DNA from: Anaerolineales bacterium | GTDB taxonomy: Bacteria; Chloroflexota; Anaerolineae; Anaerolineales; UBA4823 | Assembly: GCA_016935755.1 (NCBI GenBank) | Contig: JAFGQI010000079.1 | Span: 1 to 64,000, forward strand | Length of the DNA stretch: 64,000 bases | Direction: 5' to 3' | Shown: positions 1 to 64,000 of the stretch, piece after piece | Layout: the number at the start of each line of letters is the position of its first letter | How positions within the stretch are numbered: the stretch's first letter is position 1 | The notes under the pieces: generated by a model | Seen by the model: the letters and a program-made list of their open reading frames with translations, nothing else | What the model was told of the DNA's origin: nothing | Database searches by the model: none | Position numbers and translations under genes: made by a program

Positions 1-3
1 GGC

Positions 4-453
4 GTGATCGCCTCCATGCAGCCCATCCACGCCACCTCGGATATGTCCGCCGCCGACCGCTTCTGGGGCGATCGTTCGGCTTACTCCTACGCCTGGCGCA
101 CCCAGCTCCAGCATGGCGCAGCGCTGGCCTTTGGCTCGGACGCCCCGGTCGAATCGCCCAATCCCTTCTGGGGGCTGCACGCCGCCGTCACTCGCCGGCT
201 GCCGGATGGCTCGCCCGGCCCGCAGGGCTGGTATCCCGAGCAGCGCTTGACGGTGCAGGAAGCGCTGCAGGCTTATACCCAGGGGGCGGCCTATGCCGCC
301 GGCATGGAAGACCGCCTGGGCCGGCTGGCGCCAGGTTATCTGGCCGATCTGCTGGCGCTGGAAGTGGATCCTTTCACCTGCCCGCCTGAAGCGCTGCGCG
401 ACATCCGCCCGCATGCTGTCATGGTTGGCGGCGAATGGGTTTACAGTAGGTAA
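4..453 (+). CDS. YtcJ-type metal-dependent amidohydrolase, C-terminal part (truncated by window edge)
   Basis: Motifs 'QPIHATSDM', 'AFGSDAPVESPNPFWGLHAAVTR' and C-terminal 'G.LAPGYLADLLALEVDPF' are typical of amidohydrolase family 3. Confidence 0.85.
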   Translation: MIASMQPIHATSDMSAADRFWGDRSAYSYAWRTQLQHGAALAFGSDAPVESPNPFWGLHAAVTRRLPDGSPGPQGWYPEQRLTVQEALQAYTQGAAYAAGMEDRLGRLAPGYLADLLALEVDPFTCPPEALRDIRPHAVMVGGEWVYSR

Positions 454-454
454 G

Positions 455-561
455 GCGGGATCAATCCCGCGCTGCGGATTGTATCTCGGCATTGATGCCG
501 AGGCATGCGGGATGAAATCCCGCGCTACGGCGACTTGGATGTATCTCGGCATTCATGCCGA
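455..561. repeat. Cluster of alternating short hairpin repeats (A-B-A-B)
   Basis: GCGGGATcAATCCCGC (455-470), CTCGGCATtgATGCCGAG (485-502), GCGGGATgaaATCCCGC (507-523), TCGGCATtcATGCCGA (546-561); 'gtatctcggcatt.atgccga' occurs twice. Confidence 0.75.
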
Positions 562-590
562 AGTACGACTCTATTTGAGCGAACAGGGGG

Positions 591-3500
591 TTACAAAGGC
601 CGCACACCCACCAGCATGGCGTACACAATCAGCCGCTTGGTGTAAAGGCGGAATTCGGGGTCCCAGCCCGTGCAGGTGATCAGGGTGATCTTGGGACTTT
701 CGCTCGGAGCGATCACGCTCAGGTCGGATTCTTCCACCACGACCGAACCGCTCACCTGGTAGATATACTGGCTTTTCTCGGTGTATACCGTCACCTCATC
801 GCCGGTTTTTAGCTGGTCCAGGCGGCGGAAAGGCCCATCGGAACCATCTGCCAGGTCGACATGCCCGGCCAGGCCGGTGTTGCCGCCCAATCCGGGCCAG
901 GAGGTATCCCCCATCCAGGCAATTTCATACTTCAGCCCGCCAATCAGCCAGGTGCCTTTCTCGCGCGGCACATACTTAACCACATTATCCACCCCCAGAG
1001 TCGGGATGACCAGGCGGGTGACCGCGCTGGCATCGGTCGGGAAGCCCATCGGGCCTACCGTAGGGAGCAGGGCGGGCGTGGGGATGGGGAAGTCCGGCAG
1101 AGCCGTCGGGGTTGGCGTGTAGGTGGGCGCGACCCATTCTTCGATGACCTCCACCACCGTGGCGATGGCGATCTCTTCGCCGGGCCCCGGCGTGGCGCTG
1201 GGCTGGACGGGCAGGCCCGCCAGGGTAGCAGTCGGGGAGACTTTAGCCGGGCCGGTGCGCTGCAGGGCGGACAGCTCATCGGGGGGCGTCTCCTGCCCCG
1301 GCGGCGCGCCCGGTCCCATCGTCGAGCAGGCCAGGCTGGCGCTGACCAGCACCAGCGCTAATCCAAGCAGGACCAGCCAGGTGGCGCGGTGCGAGCGCAG
1401 CTTTCTCCAGGCGCCAAAAGCCGCTCCCAGCAGGCCCAACGCGGCCAGCAAGATCACCGGGAGGGCGGTCTGCCAGTTCACCGGGGTGCTGTTTCCCGCA
1501 TCAAAGCCAGTGCCTGGCAGGGTGGAGGTGGCAATGATGCGGTATTTGACCTCGTTGGAGTTGAGCGACTGGTTGGTGTCCCAGGTCATGGTGGCGCGGT
1601 GGGCGTAGGTGGTTGAGGCGGTGACCGTGCTGTTGACCTTGGTCTTGATCTGGATGCTGGCCTCGGCGTTAGGCGCCATGCTGCCCAGGCTGGTGGTCAC
1701 CGTGCGCGTGCTGGAGTTGGTGGTGGCGGATCCGCGCGTGGTGATCACCTCGATGATATCCTGCACGCTGGGGAAGGTATCCGTGATTTTGACATTGGTC
1801 AGGGTGGTGGTGCCGCCGTTGCGCACATCAATGCGGAAGATGATGATATCGCCCATGATGGCTTTGTTGGGGTTGAGCCGCAGGTAGAGCTCCACGTCCA
1901 CCTCTGGCTCGACTACTACCGTATCTAGATCGGTGACGGTGTTGTTGCCGGTGTACGACTCAAACTGCCCGGTGCTGGTGTCCTTGGGCTTGACCAGCCG
2001 GATCGTGGCGGTGTTTTCCACCTCGTCACCATTGGCGGCGCTGGTGGAGACCTTGCCGCGCACTTTGAATGAGATGCTTTCGTCGGGCTCCAGGCGCGTG
2101 CCAATCTTCCAGACGATGGTTTGGGCTGTGGTTGTGGTCACCTGGGTCATGCTGAGCGTGCCCTGGCTGAGCACAACATCTGAGACATTGGCCGAAAAGG
2201 TGTCAATGAAGATGATGTTGGTGATGGTTTTGTACGGGCCAATGTTCTGGATGGAAACCGTATAGGTGTAGGTTCCTCCGGCGTAGACCGTGGTGCGGCT
2301 GTCGGTCTTGGTCAGCACCAGGTCGATGGCTGGCTTGATATACAGCTTGACCTCATCCGAGTAGCGCACCACGCTGGGGTACGAGGTGACCTTGGCTACA
2401 TTGAATATTTCTTTGATTTCGTCGAAGGTACTGTTGGGGCGCGTGTTGATGTGGATGGTCAGGGTGTAATGCGGGTTCAGGGTGCCGAAGCTGCGGCTGA
2501 AGTTGCGGCTGCTGGAATAGGGTCCAAAGCTGGTGACTGCTCCCAGGTTGGTCCTGATTTCATAGCTGTAATCGACCACATCCAGGGTGGGGGTGAAGGC
2601 GTCCGAGACCACCACGCTGCTGGCTGCCAGGTCGCTGTTGTTGTACACCACGATGGTGAAGGCGATCGGCTCGCCGACATAGTAGCACGGCTCAGGGTCA
2701 AACATCTCGCAGGTGCTGGTGGATGGTTCAAAGTTCTTGGTGATCTCCAGCCCGGTCACGATCACATCCGCGCTGGCTGTGTTGTTGCTGGGCTTCCAGT
2801 CGGAGGTGTTTGTGCTGGTGATAACAGCGGTGTTGGTGATTTTTCGCCCCAATGCAGTGTCCTTGGGTGAAGCTCTGAAAGTGATCTTAGCAGAATGATC
2901 TTTGGGTAAAAACCCAACAGTCCAAATCCCAGTTGTATGATCATATGAACCTTGTGTCGGATTTCCTGGTACCGGAATGACGGGATAATAATCCATATAG
3001 ATAGACAGATCTTCATCCACTGTAACGTTTACTGCATCTGAAGGTCCTGTGTTCGTGACCCACAGCGTATAATCAATAGTCTCACCAACATCAGGGTAGG
3101 AGTTGCTCACCGCTTTGGCGATCTGCAGATCAACGCTATCAATTACTGTATCGACCTTATCGACATTATTTGAAGGGTCGGCATCTTTGGTTAAGAGAAC
3201 CGCAGTGTTTGTAACAATAATATCTGGGATATCAGAGTCAATTCTTACCCCAACGATGATCGCCGGGAACGTCGTCAGGCTGGCAGGGATGGATTGGCTC
3301 CACACGCAGCTGACCAGGGTGGCTGTGCTGGTGCTGCAGTCCCAGGCGCCTGCTGTATCGGTGGCGTTAATGGTCGTAACAGTCATGCCGTCGGGAAGTT
3401 GGTCTTCCACCCGGGGAGACTCGGACACCGTTTCGGTGTTAGTTCGGGTGACATTGATCACATAGCGGTTGTTGGTGCCTACGGTGAAAATGGTTGGTAT

Positions 3501-3728
3501 CTGCGATTTTTTGATCGCCAGATCGAAACCTGGCGCAGCCAGCGGCTTGTTCACCGGCGCGGTCTTTGGCTCAGCCTCCGGCGCGGCCAGCGCGCCAAAC
3601 CAGGCGCCCAGCAGGGCCAGGCTCAGCGCCAGCGCCAGGGCTGCCAGCAGCAGGCGCGGCCCGCGGCGGGTGGGGGCGTTCTCGGGGGTGGGGGATATCT
3701 GTTCCAGGTTCATCGCAAGCTCTCCCAA
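591..3728 (-). CDS. DUF11-repeat surface protein fused to an LPGTG-type sorting motif and a C-terminal sortase domain
   Basis: Single ORF with repeated DUF11-like units ('VYAGGTYTYTVSIQNIGP', 'PDVGETIDYTLWVTNTGPSDA'), then 'LPGTGFDAG', TM, 'RKLRSHR', second TM ('WLVLLGLALVLVSASLAC'), a Pro/Thr-rich linker, then sortase signatures 'GLAGHVD', 'TLITCTGWD' (TLxTC) and downstream Arg 'RLYTKRLIVYA'. Confidence 0.9.
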   Translation of the reverse strand: MGELAMNLEQISPTPENAPTRRGPRLLLAALALALSLALLGAWFGALAAPEAEPKTAPVNKPLAAPGFDLAIKKSQIPTIFTVGTNNRYVINVTRTNTETVSESPRVEDQLPDGMTVTTINATDTAGAWDCSTSTATLVSCVWSQSIPASLTTFPAIIVGVRIDSDIPDIIVTNTAVLLTKDADPSNNVDKVDTVIDSVDLQIAKAVSNSYPDVGETIDYTLWVTNTGPSDAVNVTVDEDLSIYMDYYPVIPVPGNPTQGSYDHTTGIWTVGFLPKDHSAKITFRASPKDTALGRKITNTAVITSTNTSDWKPSNNTASADVIVTGLEITKNFEPSTSTCEMFDPEPCYYVGEPIAFTIVVYNNSDLAASSVVVSDAFTPTLDVVDYSYEIRTNLGAVTSFGPYSSSRNFSRSFGTLNPHYTLTIHINTRPNSTFDEIKEIFNVAKVTSYPSVVRYSDEVKLYIKPAIDLVLTKTDSRTTVYAGGTYTYTVSIQNIGPYKTITNIIFIDTFSANVSDVVLSQGTLSMTQVTTTTAQTIVWKIGTRLEPDESISFKVRGKVSTSAANGDEVENTATIRLVKPKDTSTGQFESYTGNNTVTDLDTVVVEPEVDVELYLRLNPNKAIMGDIIIFRIDVRNGGTTTLTNVKITDTFPSVQDIIEVITTRGSATTNSSTRTVTTSLGSMAPNAEASIQIKTKVNSTVTASTTYAHRATMTWDTNQSLNSNEVKYRIIATSTLPGTGFDAGNSTPVNWQTALPVILLAALGLLGAAFGAWRKLRSHRATWLVLLGLALVLVSASLACSTMGPGAPPGQETPPDELSALQRTGPAKVSPTATLAGLPVQPSATPGPGEEIAIATVVEVIEEWVAPTYTPTPTALPDFPIPTPALLPTVGPMGFPTDASAVTRLVIPTLGVDNVVKYVPREKGTWLIGGLKYEIAWMGDTSWPGLGGNTGLAGHVDLADGSDGPFRRLDQLKTGDEVTVYTEKSQYIYQVSGSVVVEESDLSVIAPSESPKITLITCTGWDPEFRLYTKRLIVYAMLVGVRPL

Positions 3729-4007
3729 TCTGTCGGTCGCGCCAGCCCGGTCTCGCCGCGCTGGCCTGCAGCCGTGATGGCAATTATAACACCTGCCAGG
3801 GCTGTCAGGTTTGTCAGGCTGGCGTAACGCCAGCGTAACGGATAAAGTGGTATCATCCAGGCATGGTTGTATCTCCCGCTTTTCACCCCTGGAAAGCGGT
3901 TGGTTTTATTGGCTGAAAAATATTTTACTCAAAAATCCCCCCTGTTTGCTGGGATTTGTCATAGCATTTTTATGACCTTTGACCATAGCTTTTTCCTACA
4001 ATCCAGA

Positions 4008-4013
4008 TATAAT
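4008..4013 (+). promoter_or_regulatory. Candidate -10 (TATAAT) for the PqqD/rSAM cassette
   Basis: Consensus TATAAT about 34 nt before the PqqD start codon; no well-spaced -35 is obvious. Confidence 0.4.
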
Positions 4014-4046
4014 AGGTACTAATACAGTAATTTGGGTGAATTGTAA

Positions 4047-4340
4047 ATGTCCGTCAATCTTGAACAGCGCTATCAGAAAAGCCCCTCCATCGTCTCCCGC
4101 AAAGTCGCCGGGGAGATGATCCTGGTGCCGATCCGCTCGAATGTGGGCGATCTGGAGAGCATCTATACCCTCAACGACACCGGCGCTTCTGCCTGGGAGC
4201 TGTTCGATGGCCAGCGCAGCCTGGGGCAGGTGTGCGAGGCGATCGCGGCCGAGTACGAGGTCGAACTGGAGCAAGCCCAGCGCGACCTGCTCGAACTGGC
4301 GGAGCAGCTGGTCAGCGTGCAGGCTCTGGAGGAGGTCTAG
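4047..4340 (+). CDS. PqqD family protein (RiPP recognition element-like)
   Basis: 97 aa; 'IYTLNDTGASAWELFDGQRSLGQVCEAIAAEYEV' matches the PqqD-family pattern (LN.TG..iW.l.dG..t...i). Confidence 0.88.
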   Translation: MSVNLEQRYQKSPSIVSRKVAGEMILVPIRSNVGDLESIYTLNDTGASAWELFDGQRSLGQVCEAIAAEYEVELEQAQRDLLELAEQLVSVQALEEV

Positions 4341-4341
4341 G

Positions 4342-5469
4342 GTGGACTGCCCATACGTCCCCAGCATCGAATATGGCGATTTCAGCCTGCGGCTGCACGA
4401 GAAAGCCGGTACGCAGCGCATCCCGCTGATCGGCTCGCTCGAGCTGGGCTACCGCTGCAACCTGCGCTGCCAGCACTGCTATGTGGCCCACGCTCACACT
4501 GGCCTGCCCGGCCGGCAGGAGCTGACTGCTGCTGAAATTCAGCGCATCCTGGATGAAGTGGTGGACGAGGGCTGCCTGTGGTTCCTGCTCACCGGCGGCG
4601 AGCCGCTGCTGCGCCGGGATTTCCCCGAGATCTACCTGTACGCCAAGCGCAAAGGCCTGCTGCTCAACCTGTTCACCAACGGCACCCTGCTGACCCCCCA
4701 GCTGGCCGACCTGCTGGCGGAATGGCGCCCGTTCAACATCGAAATTACCCTGTACGGCGCTACCCAGGAAACTTACGAGCGGGTCACCGGCATCCCCGGC
4801 TCGCACGCCCACGCGATGCGCGGGATCGAACTGCTGCTGGAGCGCAATCTGCCGCTCAAGCTGAAAACCATGCTGATGACGCTAAACATCCACGAGCTGG
4901 AGGCGATGAAAGCCTTCACCCGGAATTTAGGGCTGGATTTCCGCTACGATGCCATGCTGCACGCCAGGTTGGATGGCTCGCACAAGCCGCACGAACTGCG
5001 CCTTTCGCCCCAACAAGTGGTACAATTGGATGTTGAGGACCCGGAGCGCATGCGCTCCTGGCACGAGTTCTGTGATCTATTTGTAGCGCCGCCGCCCGAT
5101 ACTCCATATCTGTATCGCTGTGGAGCGGGGATTAAATCTTTTCATATCGACCCTTATGGGCAGCTCAGCCTGTGCATCACTTCTCGTGAACCTTCCTACG
5201 ATCTACGTCAGGGATCGTTCCATGAAGGCTGGGTGGATTTTCTGTACCAGGCGCGCTACGAACCGCTGGGCGAGTCGTACGCCTGCGCAGAGTGTGCGTT
5301 AAAATCATTGTGCGGGCAGTGCCCCGGGCTGGCCCGATTAGAAGCCGGCGATCCTAAGGCGAAGTTAGAGTATCACTGCCAGGTAGCTCACCTGCGCGCC
5401 AGGGCCTTTGGCATTGCTGAAGAACTGATGATGGAGAACCAACCGCTGGACCGGTTGGAGGTTGGATAA
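4342..5469 (+). CDS. Radical SAM/SPASM domain peptide maturase
   Basis: 'CNLRCQHCYV' (CxxxCxxC), 'LTGGEPLLRRDF', C-terminal SPASM-like Cys cluster 'C..CALKSLCGQCPG'. The tracked ORF begins earlier (4141), but that part overlaps PqqD out of frame; GTG 4342 follows the PqqD stop. Confidence 0.92.
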   Translation: MDCPYVPSIEYGDFSLRLHEKAGTQRIPLIGSLELGYRCNLRCQHCYVAHAHTGLPGRQELTAAEIQRILDEVVDEGCLWFLLTGGEPLLRRDFPEIYLYAKRKGLLLNLFTNGTLLTPQLADLLAEWRPFNIEITLYGATQETYERVTGIPGSHAHAMRGIELLLERNLPLKLKTMLMTLNIHELEAMKAFTRNLGLDFRYDAMLHARLDGSHKPHELRLSPQQVVQLDVEDPERMRSWHEFCDLFVAPPPDTPYLYRCGAGIKSFHIDPYGQLSLCITSREPSYDLRQGSFHEGWVDFLYQARYEPLGESYACAECALKSLCGQCPGLARLEAGDPKAKLEYHCQVAHLRARAFGIAEELMMENQPLDRLEVG

Positions 5470-5482
5470 GGAGAGGAAAATT

Positions 5483-5677
5483 ATGAACCCCATGATATCT
5501 TCCAAAGGTAGTACAGCGGTTGCCCGCAAACCCTACCAGAAGCCGCGGCTGGAGCAGGTGCGCCTGGTGCCAGGGCAGGCAGTATTGGAAATTTGTAAAA
5601 ATCCAATTCAAGCGGGTCCGGGTTTTCTTTCCAATTGTGGACCTGTTGGCGCTGAATGTGAGAGCGCACTTAGCTGA
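5483..5677 (+). CDS. Small precursor-like peptide (putative RiPP substrate)
   Basis: ATG 5483 preceded by AAGGAGAGG; 64 aa MNPMISSKGSTAVARKPYQKPRLEQVRLVPGQAVLEICKNPIQAGPGFLSNCGPVGAECESALS. Charged 'KPYQKPRLEQV' leader segment, three Cys all in the C-terminal part, directly after the rSAM gene. Confidence 0.75.
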   Translation: MNPMISSKGSTAVARKPYQKPRLEQVRLVPGQAVLEICKNPIQAGPGFLSNCGPVGAECESALS

Positions 5678-5701
5678 ACGGCAATCAGTTTTATTATTTC
5701 T

Positions 5702-6589
5702 GTGGTAGAGGCATCAAACGACATCCGTGTAACCATCGGGGAAATTGTATTCTCTTTTTATCCAAGCGTCCTAATCGATCCTAACACGGTGCAGCAAACA
5801 TACCGGGATTTCCAGACCCGGGAAGCGGCGCAGGTTCTTTTTAATATTCAAAGAGGCAATTCTCCTGGTTGGCAGGATGGTGAGCTGGTTTTTGATTCGC
5901 ACGGCGCCTGGCGCCTTTGGCGAAATCCTATGGGTTGGATTATCGAGCTTCGATCACCTTCGCCCACGCGGGCGCCATACCAGATCGTCACCCTGGATCA
6001 TGAGTTCAAGCAGGGCCGTATCCACCTCATAGGTGATGAAACCCAAGCTCGTTTTTTTAATTTTGAAGATATCTTAATGGAACTGCTGACGGTGCTGCTG
6101 CTCTCGCCGCGGCGGGGCCTTCTTCTGCACGCCTGCGCAGCCAGCCAAGAGGGAACCGGCTGGGTGTTCGCCGGGCAATCCGGGGCAGGTAAGAGCACCA
6201 TGGCGCGTCTGTGGCGGGAGGCGCCCCAGGTGAATTTGTTGAGCGATGAGCGGGTGATCCTGCGCCAGGTGCAGGGTGAATTCCGGGCTTATGGCACGCC
6301 CTGGTACAGCGATGCCCGGGCCGCCTCTCCCGAATCGGCCCGGCTGGAAGGCATCTTCCTGCTCAGGCACGGCGCACAAAACACTGCTCGTCAACTCGAG
6401 CCTGCCGAAGCGGTCACCAGGCTGCTGGCCTGCTCCTTTCCTCCATATTGGGATGCTCAAGGGATGGAGAACGCGCTGGGATTCCTGGGTGAGCTGTGCC
6501 AGTCTGTGCCCTGCTATGAGCTGGGCTTCCTGCCTCAGCCAGAAGTGGTCAATTACATCCGTGAGAAACAATGGACTCGATGCTCTTAG
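5702..6589 (+). CDS. HprK-related kinase
   Basis: GTG start; Walker A 'GWVFAGQSGAGKSTMARLW', followed by 'LLSDERVILR'; HPr-kinase-like C-terminal layout without the usual N-terminal HprK domain. Confidence 0.8.
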   Translation: MVEASNDIRVTIGEIVFSFYPSVLIDPNTVQQTYRDFQTREAAQVLFNIQRGNSPGWQDGELVFDSHGAWRLWRNPMGWIIELRSPSPTRAPYQIVTLDHEFKQGRIHLIGDETQARFFNFEDILMELLTVLLLSPRRGLLLHACAASQEGTGWVFAGQSGAGKSTMARLWREAPQVNLLSDERVILRQVQGEFRAYGTPWYSDARAASPESARLEGIFLLRHGAQNTARQLEPAEAVTRLLACSFPPYWDAQGMENALGFLGELCQSVPCYELGFLPQPEVVNYIREKQWTRCS

Positions 6590-7008
6590 AATCGCCTGAA
6601 ATGGTCTCTCTGGCCGAGGAAATTCTGGGTGGAGGGCATACCCTGCGCTTTCGCGCCCCGGGGCAGAGCATGCACCCGCTGATCCAGGACGGCGACATCC
6701 TGGAGGTGCAGCCCTGGAACGGCGAGGCTTTGCAGCGCGGCCAGGTGATCCTGTATCGCAGCGCTGGAAATCGATTGGTCGCTCACCGCGTGGTGGATAT
6801 GAGGCAAGATGAACAGGGCGAAATCATTTTTACAGGCGGCTACCAGGCTCGCTCGACCGGGCTCCAACCGGTGCGGCCAAAGCAGGTGCTGGGGAAGGTG
6901 GTTCGAATAGAACGCAATGGGCGTACGCGGCGGGTCAACAGCGCCAGTCACCGCATTTTCTCCGCTCTGTGGGCGCTGCTGGCCAAGACCCGGTCTCGGT
7001 TTTTGTAA
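6571..7008 (+). CDS. S24/S26 family (signal-peptidase-like) peptidase
   Basis: 'FRAPGQSMHPLIQDGDILEVQP' (Ser motif) and 'LVAHRVVD'; overlaps the upstream gene by 19 nt. Confidence 0.8.
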   Translation: MDSMLLESPEMVSLAEEILGGGHTLRFRAPGQSMHPLIQDGDILEVQPWNGEALQRGQVILYRSAGNRLVAHRVVDMRQDEQGEIIFTGGYQARSTGLQPVRPKQVLGKVVRIERNGRTRRVNSASHRIFSALWALLAKTRSRFL

Positions 7009-7093
7009 GCCAATTGAAAAGCCCATGCGGGGCAGGTTGTGTTATAAACGGAGAGTATCTCGCAGATCTTTTGGGAACGGTGGAGGTAATCCT

Positions 7094-10000
7094 ATGAAAT
7101 TGATCAAATTTTTTCTACCTATTGTGATCGCTCTTGGCCTGGTGTGGTGGGGAGCTCAGGCTGCCCAGGCAGGACAAACTCCGGCTGGTGATATGAGCCC
7201 TGAGAATGGGATCGTTTCATTTGACCTGGTTGACCCGGACGAAGCGGTCCAGCTGGTGCAGTCGGATCGTGAAAATATCACCCTGGAGCTGCGCCTGCCG
7301 GAGTTTCGCTTTGAGCCGGGATCGGCGGATGGTAGAGCCTGCCAGAAGCTGGTGGTGGATGGTTTCCCCTGGACGGACCAGGCCGGGCAGCCTATGCTGC
7401 CGGTGCATGGAGCTATGCTGGGCGTCCCGCTCGAAAGCGAACCGCAGTTGACTGTGCTGCAAGCTGTTCCTGTGCGGTTAGAAGGGCGCTATGACCTGTG
7501 CCCGCTGGGCCAGCCGGTATACGAGCGGGATGATGATGGTCGCCCGATCTACCAGGGCGAAATTTTCCAGCGTGATCCAGCGGCGTACTCCCAGGATTCC
7601 TTTTCTCCATTGTCCCCCGCCGAAGTGACCCTGACCGGTATGCTGCGCAGCCAGCAAGTAGCTCTGGTGCGCTTCCAGCCCTTCCAGTACAACCCGGTCA
7701 CGGGGGAGCTGCGCTACTTCCGCACCATCCGTGTGCGCCTGGATCTGAACGGTGTTGAGCACCGCGCTGGCATATCGGATGGCTCAATCGTTGATGAAGG
7801 GCCCTTCGAACAGACGCTCAGCCAGGCGCTGTTAAATTATGACACAGCCCGAGATTGGCGCAGGGTTGAGTCTGCCTCGGTGGTCCATTCGGCAAGTAAA
7901 GTGATGGCTGATCCAAGCTATATGATCAAGGTGAACCAGACAGGGATTTACCAGGTTGGCTACGCTGATCTGGTCGCGGCGGGCATTGATCCTGCGACCA
8001 TCGTCACAGGCACCCTGCAGCTCTTCAATCAAGGCAATGAAGCTGCTTTGCTGTGGCTTGGCGATAGCGATGCAGATTTTGAAGCCGGCGAGAGCTTCCT
8101 GTTTTATGGACAAAGCCTGGATCTCAAGTACACCAATGTGAATGCGTATTATCTCACCTGGGGGATCACGAATGGAAAGCGGATGGCGGCTCTGGATGGC
8201 ACATTGAGCGGCTCGGCGGTTGTCCCGGCAGCTTTCCTGAATGTTCAACATGCTGAATCGAACTTCCGCTATGTGTCGGATGCCCCCAATGGCCCCCAGA
8301 AGGATGTCTGGTTTTGGAACAATGTGCGTGCGCTCAGCGCGCCAGCCTCCAGGGAATTTATCACCAGCCTGGCGAATATCTCTAATTCTTCATCTCTGAC
8401 TGCGACGGTAGAAGTGATGATTAAAGGCTATTCGGCGACTTCCACCAATCCAGCCATCCCGGCTTACCAGCATTCGCGCGTATATATCAATAACTTTTCG
8501 ATTGATGACAGTGACGGCTGGGCGCCCACCGCCGATCTATGGTTCACCGCCACGATCTCGCAAACGAAACTGGTGAACGGCAACAATGCCCTCAAGGTTG
8601 AACTGCCGCGGGATGGTACGATTGCCACGAATTACGTCTTTTTCAACTGGTACGAGTTGAAGTATTGGGATACCTATGTTGCCGACAGCGACCCCTTCAT
8701 CTTCGCTGGCGAACTGGATGGCTCGCCCACCACCTGGGAATATCGGGTCACCAAGCTGGCTACGGATCAGCTTGAAGCCTTTGTGATCACCGACCCGCTT
8801 GACCCGCAGGTGGTGACCAATGCCAGCATCGATCTGCTGGGGGATGGCTACCGCTACCGCTTCGAGCACAGCTTTTCCGAACGGCAAGAATATCTGCTGC
8901 AGTCGGTCAGCAAGCGCTTGAAACCGCTGGCGATCGTAGAAGATACTCCCTCAGATCTGAAGGCAACTACCAATAAGGCAAGCTATATCATCATCACCCA
9001 CGGAGATTTTTACACCGCCACGGAACTCCTGGCTGCTTACCGTGATTCTCCGGACTTTCCCGTCATGCGCGTGGATGTGCAGGACATTTACGACGAGTTC
9101 AACCATGGGGTTGTGGATGTGCAGGCGATCCATGATTTCCTGAAACATACCTATGATAACTGGCAGAAGCCAGCGCCTTCCTATGTGCTGCTGGTGGGGG
9201 ATGGTCATTTCGATCCCCGAGACTATTATCTGGTAGGCGAACCCAACTATATCCCGGCGTATCTCGAACAGGTGGATCCTTTCCTGGGGGAGACAGCCAC
9301 CGACAACCGCTTCGTGACGGTCAGCGGGAGTGATGTCCTGCCGGATATGCATATCGGGCGCTTCCCGGTTCAGACCGCTCAGCAAACCACCGATATGATC
9401 AACAAGGTGTTGGCTTATGAAGGCACCCCGGTGGAGACGGGCTGGAATCGGGCAGTGGCTTTTATCGCCGATGACCCGGACGATGCAGGAAATTTCCGCA
9501 TCTATTCCAATGACATAGCCGATTATTACATGGCTGGCTACGATGTGCAGAAGATTTATTATGGAGTGCCTGGCGATCCAGATGCCACCCATACCAGCCA
9601 GGCTGCTGCTCAGGCGGCTATCCTGGCTGCTATCAACAATGGCGCCTTCATTATTCACTATAATGGGCATGCTTCTATCCACGATTGGGCCTCGCCCGTG
9701 CTGTTCTCGAAGAACGATATACCTTCCCTGACCAACATTGGCAAACTGCCTTTCTGGACTCCAATGACCTGCCTGGAGGGTTCGTTTGACTATCCCAGCC
9801 CGCCAGGGATCAACAACTCTTCCCTATCAGAAATGCTGGTGCGCGAGGCGAGTAAGGGCGCTATCGCCAGCTTTGCCCCGACTGGCCTGGGTGTGGCCTC
9901 CGGTCATGAATACCTGGATCATGGTCTGTTCAAAGCGCTGTTCATGCAGGGCGCCAGCCAGGTTGGACCAGCGACCACGGCTTCCAAGCTCTACCTGGCA

Positions 10001-10120
10001 GCCAAATCGGGCGGAGGGCATCTGGATTTGCTGGATACCTATCTGGTGCTGGGTGATCCCGCGGTCAGGCTGCATAAATTGAACGTTTATTACTTGCTCA
10101 GGATTTTGAAGTTCTGGTAG
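7094..10120 (+). CDS. Secreted C25-family (gingipain-type) cysteine peptidase
   Basis: ATG 7094 with GGTGGAGGT upstream; signal peptide 'MKLIKFFLPIVIALGLVWWGAQAAQA'; catalytic-type motifs 'IIHYNGHASIHDWA' (His) and 'FWTPMTCLEGSFDYP' (Cys). The tracked ORF start (6917) overlaps the peptidase gene and is unlikely. Confidence 0.85.
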   Translation: MKLIKFFLPIVIALGLVWWGAQAAQAGQTPAGDMSPENGIVSFDLVDPDEAVQLVQSDRENITLELRLPEFRFEPGSADGRACQKLVVDGFPWTDQAGQPMLPVHGAMLGVPLESEPQLTVLQAVPVRLEGRYDLCPLGQPVYERDDDGRPIYQGEIFQRDPAAYSQDSFSPLSPAEVTLTGMLRSQQVALVRFQPFQYNPVTGELRYFRTIRVRLDLNGVEHRAGISDGSIVDEGPFEQTLSQALLNYDTARDWRRVESASVVHSASKVMADPSYMIKVNQTGIYQVGYADLVAAGIDPATIVTGTLQLFNQGNEAALLWLGDSDADFEAGESFLFYGQSLDLKYTNVNAYYLTWGITNGKRMAALDGTLSGSAVVPAAFLNVQHAESNFRYVSDAPNGPQKDVWFWNNVRALSAPASREFITSLANISNSSSLTATVEVMIKGYSATSTNPAIPAYQHSRVYINNFSIDDSDGWAPTADLWFTATISQTKLVNGNNALKVELPRDGTIATNYVFFNWYELKYWDTYVADSDPFIFAGELDGSPTTWEYRVTKLATDQLEAFVITDPLDPQVVTNASIDLLGDGYRYRFEHSFSERQEYLLQSVSKRLKPLAIVEDTPSDLKATTNKASYIIITHGDFYTATELLAAYRDSPDFPVMRVDVQDIYDEFNHGVVDVQAIHDFLKHTYDNWQKPAPSYVLLVGDGHFDPRDYYLVGEPNYIPAYLEQVDPFLGETATDNRFVTVSGSDVLPDMHIGRFPVQTAQQTTDMINKVLAYEGTPVETGWNRAVAFIADDPDDAGNFRIYSNDIADYYMAGYDVQKIYYGVPGDPDATHTSQAAAQAAILAAINNGAFIIHYNGHASIHDWASPVLFSKNDIPSLTNIGKLPFWTPMTCLEGSFDYPSPPGINNSSLSEMLVREASKGAIASFAPTGLGVASGHEYLDHGLFKALFMQGASQVGPATTASKLYLAAKSGGGHLDLLDTYLVLGDPAVRLHKLNVYYLLRILKFW

Positions 10121-10126
10121 TAAATC

Positions 10127-10157
10127 AAGAGCGGGTGCGCCAGCCCCCGCTCTTTTT
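10127..10157. terminator. Bidirectional rho-independent terminator between convergent C25 and selB genes
   Basis: AAGAGCGGG...CCCGCTCTT followed by TTT on the + strand. Confidence 0.75.
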
Positions 10158-12090
10158 ATATTTTCAGCCGGCGGACATCTCCATCGCGGATAGTCACGCC
10201 GATTGCGTCCAGATGTTCGAGCAAAGCCAGGATATAGCGGCGGCTGGTGTTGAAATGGTCGCGCACCTGGGCCACGCTCAGTGTGCCCTGCTGCTGCATC
10301 AGGCGGCGCACATCTGCCAGCATATGCTCGTAATCTTCTTTACGAAAGACCACATCCGGCGCTACCGCCACCAGGTGGTCCAATTCCAACGTGGCAGCTG
10401 CCAGTTCCTCGCTGCCCAGTTCCTCCTGGCATTCCTTGTATGAGGGAGGTGCGTAGGGGGCGGCTGCAAAGCGTTTCAGCAGTCTGTCCAGGCTGTTCTG
10501 CTGCTGAGGGGTGAGCTGGATGGTATGCCCGGAGCGCAAGACAAGCGGGCCATTCTCCTGCACCTCTCCGCTGGCGACCAGCTGGCGCAAAGCAGCGTTG
10601 AACAGGCGCGGCGAGAAACGGGTGAACTCTTTTAAGCGGCTCTTCAGTTCTTCCCGAGAAATGCCGCGCCGCAGAGGGTAAGCGCGGTGGTAGCTTTCTA
10701 CTTCATGCAGCATACGAGCTGAGATTTGTTCCCACAGCCCTTTGCTGATCACCAGATCGTCTGGCGCAAAGGCCCCAGCGGATCGGGATGCGTCCCCCTC
10801 AAGGTTTAGCAGCTGTCCCAACTCGCCCAGCTCTTGCACGGCCTGGCGGGCATATTCTGCTTCCAGGTTCGAGCGAGCGATGATATCTTTCAGCGGAGCT
10901 GCGCCCAGGGCCAGTAGCGCCTGCAGCAGGATATCTCCGGGGGTGCCTTGCGAGAGAGCCGCCAGCCGCTCCAGAGTCGCTTGCGAGAAGCGCTTGTGTC
11001 GTCTATCAGGGTGGGGATCCACCACCTTGCCACCCCCCAGGGTTTCTCCTGGAGATGGACGGCGCAAGATGTAATGATCGCCGCGCACCGCGATGACTGG
11101 CTGGTTAAGTTCTAATTGCAGCCAGCCGCTCTCTCCGGGGAACAGTTCTTCACTGCCCAGCAGGCGCAGTCGGGCAACCACCTCTGCTGCGCCGATGAAC
11201 AGTTTCACCTCGGTGTTATGCTGCAGTGGCTGGATGATATCTGGCAGCAGACGAAAACGCACATCCAGGCGCTGGGTGGCGAGATAATCGCCGCTGTGCG
11301 CGACCACATCCCCGCGCGTTATCTGATCCAGCGATAAGCCGGAGATGTTCACTGCCGTCCGGCTGCCAGGCACAGCCACCTGTTCCTTCTGTTTATGGGT
11401 TTGCAGGCCGCGAATGCGCCCACGTAAGCCCTTGGGCAGGATTTCAATCTCTTCGCCTACTCGCAGGCTGCCGTCGCTGAGCGTTCCGGTGACCACGCTG
11501 CCGAAGCCAGCAATGGTGAAGGCGCGGTCGATGGGCAGTCGTGGACGGTTCAGGTCCGGTCGGGGCGGCCTCTCTGCCAGGACTGCGCCCAGGACAGATT
11601 TTAGCTCTGCCAGGCCTGCTCCTGTGCGGGCGGAGACTCGCACGATGGGAGCATTTTCCAGGACTGTACCTGCCAGAACCTGGCGCAGATCATTTTCCAC
11701 CAGTTCCAGCCAGTCGACATCATCGATCAGGTCTACCTTGGTCAGCGCTACCACCCCGCCCTGGATCTGCAGGATATCCAGGATCGCCAGATGCTCACGG
11801 GTTTGGGGCATCACGCCTTCATCGGCAGCCACCACAAACAGGGCTGCATCAATACCTCCTACTCCAGCAAGCATATTCTCAATGAAATCGCGGTGCCCTG
11901 GCACATCTACGATGCCCACCTCTTCTTCGTTCCCTTGTGGGGATGGCAGGCTCAACCAGGCAAAACCCAGGTCGATGGTCATCTCCCGCTCTTGCTCTTC
12001 CTTCAATCGGTCGGGATGGATGCCGGTCAGGGCTTCCACCAGGGTGGACTTGCCATGATCTACATGACCTGCGGTTCCAATTACACGCAT
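10156..12090 (-). CDS. selB: Selenocysteine-specific translation elongation factor SelB
   Basis: 'MRVIGTAGHVDHGKSTLVEALTGIHPDRLKEEQEREMTIDLGFA', 'DVPGHRDFIENMLAG', and C-terminal winged-helix-like region. Confidence 0.93.
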   Translation of the reverse strand: MRVIGTAGHVDHGKSTLVEALTGIHPDRLKEEQEREMTIDLGFAWLSLPSPQGNEEEVGIVDVPGHRDFIENMLAGVGGIDAALFVVAADEGVMPQTREHLAILDILQIQGGVVALTKVDLIDDVDWLELVENDLRQVLAGTVLENAPIVRVSARTGAGLAELKSVLGAVLAERPPRPDLNRPRLPIDRAFTIAGFGSVVTGTLSDGSLRVGEEIEILPKGLRGRIRGLQTHKQKEQVAVPGSRTAVNISGLSLDQITRGDVVAHSGDYLATQRLDVRFRLLPDIIQPLQHNTEVKLFIGAAEVVARLRLLGSEELFPGESGWLQLELNQPVIAVRGDHYILRRPSPGETLGGGKVVDPHPDRRHKRFSQATLERLAALSQGTPGDILLQALLALGAAPLKDIIARSNLEAEYARQAVQELGELGQLLNLEGDASRSAGAFAPDDLVISKGLWEQISARMLHEVESYHRAYPLRRGISREELKSRLKEFTRFSPRLFNAALRQLVASGEVQENGPLVLRSGHTIQLTPQQQNSLDRLLKRFAAAPYAPPSYKECQEELGSEELAAATLELDHLVAVAPDVVFRKEDYEHMLADVRRLMQQQGTLSVAQVRDHFNTSRRYILALLEHLDAIGVTIRDGDVRRLKI

Positions 12091-12154
12091 TTGTGATTCC
12101 CTCAGCCGGTGTAGGCTAACCTTACACTGTTTCTACAAACCATGACGGGCTATA

Positions 12155-13333
12155 TCAACGGGCGCGTCCGAGGCTTCTTTCGTAAGCTGCCACCCACTCA
12201 TGGGCCATTGCCAGGAGAGATTGCAGGCGTTTGCCATCTAACTCACTGACCTGCCCCAGCAGATCCTGGATCTCCTGCATGGTGTCCTCAAGCTCGGTGA
12301 CCTTTTCAGACAGGCGCTCATAAAAACGCTGACTCTCCCCACGCTGTTCTTCCATGGTGAGGGTGTAATTTGTCCAGCGTTTCTGGTCATCCGCTTTGAA
12401 GGTGACCCATTCCTGGCGGAAGCGCTCTTCCGATAACCGCTGAATTTCGGTAATTTCGTTAATCCGGCGCTCAATTTTCTGATTCAGCTCATCCACCTGC
12501 TGTTGGGAACGTTTAACCAGACGGTGAGTATTTTCCAGAGTCTGGATAGAGGTTTCTACATCGGTGGTCTGCGTTTCGATGATTTGGAAGCGATTTTGCC
12601 ACTCTTTCCACAACTTCTCACGCTCGACTTCGCGCAAGGCCTGGGTCTCCAGGAAGTTGGACATGGCTTCGCGGCGCTCGGTTTCGATGACTGCCATTTC
12701 GTTCACCCTTGTTTCCAGCTTTTTCAAAGTGGCAGTAGCCATTTCCACCTTGCTGCGTTGATCGTCAAGGCGTTTGCGCATGGCGCTGACCTCGCCTTGC
12801 AGATCGGTGAGACGTTTGGCATCTTGACGGCGACCATCATCTATCAGCCGGATGGTGCGGGTGTATTCCTCTTCACTGCGGCGGATAGTTTCCATGCGGG
12901 TGCGAACCTCATCGATGGCGCGCCCCAGGCGGCTTTCCTCATCGATCCGCGCCTGCATGCCGCGTCGCAATTCAGTAAGCACTTCCAACTCTTTGCGCAT
13001 TTCTGCGATGGAGGTTTCTAATGCGCGCAGTTCTAGGCGGCGGGCTTTTTCCAACTCTTCCTCGCGCTTACGCGCTTGTTTCTGGATATCTTCGCCCTGC
13101 TGCTTCATCTCCACCCGCACCTGCATGATTTCCTCGGTAAACCCTTCTGCATGGGCAAGCTGTGCTCTGAGATGGGTAATTTCGCTCGCCTGATCTTTCG
13201 ATTGCTGCAAGAGGGGCGTCAGCATGGCTTCTAGCGCCGCCAGCTGTTTTTCCAATAATCCGATGCGGTCTTTATCTTTCCGCCGTTCGTCATCTAACCA
13301 GTCAACTTGCTTCTGGATCTGCTCCAGTTCCAT
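12155..13333 (-). CDS. Long coiled-coil protein of unknown function
   Basis: 392 aa, almost entirely charged heptad-like sequence; AAGGAG RBS upstream. Confidence 0.75.
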   Translation of the reverse strand: MELEQIQKQVDWLDDERRKDKDRIGLLEKQLAALEAMLTPLLQQSKDQASEITHLRAQLAHAEGFTEEIMQVRVEMKQQGEDIQKQARKREEELEKARRLELRALETSIAEMRKELEVLTELRRGMQARIDEESRLGRAIDEVRTRMETIRRSEEEYTRTIRLIDDGRRQDAKRLTDLQGEVSAMRKRLDDQRSKVEMATATLKKLETRVNEMAVIETERREAMSNFLETQALREVEREKLWKEWQNRFQIIETQTTDVETSIQTLENTHRLVKRSQQQVDELNQKIERRINEITEIQRLSEERFRQEWVTFKADDQKRWTNYTLTMEEQRGESQRFYERLSEKVTELEDTMQEIQDLLGQVSELDGKRLQSLLAMAHEWVAAYERSLGRAR

Positions 13334-13360
13334 GGGAAATCTCCTTCTTCAGGGGAACTT

Positions 13361-13399
13361 GGGGGTGTTTGGGCGGGCCTGGCCCGCCCAAACACCCCC
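13361..13399. repeat. Perfect 39-bp palindrome
   Basis: GGGGGTGTTTGGGCGGGCC-T-GGCCCGCCCAAACACCCCC, 19-bp arms, 1-nt centre, no T-tract on either side. Confidence 0.9.
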
Positions 13400-13499
13400 A
13401 TCCACCCACTAACTGCGTAAGTCCTATGATTATTATCGCGATTATAGCATGGCTGTAGGGACATCTATAGCTGGTTTGTGGGCTGGATTGATTGAAAAT

Positions 13500-14921
13500 T
13501 CACGGGGAAAATCCCTGCCCCAGGGAAGACATCATGGGGATAAACCATTGTGGGAATAAACCCAGGATCAGCAGCATGGCTGCTCCCAGGATCATCAGCA
13601 TTGCTGGGGCCGCTGGTTCGTTTATCTTCCATGATGGCTCATCGAGGCCGGTGAACAGCACTGCCATGGTGCGCAGCCCGGCAGCGAATAACATCGCGCA
13701 TCCGAATAAGGACAGGATTGCGGCGCTGAGCGATTCGTCGATCAGCGCAGACCACAAGGCCACATTGCCTGGAAAGTTCGCCAGGAGCGGCAGGCCAGCC
13801 AGGGAGAATATCGCCAGCAGCAGGCAGCCGGCTGTGACGGGCAGGCGATGAGCCAGGCCTTGTACCTGGCGGTAGAGCGGATCAACACCCTGGAGGTGGT
13901 CTCGCAATATGCTGAGCGCCAGAGCCCATACGGCGATGCCAATCCCCTGTGGCAGCAGCTGCGCGAAGAAAATCCTCAGTCCAGGCGATCCGGGTTGATC
14001 CGAGAAGCCCAGGCTGACTGCCAGCAGGGCCATGCCAATTTGCGTCAGTATGGCAAAGCCGAAAATGCGCCCCAGGTGTCTTTCGAAAGCTGCCCATAGG
14101 CCAGAGATGACTACCATGAGAATCCCCGACCAACGCAGAGCGTTGGAGAGCAGGCGCAGATCGGTAATATCAACCAGTTGGTTCAGGTAATCCAGGCCGA
14201 CAAAGGAAACTGCAGTTGGGATGACAAAAAAAACGAAGGCAGTTGCATATGGTGGAGCTTCCTCAGCCAACATGGGCACCCAGGTATGGAATGGGAAAAT
14301 GCCTGCCAGCAAGGCTACCCCCAGACCAAAGAGCAGGGTGGTGAGCAAGGTCAGATTGGCTTTTTCCGGGTCAGTTTGCACCACGCCAAGCAGCCAATTG
14401 GCAAACAGGATGAAACAAACTCCCATGGTTTGAAACGAAATAAAGCGGATAACACCGTGGGCGATGGGTTTCCCAGGTGGAGCGAGCAGAGGTATGCTGA
14501 CGATGGCAACAATTTGGATGATTAACACAGCATATAGGATGGGCTGGACAGCCAGGGCTGCGGTTAGCAGGGCTGCTATGGCAACACCCAGAGGTATGAA
14601 AAGCCGGTCTACTCTGGCCGCGTACCCCCCACCAAACCAGAGACCCACACCCAGGTAAATCAGGATCACAAGTGGCCGAGTGGTTTCATCCAGGGTGAAC
14701 TGTCGCCCGAAGAAGATCATTGAGGCGCCAATTTTGAATGAGGCTGAGCCAGGCAAACCGAGAGAGACAGGTTCGTTGATCGGAAGCAGCCAGGCCAGCA
14801 GCGCCAGACCCAATACCAGGATGATCCCACTGGTGTGAACTAACCGTTCTCTGCGCCGTAAAAGGTACAGGATCAACGCCGCCAGCGATGGCAGTATGAT
14901 CCAAATAATCGGCGAGTTCAT
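13500..14921 (-). CDS. NuoM/NuoN/Hyf-type proton-conducting membrane subunit
   Basis: Many TM segments; 'GIFPFHTWVPMLAEEAPPYATAFVFF' resembles the conserved antiporter-like subunit motif 'PFH.WlP.ah..aP'. Confidence 0.8.
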   Translation of the reverse strand: MNSPIIWIILPSLAALILYLLRRRERLVHTSGIILVLGLALLAWLLPINEPVSLGLPGSASFKIGASMIFFGRQFTLDETTRPLVILIYLGVGLWFGGGYAARVDRLFIPLGVAIAALLTAALAVQPILYAVLIIQIVAIVSIPLLAPPGKPIAHGVIRFISFQTMGVCFILFANWLLGVVQTDPEKANLTLLTTLLFGLGVALLAGIFPFHTWVPMLAEEAPPYATAFVFFVIPTAVSFVGLDYLNQLVDITDLRLLSNALRWSGILMVVISGLWAAFERHLGRIFGFAILTQIGMALLAVSLGFSDQPGSPGLRIFFAQLLPQGIGIAVWALALSILRDHLQGVDPLYRQVQGLAHRLPVTAGCLLLAIFSLAGLPLLANFPGNVALWSALIDESLSAAILSLFGCAMLFAAGLRTMAVLFTGLDEPSWKINEPAAPAMLMILGAAMLLILGLFPQWFIPMMSSLGQGFSP

Positions 14922-15508
14922 TCATCCTCCTCTGCATAAGGCATCACCAACAAGTAAGCCCCAGCCAGTGCCAGAAGCAGCGTGATCCCTGCCAGGAGTC
15001 CAGCCAAAAGGGCCGAGATTTCCAGGCTGGAGTAGAGGATTTCGAAGCCTGAAAGAACGGTGAGCAACCCCAGGATAGAGGGAAAGGGGGATGCATTGAA
15101 GCCCAGTTTTAAAAGACCCAACCCAAGCAGCGCCAGCGCCCCCCAGGCGTGAGCGGCAGTGATGGATGGGATCAACTGTAATGCTGCAGGAATATTGGAA
15201 ACCAGCGCCAATCCGATGAGCACGGCTCCCAGGAGGTAGAAAAGGCGACCCAGGCTGGGGTGGGCTTTATCATACGAGCGGCTGAATGAGATATGGAGTT
15301 CAGGCACGCTGAGAATCCCCATGCCCATAATCGCTCCAGCGATCCACCCGGCGATCAGCATGGATACTGCCAAACCCGGAGGCCAGCTTGCGGATACGAA
15401 TAAAAATGCGCCGATATACTGGATGGATAACAACGCGATGCTGATGCGCCAGTCATGTGTCACCAGTAAACCCAGGGCTGTGATCGTAACCAGGCCTGCA
15501 GCAAACAC
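14918..15508 (-). CDS. Small polytopic membrane protein (possibly HyfE/NuoK-like)
   Basis: 196 aa, hydrophobic, 4-nt overlap with the adjacent antiporter-like gene; family call is tentative. Confidence 0.6.
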   Translation of the reverse strand: MFAAGLVTITALGLLVTHDWRISIALLSIQYIGAFLFVSASWPPGLAVSMLIAGWIAGAIMGMGILSVPELHISFSRSYDKAHPSLGRLFYLLGAVLIGLALVSNIPAALQLIPSITAAHAWGALALLGLGLLKLGFNASPFPSILGLLTVLSGFEILYSSLEISALLAGLLAGITLLLALAGAYLLVMPYAEEDE

Positions 15509-15532
15509 GTCTAAGAACTGTAGTTCGATAGC

Positions 15533-17209
15533 TCATCCTCCAGCAGTAGAAGTAGCTGCAGTAAATTGTGTCAGCATGGTAAGCAGCAGGGTGAGCAGCA
15601 CCAGCGCCCATAAGATGCCTGCTGGTCCTTCCAACAAGGTGGCGAGCAGGAAGAATATCTTCCTCGACCAGCGATACAGATTCCAGAGCAGTCTGTATAA
15701 CCACTCCAGGGAGAAAAACGACCGCAGAGCTGTATGGATTGGTAAGGCAGTAGAAGTTCTGCGTCCAGCGAAACGAGTTTTCGCCAGGAAGATCATTAGT
15801 CCACTGAGCGCCAGGCTCACAGCGGCTGGCCATGACTCAAGATATCCAGGTTGCTTGAGACCGTTTGAATCAGCGGTCTGGAACAAAGTACCCATAGCAA
15901 CTGCCAGATGCACCAGAGGTAATAAAACCAGTCCCAAAGGATAGATGATCCAGACCCAACGCTCTCCCGCGGTGGCGGTCAAGATCGGGTTCGTTCGCAG
16001 AGCGTGTCGCACTGCTCCAGATATGAGCAGGGCATGGGCGATCAAGAAGATCACCATGAAGGGTTTGAATGGGGAGATGTACATCCATACTCCCTGCCAG
16101 GCAGGGGTGAAGGGCAGTGATGATATTCCTAACCAACCCACAGCCTGAAAGATCAGCAGCCAGCGGCGGCGGCCCGAGTAAAGGAAAAGAAGCCCTCCAG
16201 GAAGCAAGAGCGCCAGACCCCAGGCCAGGCTGGCCTGAGGGGACTGGTTAACCGCGCTGACCAGGACCAGCGATCCAAAACCGGCCACCCAATAGAACTG
16301 ACCTTCGGCTTCGTTTTCTTCAATCAACCAGGAGAAACTGCTGTAAAGAGCCACGAATCCTGCCAGAGCCAACAGGTAGGGGTATGCCTCAGCCGGCGCT
16401 CCTGCCTGGGCGGAGCGAGCAAGTAACAGAACATTCACTGCCGCAGGCGCAAGGCTGATCAGGCTGCCCAACCCACGCTGGCGGCGGACCAACTCCATGG
16501 GTGGTTGGGGGTTGACCAGCAGTGCTCCCAGGCGCAGCCCAGCCGATGCCATCAAAAAAACACTTACCTGGGGGGTAAGGTCGTTCAATTTCATGGATAA
16601 GCCTGTGCTGAAAGCCAGCATGCCAGCCCATATTACACCCACCAACCCAGCCAGACGGGCAGTATATGCGATGATGATGCGCTCACGCTCTCCGCTTTGA
16701 TCAGCAAAGCGCAGTTCAATCAAGAGTTGCACCAGGTCCAGTGCAGAGAGGGTCAGCAACAGCGTGAGAATATTCTCTGCCAATAAAGCCAGCAGGCCGA
16801 TGCTGGCCAGTGAAAGACTGCTAGCCCAGGCTGTCCAGCCAGGCGGTTGGCTCATCTGGCTGTATGTTTGCTGGTCTTCGCTGAGGTTTTCTCCTAACAA
16901 GTGGCCGGCGCGTGCGACATCGGTCAGCAGGGTTGATAGGGTCAGGGTGATTAGCGCCAGGGCAATAGGCCAGGATGTGCTGTCCAATAAAAGTGCAGGT
17001 GATATGGGAAACAGCTCTATGGGTTGCCAGACAACCAGGGGGAGTTCGAGCGGGATGCGCAGGCGAGAAAACACCACGAGCAACCAGGCGATAAAGGCTG
17101 CCGGGACAGCAATCAGCCAATGTAAGGAAAAAGTGGGCCGGACTAATCGCAAGGTCAGCATAACCAGGCAAGCCAGCATCAAGAAAAGAATTGGCAGCAG
17201 GATGATCAT
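15533..17209 (-). CDS. NuoL/M-like polytopic membrane protein (divergent)
   Basis: 558 aa, about 14 hydrophobic segments; 'LLLDSTSWPIALALITLTLSTLL' resembles antiporter subunits; same putative operon. Confidence 0.6.
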   Translation of the reverse strand: MIILLPILFLMLACLVMLTLRLVRPTFSLHWLIAVPAAFIAWLLVVFSRLRIPLELPLVVWQPIELFPISPALLLDSTSWPIALALITLTLSTLLTDVARAGHLLGENLSEDQQTYSQMSQPPGWTAWASSLSLASIGLLALLAENILTLLLTLSALDLVQLLIELRFADQSGERERIIIAYTARLAGLVGVIWAGMLAFSTGLSMKLNDLTPQVSVFLMASAGLRLGALLVNPQPPMELVRRQRGLGSLISLAPAAVNVLLLARSAQAGAPAEAYPYLLALAGFVALYSSFSWLIEENEAEGQFYWVAGFGSLVLVSAVNQSPQASLAWGLALLLPGGLLFLYSGRRRWLLIFQAVGWLGISSLPFTPAWQGVWMYISPFKPFMVIFLIAHALLISGAVRHALRTNPILTATAGERWVWIIYPLGLVLLPLVHLAVAMGTLFQTADSNGLKQPGYLESWPAAVSLALSGLMIFLAKTRFAGRRTSTALPIHTALRSFFSLEWLYRLLWNLYRWSRKIFFLLATLLEGPAGILWALVLLTLLLTMLTQFTAATSTAGG

Positions 17210-17236
17210 GTCACAAGCTGGAGATACAGGTAGGCT

Positions 17237-18856
17237 TTACCTGCGCGAGGCAGGAGGCAGCCAGGTGAAATCTCGAGGAGCCGGCCCAAATACGATGCCC
17301 AGATCGATTGGCTCAGCATCTCCAAGTGGGAAGAAATAAATCCAACCAGGGGATCCAGTCGAGCTAATTTTTGCCAGGACAAGCGCACCGCCACCATCGG
17401 GCGCCCACAAAATCTGTTGTGCGGCTGCTGGCACCAGGCCAAGAAGAGACACATGGCCATCTTTCAAGTTCAGGCGTAAGAGTTGAACGCTTTGGCCTGC
17501 CGGGCCGCTGTGCAGGCCTAGAGTATATGTTTCGTTATCTAATGGTGCCAGCCATTCTGGACAGAGAATCTCATCAGGTGAACTGGTGGGAGCAGGCGGC
17601 TCGATCTCTGCCAATGGATATTCTTTTATCAGAACCATCCATTCATTATTGGTTGGTATTACCTGCCAATGCTTGATATTAGGCGCCTGGCTGGTCTTTG
17701 GATCGCTGCTGTGAGCTACCCAGAGATCTCCGGAAGACCCCCAGGAGACATGCACGGCTGTTCCGGAGAATTCGTGCGTTTCGGGGATTTCTTTCAACCG
17801 TCCAGCGCGTGTATCCACCAGAGCCTGCCAGCGCACACCGGCTGCGGATGGGATAATCCGAGTCAAGGCAAACCGCCCGACTGGCGACCAACTCAACGAT
17901 CCAAAGGTGACGTTTACCATGCTTGCCTGTCCTTTGGGATCCAATACTTCTATCTGGGCAGGTAGGACCAGGTGAGACAGGTTCTTATCTATCGTTCCCA
18001 GCCATATTCCTCGGCTGTCATTCCATAAGAGCGAGCGGCTGTCTGGCGACCAGGCGAGTTGGATGCATTGACCCTCAGCTTGCGGCTGGCAATCCCCAAT
18101 CGTTAGCGGCAGAGAAAGTGTGGGGCTTGAGCCAGTCTGTTCGATACGGGCGGTTTGTATTTGAAAGCTCTCTTCTTGTAGGATATAAGCAATCCAGTTG
18201 CCATCTGGTGAGATGGTCATGGAATACAAGCGGGGGAGTTTTTCCTCTAACCGGATTAACTGCATGGTTTTAAAATCTAACAGATCCAGGTCGAACAACT
18301 CGATCCCATTAGCGGTGATCTCGCGTGTTCGCAGCAGGGCGATTTCTCTTCCACTGGCGCTGGCTGAGTAACTCTTCACCCCTTCGACAAGCATGCCCAG
18401 ATATCCAGTAGTATGGTCCCAGCGCATCAATCGCTCGTTGGAAAGAAACAGCAGATCGCTGACCATCTGGTGGCGCGGTGTAGGCGTAGGCTGGATCTCA
18501 GGTGTTGGCGTCGATAGGTTCTGGATAGGTAGTTGGCTTTCGGCTTTAGTGGTCGGCGTTTGGGTGGGGTAGCGCTTCATCACCAGGGTGGTTTCTTCCG
18601 GGTAGTCCAGGGGGAGGAGGGTCGCCGGGGCAAATAGCGAGGTGCTTTCTGGTTGATCCAGTCCCTCGGGCGTGCTTGTATTGGAAATACCCCCTGCCGC
18701 GGCTGATTTGGGAAAATCCACCGGGAGTGCAGAACAGGCAGCTGATATGAGTAGAAAAAAGGCGACTGCCAGGCGGGGAAGAATTCTGCTTGAAACAGGA
18801 TGGTGATTGAGCAGGCGAACAGGCGCGCGTAATAATATCAATAAAAAGTTTTCCAT
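17237..18856 (-). CDS. TolB/WD40-like beta-propeller lipoprotein
   Basis: N-terminal 'LAVAFFLLISAACSALP' lipobox-like; repeated 'ISPDGNWIAYI', 'AWSPDSRSLLW', 'LSWSPVGRFAL', 'LWAPDGGGALVL' blades. Confidence 0.8.
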   Translation of the reverse strand: MENFLLILLRAPVRLLNHHPVSSRILPRLAVAFFLLISAACSALPVDFPKSAAAGGISNTSTPEGLDQPESTSLFAPATLLPLDYPEETTLVMKRYPTQTPTTKAESQLPIQNLSTPTPEIQPTPTPRHQMVSDLLFLSNERLMRWDHTTGYLGMLVEGVKSYSASASGREIALLRTREITANGIELFDLDLLDFKTMQLIRLEEKLPRLYSMTISPDGNWIAYILQEESFQIQTARIEQTGSSPTLSLPLTIGDCQPQAEGQCIQLAWSPDSRSLLWNDSRGIWLGTIDKNLSHLVLPAQIEVLDPKGQASMVNVTFGSLSWSPVGRFALTRIIPSAAGVRWQALVDTRAGRLKEIPETHEFSGTAVHVSWGSSGDLWVAHSSDPKTSQAPNIKHWQVIPTNNEWMVLIKEYPLAEIEPPAPTSSPDEILCPEWLAPLDNETYTLGLHSGPAGQSVQLLRLNLKDGHVSLLGLVPAAAQQILWAPDGGGALVLAKISSTGSPGWIYFFPLGDAEPIDLGIVFGPAPRDFTWLPPASRR

Positions 18857-18882
18857 TTCATGGGGATTATATCATTCCAGGA

Positions 18883-20301
18883 TTAAATCGCCTGCGCTCC
18901 AGGCTCACGTTTCAGATACCGCCCCATCCCAGCATGACCCAGCCATCGCTCGCCATCCACGATCAACTGGCCGCGCAGGAAAACCTTCTCCGGGAAGCCA
19001 GCCAGCTCCCAGCCTTCGTATAGATTGTAGTCGGTGCGGTGCTGAGCGTGTGCTATCCCATAGGTCAGGCGGCGATTGGGGTCCCAGATGACAATATCTG
19101 CATCGGCGCCTGGCAGCAGGCTGCCCTTGCGCGGATACAGGCCGAAGATCCTCGCCGGGTTGGTGCTGTTCAGAGCAACAAACTGGTTGGGGGTCAGCTT
19201 TCCGGAGCCTACGCCAAAGGTCCACAGGATAGGCAGCCGGTCGCCCACGCCGGGAAGGCCGTTGGGGATTTTTGTGAAATCATGTGCGCCCAGTTCCTTG
19301 CCAGGGATCGCAACCGGTTGGCCCTCGTAGAGGATCGGTTTACTGCCATCATAAAAGAATGGGCAGTGGTCGGTGCCGATGGTCTGGATCGTCCCATCTG
19401 CCAGGGCCTGCCACAGGCGTTCATTATCCTGCGCAGTGCGCATTGGCGGCGAGCAGATCCACTTGGCGCCATCCGGGCGGCGCAGGTGTTCTTCGGTGAA
19501 GAATAGATACTGCGGACAGGTCTCGCCCATGATGGGCAGACCTTTTTCACGGGCATACTGGAGCATATCCGCCTCGCCAGCCGCGTTCATATGGACGATA
19601 TAGAGCGGCGCCTGCGCCTGGGCTGCCAGGGCAGCCCCACGCAGAACCGCCTCCACTGCTCCCCAGGCAGGGCGGGTGCGGGCGTGCCACTCGGGAGTGG
19701 TATATCCGGCAGCCAGCGCTTCAGACGCCAGGATGTCAATCACATCGCCGTTTTCAGCGTGCAGCATGGTCAGCAAGCCGTGCTGGCGGGCAATACGCAT
19801 CAGGCGAAAGATTTCACCATCCTGCAAACGCAGCCGGCCGTTATAAGCGCTGAATACTTTCACAGAAGCGATGCCCATCTCAAGCAGGCGCGGAATTTCT
19901 GCCTCCACGGCTGCATCCAGGCGGGTGATATTCATATGGAAGCTGAAGTCAATGGCTGCCAGAGAATCTGCCCGGTCGTGCCATAATTCAACAGACTCGC
20001 TCAAACTGCCCGCGTCTTGCGGCACGAAGTCAATCGCGGTGGTGGTGCCGCCGAAGGCTGCCGCCTTGTGGCCGGTGTAATGATCATCCGATGAGACCGT
20101 CGCGAACATGGGCAGGTTGAAATGGGTGTGTGGGTCAACGCCGCCGGGCATAACCAGCTTACCGCTCGCGTTGATGATTGTCGCGCCTGGAGCATCCAGG
20201 TCGGCGCCAACCTGGGAGATTTTCTCTCCCTCCACCAGCAGATCAGCGGTGAACGTCTGTGAGGCGGTAATAAGAGTACCCGATTTGATTATGAGTGACA
20301 T
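18883..20301 (-). CDS. Dihydropyrimidinase/hydantoinase-family amidohydrolase
   Basis: 'MPGGVDPHTHFNLPM', 'SVKVFSAYNG', 'ENGDVID', 'GTDHCPF' metal-binding motifs. Confidence 0.92.
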   Translation of the reverse strand: MSLIIKSGTLITASQTFTADLLVEGEKISQVGADLDAPGATIINASGKLVMPGGVDPHTHFNLPMFATVSSDDHYTGHKAAAFGGTTTAIDFVPQDAGSLSESVELWHDRADSLAAIDFSFHMNITRLDAAVEAEIPRLLEMGIASVKVFSAYNGRLRLQDGEIFRLMRIARQHGLLTMLHAENGDVIDILASEALAAGYTTPEWHARTRPAWGAVEAVLRGAALAAQAQAPLYIVHMNAAGEADMLQYAREKGLPIMGETCPQYLFFTEEHLRRPDGAKWICSPPMRTAQDNERLWQALADGTIQTIGTDHCPFFYDGSKPILYEGQPVAIPGKELGAHDFTKIPNGLPGVGDRLPILWTFGVGSGKLTPNQFVALNSTNPARIFGLYPRKGSLLPGADADIVIWDPNRRLTYGIAHAQHRTDYNLYEGWELAGFPEKVFLRGQLIVDGERWLGHAGMGRYLKREPGAQAI

Positions 20302-20312
20302 ATTTGCTCCAT

Positions 20313-21407
20313 TTATTCATCTTTCAATGGCATAAAGCCAACACCAAACACTTCCTGGGCTGGTGTGACAATTACGAAAGCCTGCGAGTCCTCGACAGCC
20401 ACCAGCGCCTTGAGCTGGGGCACCTCAGTGATTGTCAGGGCGCACATTAAGATGGTATGCGCCTTTCCGGTGAACATGCCAGTTCCATCTATAGCGGTCA
20501 CTCCACGCTTCATGTCTTTCAGCACGCGATCGCTAACCGCCTTGGCTTTGTCTGTGATGATCAGGGTCAACAGCTGGGCGCGTTTGCGGCTGGGACGATA
20601 CCAGGCCGGCTGGCGAAACAGCGTTTTTTCGCTGCCGTCCAATCCACCGGCGATTGAGTCCATCAAGTCGCCATAGCGCGGCAGGATTTCTCCCGCTGCG
20701 CCTTGCATGGTCAGTGTAAACAGGCTGATAAAAATCAGGCTGGCAGCAAATGCCAGGGCGATCAGCAGCACCCAACCCCCGCCGAGTTGGGCAATAGCGG
20801 CTCGAGCAATCACCTCTCGGTAGGAGATCGCCGGGATCGGCATTAACCACAGCTTAGCCAGCCAGGCGGAGTAAATTACCGCATAAATCCACAGGTAATT
20901 GCGCCGTAATCTTCGCCCGATGGCTTCCAGGTTCGATATGGGGAAGTGCGGGTGGAGCAAGTTTTCTGAGAGGGCTTCTGCCCAATCTGGGGAGGGGTGG
21001 AAAGGAGGCACCAGCATGGCAGCAAAAAAATCAGTTTCCATCAGGCGCACTCGATAGCTCCACAACTCGTAATAGCGGTAGCGGCGCGCTTCAATGAAGA
21101 GGAACATGGTCACCAGCAGCAGGTTCAGGGCGATGACGAAGTGGGTAGAGACGGATTGGGTGAAAGCAAATGACATCACCGCACCCGTGGTGACCACTGC
21201 CCAGTTGGTGGTTGTATCCAGGCGCTGTCTCCAGACATTGGCGCGCTGCACTTCAGCGCGGAACAGATGCACCATGGCCGTGGTGAACTCGCTGGCGCGC
21301 AGCTTATAACCACGGAAAGACCAAACTACATCTGCTGATGCTTCTGTTGGGTTGGAGGCTGCCTCTGCTGGTCTTTCGGGGGTTGGGGGAGGATGTGATT
21401 CAGACAT
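20313..21407 (-). CDS. DUF2270-type membrane protein
   Basis: 'MVHLFRAEVQRANVWRQRLDTTTNWAVVTTGAVMSFAFT' pattern; likely start 21407 rather than 21449. Confidence 0.75.
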   Translation of the reverse strand: MSESHPPPTPERPAEAASNPTEASADVVWSFRGYKLRASEFTTAMVHLFRAEVQRANVWRQRLDTTTNWAVVTTGAVMSFAFTQSVSTHFVIALNLLLVTMFLFIEARRYRYYELWSYRVRLMETDFFAAMLVPPFHPSPDWAEALSENLLHPHFPISNLEAIGRRLRRNYLWIYAVIYSAWLAKLWLMPIPAISYREVIARAAIAQLGGGWVLLIALAFAASLIFISLFTLTMQGAAGEILPRYGDLMDSIAGGLDGSEKTLFRQPAWYRPSRKRAQLLTLIITDKAKAVSDRVLKDMKRGVTAIDGTGMFTGKAHTILMCALTITEVPQLKALVAVEDSQAFVIVTPAQEVFGVGFMPLKDE

Positions 21408-22008
21408 GGTCTTCTCTTGCACCGGTTTGATAGGTTTCTTCGAGATCATGGATGCCTAATAGGGCAGCCAGGAGAGTCGGGTCCAGATCTAGCTCTGGAG
21501 GTTGAACTGCAGGCGCTGAATGGTATGACTCTGCCTGGCTGAGGCGCTCTCGCAAGGCATTCCATAGGATGGGCCGTTCATCAGTGGGCACAACCAGATC
21601 GTTGATTGTGTGAGCCTGAAGCAGGTATTCTCCAGTTGTGTAGAGGAAGGTGATCCGCCGCCAGCTTTCGGCTGCAATTTCCTGCTGCAGCCGCTGCAGG
21701 GGGCCAATTTGAATTTTATAGTACTCCTGGTGGGCATGTGGGTGATCCGGCTCATCGCGCAGCAGCTCGCCGCGGGTAGTAAGTTCGTGACCGAGCACTT
21801 CGGCGATGTATTGGATGCGCCACTTTTCTTCTCCGAAGGCGGCAGTCTGGTAAAAAGCCAGGTAGTCCACTGCAACTACTTTAGGCGCTGAGCGCAGCGG
21901 GATGCGATACCAGCCAAGCACGTGAGCAATCTCCCGGTCGCGGGGTTCTCTAAAGAGCACAACCAGGATCAGAGAAGTAGGGGAGGGCGGTTCAGAAGGC
22001 ATCAGCAA
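21400..22008 (-). CDS. Conserved hypothetical protein
   Basis: 202-aa ORF overlapping the DUF2270 start by 8 nt; no family recognised. Confidence 0.6.
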   Translation of the reverse strand: MLMPSEPPSPTSLILVVLFREPRDREIAHVLGWYRIPLRSAPKVVAVDYLAFYQTAAFGEEKWRIQYIAEVLGHELTTRGELLRDEPDHPHAHQEYYKIQIGPLQRLQQEIAAESWRRITFLYTTGEYLLQAHTINDLVVPTDERPILWNALRERLSQAESYHSAPAVQPPELDLDPTLLAALLGIHDLEETYQTGAREDHV

Positions 22009-22111
22009 GGCTCCCGGTCGAAGATGAGTGTATTGCCATTCGTTAGAGTTAGTGTAGCATGATTTTTGTTAGATAACAAGGCATGCCAGGCTGTATAATA
22101 GGGCAACATCT

Positions 22112-23161
22112 ATGACGCCGATGATTTCCATTTTCCGGGCAATTCTGATAGCGCTGTGTGGTGTAGCCATCCTGGCTGGAATCGGTATCCGTTTAGCCTG
22201 GCGGATACGCCTGATTGACTACCCCGAAAGCGCCCCACATAAGCGCCATGAACGTCCCACTCCCATCGCGGGAGGGGCAGTGATGATGATCGTGCTCTGG
22301 TTATCTGCCTGGCTTCTCGGATTGCTGGATGATTTGACCGTGCGAGCAGCTTTGTTGGCGGCAATTCCCGTTTTTCTGTTCGGTCTATGGGATGATTATA
22401 AGATCATTTCCCCTGCGCTAAAACTGGTAGGTCAGATATTGGCCGCCCTGGTCATCCTGCGCATAGGTGTATATATTAAAATTTTTGAATCGCGCCAGTT
22501 TTTCATCTATGGTGAGGGTTTTATATATCAGTTGATGGACTGGTCTGTTACGATCCTGTGGATCGTTGGACTCACCAATGCGTTTAATTTTGTGGATAGT
22601 ATGGATGGTTTAGCAGTCGGCCTGGGAGGCACTTCGGCCGCATTTTTCATGCTGGTCACGTTGGAAGCCAACCAACCTCTGCTGGCACAGTTCAGCGCTC
22701 TGCTGCTGGGGGCTTGCATCGGGTTGTATCTTTATAACTCGCCACCGGCCTCGCTCTTCCTGGGAGATTCTGGAGCACAGACCCTGGGATTCATCCTGGC
22801 GGTAGTGGCGATTGGTTATAAGCCGCAAAACAGTGTGCAGCTATCCTCCTGGTTTGCCCCTATTCTCTTACTCATCGTTCCGATCTTCGATATGTTCCTG
22901 GTGGTGGTTTCACGCCTGCGAAGGCGGCGCCCGGTATATTTCTCGGCTCTGGATCACACCTTCCACCGGTTATTGAAAATGGGGATGCCTTCCAGCCGGG
23001 CAGTGTTGGTAATCCATATTGTGGCATTGGCTCTGGGATGCCTGGCTGTGATCACTGTCCACCAGCCGCCCCTGGCTGCAAACACAATCTTCCTGCTCGT
23101 GCTGGTGACAGGCGGCTGTTTGCTGGCTATCCTGGACAGCCAGAAGATATGGCCCGTATGA
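22112..23161 (+). CDS. MraY/WecA-type UDP-sugar:polyprenyl-phosphate sugar-1-phosphate transferase
   Basis: 'YPESAPHKRHERPTPIAGG', 'GLWDDYKIISPALKLVGQ', 'NAFNFVDSMDGLA', 'FLGDSGA'. Confidence 0.9.
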   Translation: MTPMISIFRAILIALCGVAILAGIGIRLAWRIRLIDYPESAPHKRHERPTPIAGGAVMMIVLWLSAWLLGLLDDLTVRAALLAAIPVFLFGLWDDYKIISPALKLVGQILAALVILRIGVYIKIFESRQFFIYGEGFIYQLMDWSVTILWIVGLTNAFNFVDSMDGLAVGLGGTSAAFFMLVTLEANQPLLAQFSALLLGACIGLYLYNSPPASLFLGDSGAQTLGFILAVVAIGYKPQNSVQLSSWFAPILLLIVPIFDMFLVVVSRLRRRRPVYFSALDHTFHRLLKMGMPSSRAVLVIHIVALALGCLAVITVHQPPLAANTIFLLVLVTGGCLLAILDSQKIWPV

Positions 23162-23182
23162 ATCTCCGCAGTTCATCGCATG

Positions 23183-26100
23183 CTAACTAAACAGCACACT
23201 GATATCTTCCTCGGTAAGATTCTTGAAAAAAGCCTGCTCTGTGGTGATGATTTGATCCACCAGGCTCCTCTTCCGCTCCTGGAGAATCAGGATTTTCTCT
23301 TCGACTGAATCGCGGGCAATCAGCTTGAATATGAAAACAGGTTTGTCCTGACCAATCCGGTGGGTGCGATCACTGGCTTGCATTTCCACCGCCGGGTTCC
23401 ACCAGGGATCAATGTGGATTACATAATCCGCGGCAGTCAGGTTCAAGCCCAGGCCTCCTGCTTTCAAACTGATCAGAAAAAACGGCAGACGTTCGTCAGT
23501 TTGGAAAGCATCTACCTGTTTTTGACGGTCGACGGTCTGCCCATCCAGGTAGGCGTAGGACATTGGCCGGGCATCCATTTCTTCTCTGAGAATACTCAGC
23601 ATGGATACAAATTGAGAAAAAACGAGCGCCTTATGATTTTCAGCCTGGAGGGTTTCCAGGGTGTCTAAGAGCAGCTCAAATTTAGCCGAATCACCTTTGT
23701 ATTTTTCATCTACCAGGCGAGGGTGGTTGCAGATCTGGCGCAATCGAAGCAGGCCCTCCAAGATTTTCATCCGACTGGTGTTTAAACCTTCGTTTTCCAA
23801 CATTCCTAACAGCAGGCCGCGATAAAAATCACGAGTGCGGTTATAAAACTTGCGTTGGGCTGGCGCCATATCGCAGTACAGGATGCGTTCCGTACGCGGG
23901 GGCAGTTCTGGAGCTACCTGATCCTTGGTGCGCCGTAAGATAAATGGATATACTGTCCGGCGTAAGCGTTGGGCGGCATTTTCATCAGATTTCTTTTCGA
24001 TGGGAGCGCCGAACTTTTCTTTGAAGTAATCCAGGCTGCCCAACAGACCAGGGTTGAGGAATGAGAATTGCGACCACAACTCGGCAGTTGAATTTTCAAT
24101 CGGCGTACCGGTCAGCACCAGACGATGTTGGGCTTTCAGCAGGCGGGCCGCCCGTGCAGTCTGGGAAGCGGGATTCTTGATCGCCTGGGATTCGTCCAGA
24201 ATGGCATAATGGAAGGTGTAACCGTGCAAGAACTCAATATCACGCAGCATCACTCCATAAGTCGTGATGACCAGGTCTGTCTGCTCAAAAGAGGCCAGTT
24301 CTTTCAGCCGGTTGGGGACAAAGTATTCCTGCACCCGTAATGCCGGGGTGAACCGGGTTGCCTCACGCTGCCAATTTACCAGCAGGGAGCGGGGCACAAC
24401 CAGCAAGCTGGCCTGGGAAGGAGGCTTGTGGCCAGGCCGGTTCTCATACAGGGATTGCAGGTAGACCAGGGCTTGAACGGTTTTTCCCAGGCCCATGTCA
24501 TCTGCCAGGCAGCCGCCAAACTGACACTCACGCAGGAAATGCAGCCAATCGTAGCCGGCTTTTTGGTATGGGCGCAGCTCTCCCTGAAAGCTGGTGGGCA
24601 GATCAAGGGCGGGAATGCCCTGCAGGCCTTGCTGCACCAGGCTGCGCAGCTTAGCCCGGCGTCGCTCAAATTCGGCGTCTGTGCGTGTACGAGCGCTCCT
24701 CGGCTCACCGCTGGCATGGATTAATGCTTCGTCGATCAACCCGAGATGAATTTGTGAGAGTCGTAAGCTCTGGGCATGTTCAGCAGTGGCGTCGCTGGCC
24801 TCACCCAACTCAAACAGATGGCGATAACGCTCGAACCATTCCTCAGGGATTTCTCCGATGGTACCATCGGCAAGTTTTATGAACTTCTCCTGTTTGCGCA
24901 TTGCCCGGCGGACGTCTTTCAAAGCAACTTCGAGCTCGCCAAAGTTAACCACTGCCTGCACGTCGAACCAGTCAATGCCGGAGGAAACGGTGAACGAAAT
25001 GGTCGGTGTACTGCGGTTTACCCGGGCAGTTTTCAGTTTCTCTTCGCCGTAAATTTCAAAACCCTGCTGAGCGAGCCGGGGCAGCGTGTGGAGCAAAAAA
25101 TCAATTGGGTGGGTGCGTGAACGCAGGCGGAAAAGGCCGGGCTGGGGTGCGGCTGGGATGCGCTTCAACCCATAGGTGGCTGCACTGAGCAGAGCATAGG
25201 TCTCTTTTTCGAATTCAGATTGGCGGTGAACCCGCTGCAGGGTCCAGGAACCGGCTTCTCGCTGTATGGTCGTTTCCGGCAGCGCTTCGTCATAGTTGAA
25301 TTCAAAATCCGCATAGCAGAAACGCAGTTCAGCCACCAGTTCGCCGTTGCGGTCGCTCAAGTATAGGCGAGGCTTAGCCGTCTGGCTGATCCCCTCCCAG
25401 GCAACGACATCACCTCCCAGGGTGATCTGTTTCGCCAGTTCAAGATAATTTTTCTCGCGAAATTCATCCACCTGTTCCGTTGGGATCAGCACCTGGGGGT
25501 TTTCCCATAAGGCTTGCAGCAGATGAGAAGCGGATTTGTTTCTCAAACGGATAATCCAACGGTCTGCCAGCAGCCATAGAGGGTCATCCTGGATTAATTC
25601 AATCTCAGTGAAATCAATGGTTGAGTCTGGCTCGCTTTCATTTGCCCCGGTGGGTAGGTTCAGCATAGGCTGAATTTGCAAACCCGCCTCGGTCTGATTC
25701 AGGTTCAGATAAATATCGCCAGGTTCATTGAGGATAGAGAGCCTTTTTTGCAGCGGATTTGCCGCGCTGCCCTGGAAGATGGGACTGTTGGTTGAGGCGA
25801 TCATGGACAGGATATCTTCCAAAGACATTGGCCGGCTTTGAAAAAAGAGCCGCATCCGGTCAATGAGTAAGTTAGCCAGGAAGACGCCTTCCCGCGGACA
25901 GTTGAGACATTTTTCCGCCTCCCAGGTGGAGGTTGGGGATTTCAGATGCACAACCAGGTCGGTATTGTTTTCAATATATTGATATACAGCCTCGTTATCC
26001 CCTGGGAAAGGGGCGATGTTCAGCCCAGCAGACTTGAATTGAGCGGACAAGGGGTTGATGGGGAGTTGGTAAGGGACGATTTTCCACAATGGGTAGCTGG

Positions 26101-26518
26101 ACATTTGCAGCGAGAAAAAGAGCAGGTAATTATTTCTATAGGAATAGGCTGGAGCGGTTTGAGCCTCACCGACTGGCAGAACATCCATAACCCGCGCTAG
26201 CTGGGCCCTCCAGGCCGGGGATACATTCCGGCGTAAGTGATCTAACACAGCCAGCCAGGCAGCTACCTCGTGTTCGCAGATCAAGCCGCGGCTGGCATGC
26301 TGACAGCTGCACTTCAAGTAAAGGTAGTTGTCGGCGACCTTGATCGTGACGCGGAAATTTCGACGCTCTTGAACCACGCAGGTTGCAGAAGCTTCGGTGA
26401 TTTCAAGCACCTTGACCTGCTGCATGGTATACAGACCCTGCCCAAGCCTCAGGGTGGTCGAGTCAACCGATTTCTTCAATCGGTCTTCATCCAGCGTTTC
26501 GGGGGTTAGTTTATACAT
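23183..26518 (-). CDS. SNF2-family DEAD/DEAH helicase with N-terminal SWIM zinc finger
   Basis: 'LKCSCQHASRGLICEHEVA' (SWIM), 'CLADDMGLGKTVQAL', 'LDESQAIKN', 'ISLKAGGLGLNLTAADYVIHIDPWWNPAVEMQASDRTHRIGQ'. Confidence 0.95.
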   Translation of the reverse strand: MYKLTPETLDEDRLKKSVDSTTLRLGQGLYTMQQVKVLEITEASATCVVQERRNFRVTIKVADNYLYLKCSCQHASRGLICEHEVAAWLAVLDHLRRNVSPAWRAQLARVMDVLPVGEAQTAPAYSYRNNYLLFFSLQMSSYPLWKIVPYQLPINPLSAQFKSAGLNIAPFPGDNEAVYQYIENNTDLVVHLKSPTSTWEAEKCLNCPREGVFLANLLIDRMRLFFQSRPMSLEDILSMIASTNSPIFQGSAANPLQKRLSILNEPGDIYLNLNQTEAGLQIQPMLNLPTGANESEPDSTIDFTEIELIQDDPLWLLADRWIIRLRNKSASHLLQALWENPQVLIPTEQVDEFREKNYLELAKQITLGGDVVAWEGISQTAKPRLYLSDRNGELVAELRFCYADFEFNYDEALPETTIQREAGSWTLQRVHRQSEFEKETYALLSAATYGLKRIPAAPQPGLFRLRSRTHPIDFLLHTLPRLAQQGFEIYGEEKLKTARVNRSTPTISFTVSSGIDWFDVQAVVNFGELEVALKDVRRAMRKQEKFIKLADGTIGEIPEEWFERYRHLFELGEASDATAEHAQSLRLSQIHLGLIDEALIHASGEPRSARTRTDAEFERRRAKLRSLVQQGLQGIPALDLPTSFQGELRPYQKAGYDWLHFLRECQFGGCLADDMGLGKTVQALVYLQSLYENRPGHKPPSQASLLVVPRSLLVNWQREATRFTPALRVQEYFVPNRLKELASFEQTDLVITTYGVMLRDIEFLHGYTFHYAILDESQAIKNPASQTARAARLLKAQHRLVLTGTPIENSTAELWSQFSFLNPGLLGSLDYFKEKFGAPIEKKSDENAAQRLRRTVYPFILRRTKDQVAPELPPRTERILYCDMAPAQRKFYNRTRDFYRGLLLGMLENEGLNTSRMKILEGLLRLRQICNHPRLVDEKYKGDSAKFELLLDTLETLQAENHKALVFSQFVSMLSILREEMDARPMSYAYLDGQTVDRQKQVDAFQTDERLPFFLISLKAGGLGLNLTAADYVIHIDPWWNPAVEMQASDRTHRIGQDKPVFIFKLIARDSVEEKILILQERKRSLVDQIITTEQAFFKNLTEEDISVLFS

Positions 26519-26527
26519 AAAGTAAAA

Positions 26528-26570
26528 AATAGCATACCCTACTCACTCCCCGAAGGAAGAGAGTAGGGTA
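26528..26570 (-). terminator. Rho-independent terminator downstream of the PLP-enzyme gene (minus strand)
   Basis: TACCCTACTC / GAGTAGGGTA arms; on the minus strand followed by GCTATTTTTTAC. Confidence 0.65.
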
Positions 26571-26599
26571 AGGGGGTAAAAATTTTCTATATTGGCTGG

Positions 26600-28066
26600 T
26601 TATATCAGCCCAACCTCAGCGTTGAACTCCTCGATCAAGGCGTCGATTTCATCTGCCTGCCACTGGAACCCGGTCCAATAATCCGGGTCGTTCCACTGCG
26701 CCTGGATTTCTTCATAGGTACGGCCTTGCTGCTCGACCCAGGTGTAGTATTTCAGATTATGGACGCGGCGCCGGTCAGCATAGGTCAGTTCGATCATATT
26801 ATCTGTGGATTGCCCATGCAGATAGTGGGCGAAATCCACCGCAGCATCCATGGTCTGGTATTCGCCAAACTCGGCGTGCATTTCGCGCAGGCGGCTGGTG
26901 TATAACTCCATCGAGTCGGTCAGCACGGTCAAAACAATATCATTCTCGCCCATCTCATAGTATTTGGCATATTTAATCGCCGAGAGCACATTGGAGATGC
27001 TCGAGAAGCCCAGCAGATCCAGGCGGCTGACCACGGCTTCAGGTACGCCTTTCTTGACCAGGTAAGCACGTCCGGTTGGCTCGTTGAACAACCGGGAGAG
27101 ATTGACCACTGCGTTGTCATCAATTGCCACGATCATATCGGTATTCTTGACGTTGTGGATCCAGGGCACGTGCTTATCGCCAATGCCCTCAATGCGGTGC
27201 GAGCCGAAGCCATTTTCCATCAGGGTGGGGCACTGCAAAGCCTCGCTGGCAACAACCTTGCTGGCGGGGAAGAGCTGCTTCATGTAGTCGCCGCTGGCGA
27301 GGGTACCAGCCGAGCCTGTGGCGGAAACAAAACCGCGGTAAGTATCACGTGGACCTAGAATCTGCTGCAAAACGACTTCCATCGCATGTCCAGTGATTTC
27401 GTAGTGCCAGAGATAGTTGCCGAACTCATCAAACTGGTTGAAGATCATCAGATCCTCGCCGGAGCGGCGCAGTTCCCAGCATTTGTCGAAGATTTCTTTC
27501 ACGTTGGATTCGCTGCCAGGAGTAGCGATTACTTTTCCGGCTATGTTGGACAGCCATTCAAAGCGCTCGCGGCTCATGCCTTCAGGCAGGATGGCGATCG
27601 ATTCGCAGGCCAGCAGGGAAGAATCATATGCTCCGCCGCGGCAGTAGTTACCCGTGGAAGGCCAGACAGCTTTCTGGGTGGTAGGATCAAATTCACCAGT
27701 GACCAGGCGCGGCGCCAGACAGCCGAAGGCTGCCCCGACTTTATGCGCGCCGGTCGGGAACCATTTGCCCACCAATACGATGATGCGAGCGGGAACCCCG
27801 GTCAGGCTGGAGGGCAGTTCCATGTAATTGATATTGCCAAATCCGCCCCCGTGGGATATGGGTTCGTTATTCCAGGTGATGCGGAACAGGTTGCGTGGGT
27901 TGACATCCCACAGGCCGATATGGGCCAGCTGTTCCTTGATTTTAGCCGGAATCAAGCTGGGGTCTCTCATTTGCGCAAAGGTTGGGATAATGATATTGCG
28001 TTCGCGCACGCGTTGGATAGCTCGTTTCCGGCGTTCCGGATGAATGGTTAAATCTATTTTAGCCAA
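26600..28066 (-). CDS. PLP-dependent beta-family (cysteine synthase/tryptophan-synthase-beta-like) enzyme
   Basis: 'FPTGAHKVGAAFGCLAPRL' Lys region, 'WPSTGNYCRGGAYDSSLLA', 'SATGSAGTLASGDYMK'. Confidence 0.8.
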   Translation of the reverse strand: MAKIDLTIHPERRKRAIQRVRERNIIIPTFAQMRDPSLIPAKIKEQLAHIGLWDVNPRNLFRITWNNEPISHGGGFGNINYMELPSSLTGVPARIIVLVGKWFPTGAHKVGAAFGCLAPRLVTGEFDPTTQKAVWPSTGNYCRGGAYDSSLLACESIAILPEGMSRERFEWLSNIAGKVIATPGSESNVKEIFDKCWELRRSGEDLMIFNQFDEFGNYLWHYEITGHAMEVVLQQILGPRDTYRGFVSATGSAGTLASGDYMKQLFPASKVVASEALQCPTLMENGFGSHRIEGIGDKHVPWIHNVKNTDMIVAIDDNAVVNLSRLFNEPTGRAYLVKKGVPEAVVSRLDLLGFSSISNVLSAIKYAKYYEMGENDIVLTVLTDSMELYTSRLREMHAEFGEYQTMDAAVDFAHYLHGQSTDNMIELTYADRRRVHNLKYYTWVEQQGRTYEEIQAQWNDPDYWTGFQWQADEIDALIEEFNAEVGLI

Positions 28067-28107
28067 TTTATAATCTCCTTATGGTATTGGATAAGATTTC
28101 AAAAGGG

Positions 28108-29049
28108 TTATTCTATATCGGGCGCTTCGCGGACGATATAGAGGGGCCGGTCTCGCACTTCATCGTACAGGCGGCCAATATACTCTCCCAAGATGCCCAG
28201 GGATATCAACTGAACGCCGCCCAGGAAGAGCACCGCGATCAAGGTGGTAGCCTGTCCCAGGAAAGCCTGCATGCCTGCCAGGCGGGTAAAGATGACCACC
28301 GGGATTGCCAGGATGCTCAGACCGGCGGCCAGGAACCCAAGATAGGTTGCCAGCTGCAGCGGGAAGTAAGAAAAGCCTGTGATGGCATCGCTGGCGAACT
28401 TGATCATCTTCTTCAGCGGGTACTTGGTTTCGCCAGCAAAACGCGCCGCGCGTTTGTAGGATACACCTACCTGGCGGAACCCAACCCAGACGGACATACC
28501 CCGCAAGAAGCGGTGCTTCTCGCGCATGCTGTTCAGCACAGCCACTGCTTTGCGATCCAGCAAGCGGAAATCTCCGGTATCCATGGGGATATCTACATCG
28601 GTGATGCGGTAGATCAGGCGGTAGAACAGGCGGGCGGTGAACAGCTTGAACCAGGTTTCGCCCTCCCGCTCCGTGCGCACCGCGTAGACGATCTCATACC
28701 CTTCGCGCCATTTGGCGACCAGGTCGGGGATCACTTCAGGCGGGTCCTGCAGGTCAGCGTCCATAATCACTACCGCCTGTCCGCGGCTATAGTCCAACCC
28801 GGCGGTAACGGCGATCTGGTGGCCGAAGTTGCGGGCAAAGATCACCGGGCGTACGTGGGGGTCTTGCTTGCCCAACTCGCGGATCATTTCGGTGGTGCCA
28901 TCGGTTGAGCCGTCATCCACCAGCACCAGCTCCCAGGATTCGCCCAGCTTCTCCATCACTTCCCGCACCCGGCGGTAGAACTCGGGCAGAGAGGCAGATT
29001 CGTTATAGTTTGGCGCAACCAGAGTAATTGTGGGACTCAATTCTTCCAT
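28108..29049 (-). CDS. Family 2 glycosyltransferase (DPM1/GtrB-like) with C-terminal TM segments
   Basis: 'VAPNYNESASLPEFYRRV', 'LVDDGSTDGT', 'VIMDADLQDPPEVIP', 'DTGDFRLLDRK'. Confidence 0.92.
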   Translation of the reverse strand: MEELSPTITLVAPNYNESASLPEFYRRVREVMEKLGESWELVLVDDGSTDGTTEMIRELGKQDPHVRPVIFARNFGHQIAVTAGLDYSRGQAVVIMDADLQDPPEVIPDLVAKWREGYEIVYAVRTEREGETWFKLFTARLFYRLIYRITDVDIPMDTGDFRLLDRKAVAVLNSMREKHRFLRGMSVWVGFRQVGVSYKRAARFAGETKYPLKKMIKFASDAITGFSYFPLQLATYLGFLAAGLSILAIPVVIFTRLAGMQAFLGQATTLIAVLFLGGVQLISLGILGEYIGRLYDEVRDRPLYIVREAPDIE

Positions 29050-29058
29050 AAGAAACCG

Positions 29059-30375
29059 TTATTTTATCACTTTCTTGACTGCTTCCAGGGTTGGTTCGAT
29101 CACCGGCGCTTCAGCCACTGCCAGCATGGCGGCGCGCACATCCTTCAAGCCGCTGCCGGTGTTCAGCACCAGGATGGCGTCATCTGGAGAAACCAGACTT
29201 TGCTGCACAGCTTTCACCAGCCCAGCGTAGGAGGTGGCTCCCGCTGGCTCGGCGAAAATGCCCACCTTGCCCAGGGCGGCGATGGCAGCCAGGATTTCCG
29301 CGTCGCTGACGACGATATAGCTGCCGCCGGTCTGCACTGCAGCCCGCACGGCGCGCACGCCATCGCGCGGCAGATCGACTGAGATGCTGTCGGCCAAAGT
29401 TTTCGCGGCGACGGGGATAATCTGCTCGCTCCTGGCGAAATAGGCGTTGGCAACCGCCGCCGATCCTTCGGCCTGGATGCCATATATGCGCGGCATTTGG
29501 TCGAGCCAGCCTAACGCCAGCAGGTCTTTGAACCCTTTATGGATGCCCGAGATGATATTGCCGTCACCTACCGAAACGAAGACACTGAGAGGACGGGCAG
29601 AGAAGGGGCGGTCGGTTGAGGTTTCGTATTTGCCTCTCTCTTCATAATCGGTGATGCGCCCTGCGAAGCCCACCCGGGCAGCCTGGTATTGGTACCACTC
29701 CCAGATTTCAAAGGCGGCTGTCTTTTTGCCTTCGGCGGTAAAGGGGTTGTAGCCTGTGTTGCGGCAGTACCAGCCAAATTCTTGCGAGGCCTGGATGGTC
29801 AGGTCAAAGGCCTGATCGTAGGTGCCGTCCACCAGGATCACCTGCGCGCCGAAGATGAGCAGTTGGGCGATTTTAGCCGGGGGCGCGGTGCGCGGGGCAA
29901 AAATGACTGCTTTCTGCCCGACTGCGGCGGACATGCCCGCCAGGGCAGCGCCTGCATTACCGGTTGAAGCGGTCGTGACCACCTCTGCGCCGATTTGCCG
30001 GGCGCGCGCCACCACCACCGCGCTGGCGCGATCCTTGAACGAGGCGGTGGGATTGCGGCTTTCATCTTTCAGCCACAGGTGATGCAGCCCCAGCGATTGA
30101 GCCAGGCGCTGCGGTGTAAATACAGGCGTCCAGCCTGCTGCATGCAGGGTAGTGCCCTCACCTCCTGGTTCGGTCACCGGCAGCAGCGGCAGGTAGCGCC
30201 ATAAAGACGGTTCCTGGCTTTTTACTAATTCATCAGGCTTGATAGACTTACGGATGGCATCATAATCCAGGATGACATCCAGGATTCCGCCGTCTTTGGG
30301 ACAGTTGTATTGGACTTCGTCAGGGGTGTATTCCGCCTGGCAAAGCGAGCATCGATAACCGATGAATTTATTCAT
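29059..30375 (-). CDS. thrC: Threonine synthase-like PLP enzyme
   Basis: N-terminal zinc-ribbon-like 'YRCSLCQAEYTPDEVQYNCPKDGG', 'LWLKDESRNPTASFKDRASAVVVA', 'TASTGNAGAALAGMSA'. Confidence 0.85.
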   Translation of the reverse strand: MNKFIGYRCSLCQAEYTPDEVQYNCPKDGGILDVILDYDAIRKSIKPDELVKSQEPSLWRYLPLLPVTEPGGEGTTLHAAGWTPVFTPQRLAQSLGLHHLWLKDESRNPTASFKDRASAVVVARARQIGAEVVTTASTGNAGAALAGMSAAVGQKAVIFAPRTAPPAKIAQLLIFGAQVILVDGTYDQAFDLTIQASQEFGWYCRNTGYNPFTAEGKKTAAFEIWEWYQYQAARVGFAGRITDYEERGKYETSTDRPFSARPLSVFVSVGDGNIISGIHKGFKDLLALGWLDQMPRIYGIQAEGSAAVANAYFARSEQIIPVAAKTLADSISVDLPRDGVRAVRAAVQTGGSYIVVSDAEILAAIAALGKVGIFAEPAGATSYAGLVKAVQQSLVSPDDAILVLNTGSGLKDVRAAMLAVAEAPVIEPTLEAVKKVIK

Positions 30376-30381
30376 ACCAGT

Positions 30382-31350
30382 TTACAAGCCTCTTGCACCA
30401 CGGATATAGGGGTTGCCCAGTGCCGCAGGGGCGCCCAGGCGTTTGCGCATGGCTTCACGCGAGCCGATCACCAGCACGATGATGGTGAAGGCGTACGGGA
30501 GCATCTGCAGGAAGAAACCCCAGTATGGGTTATAGTAGAAAGGATTGTTCAGACCAAACAACGTCATCGGACCCTGGATATCCAGGATGAGTCGGCGTAA
30601 TGCGCCAAAAGCATAGGAGCCGAAGGCCGCCCGCATGGGATCCCACTGAGCAAAAATCACCAGACCTACCGCAATCCAACCCTGACCTGCGGTGGTCAGT
30701 TCGCTGAACCAGCCTGGGCTGATTGCCAGGCTGATGGTCGCTCCCGCCAATCCAGCCAGCAAACCTCCCACAAACACATAAAAATAGCGCAGGCGATACA
30801 CATTGATGCCCAGGGCATCTGCCGCGGCGGGGTACTCGCCGACAGCGCGCAGGTGCATCCCAGGGCGGGTGCGGTTGATATAATACCAGGCTAAGGGGAT
30901 CAACAGATATCCAATATAAACCAGGACGCTGTGATTGGTGAAGAATATCGGTCCAATCAGTGGAATTTGTGAGAGCAAGGGGAAAGAAAAGCGCGGCAGC
31001 AGTGAAATCGTGCCAGCCTTGCTAAGCCCTTCTCCCAGAACCAGGCTGATGCCGGTTCCCAGGAAAGTCAGGGATAGACCGCTGACCACCTGATCGGCCT
31101 GTAGAGTGACGGTAATGAAAGCGTGGATCTGGCTGATGATGCCCGCCGCCAGCATGGCTACCAATACTCCCAGCCAGGGGTTCCCCGTTGCCAGGGCGGT
31201 CTTGAATGCAAACATTGCCCCGATCAGCATCATTCCCTCTACCCCCAGGTTGAGCACCCCTGAACGCTCTGCAAATAGCTCTCCCAGGGTGGCAAAGAGC
31301 AGCACAGTCCCCGAGGCCACCCCAGCCTGTAAGATAATGATCAGATCCAT
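30382..31350 (-). CDS. BMP-type (nucleoside-like) ABC transporter permease, set A
   Basis: 'ERSGVLNLGVEGMMLIGAMFAF', 'RAVGEYPAAADALGINVYRLRY' typical of YufQ-like permeases. Confidence 0.9.
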   Translation of the reverse strand: MDLIIILQAGVASGTVLLFATLGELFAERSGVLNLGVEGMMLIGAMFAFKTALATGNPWLGVLVAMLAAGIISQIHAFITVTLQADQVVSGLSLTFLGTGISLVLGEGLSKAGTISLLPRFSFPLLSQIPLIGPIFFTNHSVLVYIGYLLIPLAWYYINRTRPGMHLRAVGEYPAAADALGINVYRLRYFYVFVGGLLAGLAGATISLAISPGWFSELTTAGQGWIAVGLVIFAQWDPMRAAFGSYAFGALRRLILDIQGPMTLFGLNNPFYYNPYWGFFLQMLPYAFTIIVLVIGSREAMRKRLGAPAALGNPYIRGARGL

Positions 31351-31352
31351 GC

Positions 31353-32492
31353 TCAGGCCTCCTCTCCTACGCGTTCGAACCGGATGCTGTAACGCAGTAA
31401 GAAGTCGCTGGCAATCAGGCTGACCAGAATAATACCCTGGATCATTTTAGGGACGCCCGAAGGTTGGATTTCGCGGCCTGCCAAAAGCAGCGCGCCGAAT
31501 AAGATAGAAACCAGGATGACCGCAAAGGGGTTCAGCTTCGCCAGCCAGGCGACAATGATCCCCGTAAAGCCATATCCTGGGGACATCCGCTCCTGTAAGC
31601 GATGCACCACGCCGGTCACTTCCGACATCCCTGCCAGACCCGCCAATGCCCCTGATAGCATCATCACCAGGATGATATTGCGGCTGATATTGATGCCAGC
31701 ATATTGCGCGGCGCGTGGATTATCGCCAATCAGGCGGATTTCATATCCCCACCGGCTGCGGTAGAGGATAAACCAAATCACAAACACCGCCGCCAGGCCG
31801 ATAATCAACCCCAGATGGGTGGTCAGACCACGTAATTCCGGGATGTTCTTGCCATAATCGGTCAGGCGGGGAAGCCAGGCGGTCTTAGGAAATACGGGGC
31901 TCATCTGGAAACCGCTCTCGCTCCAGACTGCAAAGATGAAAAAGTTATTCCAGGCAACCGCAATATAGTTCATCATCAGGGTGCTGATGATTTCATTCAC
32001 ATTGAATTTGGCTTTTAGAAAGCCAGGAATAAAGCCCCACAAGGCGCCGAACAAGATGCCAGCCAGCATCATCACCGGGATGAAGATCCAGGGGGAGGTA
32101 TCAGCAGGCAGAACCGGGAGCAGGACAACCGCGCTGGCGCCGAATGCCCCCAGGAAGAACTGCCCTTCAGCGCCAATATTCCACAGGCGCATACGAAAAG
32201 CGACCGAACAGGCTAAACCGATCAGTATCAAGGGGATCGCTTTCACCAGAGTATCCGAAAATACTCCCAGGCTGCCAAAGGACGCTCGGGCAATATGAGC
32301 ATAGGAACGGAAGGGATCACCACCCGCCAAAGCAATCACCAAACCACCGATTACCAGGGCCAGCACAATGGCTCCGAACGAAACCACACCTGGATACCAT
32401 CGAGGCGGCTCAGTCAGACGTGGTTCGAAGCGCACCCGGTAGGGAAGACCTCGCCAGCGGGCTTTGGGTGGAGAAGAGGGTATTTCAGGCAT
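31353..32492 (-). CDS. BMP-type ABC transporter permease, set A
   Basis: 'RLWNIGAEGQFFLGAFGA', 'KAKFNVNEIISTLMMNYIA', 'RLIGDNPRAAQYAGIN'. Confidence 0.9.
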   Translation of the reverse strand: MPEIPSSPPKARWRGLPYRVRFEPRLTEPPRWYPGVVSFGAIVLALVIGGLVIALAGGDPFRSYAHIARASFGSLGVFSDTLVKAIPLILIGLACSVAFRMRLWNIGAEGQFFLGAFGASAVVLLPVLPADTSPWIFIPVMMLAGILFGALWGFIPGFLKAKFNVNEIISTLMMNYIAVAWNNFFIFAVWSESGFQMSPVFPKTAWLPRLTDYGKNIPELRGLTTHLGLIIGLAAVFVIWFILYRSRWGYEIRLIGDNPRAAQYAGINISRNIILVMMLSGALAGLAGMSEVTGVVHRLQERMSPGYGFTGIIVAWLAKLNPFAVILVSILFGALLLAGREIQPSGVPKMIQGIILVSLIASDFLLRYSIRFERVGEEA

Positions 32493-34062
32493 TTTCGGAT
32501 AATCCTTGGTTGCGAATTTGATCCAGGGGCGTACCCGTCATCATCTGGCCGATCGTTTCCAGATCAGCCTCTTCAACTTCGCCCATAATCTTACCTTCGT
32601 ATATAACCGCAACACGGTCGCTCAGCGCCAGCAGCTCTTCCAATTCTTCGGAGATGAGCAGAATAGCGGTGCCTGCATCACGCTGGGCGAGCAGCAGGCG
32701 GTGAACTCCCTCGATCGCGCCGACATCCAGGCCGCGGGTGGGCTGCACCGCCACCAGCAAGGATGGAGCGCCGGATATTTCACGCGCCAGGATGACGCGC
32801 TGCAGATTTCCGCCCGAAAGCAGCCGAACAGGAGTCTCTACCGTCGGGACAATAATATCGTATGATTCCTTGAGTTCTTTAGCAAATTGAGTGGCTACTC
32901 CCATGTTGATCGCCCAGCCCTGGGCGATGGGTGGTTGGCGATATTTCTTCATGATCACGTTATCGGTCACACTCAAGTTGGGTGCAGTACCAACATGGGT
33001 GCGGTCTTCTGGTACGTAGGCCAGGCCGCGTTGAATCCCCGATTGGGCAGAACAGTTGCTGATGACTTCCGTATTGAGGACAACTTTTCCCTTGAAACAT
33101 GGGCGCATACCGGTAATGACCTGTGCCAATTCTGATTGGCCATTGCCTGCCACCCCGGCCAGGCCTAAAATTTCACCGGAACGGATTTGCAGAGATATGC
33201 CGCGCAGGGCAGGCAGCCCTTTATCATTCTCGGCATGCAGATCCTGGATATCGATAACAACCTCGCCAGGATTGCCCGGGTTCTTCTCCAGTTGAAAAAC
33301 GACATCTCTGCCGACCATCTGTCGTGCAAGCACCTGGCGAGAGGTGGTGTGAGCATCCAGGCCGGCAGCTGTGACCTTGCCTCTTTGTAATACAGTGACG
33401 CGATCAGCGATCGCCATCACTTCTTGCAGCTTATGGCTGATGAAGATGATCGATTTTCCTTCCGCGACCATTGAACGCAGGGTTTTGAACAGGCCTTCGA
33501 TTTCCTGGGGAGCCAGGACAGCCGTCGGTTCATCCATGATCAGGACTTCTGCACCCCGGTAGAGCATTTTTAATATTTCAACCCGCTGCTGTTCGCCGAC
33601 ACTTAGCTGCCAGATTTTATTGCGAGGGTCAACCTTTAGACCGAAGCGCTCTCCTAATTGCTCGATGGTGTGGTCATACTCGGGCAGATGCAGCAGGAAA
33701 CGCGGCTTATCTAAACCCAGCAGGACATTTTCGGTGACGGTCTGGGATGGCACCAACATAAAATGTTGGTGAATCATGCCAATCCCGGCCTGGATCGCGT
33801 CACGTGGTGAGTTGAAATATACAGGTTGACCTTTGAACAGGATCGTGCCTGCGTCTGGTCGATACATCCCTGCCAGTACATTCATTAAGGTGCTTTTCCC
33901 TGCTCCGTTTTCACCCAGCAGGGCGTGTATTTCTCCCTGCCGCAGGTCAAAGTCCACGTGATCGTTTGCCAGGACGCCAGGAAAACGTTTGACAATGCCA
34001 CGCATTTCTACCATTAAAGGACGGCTGTCGGTCTCTTTTTCCATGGAGCTCTTCTTCAGCAA
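32485..34062 (-). CDS. BMP-type ABC transporter ATPase (two NBDs), set A
   Basis: 'LLGENGAGKSTLMNVLAGMY', 'LSVGEQQRVEILKMLYRGAEVLIMDEPTAVL', 'LLSGGNLQRVILAREISG'. Confidence 0.93.
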   Translation of the reverse strand: MLKKSSMEKETDSRPLMVEMRGIVKRFPGVLANDHVDFDLRQGEIHALLGENGAGKSTLMNVLAGMYRPDAGTILFKGQPVYFNSPRDAIQAGIGMIHQHFMLVPSQTVTENVLLGLDKPRFLLHLPEYDHTIEQLGERFGLKVDPRNKIWQLSVGEQQRVEILKMLYRGAEVLIMDEPTAVLAPQEIEGLFKTLRSMVAEGKSIIFISHKLQEVMAIADRVTVLQRGKVTAAGLDAHTTSRQVLARQMVGRDVVFQLEKNPGNPGEVVIDIQDLHAENDKGLPALRGISLQIRSGEILGLAGVAGNGQSELAQVITGMRPCFKGKVVLNTEVISNCSAQSGIQRGLAYVPEDRTHVGTAPNLSVTDNVIMKKYRQPPIAQGWAINMGVATQFAKELKESYDIIVPTVETPVRLLSGGNLQRVILAREISGAPSLLVAVQPTRGLDVGAIEGVHRLLLAQRDAGTAILLISEELEELLALSDRVAVIYEGKIMGEVEEADLETIGQMMTGTPLDQIRNQGLSENA

Positions 34063-34125
34063 AGAATGGGTGTTGGGCAGCTCGCCAGACGATCCGGTTT
34101 GCTGCCCAACACTTGATTGGATTAG

Positions 34126-35394
34126 CTATTCACCCAGTTTTGGCAGCTCGGCAGTAATGCCATCAGCCCACCAGTACACGCAGTACTTGCACTCGAGGCC
34201 GGGAGCGCCAGGAGGAAATTGGTCAATGTCTGCTTGCTCGAACTTCTCGCCCTCGGGCACAATAATATTGCCCTTATTGTCCAAGATTGGGCCAGAGAAG
34301 ACATCGAAGCGAGTGAACTCGCCCTTCAGCATCTTTGCCAGGGTGTCTTTCACCATCTGGATGACTTCGGGAGGCAGGTCCTTCATGCCAGCGGTCAGTT
34401 CTTCGCCTTCCATGAAGCCGAATAAGCCCAGACCGCCGCTGTCGGCATCGAAATAATCCCAGCCGGCTTTGTAGGTCTTATCGATAACTCCCGATGCGAT
34501 CCTGGCATAAACAGGACCCCAGTTCCAGTAGGGAGCAGTGAGGCAGCGCTCAACCTTGCAGGAACCGGACCAGTCATAGGTGATGCCCCATTTGCCCTTT
34601 TCCTGGGCGACATCAGCTACGGCAGGAGTATCTGCGCCAGTGAAGACTACCTGAGCGCCGGCATCGAACAGAGAAGCAGCAGCTTCCTTCTCGATGATCG
34701 GGTCATGCCAGGTATTGATCCAGCGCACATCCATAGTGCATTCTGGGCAGGTTTTCTTCATACCCAGGGCGATCGCGTTGCCCAGGCGCAGCTCTTCAGG
34801 GATAGGGAAGGTGGCCATGTAACCCAACTTGGGATTGCCATCTGCCTTGGCGCGAGCACCAGCGATCATGCCAGCCAGATATTTCATGTTTTCCATCGCG
34901 CCGAACAGGTTGCCAAAGTTGGTGGTGTTCGACTTGTAGCCGCTGATGTGGATGAACATGGAATCTGGGAATTCTTCAGCCACGATCTCCATCGGATCCA
35001 TAAAGCCAAAGGAGGTTCCGAAGATCAGATCAAAGCCCTTGCGAGCCAGGCTGCGGAACACCTGCTCCGAGTCAGCGCCTTCTGGCACGTTCTCAATATA
35101 AGCAGTGTGAACATTGGCAACATTCTTTTCTACATATACCAGGCCCTCATAGTGCGCCTGTGACCAACCGCCATCATCATGGGGGCCAATCAGAACCATG
35201 GCTACATTGAACTTGCCATCCTGAATCTCAGGGATCTGAAAGCCTCCCACCTCTTCGGGAGCCTGCGTTGCTACGGGAGCTTCCGTAGGTTGGGCGGGAG
35301 CCTGGGTTTCGACAACCGTTGGCTGGCATGCCGAAAGAGCCAGTGCTACCATGGTCAATAAGGCAAAGAGACGCCATAACGTTTTGGTTTGCAT
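34126..35394 (-). CDS. BMP family substrate-binding lipoprotein, set A
   Basis: 'LLTMVALALSACQP' lipobox, 'NVAMVLIGPHDDGGWSQAHYEGLVYVEKN', 'LAGMIAGARAK'. Confidence 0.92.
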   Translation of the reverse strand: MQTKTLWRLFALLTMVALALSACQPTVVETQAPAQPTEAPVATQAPEEVGGFQIPEIQDGKFNVAMVLIGPHDDGGWSQAHYEGLVYVEKNVANVHTAYIENVPEGADSEQVFRSLARKGFDLIFGTSFGFMDPMEIVAEEFPDSMFIHISGYKSNTTNFGNLFGAMENMKYLAGMIAGARAKADGNPKLGYMATFPIPEELRLGNAIALGMKKTCPECTMDVRWINTWHDPIIEKEAAASLFDAGAQVVFTGADTPAVADVAQEKGKWGITYDWSGSCKVERCLTAPYWNWGPVYARIASGVIDKTYKAGWDYFDADSGGLGLFGFMEGEELTAGMKDLPPEVIQMVKDTLAKMLKGEFTRFDVFSGPILDNKGNIIVPEGEKFEQADIDQFPPGAPGLECKYCVYWWADGITAELPKLGE

Positions 35395-35554
35395 ACGACT
35401 ACTCCTCCTGAAATATTTTTATTTATGGTTACAACGGATACGACTTGCGGAGACGATAGGATTTTGCGCAGCGACCTCCTTCTTTACATAAGTTGTTTTT
35501 GGGGCTAGAGATTTGATCATGATCTGACCGCTCTCTTGCTCCGTCGATCCATTT

Positions 35555-37117
35555 CTAAGCCGAGATTTGCTCTGGGGCAACCCCAGCCATCATCAGCCCT
35601 AATTCTTCCACCGTGGCTTTATCACGGTCGACGATGCCGATGATGCGGCCTTCATACATAACTGCAATACGATCCGAGAGGTTGCGCACCTCATCTAAAT
35701 CTTCTGAGATGAGCATGGTGGCTGTGCCTTCAGCGCGTTGGGTCACCAGTCGTTGGTGGATATATTCTGTACTACCGATATCCACTCCTCGCGTGGGTTG
35801 AGAGGCGATCAGCACACCGGGCTTGCGGGAAAGCTCACGCGCCAGGATCAATTTTTGGATATTCCCACCGGATAGATTGCGCAATGGCGTTCTACGCGAG
35901 GGGGTCTTGATCTCGAAGTCGCGAATCAAATCTTCGGTGTGCTGGGTGATCCTGGCAAAATTCATAAAGATGCCTTGAGAAAACGGGCTGTTGCCGTGTT
36001 CCTCGATCATCAGGTTCTCTTCTACCGTCAGATCCTTGACCACACCGTCGCGGAAGCGTTCTTCAGAGATGTACGCCAGTCCTTTAGCGATCAAGGCGGA
36101 AGGGTGCCAGCCGGTCACATCTTCATCATCGAACAAAATCTGGCCCTGTAGGGGAGTGCGCAGCCCGGCAATTGTTTCTGCCAGTTCGCGCTGTCCATTG
36201 CCTGATACACCTGCAATGCCCAGGATTTCACCTGCGCGAATCTCCAGGGATACCCCCCGTAAGGCAGGCAGGCCTTTATCGCCCGTCACCCACAAATCTG
36301 CCAAACGCAGCCGCGGCTTGCCCGGTTTTAGCGGTGGGCGATCCACGCGCAGCAGAACCTCGCGCCCAACCATCAAGCGAGCCAGTTCTTCACGAGTTGT
36401 CTGGCTGGTCTTGAGGGTTTTGACGATCCGCCCATTGCGCAGCACGGTTACCCGATCGCTGATCGCCAGTACTTCGTGCAGCTTATGGCTGATAAAGATC
36501 AGGCTGTGGCCTTCAACGCGCGCCATGCGGCGCAGTGTGATGAACAGTTCGTTCACCTCTTGCGGGGTGAGCACGGCTGTCGGTTCATCCAGGATCAGCA
36601 GATCCGCGCCGCGGTACAGCGCCTTGAGGATTTCAACGCGCTGCTGTTCGCCGACTGCCAGCTGCCAGACCAGGGCATTTGGATCCACCTGCAGGCCGTA
36701 AGATTCGGAGAGCTTCCGCAATCGCTCGCTGACATGATTCAGGTCGAGCAGCAGCCCACGGCTTGAGGGCAAGCCCAGGGAGACATTAGCTGCCACCGAC
36801 AGGGTAGGTACCAGCATGAAGTGTTGGTGAATCATCCCCAATCCCAGGCGGATCGAGTCGGCTGGAGATTGGATCGTGACAGGTTGGTTATTGATGAGAA
36901 TTTCTCCCTCATCAGGCTGGTACAAACCATAAAGAATACGCATCAGCGTAGTCTTACCCGCTCCATTTTCACCCAATAGAGCATGTACTTCGCCGCTGTT
37001 TACTTCGAAGTTGATATGGTCATTTGCAACTACACCGGGGAACCGCTTGACAATTCCGCGTACTTCCACCCGGTTGATACGGCGTTCAGAGGCTGGGCTG
37101 GGAGAGTTCGTCTGCAA
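35555..37117 (-). CDS. BMP-type ABC transporter ATPase (two NBDs), set B
   Basis: 'LLGENGAGKTTLMRILYGLYQPDEG', 'LAVGEQQRVEILKALYRGADLLILDEPTAVL', 'NLSGGNIQKLILARELSR'. Confidence 0.93.
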   Translation of the reverse strand: MQTNSPSPASERRINRVEVRGIVKRFPGVVANDHINFEVNSGEVHALLGENGAGKTTLMRILYGLYQPDEGEILINNQPVTIQSPADSIRLGLGMIHQHFMLVPTLSVAANVSLGLPSSRGLLLDLNHVSERLRKLSESYGLQVDPNALVWQLAVGEQQRVEILKALYRGADLLILDEPTAVLTPQEVNELFITLRRMARVEGHSLIFISHKLHEVLAISDRVTVLRNGRIVKTLKTSQTTREELARLMVGREVLLRVDRPPLKPGKPRLRLADLWVTGDKGLPALRGVSLEIRAGEILGIAGVSGNGQRELAETIAGLRTPLQGQILFDDEDVTGWHPSALIAKGLAYISEERFRDGVVKDLTVEENLMIEEHGNSPFSQGIFMNFARITQHTEDLIRDFEIKTPSRRTPLRNLSGGNIQKLILARELSRKPGVLIASQPTRGVDIGSTEYIHQRLVTQRAEGTATMLISEDLDEVRNLSDRIAVMYEGRIIGIVDRDKATVEELGLMMAGVAPEQISA

Positions 37118-37236
37118 GGTACATACTCCTTCAAATGTTGGAGCAGGTGCTGGTGTAGGAGCAGATCTGTGTATGCTCGAGACTTGCTCCTACATCCAGC
37201 GAACCATGACCATCTGATCCAGTCAGATGGATTTGG

Positions 37237-38262
37237 TTAAGGCAGCGCCTTAATGGTGCCGTCAGCAATGCCCTTGATGGCATCTTCGGCGGCTTTCTTC
37301 ACCTCATCTGGCAGTGCGTAGGCCGGGTTGAATTCAACTACCAGACCTTTATTCGCCAGGGTGATTTCGAAAGCCTTGCCGCCCAGGGTCCCAGCCTTGA
37401 CCAGGGAGATGATCTCGCGCAGGACGACATCCCATTTGTATACCTGGCTGGCTACAACTACTTCAGGAGCCAGGGAAGTCTGGTTGGATTGTGTGCCGAA
37501 CCAGAGGACACTTTTCTCCTTGCAGACGCCCACCGCTCCAACCACCATCTGAGCCGTACCGGTCATGGCATCGGCGCCCGCGTTCACATGCGTCTGGGCA
37601 GCTTCGGAGGCTTTGGCGACATCGCTAAAAGAACCGATCCAGGCAACGTTAATCTGGGCATCGGCCTTTGTTGCAACTGCACCTACCTTGAATCCATCCA
37701 CATACAGCTTGGCATCCCCAGTCTCGATGGGGCCAACCACGCCGATGATACCGCTCTTGGAGAGCATGGCAGCAACCACGCCTTCTACATAGCCGCCCTG
37801 TTCGGAGCGAGCCTCGTAAGCGAAGACATTGGTGACGCCCTTATCGGTGAAGGTGTCGACTGTGGTGCCCCAGGCAAAACTGGTCTTGGGGAAATCTGGG
37901 GCGATTTCTACCAATGAACTACCGTACTGTGAGCCATGCCCGATGACCAGATCGTAGCCCTTGGAGGCATAATCACGCAGGGCGGCGGCTGCTTCGTCCA
38001 CAACAAACATATTATCCGAGTAGACAAACTCGAATTTATCTTTGCCCATTTCATTCTGGATCATGACCAGGGCGTCATACATGCTCTGGCTGAAGGCCAG
38101 ATCGTTGATCTTGCTGGGCATAACGACTGCTACGCGGAAAGCCTTCTCGACAGGGGCTTCGGTGGGTTTTGGCGCTTCGGTGGGAGTGGCAGCTGGCTGG
38201 CAAGCGGATAGCAGCATGGCTGCGATAACGAACAGGCTCAGAGTGATGAACATTTTTTTCAT
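37237..38262 (-). CDS. BMP family substrate-binding lipoprotein, set B
   Basis: Start 'MKKMFITLSLFVIAAMLLSACQP' with AAGGAGAG upstream; 'SKINDLAFSQSMYDALVMIQNEMG', 'YVEGVVAAMLSKSG'. Confidence 0.9.
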   Translation of the reverse strand: MKKMFITLSLFVIAAMLLSACQPAATPTEAPKPTEAPVEKAFRVAVVMPSKINDLAFSQSMYDALVMIQNEMGKDKFEFVYSDNMFVVDEAAAALRDYASKGYDLVIGHGSQYGSSLVEIAPDFPKTSFAWGTTVDTFTDKGVTNVFAYEARSEQGGYVEGVVAAMLSKSGIIGVVGPIETGDAKLYVDGFKVGAVATKADAQINVAWIGSFSDVAKASEAAQTHVNAGADAMTGTAQMVVGAVGVCKEKSVLWFGTQSNQTSLAPEVVVASQVYKWDVVLREIISLVKAGTLGGKAFEITLANKGLVVEFNPAYALPDEVKKAAEDAIKGIADGTIKALP

Positions 38263-38407
38263 GGCAATTCTCTCCTTATAGATCAATCAGCGTATGGTTA
38301 TTCTTAAGAAAATCTCTCTCCAAAATAAGTGAACAGGTGGGAGATCGGTATAACTCGTTACTGAAGTTGTTTCGTTCACCTCCTTTACACCTGGGCTCAT
38401 CCCAGGC

Positions 38408-39343
38408 CTACCCTTCACTTCTATCGAAGAGTTTAGATAGCGCAGCGGGTTGGTTGACCTTGCGCACGGCAAATACCAAAGCCAGGATGGTCAGGACATA
38501 CGGCATCATCGTGGCAAAATCGGCGGGGATAGGTATTCCCAGCACCTGCACCCAAAGCTGCAGGGCATTAACGATGCTGAAGAGTAAGGAACCCAGTAAA
38601 ACACCCGTGGGGCTCCACCCGCCAAAGTAGACCAGAGCAACGGCAATGAACCCCATGCCTGAGGTCAGGTTTTGTTGAAAAACATTGAGCAGGGCAATGG
38701 AAAGGGAAGCGCCAGCTACTGCGGATAGAATACCCCCAAGAGTCACAGTGGCATAGCGCACTACTGCCACATTGACCCCCAGGGCATCCGCGGCAGCCGG
38801 ATTTTGCCCAACTGCTTTGATTTTTAAGCCCCAGGTGGTTTTATTCAAGACAAACCAGGAGATCGGTACTAATAAATAAGCCAGATAGACCAGGATATTC
38901 TGGCGGAACAGGATTTCGCCGATCACTGGTATATCCGACAGCCAGGGAATAGAAACTGGGGCAAACCCACTGACGGTTTCAACGGTCCCCAGGGTTTTTT
39001 GGAAGAGCAGGTCGCTCATCCCCAGCCCGAACAGATATATGCCGATGCCGCTGATGCCCTGTTCTGCTTTGAGAGTCACGCTGATAAAGGCAATCGCTAA
39101 GCCCATCAGCAGTCCAACAATGATGGCAGTGATTAAGCCTAACCAGGGGTTGCCTGTTTGAAAAGTGACATAGAAACCTGCATAGGCGCCCATCAGCATG
39201 ACACCCTCAACGCCTAAATTGAGCACGCCGCTCAACTGTCCAAAGGTTTCTCCGATTGTAGCGTACAGGTAAGGTGTCGCAAGCCGAATGCCGGAGGTGA
39301 GGATACCGATAATGACTGCGGGGGTGAACAGGTCAGTGATCAT
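38408..39343 (-). CDS. BMP-type ABC transporter permease, set B
   Basis: 'GQLSGVLNLGVEGVMLMGAYAGFY', 'KAVGQNPAAADALGVNVAVVRY'. Confidence 0.9.
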   Translation of the reverse strand: MITDLFTPAVIIGILTSGIRLATPYLYATIGETFGQLSGVLNLGVEGVMLMGAYAGFYVTFQTGNPWLGLITAIIVGLLMGLAIAFISVTLKAEQGISGIGIYLFGLGMSDLLFQKTLGTVETVSGFAPVSIPWLSDIPVIGEILFRQNILVYLAYLLVPISWFVLNKTTWGLKIKAVGQNPAAADALGVNVAVVRYATVTLGGILSAVAGASLSIALLNVFQQNLTSGMGFIAVALVYFGGWSPTGVLLGSLLFSIVNALQLWVQVLGIPIPADFATMMPYVLTILALVFAVRKVNQPAALSKLFDRSEG

Positions 39344-40533
39344 GTTTTTGCCCCTTTTTCTGAGGCCGATGGGCCGGTTTGCTCAGGCGGCTCAGGCGTT
39401 TGTGGATGACCCACGTCTTCAGTCCCTTGAACAACCAGCTGATCCATCTCTCGCTGGCGCGCCAGCTTGCGCCGCCACAGCTCGCTGCCCACCACGAAGA
39501 CAACCACCAGCCCATTTAAGGCTGTGATCAGGGCGGATGGCACCTGAACTGTTCGCTGCATCTGGTTGGCTCCGACGATCATCGCTCCGAAGAGGGCTGA
39601 GGCGGGAATGGCGCCGATGGGGTGAAGCTGCCCAAAGAGAGCTGCTACGATCCCATTGAAGCCAGCCGAGCCAGTGAACCCGGTCGCTGAGCCATCGGTG
39701 AACATGCGGTGATTGACACCCAATACCTGAATGGCCCCGCCCAACCCGGCTAAGGCCCCACTGAGCAGAAGCGCCATGACCGCGTATCTCTCCACCCGGA
39801 TGCCCGCCCGGCGGGCGGCGTTCGGGCTTAGTCCCACCGCGCGGATGCGATAGCCAAGGGTCGTACGCCAGAGCAGCACCCAAACCAGGATTGCAACCAA
39901 CACCGCCAGCAAGACGCCCAGATGCAGGCGAGTGGGCACCAGCCTGGGAAGATCGGCCGCGACGGAGAAGCGTGCAGTTTGGGGGATAAAGGAGCCAGAT
40001 TGAATCTGGACGGGATCCATCAGGGGCCCGCTGAGCAGATAATTCATCCCATAGACTGCGATCTGATTGAGCATGATCGTGGTCAAGATTTCATTGACAT
40101 TCAGATATGCCTTCAACGCGCCAGGAATATACCCCCAGATTGCGCCTGCCAGGAAACCAAGCATCATGCATAATGTGATGATCGCCCAGCCCGGCCAGCC
40201 GGGCAAGGCAAGAGCAGCCGCTGTAGCAGCCAGCGCTCCCACCACCAGCTGGCCTTCCCCGCCGATATTAATGACGCCGCCGCGAAAAGAGATGCATATC
40301 CCGGCCGCGACGAATAAGAGCGGCGTGGCTTTTACCAATGTGTCTGCCAGAGCATTGGGGCTGCCTACAGCGCCTTCTATCATTGCAGCATAGGCAGTCA
40401 GTGGATTAACACCTAAGAACAGCAGCATCACTGCGCCCACGAGCAGGGCGGCAAGAGTTGCCAGGAGGGGGGTAAACGGCCCGAGCCAATACAGCTTAAA
40501 TGGGCGGGTTTTGTTCTTCTGTGCCTGTTGCAT
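39340..40533 (-). CDS. BMP-type ABC transporter permease, set B
   Basis: 'GGVINIGGEGQLVVGALAATA', 'LKAYLNVNEILTTIMLNQIA', 'RAVGLSPNAARRAGI'; start 40533 has AGAGGTGATC upstream (ORF track start 40626 less likely). Confidence 0.9.
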   Translation of the reverse strand: MQQAQKNKTRPFKLYWLGPFTPLLATLAALLVGAVMLLFLGVNPLTAYAAMIEGAVGSPNALADTLVKATPLLFVAAGICISFRGGVINIGGEGQLVVGALAATAAALALPGWPGWAIITLCMMLGFLAGAIWGYIPGALKAYLNVNEILTTIMLNQIAVYGMNYLLSGPLMDPVQIQSGSFIPQTARFSVAADLPRLVPTRLHLGVLLAVLVAILVWVLLWRTTLGYRIRAVGLSPNAARRAGIRVERYAVMALLLSGALAGLGGAIQVLGVNHRMFTDGSATGFTGSAGFNGIVAALFGQLHPIGAIPASALFGAMIVGANQMQRTVQVPSALITALNGLVVVFVVGSELWRRKLARQREMDQLVVQGTEDVGHPQTPEPPEQTGPSASEKGAKT

Positions 40534-40675
40534 GATCACCTCTCTTGGTGAGTAACATCGGGCAGAATCGCACCCGCGAACGGAGGTTACAGATATTATA
40601 CCAAGCCATTGTAGGAATAAAGACACACGGACATCGATCCATTGTGGAGTGCAACATCCGTGTGTCTATCTTTCC

Positions 40676-41641
40676 CTAGTCCCTTACAATCCAGGTGCCC
40701 GTCTCGCCTCGCAGGGCACGCCCGATATTCTCGGGGTTGGTGATCAGGGCTTCCTTGCCGCCTGCTTCCAGGAACCAGATGATGGCCTGGATCTTTGGCG
40801 CCATAGAACCCTTGGCAAAGTGTATGCCCTCTGCCAGGTACTGCTTGGCCTCCGAGAGGGTCATGCGATCAATCCAGCGCTGATCCGGTTTGCCAAAGTT
40901 CAATCCCACTTTCTCCACCGCAGTCGAGATGAGGAATAGATCCGCCTTGATTTCGCGCGCCAGCAGGCTGCTGGCAAAATCCTTGTCAATCACAGCGGCA
41001 ATACCTTGATAATTCCCGTTCTCGGCTTCCACCACTGGTATGCCACCGCCGCCCACCGTGATGACCGTCACACCGGCATCGATCAGAGTTTGTACTGTCT
41101 CCAGTTCAACCACATCCTTGGGTAGGGGTGAGGCGACCACCCGCCTCCAGCCTCGTCCGGCATCTTCGACCACGGTCCAGCCCATATCGGCAGCTCGCCG
41201 GTGGGCTTCAGCCTCGTCCATAAACCCACCAATCGGTTTGGATGGGTTCTTGAAAGCCTGGTCATTGCGATCAACCAGCACCTGGGTGATGACTGTCGCA
41301 ACGTTTTTCTTGATCCCGCGCCGGTGTAATTCATTTTGCAGCGTTTGTTGGAGAGCATAGCCAATAGCGCCCTGGCTATCTGCCCCGCAGACATCCAACG
41401 GCACTTCGTGCATGCCTTCAACGCGAGCGGCGATTTCCGACCGGCGCAAGATGAAGCCAACTTGCGGGCCGTTGCCATGCCCAATCGCCACATCCCATCC
41501 GGCTTCGATCATATCGGCGATATGCAAGGTGGTTTCCTTAGCAGCCTGGTATTGATCCTCGACTGACTGGTGCTTGCTATCCTTGATCAGCGAGTTGCCG
41601 CCGATGGCAACCACTGCTACTTTTTTATTTGCTTCACTCAT
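40676..41641 (-). CDS. arcC: Carbamate kinase
   Basis: 'KVAVVAIGGNSLIKD', 'GHGNGPQVGFILRRSEIA', 'GGGGIPVV', 'FAKGSMAPKIQAIIWFLEAGG'. Confidence 0.93.
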   Translation of the reverse strand: MSEANKKVAVVAIGGNSLIKDSKHQSVEDQYQAAKETTLHIADMIEAGWDVAIGHGNGPQVGFILRRSEIAARVEGMHEVPLDVCGADSQGAIGYALQQTLQNELHRRGIKKNVATVITQVLVDRNDQAFKNPSKPIGGFMDEAEAHRRAADMGWTVVEDAGRGWRRVVASPLPKDVVELETVQTLIDAGVTVITVGGGGIPVVEAENGNYQGIAAVIDKDFASSLLAREIKADLFLISTAVEKVGLNFGKPDQRWIDRMTLSEAKQYLAEGIHFAKGSMAPKIQAIIWFLEAGGKEALITNPENIGRALRGETGTWIVRD

Positions 41642-41705
41642 AGGTACCTCCTGGGCGAATCGGATCCTAGCCAGCAATGTCATTCATCGCTGGCTAGGAA
41701 TTTTT

Positions 41706-42686
41706 TTATCGCATGGTCAGCGCCATGACAGCTTTCTGAGCATGCATGCGGTTTTCGGCCTCATCGTAGACGACTGAATTGGGTCCGTCCATTACTCCAT
41801 CGGTTACTTCGATGTTGCGGTCAGCCGGCAGAGGATGCATATAAATGGCATCGGGTTTCGCCAGGGCCATTTTTCGCTCATCAGTGATCCAATGGGCGTA
41901 TTTCTTGATGATTTTTGCGCCTTCATCGGGATCGGGGGTATGCACCATGGCGCCCCATGACTTGGCATAGATAATATCGGCGTCCCGGAAGGCGGCTTCC
42001 ATATCATCTGTTACCTCGAACCCAGCCCCAAATTTGCGCGCCTGCTCCCGGGCCTGATCCATGATTTCGGGCATCAGGCGGAATTCAGGCGGATGGGCCA
42101 GAACAACATCCAGCCCAAAGCGAGGCATCTGCAGGATGAGGGAGTGCGGAACGGACATGGGTTTTTGATATGAGGCTGCATAAGCCCAGGAGACAACCAT
42201 TTTCTTGCGGCGCAGGTCGCGGCCCTTCTTTTCGATGATGGTCATCAAGTCTGCCAGGATTTGGAAAGGATGATAGATATCGCACTGCATGTTGAGCACC
42301 GGCACGCGTGAAGCCTGGGCGACAGCATTCAGGTATCCATTGCCAATGCCCCAATCTACATGGCGAATGGCGATCCCATCGAAATAACGGCCAAAGATTT
42401 CGCCGATTTCTTTGGGGGTGTCGCCGTGTGAAATCTGGGTGGATTTGCTCTCGATGAAAGCCCCATGACCGCCCAACTGCGCCATCCCTGCTTCGAAGGA
42501 GCCGCGTGTGCGGGTGCTGGAGAAGAAGAACAGCATCGCCAGCACCTTGTCTCGCAGGTAGGCATGTGGTTCGCCCAGGGCGCGTTTACGTTTCAGGTCG
42601 AAGGCCACGTCCATGACGGTTTCGACTTCTTCCTTGCTGAAATCCAGATCGCCGATCAGGTCTCGGCCTCTCAAATCAGTTTGCAT
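41706..42686 (-). CDS. Transcarbamylase-family protein (YgeW-like uncharacterised/knotted type)
   Basis: 'FFSSTRTRGSFEAGMAQLGGH', 'STQISHGDTPKEIGEIFGRYFDGIAIR', 'LNMQCDIYHPFQILADLMTI', 'MHPLPADRNIEVTDGVMDGPNSVVYDEAENRMHAQKAVMAL'. Confidence 0.88.
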   Translation of the reverse strand: MQTDLRGRDLIGDLDFSKEEVETVMDVAFDLKRKRALGEPHAYLRDKVLAMLFFFSSTRTRGSFEAGMAQLGGHGAFIESKSTQISHGDTPKEIGEIFGRYFDGIAIRHVDWGIGNGYLNAVAQASRVPVLNMQCDIYHPFQILADLMTIIEKKGRDLRRKKMVVSWAYAASYQKPMSVPHSLILQMPRFGLDVVLAHPPEFRLMPEIMDQAREQARKFGAGFEVTDDMEAAFRDADIIYAKSWGAMVHTPDPDEGAKIIKKYAHWITDERKMALAKPDAIYMHPLPADRNIEVTDGVMDGPNSVVYDEAENRMHAQKAVMALTMR

Positions 42687-42710
42687 GGTATAGATTCCTC
42701 TCGTTCAGGT

Positions 42711-43664
42711 TTATTCCATCGCACCCAGCACCAGAGCCAGGAGAGCCATGCGCATGACAACGCCATTGTAGGCTTCCTGCCAGTAACGCGACCAGCGGGT
42801 GATGTCGACATCGGTGGGGATTTCATCCATGCGGGGCAGGGAATGCAGCAGGATGGCATCTGATTTTGCCTTGGTCTCCAGCAGCTGGCGGGTAATGCGG
42901 TAGTTGGAGGGTGTAAGGGTGAGCTCGCCCGTGCGTTCATCGCGCGACTTGGTGTAATCGGGCTGCACCACTGGCTCGACCAGGATGACATCTGCCTCGG
43001 CAATGGCCTGTTCAACATGCTCAGCTTCCTTAAAGTCCAGGCTGTACTGCTTCAGTTCAGCTTTGAACTCATCGGTGAGCGACATTTCGGGCGGGGCAAC
43101 GAAGGTGATCGGGCAGTCGAATTGGGTCAGCGCATAGCCAAGGGAGTGCATCGTGCGCATGCGCATATCGCCGACAGCCAACCATTTCAGCCCGTCCAGG
43201 CGTCCACGCTCGGTCCACACGGTGAAAAGATCGGTCAGGATTTGGGTGGGGTGTTCGCCCCAGCCATCGCCGCCATTGATGATCGGGATGGAGGCCCAGC
43301 GGGCGGCTTCGTGAGGGGCGCCTTGCTGGAAGTGGCGCATGACGATAACATCGCCATAGAATTCCAGCATTTTAACTGTATCTTTAATCGATTCCTGATA
43401 AAAGTCACCCGCGCGCGTCATCTTGGCATCCGAGAAGCCTGTCACATGCCCGCCCAGGCGGTGCATGGCGGCTTCGTGCGCCAGGCGAGTGCGCGTGCTG
43501 GGCTGGTAGAAAGCCGTTACCAATGTTTTCTCAGCCAGCATGGTGCTGTTGCGGCGGCTTCGGGCGATAGGTTCCAATTGCTTGGCAACATTCAGGATAT
43601 GGAAAATCTCCTGGCGCTCGAATTCCTTGAGAGATAGAATATCACGACCGGAAAAACTACGCAT
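42711..43664 (-). CDS. Aspartate-carbamoyltransferase-like protein
   Basis: 'QPSTRTRLAHEAAMHRLGGHVTGFSD', 'INGGDGWGEHPTQILTDLFT', 'LLHSLPRMDEIPTDVD'. Confidence 0.88.
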   Translation of the reverse strand: MRSFSGRDILSLKEFERQEIFHILNVAKQLEPIARSRRNSTMLAEKTLVTAFYQPSTRTRLAHEAAMHRLGGHVTGFSDAKMTRAGDFYQESIKDTVKMLEFYGDVIVMRHFQQGAPHEAARWASIPIINGGDGWGEHPTQILTDLFTVWTERGRLDGLKWLAVGDMRMRTMHSLGYALTQFDCPITFVAPPEMSLTDEFKAELKQYSLDFKEAEHVEQAIAEADVILVEPVVQPDYTKSRDERTGELTLTPSNYRITRQLLETKAKSDAILLHSLPRMDEIPTDVDITRWSRYWQEAYNGVVMRMALLALVLGAME

Positions 43665-43704
43665 TTTAACTAAACTCCTTGTTACATAAGATAATAGGTT
43701 TGGT

Positions 43705-44439
43705 TTAACCTACCCGTCGCACGACATGAAAGCGAAAATAACCGGGTAGGAAATAACTGATTGAAAAATCGACCACACGCCCCTCTGTGGAATATAGTTC
43801 TGCCACAAAGCGCAGCAGGACGTCGCCGCGCTGGATGCCCATGGCGCGAGCTACAGCAGAGGTGGCGGTAGCCGCGCTGATTTCTGTGCGCGATACCATC
43901 AAGGGAGGTACGCCGCGCCGCAGCAGCAGATCCAGAACTGAGCCAGTGAAGCCATTCTGTAAATCCTCTGGAGTCAGGATATCTTTGGGCAGGATGTCGA
44001 TCAGGTAAGCTGCGGGCCGTCCTCCGGCCAGGATCACGCGTGAAACGCTGGTGATCTGGTTGTCACTGCCCTGGCTCGGGTCAGATGTTATCCGCAGCGC
44101 TTTGCATTCTTCCTCGTTGGCAGGCCTTTGTTCAACACTCAATGCCCCCAGGGTGGTATGCAAGCCGATACGCTGAGCGACGGTTTCAATGCTTTCCAGC
44201 ATCTCCAGCCCGGTTTCAATAACCTGGGCGGGGTGGTTAACATAAGTCCCAGATCCCTGCCTGCGGCGAAGGAGCCCCTGGGTTTCAAAGGTGCGCATTG
44301 CCTCACGCAGCGTAGCTCTGGAGACACCCAACTGCCGGGCTAACTCGGGTTCGGAAGGCAGGCGGTCGCCAGGTTTGGTCAGAGCAATGAGCTGGCCTAA
44401 TTGATCGTGCAAACGTTGTGAGATAGATTGATTGGACAT
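43705..44439 (-). CDS. GntR-family (FadR/HutC-like effector) transcriptional regulator
   Basis: 'GDRLPSEPELARQLGVSRATLREAMRTFETQGLLRRRQGSGTYV' wHTH; likely start 44439 (MSNQSISQRL). Confidence 0.9.
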   Translation of the reverse strand: MSNQSISQRLHDQLGQLIALTKPGDRLPSEPELARQLGVSRATLREAMRTFETQGLLRRRQGSGTYVNHPAQVIETGLEMLESIETVAQRIGLHTTLGALSVEQRPANEEECKALRITSDPSQGSDNQITSVSRVILAGGRPAAYLIDILPKDILTPEDLQNGFTGSVLDLLLRRGVPPLMVSRTEISAATATSAVARAMGIQRGDVLLRFVAELYSTEGRVVDFSISYFLPGYFRFHVVRRVG

Positions 44440-44452
44440 ATTTTTTCTTGTA

Positions 44453-46276
44453 TTATGCCTCCAAAACAGGAATGAACTCGAATCGGGTGACATCGACCAG
44501 CCCCTTATCGGAGATGCGCAGGTCGGGAATTACCACCAGCGCCAACAGACTGAGCTGCATATTGGGGTTGTTCAATTCGCAACCGCACAGACGGAAACCC
44601 TCCAGGACGGTGGCTGCCTGGCTGGCGACCATGTCGGCGCGCTGGTTTGACATCAGCCCGGCAATTGGCAGCGCAACCTGCCCAATGACCTGTTCATTGC
44701 GGACAACAATCTGCCCACCACCCAGATCTGCCAGGCGGTTGACCGCCAGCGCCATATCCGCTTCGCTTGTGCCTACTACAACGATCTGGTGGCTGTCGTG
44801 TGCAACGGTGGAGGCGATCGCGCAGGGTTGGTTGAAGCCAAAGCCATTCACCAGACCCACCATAACTCTGGCTGTGCCGTGGTGTCTTTCCACGATGGCG
44901 ACCTTAGCAATATCTCGTGAACTGTCGACCCTGATTTCGCCTTCTTCTGCGGTGACTTGCATACGCAGGTGGCGTGTGGGCGCCTGGTTTTCGATCACGC
45001 CGATCACATTGGCGGTCATCATGCCTTTAGAAGGCGCAGCCAGGCGGAAATCAGACGGAATCATCTGTTTGGGTAAATGGATAGAATGGGTGGCCCAGTC
45101 GGGGTAGGAGAAGGGCGGCAACTCCAGCAGCATTTTCCCTCGCTCAGCTACCAGACGTCCGCGGGCAATGACCTGATCTATTATCAATTCAGCCAGGTTC
45201 GATACAATCAGGACATCGCCAAACCGTCCTGGGGCAATCATCCCCACCTGTCGGGAAACCCCAAAGTGTTCGGCGGTATTCAAGGTAGCCATCTGGATGG
45301 CAGTAACAGGCGGGATGCCGTGTTGGATGGCTTGTTTTACTGCCCGGTTGACATGCCCTTCATGAACCAGGGTCTCGCAGTGCGAGTCGTCCGTGCAGAG
45401 CAGGAAACGACGTGAATCCAGGCCCATTTCTGTGATGGCGCGGGAACCCTCTGCTACATCCAGCCAGCCGGATCCCTGCCGCAGCATGGCTTTCATCCCC
45501 TGGCGCACCCGCTGGGCAGCATCCTCCATGCGGGTGCCCTCGTGATCGTCTTCTGGACCGCCGGCAACATATCCATGAAAAGGCAGGCCCAGGTCGGGCG
45601 AAGCATAATGCCCGCCGATCACCTTGCCAGCAGAACGGGTTTCGCCCATCTCGCGGTGCATCTTTTCATCACCAAAGTAAACGCCAGGGAAGTTCATCAT
45701 TTCCCCCAGACCGATGATGCCTTCCCAACCCATCGCCTCAGCGACTTCTTGCGGGCCAAGGCTGGCGCCAGGCGTTTCCAAACCGGGGGCAGAAGGGACG
45801 CAGGATGGCATTTGAACCCATACATGGATGGGTTGGATGGCGGCTTCATCCACCATCAGGCGCACACCGCGCAATCCAAAAACGTTGGCAATTTCGTGTG
45901 GATCGACAAACATGCCGGTCGTGCCGTGGGGGATGACGGCGCGTACGAACTCGGTCACAGTGAGCATGCCTGATTCTACGTGCATGTGCGCATCAAGCAA
46001 GCCAGGAAGCAGATAGCGCCCCTCAGCTTGAATAACCTGCGTATCTGGGCCGATGGTATGAGCAGCGTCCGGGCAGTCCATGCCTGGACCGCCCACATAA
46101 GCGATACGTCCATCCACAATAGCAACATCGCAGTTGGGGATGATTTCCCCTGACTGTACGCTCACCAGGCGTCCAGAGCGGATCACCAGGTCGGCAGGTT
46201 TGCGACCCATGGCGACATCTACCAGCAACTGGCTTAGCTCTTGCCAGCTTTTTCCATCCATTTTATCTTGTGCCAT
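44453..46276 (-). CDS. ade: Adenine deaminase
   Basis: 'LLPGLLDAHMHVESGMLTVTEFVRAVIPHGTTGMFVDPHEIANVFG', C-terminal 'VAHDSHQIVVVGTSEADMALAVNRL'. Confidence 0.92.
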   Translation of the reverse strand: MAQDKMDGKSWQELSQLLVDVAMGRKPADLVIRSGRLVSVQSGEIIPNCDVAIVDGRIAYVGGPGMDCPDAAHTIGPDTQVIQAEGRYLLPGLLDAHMHVESGMLTVTEFVRAVIPHGTTGMFVDPHEIANVFGLRGVRLMVDEAAIQPIHVWVQMPSCVPSAPGLETPGASLGPQEVAEAMGWEGIIGLGEMMNFPGVYFGDEKMHREMGETRSAGKVIGGHYASPDLGLPFHGYVAGGPEDDHEGTRMEDAAQRVRQGMKAMLRQGSGWLDVAEGSRAITEMGLDSRRFLLCTDDSHCETLVHEGHVNRAVKQAIQHGIPPVTAIQMATLNTAEHFGVSRQVGMIAPGRFGDVLIVSNLAELIIDQVIARGRLVAERGKMLLELPPFSYPDWATHSIHLPKQMIPSDFRLAAPSKGMMTANVIGVIENQAPTRHLRMQVTAEEGEIRVDSSRDIAKVAIVERHHGTARVMVGLVNGFGFNQPCAIASTVAHDSHQIVVVGTSEADMALAVNRLADLGGGQIVVRNEQVIGQVALPIAGLMSNQRADMVASQAATVLEGFRLCGCELNNPNMQLSLLALVVIPDLRISDKGLVDVTRFEFIPVLEA

Positions 46277-46296
46277 CTATGAATTCCTTCAGGTTC

Positions 46297-47685
46297 CTAC
46301 TCATTGCGCAGCAGGCGTAAAGAAGCACGGTTATGCTGCTCCACCAGGAGTGGCAGATCAACAGGGACCGGCTGCCCTTGTTTGACGATCATTTTGCCGC
46401 CGACCACGGTGTAATCTACCTTTACAGGAGAGCAGAACACCACCGCCGCGACTGGATCGTGCAGGGAGCCGGTGTACTCCAGACGGTTGAGATCAATAGC
46501 AAAGAAATCCGCGCATTTCCCGGGTTCTAAAGAACCCAGATCCGTGCGCCCCAGCACCGCCGCGCTGCCGCGCGTGGCAATTTCTAATGCCTGCCGGGCG
46601 GTCATTAAGGGAGGGGTTCCCTCGCCAGACAAGGAAGCTCCTTGCAGCCCGGCGTTCAGGCGCGCCAACAGCATTGCCAGGCGCACCTCACCCAACATAT
46701 GTGAGCTGTCGTTGCTGGCTGAACCATCCACGCCTAATCCCACTCGCACACCCTGGCTCAGCATCTCCATGATTGGGGCAATGCCTGAGGCCAGCCGCAT
46801 ATTTGAGCCTGGGCAGTGGGCTACGCCGCAGCCAGTCTCGCTGTACAGGTGCATTTCCTGCTGGCTGACATGCACAGAGTGGGCAAACCAGACATCCGGC
46901 CCAATCCAGTTCAGCACTTCCATGTAGCCTACCGGGCGATAGCCAAATTTTTGCAGACAGAAGGATTCTTCATCCTGTGTTTCTGCCAGGTGGGTATGCA
47001 AATGCACACCATATTCGCGGGCCAAAGAAGCGCTCTGCCGCATCAGTTCAGATGACACGCTGAAGGGAGAGCAGGGGGCTAACACCACCTGGGTCATCGA
47101 CCCTGGATTAGGGTCGTGGTAGGTCTCAATCAGGCGCTGAGAATCTTTCAGGATATAGGCTTCATCTTCTACCACGCTGTCGGGGGGCAGCCCGCCCTTG
47201 CTTTGTCCCAGGCTCATCGATCCACGGGAAGCATGCAGGCGCAAACCTACTTCTCGCGCAGCCAGGATTTCATCATCTAAGCGGGAACCGTTGGGGAAGA
47301 TATAGAGGTGATCCGAAGCAGTGGTGCAGCCAGAAAGGGCCAGTTCGATCAGAGCGGTCTGGGTGGAGATGCGGATGTCTTCTGGGCGCATACGCGCCCA
47401 GATGGGATAGAGCGTTTTCAGCCAGTTGAACAGGTTGGCGTCCTGGGCGGCAGGAACAGCGCGGGTCAGGGTTTGGTAGAAGTGATGATGGGTGTTGATC
47501 AACCCTGGCAGCAGGATGTGCCCACTTAGATCAAGCACCTCATCGGCGCTCGCAGGCAGCTGATCTGTTGGACCAACCTGTTCAATAAAGCCATCACGCG
47601 CAAAAAGACCACCATCGGGTATTTCCCTGCGGTGGTCATCCATAGTCACGAGTATTTTAGCGTGGCGAACGAGTAAAGTTGACAT
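46297..47685 (-). CDS. 8-oxoguanine deaminase / SsnA-like amidohydrolase
   Basis: 'ILLPGLINTHHHFYQTLTRAVP', 'HLHTHLAETQDEESFCLQKFGYRPVGYMEVL', 'VGLGVDGSASNDSSHM'. Confidence 0.85.
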   Translation of the reverse strand: MSTLLVRHAKILVTMDDHRREIPDGGLFARDGFIEQVGPTDQLPASADEVLDLSGHILLPGLINTHHHFYQTLTRAVPAAQDANLFNWLKTLYPIWARMRPEDIRISTQTALIELALSGCTTASDHLYIFPNGSRLDDEILAAREVGLRLHASRGSMSLGQSKGGLPPDSVVEDEAYILKDSQRLIETYHDPNPGSMTQVVLAPCSPFSVSSELMRQSASLAREYGVHLHTHLAETQDEESFCLQKFGYRPVGYMEVLNWIGPDVWFAHSVHVSQQEMHLYSETGCGVAHCPGSNMRLASGIAPIMEMLSQGVRVGLGVDGSASNDSSHMLGEVRLAMLLARLNAGLQGASLSGEGTPPLMTARQALEIATRGSAAVLGRTDLGSLEPGKCADFFAIDLNRLEYTGSLHDPVAAVVFCSPVKVDYTVVGGKMIVKQGQPVPVDLPLLVEQHNRASLRLLRNE

Positions 47686-47752
47686 TGATTGTTTCTCGGC
47701 TGTTTAGCAAGCACGCGGTCGTAAGTAAAGGGAGTGTATCGTATTTGTGTAG

Positions 47753-47807
47753 TTGTCTGACATATTAATTTTATCAAATAAATGGCCTCTTGTCAATTGT
47801 CGGACAA
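47753..47807 (-). promoter_or_regulatory. Purine-region promoter with two FadR/GntR-type operator candidates
   Basis: Minus strand: TTGACA (47791-47796 complement), 17-nt spacer, TAAAAT (47768-47773 complement). Palindromes TTGTCGGACAA (47797-47807) and TTGTCTGACAT (47753-47763) flank it. Confidence 0.7.
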
Positions 47808-47879
47808 CTTATTTTCTAGAAAAATTTATCCACTTGCTGGGTAAATCCTATGATAAACACAATCAATTGGGACATAGTC

Positions 47880-47909
47880 TTTACAAAAATTGTCAAGACG
47901 TGATATCAT
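47880..47909 (+). promoter_or_regulatory. Candidate promoter for the pyrophosphatase gene
   Basis: TTTACA-N18-TATCAT about 90 nt upstream of the ATG at 47997. Confidence 0.4.
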
Positions 47910-47996
47910 GCACCGACTGTTAGACATTATTAAGGTTTAGGGTAGATCACTTGGCAGCGGCATGAAGCCGAAAAATTCTAATTCTAAGGAGAGAAT

Positions 47997-50318
47997 ATGG
48001 ATATTTTGGGACTTGCACGGCATGGCTTGAACGCATTTGAGCAAATTGCCATCCTGGGTGTGGTCATTGTGGCGTTCATCAGCCTGATTTACGCCTGGCT
48101 ATTACACAAGAGTGTCCTGAAGAAGGAAAAGGGCACTGAGCAGATGAATGCCGTCTGGGACGCGATCCGGATCGGGGCAGACAGCTACCTGTCCAGGCAG
48201 CTAAAAACCATCCTGCCAGCTATCGTCATTCTGACCATTGCCCTCTTTCTGAGCGTGTATATCGTTCCGCCGACGAGAGAAGCGCTGGAGGAATTCCCGC
48301 AGAATACCCAGATCATCATCGCCATCGGGCGGGCAGTAGCATTTATCCTGGGCGCCTCCTTCTCCCTGATCGTAGGGCAGCTGGGCATGCGCATGGCGAT
48401 CCAGGCCAATGTGCGTGTGGCAGCGGCTTCCCGGCGAGGCTTCAATGAAGCGCTCTCGATTGCCTACTATGCCGGTACAGTCACGGGTATGCTGACCGAT
48501 GGTCTGGGCCTGCTGGGCGGCACGACCATCTTCATTATCTTTGGTCGAGCTGCACCAGATGCTCTGTTGGGCTTCGGTTTTGGCGGCACACTGCTGGCGC
48601 TCTTCATGCGGGTGGGCGGTGGTATTTACACCAAGGCCGCCGATGTAGGTGCGGATCTGGTCGGCAAGGTTGAAAAAGATATCCCTGAAGACGACCCCCG
48701 CAACGCGGCAGTCATCGCTGACCTGGTTGGTGACAATGTGGGCGACTGCGCCGGTATGGCTGCTGATATCTTCGAGTCCTACGAGGTGACCATTGTCTCG
48801 GCCTTGATCCTGGGGCTGGCATTGGTGGCGCTCGATCCTACCCACAGCCTGAAATGGATTGTCTATCCTCTGATTATCCGCGGTATTGGTGTGGTCAGTT
48901 CAATCCTGGGTACTTTCACTGTGCCCATTTGGGAAAGCTTCCCGCTGAAGTTTCTGCGGGCGCATGACGCTGAAGAAGCCATGTTCCGTTCCTATGAGGT
49001 TTCCAGCGTCAACACGGTTTTCTTCTCCTTCCTGGTGGCGATCCTGTATGCCGGCGACTGGCGTCTGGCGATGCTGACCTCCATCGGTGTGGGGCTGGCA
49101 GTGGCTTTCAACCCCCTGACTTCGTACTTTACTTCCACCCGACATAAACCAGTAAAAGAAATCGTTGAATCGACCTCCACTGGGCCTGCTACAACCATCC
49201 TGTCGGGCCTTTCCACGGGCATGGAATCCAGCGTGTGGGCATTGATCGTCATCGCGATCAGCTTTGTGTTTGCCCTGATGCTCTACGGAGGCATGGGCGA
49301 ACCGCTGTATGTGCTCTACGCAGTAGCGATGATCGGTATTGGCATGCTCAGCCACACCGGCAATAATGTCGCCATGGACTCATATGGCCCGATCTCGGAT
49401 AACGCCAATGGCATCGGAGAAATGGCCTGGCATGATCTGGACGACGAGAATACGCGCAAGGCGCGCCAGATCATGGCTGACCTGGATGCGGTCGGTAATA
49501 CGACCAAAGCTATCACCAAGGGTGTGGCGATTGCCTCGGCAGTGATCGCGGCAGTGAGCCTGTTCTCTTCCTACATTACAGATGTCGGCCGAGCCCAGGC
49601 TACGTTGAATGTGCCGATCCTGGATTCGATCCGCATTTCCGATACAGCAGTGTTCGTAGGCTTCTTGCTGGGCACGGCGCTGCCCTGGCTGTTCAGCTCC
49701 CTGTCCATCCGCGCAGTTACCCGCGCCGCCAGCCAGATCGTGCTGGAAGTGCGCAACCAGTTCCGTATTCCTGGGATTATGGAAGGCACGGTCAAGCCGG
49801 ATTATGCCCGCGTGGTGAGCATCTCTACCAGTTCTGCGCAGAAAGAGCTGATCCCACTGGCGGCGATTGCTGTGATCACCCCGGTGCTGCTCGGCCTGGT
49901 GTTGGGTGTGGAGGCCCTGGGCGGCTTCCTGGCGGGTGTGATCGGCAGCGGGCAGATGCTGGCGGTCTTTATGGCGAATGGCGGCGGCGCCTGGGACAAT
50001 GCCAAAAAGTCGATTGAAGATGAACCGCGTGACCTGGTGAATAACACTGGTAAGGGTTCAGAGCGACATAAGGCTAGCGTAGTTGGTGATACAGTTGGTG
50101 ATCCTCTGAAAGATACCGCTGGTCCGGCGCTCAACCCGATGATCAAGGTGGTGAATCTGATTTCATTGATTATTGCACCCATCCTGGTCAAATACCAGCA
50201 GTTGAATATCGTTGGCTGGTTAATCGTTGTTCTGCTCTTCGCTGGTTTGTATTGGGCGATCACTCAGAGCAAGAAGCCTGCTCCCAAGTTGGCGCAGCCA
50301 GTAATGTCGAAAGAATAG
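47997..50318 (+). CDS. hppA: Membrane-bound ion-translocating pyrophosphatase (K+-independent H+ type by motif)
   Basis: 'YTKAADVGADLVGKVEKDIPEDDPRNAAVIADLVGDNVGDCAGMAADIFESY'; 'VGNTTKAITKG' (Lys variant). Confidence 0.95.
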   Translation: MDILGLARHGLNAFEQIAILGVVIVAFISLIYAWLLHKSVLKKEKGTEQMNAVWDAIRIGADSYLSRQLKTILPAIVILTIALFLSVYIVPPTREALEEFPQNTQIIIAIGRAVAFILGASFSLIVGQLGMRMAIQANVRVAAASRRGFNEALSIAYYAGTVTGMLTDGLGLLGGTTIFIIFGRAAPDALLGFGFGGTLLALFMRVGGGIYTKAADVGADLVGKVEKDIPEDDPRNAAVIADLVGDNVGDCAGMAADIFESYEVTIVSALILGLALVALDPTHSLKWIVYPLIIRGIGVVSSILGTFTVPIWESFPLKFLRAHDAEEAMFRSYEVSSVNTVFFSFLVAILYAGDWRLAMLTSIGVGLAVAFNPLTSYFTSTRHKPVKEIVESTSTGPATTILSGLSTGMESSVWALIVIAISFVFALMLYGGMGEPLYVLYAVAMIGIGMLSHTGNNVAMDSYGPISDNANGIGEMAWHDLDDENTRKARQIMADLDAVGNTTKAITKGVAIASAVIAAVSLFSSYITDVGRAQATLNVPILDSIRISDTAVFVGFLLGTALPWLFSSLSIRAVTRAASQIVLEVRNQFRIPGIMEGTVKPDYARVVSISTSSAQKELIPLAAIAVITPVLLGLVLGVEALGGFLAGVIGSGQMLAVFMANGGGAWDNAKKSIEDEPRDLVNNTGKGSERHKASVVGDTVGDPLKDTAGPALNPMIKVVNLISLIIAPILVKYQQLNIVGWLIVVLLFAGLYWAITQSKKPAPKLAQPVMSKE

Positions 50319-50541
50319 CATCTGGATTTGTCCTGGCCCAGGTGGAGAACAGATTGGTTTTCCACCTGGGCTGAGGCTGTTATCACACTTTGTGAACGGG
50401 TGGGCGTGCGTCTGGTGGAAACTGGGCGGGCGCTCTTGTTTTAAATTGGCAGAATTTCGCAAGAATCGGGTGGTAAACCCGGATAAAATAAGTAGAATCT
50501 GCGCTGATGATTAGCACCAACGATTGGAGAAGAATGAAGCC

Positions 50542-51420
50542 ATGAACCCGATTGATCAAAACTCTCCCGCAGATTACCAGCAGCTATCCAACGATTATCG
50601 GCTGGTGGAGAAAGCGCTGGTGTATTTAGAGAATCACTACCTCGAGCAGCCTTCCCTGGAAGATGTGGCGGCCAGCGCTGGTCTGAGTGAATACCATTTC
50701 CAACGCCTGTTTGCCCATTGGGTGGGGATCAGCCCTAAGCGCTTTCTACAGTTTTTAACCAAGGAACATGCCAAAGCAATGTTGGAGGGGTCGGCAAATC
50801 TGCTGGATGTGGCTTACCAGAGCGGTCTTTCGGGGCCGGGACGTTTGCACGATTTATTTGTGACCTGTGAAGCTGTCACGCCGGGCGAGTACAAGAGCCG
50901 CGGGGAAGGATTAACCATCGCCTATGGATTCCATCCCAGCCCATTTGGCGAGTGCCTGCTGGCAGCAACCGAACGAGGCATCTGTGGGTTGAGCTTTGTC
51001 TCTGAGGGCGATCGCCAGCCCGCCCTGGCAAAGCTGAAAATGCGCTGGAGGAAGGCTGAACTGGTCGAAGACATGGTTCAAACCGCGGCGTTAATCTCCC
51101 TGGTTTTTCCAGTATTGCGAGATCTGCCTGGTGTTCCGCTGCGAATTCTATTGAATGGCACCAACTTCCAAATCAAAGTGTGGGAAGCCCTCTTACACAT
51201 CCCTCCTGGGAAAGTCGTGGCTTACGAAGATATTGCTGTCCATCTGGGTATGCCAAGAGCGGCGCGGGCAGTCAGCCGGGCAGTCGCGGATAATCCCATT
51301 GCGGTGATTATTCCCTGCCATCGGGTGATCCGCAAGATGGGGCTGTTGGGCGGCTATCGCTGGGGCCTGGCTCGTAAACGGGCGCTTCTGGGCTGGGAGA
51401 TGGCGAGAGTAAACGCATGA
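50542..51420 (+). CDS. AraC-type HTH fused to methylated-DNA-protein cysteine methyltransferase (Ada-like, without N-terminal zinc domain)
   Basis: N-terminal 'DVAASAGLSEYHFQRLFAHWVGISPKRFLQF'; C-terminal 'PIAVIIPCHRVIRKMGLLGGYRWGLARKRALL'. Confidence 0.92.
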   Translation: MNPIDQNSPADYQQLSNDYRLVEKALVYLENHYLEQPSLEDVAASAGLSEYHFQRLFAHWVGISPKRFLQFLTKEHAKAMLEGSANLLDVAYQSGLSGPGRLHDLFVTCEAVTPGEYKSRGEGLTIAYGFHPSPFGECLLAATERGICGLSFVSEGDRQPALAKLKMRWRKAELVEDMVQTAALISLVFPVLRDLPGVPLRILLNGTNFQIKVWEALLHIPPGKVVAYEDIAVHLGMPRAARAVSRAVADNPIAVIIPCHRVIRKMGLLGGYRWGLARKRALLGWEMARVNA

Positions 51421-52364
51421 AACTGCGCATATGGGCGGCGTTAATCTCCATTTACATTGTCTGGGGTTCCACATACCTGGCAATCCGCTTTGCAGTCCAG
51501 AGTATGCCGCCTTTCTTGATGGCTGCTACCCGCTTCCTGGTTGCGGGAGCAATTTTATATGCCTGGCGGCGGTTGGCTGGGGATTCTGCACCCACGCGGC
51601 GCGAATGGAAATCAGCTGCAGTGATTGGCCTGTTCCTGCTGCTCGGAGGCAATGGCGGGGTGGTTTGGGCAGAGCAGAGAGTTGTGTCTGGGGTAGCCGC
51701 CCTGTTAATTGGATCGGTACCCATCTGGCTGGTGCTGTTAGATGCTTTGCGTCCAGGAGGGTTGCGCCCAAACTGGCAAACGAGCCTGGGTATCCTGGGT
51801 GGATTTGTGGGGATCGCCTTGCTGGTCGCGCCATCAGATCTGTCGGGAGGCGCGCAACAGGTTGATCTGCTGGGGATGATTGCATTGCTGTTAGGAGCCT
51901 TGTTCTGGGCGGTCGGATCGCTGTATGGCCGCGATGCGGTCCTGCCGTCTTCGCCCATGCTGGCGACAGGTATGGAAATGCTGGTTGGAGGGGCGGGTTT
52001 GCTGGCTGCGGGCACCATCACCGGCGAGTGGAGCCGTTTGGACCTGGCGGCTGTCCGGCCAGAGTCAGCCCTGGGGTTGGCATACTTGATACTCTTTGGC
52101 TCGCTGGTGGGGTTTGCCTCCTACACCTGGCTGCTGCGGGTGGCGCCCATCTCCCTGGTCGCAACTTATGCATACGTCAATCCCCTGGTGGCGATTCTAT
52201 TAGGGAACCTGCTGGCGCAGGAACCACTTACCCCCAGGGTCATCTTATCTGCGGTGGTGATTGTGGGGGCGATAGCGCTGATTAATACCGGACGGGCAGC
52301 GTTGCAGAAACGGCTGAGCATGGGTGCACCCGTATCTGCAGTTTCAATGCTGGATAATAAATGA
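51417..52364 (+). CDS. EamA/DMT-family transporter
   Basis: 'IYIVWGSTYLAIRFAVQSMPPFLMAATRFLVAG' and 10-TM layout; ATGA overlap with the upstream gene. Confidence 0.9.
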   Translation: MKLRIWAALISIYIVWGSTYLAIRFAVQSMPPFLMAATRFLVAGAILYAWRRLAGDSAPTRREWKSAAVIGLFLLLGGNGGVVWAEQRVVSGVAALLIGSVPIWLVLLDALRPGGLRPNWQTSLGILGGFVGIALLVAPSDLSGGAQQVDLLGMIALLLGALFWAVGSLYGRDAVLPSSPMLATGMEMLVGGAGLLAAGTITGEWSRLDLAAVRPESALGLAYLILFGSLVGFASYTWLLRVAPISLVATYAYVNPLVAILLGNLLAQEPLTPRVILSAVVIVGAIALINTGRAALQKRLSMGAPVSAVSMLDNK

Positions 52365-52378
52365 GGTTTTTGCCAGAA

Positions 52379-53362
52379 TTATCGTTTGGCAGCAATCAAA
52401 TGGATTTGTCCGAGTCGATAAGCTTTTTGTAAAGCCTCGACAACCATTGGATCGTATTTTTGTCCCGAGAGGCGCACAATTTCCTGGAGGGCAGATTCCA
52501 GAGTGCGCGCTCGGCTATAAGGCCGGTCGGAGGTCATCGCATCCAGGGTGTCAGCGACTGACAGGATGCGCGCTCCTTCTGGTATAGCTTCGCCTGATAG
52601 GCCATCCGGGTAGCCTCTCCCATTCCAGTGTTCATGGTGGTGTCGCACGATGGGGATGATGTCAGCCAGATAAGGCACATCGCGCAGCATTTCCGCTCCG
52701 ACAACCGGGTGGCGGCGAATCTCTTTCCATTCCTCCTCGTTCAATGGGAGGGATTTAAACAGGGTGGCTTCTCGGATATGCAGCTTGCCAATATCGTGCA
52801 GGATCGCGGCGAAATGAAGCGGTTCGATTGCCCGTTCGCTCCAGCCAAGGGTGCGCGCCAGCAGCAGGCAGTAAGCAGTTACATGTTCGATATGCCCGCT
52901 CATATAGCGATCGCGCAAATCTACTGCGTTCGCCAGGGCAGTCAGGCTGGCCAGGTAGGCCTGCTTGAGCTGACCGACCTGAAGCTGCCGGGAGCGACCC
53001 AGCCGGGAGCGAATGGTGGTGACCAGTTCTTCCCGGTTGAGCGGTTTGGTCAGGTAATCATCCACCCCCAGGTTCTTGCTGATCAGAATATCGGCCTGGT
53101 CAGCCAGGGCAGTCAGAAAGATAAAAGGGATAGTTACCCATTCCTGGTGTTTGCGCACGAATTCATAGAATTGATAACCATCCATAAAGGGCATGGCGAT
53201 ATCCGATAGGATCAGTTCGGGCTGGCAGGTTTCCATTTTTTCAACGGCTTCAGCGCCATTCCTGGCAATAACGACTGTAAAACCCTCGAAGGTGAGCATA
53301 TCTCGCAGCCCTTCGCGGAGCACATCGTTATCTTCAACCACCAGGAGGGTGTCCTGAGCCAT
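52379..53362 (-). CDS. Response regulator with HD-GYP output domain
   Basis: Receiver 'PELILSDIAMPFMDGYQFYEFV'; HD-GYP 'AAILHDIGKLHI' and 'HHEHWNGRGYPDGLSGEAIP'. Confidence 0.93.
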   Translation of the reverse strand: MAQDTLLVVEDNDVLREGLRDMLTFEGFTVVIARNGAEAVEKMETCQPELILSDIAMPFMDGYQFYEFVRKHQEWVTIPFIFLTALADQADILISKNLGVDDYLTKPLNREELVTTIRSRLGRSRQLQVGQLKQAYLASLTALANAVDLRDRYMSGHIEHVTAYCLLLARTLGWSERAIEPLHFAAILHDIGKLHIREATLFKSLPLNEEEWKEIRRHPVVGAEMLRDVPYLADIIPIVRHHHEHWNGRGYPDGLSGEAIPEGARILSVADTLDAMTSDRPYSRARTLESALQEIVRLSGQKYDPMVVEALQKAYRLGQIHLIAAKR

Positions 53363-53364
53363 GC

Positions 53365-54372
53365 CTAAATTCTAACATTAAAATCTGCTGCGCAGGGTAA
53401 TCCAGCGATGGATCGGGCGGCGCGCACGGCGCGCAGCACTGCCTGGGCGAAAACTTCAGCCGCGAATGCTCCTACGATATTGATATCCATCTTGCGCTTT
53501 CCGGTGGATAGGGCAAAGATTGTGTCACCATCCAGCATGGTGTGAGCCGGGCGGATGGTGCGCGCCAGACCATCCTGGGCCATCTGGGCCATTTTATTTG
53601 CCTGCTCTTTGTCCAAACGGGCGTTCGTAGCCACCAGTCCAATCACAGTGTTCTGGCGAGCGGCGAAGCCATAGGTTCTGCTGCCGGCAATGGCTTTCAT
53701 CACCTGGAGCGTATCGGCGAAGGGTTGCTCGGGGTCAGGAGGCATCCCCTGAGGCGAAAATTGCCGCGCTCCGGCGATGATTTTCCCACTGGCAGGATCG
53801 ATCACATCACCGAAAGCGTTCACCGCGGCGATAGCGCCCACCAGCACGCCAGCTGAGATTTCCAGGCTGGAGCACCCTATTCCTGACTTCACTGCTTGAC
53901 CGATGCCCAGGGCTTTCCCGACCGTAGCGCCCATGCCTGCCCCCACATTACCCTCGGCAGGCGGCTGCGTGCTGGCATTCAGGCAAGCCTGATAGCCCAT
54001 AGCTGCGTCCGGGCGCACATCTGCCCGCCCAACCGCCAGGTCAAACAAGATGGCTGCCGGGACGATGGGTACTCTGGCTACGCCCACATTAAAGCCCACG
54101 CCGCGCTCCTCCAGGTAGCGCACCACCCCGGTGGCGGCTTCCAGACCGAAGGCAGAACCACCAGCAAGCAAGATGGCATGCACCTCCTGCACCAGGTGCA
54201 TGGGATGCAGGGCGTCCGTCTCCCGCGTCCCGGGTGCGCCGCCGCGCTGATCGACCCCGCCTACCGCACCCTGCTCGCAAAGCACCACTGTACAGCCCGT
54301 CAGTGCAGCCTCATTTTGAGCGTGCCCGACTCTCAGGCCGGGAATGTCGGTCAGGCTGTTTTGTAGTTTCAT
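53365..54372 (-). CDS. P1 (DmpA/L-aminopeptidase-like) family peptidase
   Basis: 'SLTDIPGLRVGHAQNEAALTGCTVVL', 'GGSAFGLEAATGVVRYLEERG', 'LVATNARLDKEQANKMAQMAQDGLARTI'. Confidence 0.9.
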   Translation of the reverse strand: MKLQNSLTDIPGLRVGHAQNEAALTGCTVVLCEQGAVGGVDQRGGAPGTRETDALHPMHLVQEVHAILLAGGSAFGLEAATGVVRYLEERGVGFNVGVARVPIVPAAILFDLAVGRADVRPDAAMGYQACLNASTQPPAEGNVGAGMGATVGKALGIGQAVKSGIGCSSLEISAGVLVGAIAAVNAFGDVIDPASGKIIAGARQFSPQGMPPDPEQPFADTLQVMKAIAGSRTYGFAARQNTVIGLVATNARLDKEQANKMAQMAQDGLARTIRPAHTMLDGDTIFALSTGKRKMDINIVGAFAAEVFAQAVLRAVRAARSIAGLPCAADFNVRI

Positions 54373-54414
54373 ATCTGTTTGCTGCTCCTGAAATGCACCT
54401 CTCTTCAGCAATGA

Positions 54415-55590
54415 TTATTTCAGGCTGTGCTGATCCACCTGGCTGATGATATTCTCCAGGATGGCTACCGCCTCGGGCAGGCGTCGCATGACTACACGTT
54501 CGAGGTTGTCGCTGGGCAGATGGAAGCCGCGATCCTGCCATATTGTGGAGTAGGTGCCCAGTGTGCTGGCGGGGATGCCAGCCTGCAAGAACGAATAACC
54601 ATCGCTGTTCACCGGGCCAACCGGATGAGCGATAGAACCTGTAACCTCCAACACCGCCTGAGCGATTAACTGGTTCACCTCTGCTGAAGTGGGAACCAGG
54701 CGAAGCGATGTCCCATCCTGCTCCCAATAGACGTAGTCCCCATCCTGGGCCATGATCTCCAGATTCACAGCGCGTGCAGGCAGACACCATTCGCGCTGGC
54801 GAACATAGGCGCGCGAGCCCTGCATATTGACCTCCTCGCCGTCGAAGAGAGCCAGGGTGAGGTGGGTTGTCTTCAATGTTGGTTCTCCCTGGTGCATTCG
54901 CTCTGCCAGCCCGAGCAGGATGGCGCAAGCCGTCCCGTTATCCACCGCTCCCTGGCTGGGGTGCTTCCGCAGACGGCCCAGCGACAGGTTCAACCCCACC
55001 CCCCAGGCAAGGAATAACAAGACCAGGCTCAGCAGCAGTCCAAGTATATAGACTACCGGCGCCCAGGCTGAACCTTGATCCATCAGAGAGCGGTCCAGCG
55101 ACCCGAGTACACCCACCAGCACGGTGAGCAGGATGCCAAGGGGCAGGTTCTTGACGAAAAAGGAGCGCTGGTGGTGATCTAAGAGCTCTGTTTTGCTGTC
55201 ATAATGCGCAGATAAAATTAATTCCTGCTGGGGAGCTTCTGGCTTGAATTCTATGATCAGGTTGCTGCCGTTGACAGCGCCAGGCCAGGTGATAATCGGC
55301 AAATTAAACGCAACATCCAGAAGACCACCTGCCAGGCTCAGGATAGCAATTGTAAAAGTAGGCTCACCCCAGCGCAAGCTGAATGCAAGAGCCAGCAGGC
55401 TGCGCGAGAAGATCAACCACAAACCGGTCAGTATGAAGAAATATGGGTACAGGCGAAAGGGCTGCAGGCGGTAGGGAATCCCTTTCTGCTCGAGCCAGGC
55501 AGTGACCGAAGCCAGCACCTGCCGCTCGGCTTTGCTGCCAGCTGGGCGCGGGATGGAGAAGACATCCATCAGTTCGGAAAAGTCAGTCAT
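54415..55590 (-). CDS. M28-family metallopeptidase with TM segments
   Basis: 'LILSAHYDSKTE', 'AVDNGTACAILLGLAERM', 'LALFDGEEVNMQGSRAYV'. Confidence 0.88.
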   Translation of the reverse strand: MTDFSELMDVFSIPRPAGSKAERQVLASVTAWLEQKGIPYRLQPFRLYPYFFILTGLWLIFSRSLLALAFSLRWGEPTFTIAILSLAGGLLDVAFNLPIITWPGAVNGSNLIIEFKPEAPQQELILSAHYDSKTELLDHHQRSFFVKNLPLGILLTVLVGVLGSLDRSLMDQGSAWAPVVYILGLLLSLVLLFLAWGVGLNLSLGRLRKHPSQGAVDNGTACAILLGLAERMHQGEPTLKTTHLTLALFDGEEVNMQGSRAYVRQREWCLPARAVNLEIMAQDGDYVYWEQDGTSLRLVPTSAEVNQLIAQAVLEVTGSIAHPVGPVNSDGYSFLQAGIPASTLGTYSTIWQDRGFHLPSDNLERVVMRRLPEAVAILENIISQVDQHSLK

Positions 55591-56605
55591 GAAGAAGCTC
55601 TCCCTTTTGGAAGGCAAACAAGGCGGGTACGCCTCCCGTGTGGAGAAAGATCAGCGGCGTGTCTTTTTTGATCCTGTCCCTTCTGACCAGGTCCAGCAAG
55701 CCGGCAAAAGCCTTGGCAGTGTAGACCGGGTCGAGCAGCAGGCCTTCTGTGTGAGCGAGCAAATGCATGGCTGCCAGACCATCCGGGGAAGGCAGCCCGT
55801 AGCGTTCGCCCACATAGGTGTTCTCGATTAGAGGCACTTCCTCAGGGGTAAAGCTGCGCGGCCTTCCCAGATGGGAGCAGATCTCCCCTGCCAGGAGCGC
55901 GATCGAGGCCGGAAAGCCTTTCCACAGCTTACCGACATCGATGCCCAGCAGCTTGAGCGGGGAATTGACCAGCGCCAACCCGGCCATTAAACCTGCCAGG
56001 GTACCGCCCGAACCAGCTGCGGTTATCAGCGTGGCCTGTTCGATGCCTTTTTCGCGAGCCTGTGCATCGATCTCAAGAGCAGCCTGCACATAGCCTAAAC
56101 AGCCCAACCAGTGGTGACCTCCGACTGGAATGAAGTAATGCTTTCCAACCATCAGCAGTGCCACCCAACGCACCAACCGGATGGTCGTCTCCAGGGTCAT
56201 GCCGCTGCCACCCCCGCCAAGGGGGATGAAGTGCATTTTGGCCCCCAGCAGATGATTGATCAACAGGTTTCCGGTCAAACGCTGCGGGCGTGGATCGAAA
56301 TAAAACAGATGGGTTTCCAGACCCAATCGGTTGGCGGCGGCTGCGGTCAGGCGGGCATGGTTGGACTGCAGCCCGCCGAAGGTGACCACCTTGCGCGCTT
56401 TGCGCTCCTGCGCCTCCGCCAGCAGGTATTCCAGCTTACGGGTCTTGTTGCCGCCCAGGCCGGGGCCAAGAAGGTCATCGCGCTTGACCCATACCTGGCG
56501 TCCCAACTCCTGGCCCAGACGCGGTAAAGGCTCCAGTGGGGTGGGATACTCTGCCATGTGCAGGCGAGGGATGGCCTGCAGGCGCGACTGCCAGGTCGTA
56601 TCCAT
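55583..56605 (-). CDS. D-cysteine desulfhydrase / ACC deaminase-family PLP enzyme
   Basis: 'YPTPLEPLPRLGQELGRQVWVKRDDLLGPGLGGNKTRKLEYLLAEA', 'GGLQSNHARLTAAAA', 'TAAGSGGTLAGL'. Confidence 0.9.
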   Translation of the reverse strand: MDTTWQSRLQAIPRLHMAEYPTPLEPLPRLGQELGRQVWVKRDDLLGPGLGGNKTRKLEYLLAEAQERKARKVVTFGGLQSNHARLTAAAANRLGLETHLFYFDPRPQRLTGNLLINHLLGAKMHFIPLGGGGSGMTLETTIRLVRWVALLMVGKHYFIPVGGHHWLGCLGYVQAALEIDAQAREKGIEQATLITAAGSGGTLAGLMAGLALVNSPLKLLGIDVGKLWKGFPASIALLAGEICSHLGRPRSFTPEEVPLIENTYVGERYGLPSPDGLAAMHLLAHTEGLLLDPVYTAKAFAGLLDLVRRDRIKKDTPLIFLHTGGVPALFAFQKGELLHD

Positions 56606-56608
56606 TTT

Positions 56609-57967
56609 TTACTGGTTAATCAGGTGCCGGGCCAGGCGCTTGCCCAGGCCCAGGATGGTCAGCACGGTCGGGCGATCCAGCGCTTCGGGGAAAGTGCTGG
56701 CATCGCAGGCATACAGGCCGGCAATCTCGGTTTGCAGGTTAGTGTCCAACATTTCGCCAATGCGCACCGTACCGCTGGGGTGTGTGCCGCGCAGTGGTGT
56801 CATGAAGATCGTCTCGGGTTTTGCCCCCGCCTCTACCAGGATTTTCCGGCACACCTCCTCTGCCATCTTCAGGCGCGGGCGGTCGTAATCGGTGAGCGGT
56901 TTGCTGATCTTGCCGTTTGGGAAGACGCCTCCAGAGATGGAGTCTTTGAGTTTGATCATCACCCCCAGGATGTTGCCCCAGCGCGGCCAGGTGAGCAGAT
57001 ACTGCGGGCCTTTGAGCACGTTAATGAGCGGATAGAGCAGCCAGGGGTCCAGCAAGGTGCTGAGCATATACCCCACCTCGGGGTCTTCCCAGGACCAGGT
57101 CATGGGCGGCTCTTTACCGATGCCTGCCTCCTTGATGAAGCCATAGACCATCACAGTTACATCCATGGTCATGCCCTGCCCGGCCTGCTTCAGACCGGAG
57201 GCTTGTAAGATGCGCGGCGTGCCGATGCCTCCGGCAGAGAGGATAACTGTCCCTGCACGGGCGGTGAAGGGCCGCCCCTCCAGCCTGCCGCTCACGCCCA
57301 CGGCGTGCCCGTCTTCGATCAGCACGCGCTCGACGCGGGCGCGGGTGCGCAGATCGGCGCCCGCTGCCACTGCCTCGTCCACCCATTCAGCTGCGTTCCA
57401 TTTGGCCCCGCAGCGGCAGCCCAGCATGCACTTGGCCCCACAGTCGAACTTCTGAGCGCGGGTGGGTTTCATGAATTTGGGCTGCGCTTGCCAGTTATAG
57501 CCCAGCGCCTGGGCGGCGCGGGCAATGCGGGTGGAAGCCACGCCGCGCAGACCGGGGGGAAGCGGGGCGATCTCCAACTCATCGATCGTTTCGGCCACCT
57601 CGGCGTCAATATCCACGCCATACTTCTCTTTCAGCCAGGTAGGCGGCGGAGAGGCGCAGCCGCAGTACATGCTGGTTGCCCCGCCCACCAACAGCGGACG
57701 GACGATATTCAAGCCCTCCTGAGAGAAGAGCAGGCTGCCGCGGTCAGAGTACAGGATGGCGCCCAGGTAGGTGCCGTAATAGCTGCGCGAGCGTTGGTCA
57801 ATCCCGCGCTCAAGCAGCAGCACCTTTTTGCCATTTTTTGTCAGCTCGCGCGCCACGCTGGCCCCACCGGGTCCGCTGCCCACCACGATCACATCCGCCT
57901 GGAGAACCTGAGAGTCGGGCATATACGCCTCCATGAAGAACGCAGATTCGATTTGGGTGTTATTCAA
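56609..57967 (-). CDS. GMC-family FAD-dependent oxidoreductase
   Basis: 'ADVIVVGSGPGGASVARELTKNGKKVLLLERG', 'GTHPSGTVRIG', 'LYACDASTFPEALDRPTVLTILGLGKRLA'. Confidence 0.88.
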   Translation of the reverse strand: MNNTQIESAFFMEAYMPDSQVLQADVIVVGSGPGGASVARELTKNGKKVLLLERGIDQRSRSYYGTYLGAILYSDRGSLLFSQEGLNIVRPLLVGGATSMYCGCASPPPTWLKEKYGVDIDAEVAETIDELEIAPLPPGLRGVASTRIARAAQALGYNWQAQPKFMKPTRAQKFDCGAKCMLGCRCGAKWNAAEWVDEAVAAGADLRTRARVERVLIEDGHAVGVSGRLEGRPFTARAGTVILSAGGIGTPRILQASGLKQAGQGMTMDVTVMVYGFIKEAGIGKEPPMTWSWEDPEVGYMLSTLLDPWLLYPLINVLKGPQYLLTWPRWGNILGVMIKLKDSISGGVFPNGKISKPLTDYDRPRLKMAEEVCRKILVEAGAKPETIFMTPLRGTHPSGTVRIGEMLDTNLQTEIAGLYACDASTFPEALDRPTVLTILGLGKRLARHLINQ

Positions 57968-57996
57968 AGTGATTTTACCACCAGTGTGCTATACTT

Positions 57997-58027
57997 TAGC
58001 TGATAGCTGATAGCTGATAGCTGATAG
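57997..58027. repeat. Heptanucleotide tandem repeat (TAGCTGA)x4 + TAG
   Basis: Directly read: TAGCTGATAGCTGATAGCTGATAGCTGATAG in the intergenic region between divergent genes. Confidence 0.95.
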
Positions 58028-58103
58028 TGAATAGGTGTTGGCAGCAGACTGATTACCAATCACCAATCACTGACCACCAATCTCTGGTCTCTCAAGGAGC
58101 ACC

Positions 58104-59387
58104 ATGACTGAGAAGTCCCCCACAAAACATTATTTGGTTGCACTAACTGCCTTATTGATGACTGTCTCGATCGTCAATGTGGCAGATAAAGAACTGCTGG
58201 CGCCGGTGGTGGACGCAGTAAAGATTGACCTGGAGATGAGCGACACGCAGGTAGGCGCAGTGCGCTCGGCGGTATTCCTGGCAGCGCTGCTGGGGCAGTT
58301 CATTTGGGGGCCGTTATCGGATCGATGGGTGCGCAAGTATATCATCGCCACCGGGACGGTTATCTGGAGCGCGGTGACCTGGATGACGGCCTTCGTCAGC
58401 GGTTTCCCTCAGCTGCTGCTGGCTCGCGCCAGCATGAGCTTTGCCGAGGGCTGCTTCAATCCATCGGCCTACGCTTTGATCACCGACTCAACGCCCAAAC
58501 ACCGCCATGGGCTTGTGCTTGGGCTGATGAGCCTGACTTATCCAGTCGGGACGGCGGCTGCGCTGGTGGTTGCCAGTCTGATTGGCACAGCACACTGGCG
58601 GCAGCCCTTTATCTATTATGGCATCATCGGCATTGTTTTGGGGGCGCTGGTGCTGTGGATTGTGCGCGAGCCAAGGCGGGGGGCGAATGAGGAAGCGGTG
58701 CAGGAAGTGCAGGGGGAGTACGTCGGGCGTTTCTCGCTGAAGGAGTTTGCTCGGGTTTTGAAGGTGCCTTCGCTGTGGCTGGCTTTTGGGCTGGATTCGT
58801 GCCAGGCATCGATCAACTGGAGCTTCGCCTTCTGGGCGCCGACCTACCTGACGCGCTATAAGATCGCTCCGGACGCCGAGACAGCCGCTCTGGCGCTGCT
58901 GCCTGCCATCCTGGGCTTTGTGTTGGGAGCGCTGCTGGGGGGCTGGCTGATTGACCGTCTGCGTCAGCGCACCGTGCTGGCGCCTGCCTGGGTCAGCCTG
59001 GCTGCCATGTCTGGTGGGCTGGTGATGGCGCTGGTGGTGTTTAACGTCTTCAGCCTGGTACCGCTGATGACAGCGGCTTTTTTCCTGGGGCTGGCGACTT
59101 ATATGGTTATGCCAGGGGTTAGCGTTACTCTCTTCAGTGTGGTGCCGCCAGAAACGAAGGCGACCACCATCTCTGCCAGCAATATCCTGCTCAACCTGGT
59201 CATCTCGGCGCTCTCGCTGGTAATCGGTATGGTGAGTGATGCCATCGGACTGCGTATAGCTTTTGGAGGGGTGATCGTGGTGATGTACATCCTGGGGATC
59301 ATCGTCAGCCTGGCGCTGCTGCGGCGCTACCGGGTGGATCTGGAACGCCGCGATGCGCTCGTGGGAGAGCGAGTCATCGCTGCCTGA
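58104..59387 (+). CDS. MFS transporter
   Basis: 12-TM layout; 'GQFIWGPLSDRWVRKYII', 'ASMSFAEGCFNPSAYALI', 'LLGGWLIDRLRQRT'. Confidence 0.9.
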   Translation: MTEKSPTKHYLVALTALLMTVSIVNVADKELLAPVVDAVKIDLEMSDTQVGAVRSAVFLAALLGQFIWGPLSDRWVRKYIIATGTVIWSAVTWMTAFVSGFPQLLLARASMSFAEGCFNPSAYALITDSTPKHRHGLVLGLMSLTYPVGTAAALVVASLIGTAHWRQPFIYYGIIGIVLGALVLWIVREPRRGANEEAVQEVQGEYVGRFSLKEFARVLKVPSLWLAFGLDSCQASINWSFAFWAPTYLTRYKIAPDAETAALALLPAILGFVLGALLGGWLIDRLRQRTVLAPAWVSLAAMSGGLVMALVVFNVFSLVPLMTAAFFLGLATYMVMPGVSVTLFSVVPPETKATTISASNILLNLVISALSLVIGMVSDAIGLRIAFGGVIVVMYILGIIVSLALLRRYRVDLERRDALVGERVIAA

Positions 59388-59441
59388 CCCGTTATAGATT
59401 GACTGATCACTGGTCAACTTTTAATGGATTGACCGGATTTA

Positions 59442-59469
59442 TTGACAGGATTCCTGATTGGGGTATAAT
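59442..59469 (+). promoter_or_regulatory. Consensus sigma70-type promoter of the tRNA gene
   Basis: TTGACA-N16-TATAAT ending 12 nt before the tRNA 5' end. Confidence 0.8.
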
Positions 59470-59481
59470 ACCCCTTCGCAC

Positions 59482-59558
59482 GGCCCGTTAGCTCAATTCG
59501 GCAGAGCAGTTGACTCTTAATCAATTGGTTGCAGGTTCGAGTCCTGCACGGGTCACCA
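59482..59558 (+). tRNA. tRNA-Lys (anticodon CTT), CCA encoded
   Basis: GGCCCGT/ACGGGTC acceptor stem, D-loop 'AGCTCAATTCGGCAGAGC', anticodon loop CTCTTAA, T-arm 'GCAGGTTCGAGTCCTGC', 3' ACCA. Confidence 0.93.
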
Positions 59559-59567
59559 GTAAAGATG

Positions 59568-59604
59568 AGTCCAACTTCGCAGAGAAGTTGGACTAGTTAT
59601 TTTT
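59568..59604 (+). terminator. Rho-independent terminator after tRNA-Lys
   Basis: AGTCCAACTTC-gcaga-GAAGTTGGACT perfect 11-bp stem followed by AGTTATTTTTG. Confidence 0.8.
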
Positions 59605-59614
59605 GTCGGCTCTC

Positions 59615-59815
59615 TCATTTCATGGAGGCCATTTCAAGAATGGCTTGCACCACCCATAAGCCTTCTTTCCGCTCGCCTGGCAGATACACAGGTGGGCTCT
59701 CCTGGGTGTAGAATGCATTGATTTGGTTGCCCTTGTCTGGAAGGTTCACCCGCACCCAGGGTACACCGCCCGCCACGGCGGCATTGGCGATGTCGGTGGT
59801 GTGTTTGTAAGCCAC
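59615..59815 (-). pseudogene. Short ORF, possible C-terminal remnant of a larger enzyme (Gfo/Idh/MocA-like?)
   Basis: 66 aa 'VRVNLPDKGNQINAFYTQESPPVYLPGERKEGLWVVQAILEMASMK' resembles the C-terminal tail of an oxidoreductase; no room for the rest of the protein. Confidence 0.3.
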
Positions 59816-59867
59816 CGATCATCCAATCCCAGGTTTGCTTTACCAGTCAACAGGGTAAATCGTAATC

Positions 59868-61619
59868 TCAAACCTGGATCATCTCTAGCTGGTGCTGCAC
59901 CGAGTATAACCGCCGGTAAAGACCATCTTGTCGCAGCAGTTCCTCGTGTGTGCCCATCTCGGTGATGTGCCGGCCTTCGAGAACAACGATTTTATCCGCG
60001 CTGCGGATGGTCGACAGGCGATGGGCAATGATGATGGTGGTGCGCCCGACCATCAGCCGCTCCAGGGCTTGCTGGATGAGCAGTTCGGTTTCAGCATCCA
60101 CCGAGGAAGTGGCTTCGTCCAGAATCAGGATGGGGGCATCCTTCAAAACAGCGCGGGCGATCGACAGACGCTGCTTCTGCCCACCGGAGAGCTTGACTCC
60201 CCGCTCGCCGATGAAAGTATCATAGCCATCCGGCAGCTCGCTGATGAAGGCGTGGGCGTTTGCCACCCTGGCAGCCGCTACGACTTCATCATCTGAGGCG
60301 GAGGGCCTTCCGAACAGGATATTCTCACGCACTGTGCCGTGGAACAGAAAAACGTCCTGCAGCACGATGCTGATCTGCTGGCGCAGGCTCTCCAGGGTGA
60401 TCTGGCGGATATCGGTCCCATCCAGGCTGATGCTGCCCGTCCCGACATCATAGAAGCGCGGGATCAGGCTGACCAGGGTGGATTTGCCCACCCCGGTGGG
60501 GCCGACCAGGGCGACCACCTGTCGGGCGGGTATTTCCAGGTTGATTTCCTCCAGCACGGGATTGCCAGTGGTATAGGCAAAGCTGACATTTCTGAATGAG
60601 ATCGCGCCGCGCGCTGGGTGCGCTAATGAGGCTGCTTGTGGGTTGGTGAGCAGCTCGGGTTTTTCGTTGAGCAGGTCTGCCACCCGGTCTGCGCCTGCTA
60701 ACGAGCCCTGGATCTGCTCCCAGGCGTTGCTCAGGCCGCGCACTGGCTGGTAGAGCAAGTCCAGGTACAGGTAAAAGGCCACCAGGTCCGCCACCGACAG
60801 CACCTGCTGGAAAGCCAGCCGCCCACCAAAATAAATCACGATCAGGATGCCCAAAGATGATGTAAACTCGACAAAGGGCTGGAAGGTTGCCATCAGCCGC
60901 AGGGCGTTCAGCAGGGAAAGCCGGTAGCGGTCGATGCCCGAACTGATCCGGTCCATCTCTTCGGCCTCGCGGGTGAAGGCTTTGATCTCGCGAATGCCTG
61001 ACAGGTTATCGTTGAGCATGGCGTTGAGCGCCCCCAGCTCCACCTGCCGCCTTTTGAAAGCCGGGCGCACATAGCGGGCGTAGATTTTCATCGAGACAAT
61101 GACCAGCGGGATGGGGATCATGCTGAGCAATGCCAGGCGCCAGTTCAGAGTGAACAGCAGCGCGCTGACGCCGATAAGCGTGATCAGGTTCACTACCATG
61201 TCAGGTATGGCATGTGCAATGAGCTGCTCGAACAGATCGGTATCGTTGACTACCTGGGACATCAGCTGTCCGGTCTGTTTATCTTCGTAGAAGCGCAGCG
61301 AGAGCCGCTGCATATGTTCGTAGATGTGCTTGCGTACGTCTGCCACCACGCCCCAGCCCGCCAGGTGAGCGAAATAGGAACGCACAAACTGCAGCACGCC
61401 GCGGGCGATGAAGATCGCCAGGGTCAGTGCGGTCAGTTGAGTGATTAACGGCAGGGTTTGGGCGGGATCAGTGGCGCTGGTCAGCGAAGTGATCAGGGTC
61501 TTGATAATCCAGGGCAGCAGCAGCTGTACACCCACCAGCAAGAACATGCTCAGGCTGACGGCGGTCAGGATAGGGGTGTAGCGCCGGGCATAGGTCAGGA
61601 CAATGCGAAGAGGTTTCAA
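59868..61619 (-). CDS. ABC exporter (fused TMD-NBD, MsbA-like)
   Basis: 'VALVGPTGVGKSTLVSLIPRFYD', 'LSGGQKQRLSIARAVLKDAPILILDEATSSVDAETE'. Confidence 0.93.
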   Translation of the reverse strand: MKPLRIVLTYARRYTPILTAVSLSMFLLVGVQLLLPWIIKTLITSLTSATDPAQTLPLITQLTALTLAIFIARGVLQFVRSYFAHLAGWGVVADVRKHIYEHMQRLSLRFYEDKQTGQLMSQVVNDTDLFEQLIAHAIPDMVVNLITLIGVSALLFTLNWRLALLSMIPIPLVIVSMKIYARYVRPAFKRRQVELGALNAMLNDNLSGIREIKAFTREAEEMDRISSGIDRYRLSLLNALRLMATFQPFVEFTSSLGILIVIYFGGRLAFQQVLSVADLVAFYLYLDLLYQPVRGLSNAWEQIQGSLAGADRVADLLNEKPELLTNPQAASLAHPARGAISFRNVSFAYTTGNPVLEEINLEIPARQVVALVGPTGVGKSTLVSLIPRFYDVGTGSISLDGTDIRQITLESLRQQISIVLQDVFLFHGTVRENILFGRPSASDDEVVAAARVANAHAFISELPDGYDTFIGERGVKLSGGQKQRLSIARAVLKDAPILILDEATSSVDAETELLIQQALERLMVGRTTIIIAHRLSTIRSADKIVVLEGRHITEMGTHEELLRQDGLYRRLYSVQHQLEMIQV

Positions 61620-61794
61620 AAATGCTCCTTGAAGGTGTGGAATTATATAAAAGCGTACCTATTGTAATCCTGTTATCTGGTTTGCGGCATAACGAGGTTG
61701 TATTATTAAATAGACCCTGGCGTCTGTTGGACAGGTATAATATGCAAGTGTTTTGTACCACCGCCACTACGTTCTTGTCTCTGGTGATGAGGTC

Positions 61795-63336
61795 ATGACC
61801 TCCCGTCTCACCCGGCGTGACTTTCTCAAGCTGACGGCCTCGGCGCCTCTTATGCCGCTGGCTGCTTCTGCGAAGCTGCCAGCTATCGAGCCAGTGAGCG
61901 CCTCCGCATCCCAACCAGGGCAGGCGGGAAATATCCTGGTGCTGATCTATGATGCTTTTTCGGCTACCCATATGCCGCTGTACGGCTACCCGCGCCAGAC
62001 CAGCCCGAACCTGAGCCGCTTCGCTGAGCGGGCGACTGTCTACCACGCTCACTACGCCGCCTCCAATTTCACCACCCCTGGCACGGCCTCCATGCTCACC
62101 GGAACGTATCCCTGGACGCACCGCGCCTTACACCTGCACGGAGACATGCTGGAGCAGGTCGCCCCGCACAACTTCTTCCGTCTGGCAGGAGAGGATTACT
62201 ACCGCCTGGGCTATTCGCATAACCTTCTGGTGACTACCCTGTTGTACCAGATGCGCCAGGATATGCAGGATTTCAAGTATCCTCGTGAACTGATGCTTGC
62301 GGACACAGCTGCCGCCGACCGCCTCACACCGGAAGATTACAACGCGGCATTATGGAGCGAGGATTTCACCCTGCGCGGCTACGATACACATCCCGGATCG
62401 TTGTTTCTCTCGCATCTCAACCGCCTGGCAGAGGCATTGAAAGAGCGCGCCCTGCTGCGCAGGTATGGCGAACAGTTCCCGCAGGGCATCCCTAACATCC
62501 ACGGGGTCTACTACCTGCTGGAGCCAGGGATCGACTGGATGATTGCGCATCTTTCAAAGCTGCCGCAGCCCTTCCTGGCATACCTGCATTTCTACCCGCC
62601 GCATCACCCTTACTATACGCGTAGGGAGTTTGTTGGGCTTTTTGATGACGGCTACACTCCGCTGAAAAAGCCGCGCCACCAATTCTCCGAGAAGGATTTA
62701 AACCAGGCTGAGCTGAACCGCCGGCGCCAGGCCTACGATGAATATATCGCCTATGCCGACAGTGAGTTTGGCCGCTTGTATGATCAGCTGGTATCCGGCG
62801 GGATGCTGGACAGCACCACGCTCCTGTTCACCTCTGATCACGGGGAGATGTTTGAGCGCGGCATCTGGGGGCACAACCTGCGCACCCTGTTTGAGCCGGT
62901 CATCCACGTGCCGCTGATCATCTCCCGCCCGGGGCAGACGCAGCGCCAGGATATTTACACTCCTACCAGCAACGTCGACCTGCTGCCCACTTTGGCGAAC
63001 TGGATGGGAAAACCGCTCCCGGGATGGGGCGAGGGACAGACCTTGCCCACTTCAGATGATTCGCCGCAAGCTGCCCGGCCTATCTACTCTATGGTTGCCA
63101 GCCACGAACCACAGCGAGGCCCGCTGGCGCAGGGTACCTTCGCCCTGATCAAGGGCGGGTATAAGCTGATCCACTACCGCGGCTACCCAGAGGGCAAGAC
63201 CGCATACGAACTGTATAACCTGGCAAGTGATCCTGAAGAACTGGATGATCGCTTCACCAGGGAAAAGGGGTTGGCGGAGGCAATGAGGGAGGAATTGGAG
63301 GAAAAGCTGACAGAGAAGACAGGTAGGCTTCAATAA
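61795..63336 (+). CDS. Sulfatase-family hydrolase with Tat-like signal
   Basis: 'SRLTRRDFLKLTASAPLMPLAAS', 'ILVLIYDAFSATHMPLYGYPRQTSPNLSRFAE', 'LLFTSDHGEMFERGIWGHN'. Start ATG 61795 preferred over TTG 61753. Confidence 0.88.
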   Translation: MTSRLTRRDFLKLTASAPLMPLAASAKLPAIEPVSASASQPGQAGNILVLIYDAFSATHMPLYGYPRQTSPNLSRFAERATVYHAHYAASNFTTPGTASMLTGTYPWTHRALHLHGDMLEQVAPHNFFRLAGEDYYRLGYSHNLLVTTLLYQMRQDMQDFKYPRELMLADTAAADRLTPEDYNAALWSEDFTLRGYDTHPGSLFLSHLNRLAEALKERALLRRYGEQFPQGIPNIHGVYYLLEPGIDWMIAHLSKLPQPFLAYLHFYPPHHPYYTRREFVGLFDDGYTPLKKPRHQFSEKDLNQAELNRRRQAYDEYIAYADSEFGRLYDQLVSGGMLDSTTLLFTSDHGEMFERGIWGHNLRTLFEPVIHVPLIISRPGQTQRQDIYTPTSNVDLLPTLANWMGKPLPGWGEGQTLPTSDDSPQAARPIYSMVASHEPQRGPLAQGTFALIKGGYKLIHYRGYPEGKTAYELYNLASDPEELDDRFTREKGLAEAMREELEEKLTEKTGRLQ

Positions 63337-63356
63337 GATCAGCCCCCTCTTCGAGT

Positions 63357-63638
63357 CTACCAGTCCAACTTCTCTACGATCTCCCCCTGGTCATCCTGAT
63401 AGGCCTCGTAGAATACCCGAAAAGCATCAGAGACATAACGCCGTGCGTGTTCCATGCCGCCATCCCATAAATCGCCCCCGAAGCGCAGTTCTGGCCCAGC
63501 GGTGCAAATTTCCAACGCAGTATCATCCGTGAAGACCAGGAATATCGACTGATATCCTGTTCGATATTCCTTTGGGTATTTGATGACCACGCCCTTGATG
63601 GTCTTGCCGATAATTTCAGTGGTTGGGTAACGATCCAT
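63357..63638 (-). CDS. Small conserved hypothetical protein
   Basis: 93 aa 'MDRYPTTEIIGKTIKGVVIKYPKEYRTGYQSIFLVFTDDTALEICTAG'; the upstream part of the 212-aa tracked ORF is antisense to the EamA gene and probably not coding. Confidence 0.6.
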   Translation of the reverse strand: MDRYPTTEIIGKTIKGVVIKYPKEYRTGYQSIFLVFTDDTALEICTAGPELRFGGDLWDGGMEHARRYVSDAFRVFYEAYQDDQGEIVEKLDW

Positions 63639-63747
63639 GAGAGCCTCCCATAACAATCGGATCAGAGTGCCACTAGAAAAACTTCTTAGAACTATTATAA
63701 CAGGTTGACGTGATTGATTTTGCTCATTACAATCAACCAGGAGATGC

Positions 63748-64000
63748 ATGATGCCATCATCGATGCTGGGTATACTATCCGCCCTGGGGGCGGCGCTGGT
63801 TTGGGGCAGTTCGGATTTTGCTGGGGGGCTGGCGGCGCGCCGGCTGGATTCTTTCCAGGTGCTGGTGGCGGCTGGCGTGGGGGGGATCGCGGTGCTGATC
63901 CCGACTGCGCTGGTGACGGGCGAAATGCTGCCCAGTTGGACCAGTCTGCTCTGGGCGCTGCTCGGCGGGGCATTCGGGGCTGTGGGAATTGCCATGCTTT
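63748..64000 (+). CDS. EamA/DMT-family transporter, N-terminal part (runs off the window; absent from the ORF track)
   Basis: Translated by eye: MMPSSMLGILSALGAALVWGSSDFAGGLAARRLDSFQVLVAAGVGGIAVLIP...; no stop before 64000; GGAG upstream. Confidence 0.75.
   Translation, partial: MMPSSMLGILSALGAALVWGSSDFAGGLAARRLDSFQVLVAAGVGGIAVLIPTALVTGEMLPSWTSLLWALLGGAFGAVGIAML

Follow-up and report, generated by a model that had tools for sequence, protein, structure and literature searches.

A conserved gene cassette joining radical SAM/SPASM, HprK-like kinase and peptidase genes around a small cysteine-bearing peptide

Introduction

Discrete RiPP recognition elements (RREs) and HprK-like kinases occur together in known peptide pathways. 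The linear polyphosphorylated peptides (LPPs; Nat Commun 2026), described as restricted to Bacillota, employ an RRE, an HprK kinase and an archaeal-type signal peptidase but no radical SAM enzyme; the signal peptidase LppS is their demonstrated leader peptidase, with Ser, His and Asp all being essential (PMC13381572). In the phosphorylated lasso pathways (paeninodin, ThcoK/SyanK, pseudomycoidin, Bsf) HprK-like kinases phosphorylate the C-terminal Ser of the precursor (PMC8498205, PMC9266682), while BsfK, like LppK, acts on Ser3, assisted in the Bsf case by the RRE (PMC10368454, PMC13381572). The discrete RREs of both lasso and LPP pathways bind a YxxPx[LIV] motif (PMC10368454, PMC13381572).

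SPASM sactipeptides and ranthipeptides of the SkfB and CteA type arise from Cys-containing precursors by way of a radical SAM/SPASM maturase, and no kinase, S26 peptidase or C25 peptidase described with them was found in the literature. PqqD and HprK-related kinases are further combined in the NCBIfam systems SynChlorMet and HPr-rel-A, the former also including radical SAM enzymes and a small peptide. A literature search, outside which subscription papers lay so that absence is no proof, returned no peptide pathway in which an HprK-like kinase, a radical SAM enzyme and PqqD are described together.

Results

The window, a stretch of 64,000 nucleotides of contig JAFGQI010000079.1 from an Anaerolineales bacterium, harbors at positions 4047-10120 six tightly packed genes on the plus strand, as the first-pass annotation had reported. 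They encode a PqqD-like RRE of 97 residues (4047..4340; PF05402, E=1.2e-16), a radical SAM/SPASM peptide maturase of 375 residues (4342..5469, GTG start; PF04055, E=3.3e-24), a Cys-containing precursor peptide of 64 residues (5483..5677), an HprK/PEPCK-fold kinase of 295 residues identified by predicted fold and motif (5702..6589, GTG start), an S26 archaeal/ER-type signal-peptidase-like protein of 145 residues (6571..7008; TIGR02228, E=8e-13) and a secreted C25 cysteine peptidase of the gingipain/PorU type with its propeptide, 1008 residues in length (7094..10120; PF01364, E=3.7e-88, and PF08126, E=2.3e-15). The profile searches thus bear out the earlier family calls for PqqD, radical SAM and C25, the last matched together with its propeptide, while three gene starts needed small corrections: to GTG 4342 and GTG 5702 for the radical SAM enzyme and the kinase, and most likely to ATG 7094 instead of 6917 for the C25 peptidase, whose signal peptide begins there. 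Intergenic spacings are 1 nt between PqqD and radical SAM genes, 13 nt from there to the peptide gene, where an RBS-like AGGAGAGG precedes the latter, 24 nt between peptide and kinase genes and 85 nt between S26 and C25 genes; the kinase and S26 genes overlap by 19 nt.

The operon ends in a strong Rho-independent terminator on the plus strand (about 10127..10157; fold energy -20.6 kcal/mol, z -5.69, with a T run behind it), as had been proposed. The TATAAT hexamer likewise claimed for the operon exists 5' of PqqD (4008..4013, plus strand) and by its letters is a candidate -10 element; a consensus scan for sigma-70 promoters yielded no -35/-10-like pair at this site, and the promoter is therefore unproven. 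Upstream and divergent lies a gene (591-3728, minus strand) whose single polypeptide carries DUF11 repeats, LPGTG with a hydrophobic stretch and then, at the C-terminus, a sortase domain (PF04203), and a DUF11 giant is likewise found upstream of the cassette in locus L023.

In order to locate related cassettes, an alignment of seven radical SAM sequences was scanned against 84,980 species genomes. Close relatives carry the labels Aminicenantes, Nitrospirota, Omnitrophota, Aerophobetes, Vicinamibacteria, Elusimicrobia, Kiritimatiellota, Verrucomicrobia, Deltaproteobacteria and Chloroflexi, about ten phyla in which PqqD is encoded upstream and the kinase downstream of the homologous radical SAM gene, usually together with S26 and often with C25. 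Loci L030-L050 all show PqqD 5' and the kinase 3' of the radical SAM gene, save where the contig ends. The full order PqqD-radical SAM-peptide-kinase-S26-C25 recurs in L020, L022, L153, L163 and L174 and apparently also in L188 and L190-L195, where the locus end cuts the C25 match. Near 51 more distant radical SAM genes (L059-L109) kinase, S26 and C25 are all absent, and a single weak PqqD match was obtained. Within the window's class the distribution is patchy, with such an enzyme in 31 of 396 genomes, and in 5 of the 38 genomes of the window's family. Conservation of the neighborhood, on which the earlier reading depended, thus extends far beyond the window genome, and its recurrence across some ten phyla places the grouping of the six genes beyond chance. 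The cassette is genuine, widespread and apparently undescribed. Polysaccharide genes are frequent neighbors, as reported for LPPs; no dedicated exporter is encoded within the cassette.

The peptide of the window contains the leader motif YQKPRL, a Cys-Lys pair 21 residues after the Tyr, two further cysteines and a C-terminal Ser64. Nearly every locus encodes a relative of roughly 50-85 residues in the gap between radical SAM and kinase genes, or beside the kinase, so that the small ORF is indeed conserved next to homologous radical SAM genes. The relatives match no family in Pfam or NCBIfam and have a median pairwise identity of 31%, and their consensus reads [KR]-K-P-Y-x-K-P-x-[ILV]-x-x-[VI]-x-L-x-x-E-E-x-V-L-x-x-C-K ... 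C ... C ... G-S. When the 396 genomes of the class were searched with the peptide only, matches with E values of 2e-7 to 1e-2 were obtained in eight other genomes, the better ones being located within the same gene set. Weak matches L013 and L014, whose wider stretches (L025/L026) lack the cassette, and L016 and L017, with very weak scores, were treated as chance. Two tandem precursor peptides, both with a terminal Ser, lie between radical SAM and kinase genes in L189 and L035.

The C-terminal residue is Ser or Thr in all 26 peptides of the discovery set, compared with 15% Ser/Thr across the rest of the cores (the corresponding composition figure of 8e-22 ignores the relatedness of the peptides). 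It was likewise Ser or Thr in 6/6 loci of a first later set having the strict kinase motif [SN]DDR, and in all 12 peptides found beside DDR kinases in a second set drawn across the phylum, which, six loci being near-identical, counts as about five independent cases.

The kinase of the window has no Pfam match above cut-off and matches HprK-related profiles weakly. Its AlphaFold model, computed on 25 relatives (mean pLDDT 91.8), matches PEPCK and HprK (1ko7) in a fold search of the PDB, which is taken as decisive over a PDB sequence search with the kinase profile that had returned mainly P-loop ABC proteins. H143, the P-loop GQSGAGKST and D182-E183 form a motif that is invariant throughout the family except in L048, a Verrucomicrobia cassette in which the kinase (11240-12106) is apparently frameshifted in the assembly. 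The kinases retain the catalytic residues reported for BsfK, namely His, the Gly/Lys/Ser of the P-loop and an Asp pair, with Glu replacing the second Asp in the window.

The first later set broke a universal C-terminal Ser/Thr rule. Beside ten kinases with an LGED motif the peptide ends in Pro, Met, Gly, Val or Ala in six cases, in Thr in four and in Ser in none, and the peptides of the variant kinases L153 (NDEY) and L175 (GDER) end in Pro and Asn. LGED-associated peptides instead present C-x-[S/T]-[S/T] immediately following the conserved Cys (9/11, versus 1/30 of the others), and Cys-Lys occurs in none of these 11 but in 29/30 others. Kinase motif class thus tracks peptide class. In the kinase tree the LGED enzymes group as a single clade within the DDR kinases (support 97/93), so that the change of kinase motif and peptide class represents one evolutionary switch; read as many independent events, the covariation (Fisher p 0.001) is overstated. 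Two genomes, G357 (L023/L159) and G126 (L024/L152), each hold one cassette of either kinase class. Judging from these patterns and from the lasso kinases, the enzyme probably acts on the C-terminal Ser of the peptide. The former suggestion that the peptide might be phosphorylated or regulated by the kinase is thereby sharpened to phosphorylation of the peptide itself, most likely at its C-terminal Ser/Thr.

In the radical SAM enzyme the cysteines of CxxxCxxC and of the SPASM domain (C39, C43, C46, C260, C278, C315, C318, C324 and C327) are invariant among the seven sequences aligned. The best PDB sequence matches are SkfB, PqqE and 5wgg, the sactipeptide enzyme SkfB being the nearest solved relative. 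Given this relationship and the intact SPASM cysteines, a Cys-based modification is the likeliest chemistry. The PqqD-like protein scores best in NCBIfam against the lasso PqqD chaperone NF033536, at 29.9 bits under a cut-off of 80, and is predicted by analogy to bind the YxxPxL leader.

The S26 protein scores 48.5 bits against the archaeal signal peptidase TIGR02228, just under the cut-off of 51.85. Ser and His are kept in 20/20 relatives and Asp in 19/20, the exception being the window copy itself, in which GGYQ replaces GD; this copy may have decayed or may use another residue. At the family level S26 is the probable leader peptidase by analogy with LppS, while for the window copy this assignment is made with less confidence.

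The C25 peptidase resembles PorU (6za2) and the gingipains in the PDB, and 28/28 sequences retain the catalytic His and Cys. Radical SAM distances correlate with those of C25 (rho 0.68) and of the kinase (0.73), with 0/2000 permutations as high. Where the flank is long enough, most window-type cassettes have the C25 gene downstream, whereas in Kiritimatiellota, Verrucomicrobia and some Deltaproteobacteria it lies upstream of PqqD. Apart from the cassette's own gene, just two C25 genes of the window genome exceed the cut-off, both on other contigs. The tie between C25 and the cassette is therefore real. C25 is absent from the flanks of the cassettes in Aminicenantes, Aerophobetes and Omnitrophota (L032), which carry a PF14907-type nucleotidyltransferase, probably the Pfam kind of the pseudomycoidin protein PsmN. 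Because it is missing in several phyla, C25 stands outside the core chemistry. A role as Lys-specific cleaver of Cys-Lys was rejected, given that the pair occurs without C25 and is missing in many cassettes with C25. Divergent radical SAM cassettes (L171, L172, L173 and L051), ordered kinase-PqqD-radical SAM where complete, also adjoin C25 genes, two of them among L171-L173, so that the tie extends past the window's radical SAM clade.

Discussion

Among the known systems close to the cassette are the LPP clusters, with which it shares a discrete RRE, a YxxP leader, an HprK-like kinase and an archaeal-type signal peptidase (RRE, kinase and peptidase all being present in the window cluster), polysaccharide loci nearby and, in some relatives, the nucleotidyltransferase. 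PF14907 adjoins the cassette in several relatives, while in the window genome such genes lie on other contigs. LPP pathways differ, however, in having an MsbA-like exporter and phosphate on core Ser3 and in containing neither a radical SAM enzyme nor C25. Profile searches found neither an MsbA-like exporter nor an NTP transferase among the window's six genes, and the LPP leader motif YxxPxVLxHQxIxFETxxS is replaced by YxxPx[LIV] followed by VxLxxEExVLxxCK.

With the phosphorylated lasso pathways the cassette has in common a B1-type RRE, a YxxPxL leader, an HprK-like kinase, whose lasso counterparts target a C-terminal Ser (Ser3 in Bsf), and again the nucleotidyltransferase of some relatives. 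Neither an Asn-synthetase-like macrolactam cyclase (C) nor a transglutaminase-like B2 leader peptidase is among the six genes, their place being taken by a SPASM enzyme and a Cys-bearing core. The cassette thus appears to work like both pathways and belongs to neither. Membership of the HPr-rel-A or SynChlorMet-type cassettes, which the first-pass annotation mentioned, is not supported, since curated cut-offs are missed by a wide margin (HprK-related kinase A 27.4 versus 200 bits; ScmC 30.5 versus 125, ScmD 15.7 versus 100 and ScmE/F 81.9/72.3 versus 400 bits). Those of the PQQ and mycofactocin systems are missed as well, and although the C25 peptidase shares catalytic domain, propeptide and catalytic His and Cys with PorU, it has no demonstrated tie to type IX secretion and scores 265.7 bits against a cut-off of 420 for the T9SS sortase.

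The cassette is very probably a RiPP biosynthetic one; of the modified-peptide reading proposed earlier, the conserved gene set and the retained peptide stand. In the proposed pathway the PqqD protein would bind the YxxPxL motif in the leader of the 64-residue precursor and present the precursor for modification. The radical SAM/SPASM enzyme would then act on the Cys-bearing core, most likely by introducing thioether bridges or related Cys cross-links; Ser64 would be phosphorylated by the HprK-fold kinase, and the S26 enzyme would cleave off the leader. The secreted C25 peptidase would work extracellularly, either on the exported product or together with it on another target. As for the earlier idea that both proteases process the peptide, S26 most likely removes the leader, in keeping with the lasso and LPP pathways, but processing by C25 is unproven and some cassettes lack it. 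The analysis establishes the gene set, its conservation and co-inheritance, the motifs and the folds, from which the individual reactions, their order, export and the product are inferred. The pathway as a whole is considered probable, even though in the window the S26 copy is devoid of the Asp that LppS requires and the kinase carries DE in place of DD. On the best reading, a single peptide is both SPASM-modified and phosphorylated at its C-terminus.

The C-terminal Ser/Thr might alternatively be a recognition tail for sorting or cleavage by C25, the kinase acting on something else, for instance as a regulator. PorU recognizes the C-termini of proteins, and C25 shares the operon of the radical SAM enzyme and is inherited together with it. 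Yet peptides of Aminicenantes, Aerophobetes and Omnitrophota end in Ser/Thr although their flanks lack C25, LGED-kinase cassettes have C25 and mostly no C-terminal Ser/Thr, and in L019, where PqqD, radical SAM enzyme and C25 are present while the flank lacks a kinase, the peptide ends in Ala; such a tail is quite improbable. An LPP pathway with the radical SAM enzyme as an optional extra and phosphate near the core N-terminus would account for the shared RRE, kinase and signal peptidase and for PF14907 in relatives, and the LppK target Ser3 and the C-x-[S/T]-[S/T] of the LGED-associated (type II) peptides agree with it. This too is unlikely: the radical SAM enzyme is the most constant partner, LPP leader motif and exporter are both missing, and peptides of the window's class have their conserved Ser at the C-terminus, while the residues after Cys-Lys vary. 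A precursor of a small redox cofactor resembling PQQ or mycofactocin, whose pathways are laid out as PqqD, SPASM enzyme and small peptide, would fit the mycofactocin radical SAM family among the top matches of the window enzyme, but is hardly to be expected with a variable core in which Tyr, Glu or Val-Tyr are not conserved, with two cassette types in several genomes (L023/L159, L024/L152) and with equivalog cut-offs widely missed.

If modification and phosphorylation do meet on one peptide, the cassette joins radical SAM/SPASM chemistry with HprK-type peptide phosphorylation, which we found described only apart, and the logic of RRE, HprK and archaeal-type signal peptidase would extend from Bacillota to about ten mostly uncultured phyla. 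The phosphorylated residue would be predictable from sequence, and a recurrent association between such peptides and gingipain/PorU-type peptidases comes into view. That these cassettes make up one RiPP class across the ten or so phyla, in which one peptide combines a Cys core modified by the SPASM enzyme with (poly)phosphorylation of the C-terminal Ser, with a phosphosite switch to an internal C-x-[S/T]-[S/T] linked to the active-site type of the kinase and a dedicated secreted C25 partner, is put forward tentatively and falls a little short of probable.

The window genome contains a second peptide-modification locus, which looks SynChlorMet-like (L027, contig C172, 6190-11064) and comprises PqqD, two radical SAM genes, an 88-residue peptide ending in Tyr, an HprK-like kinase and an S26 protein.
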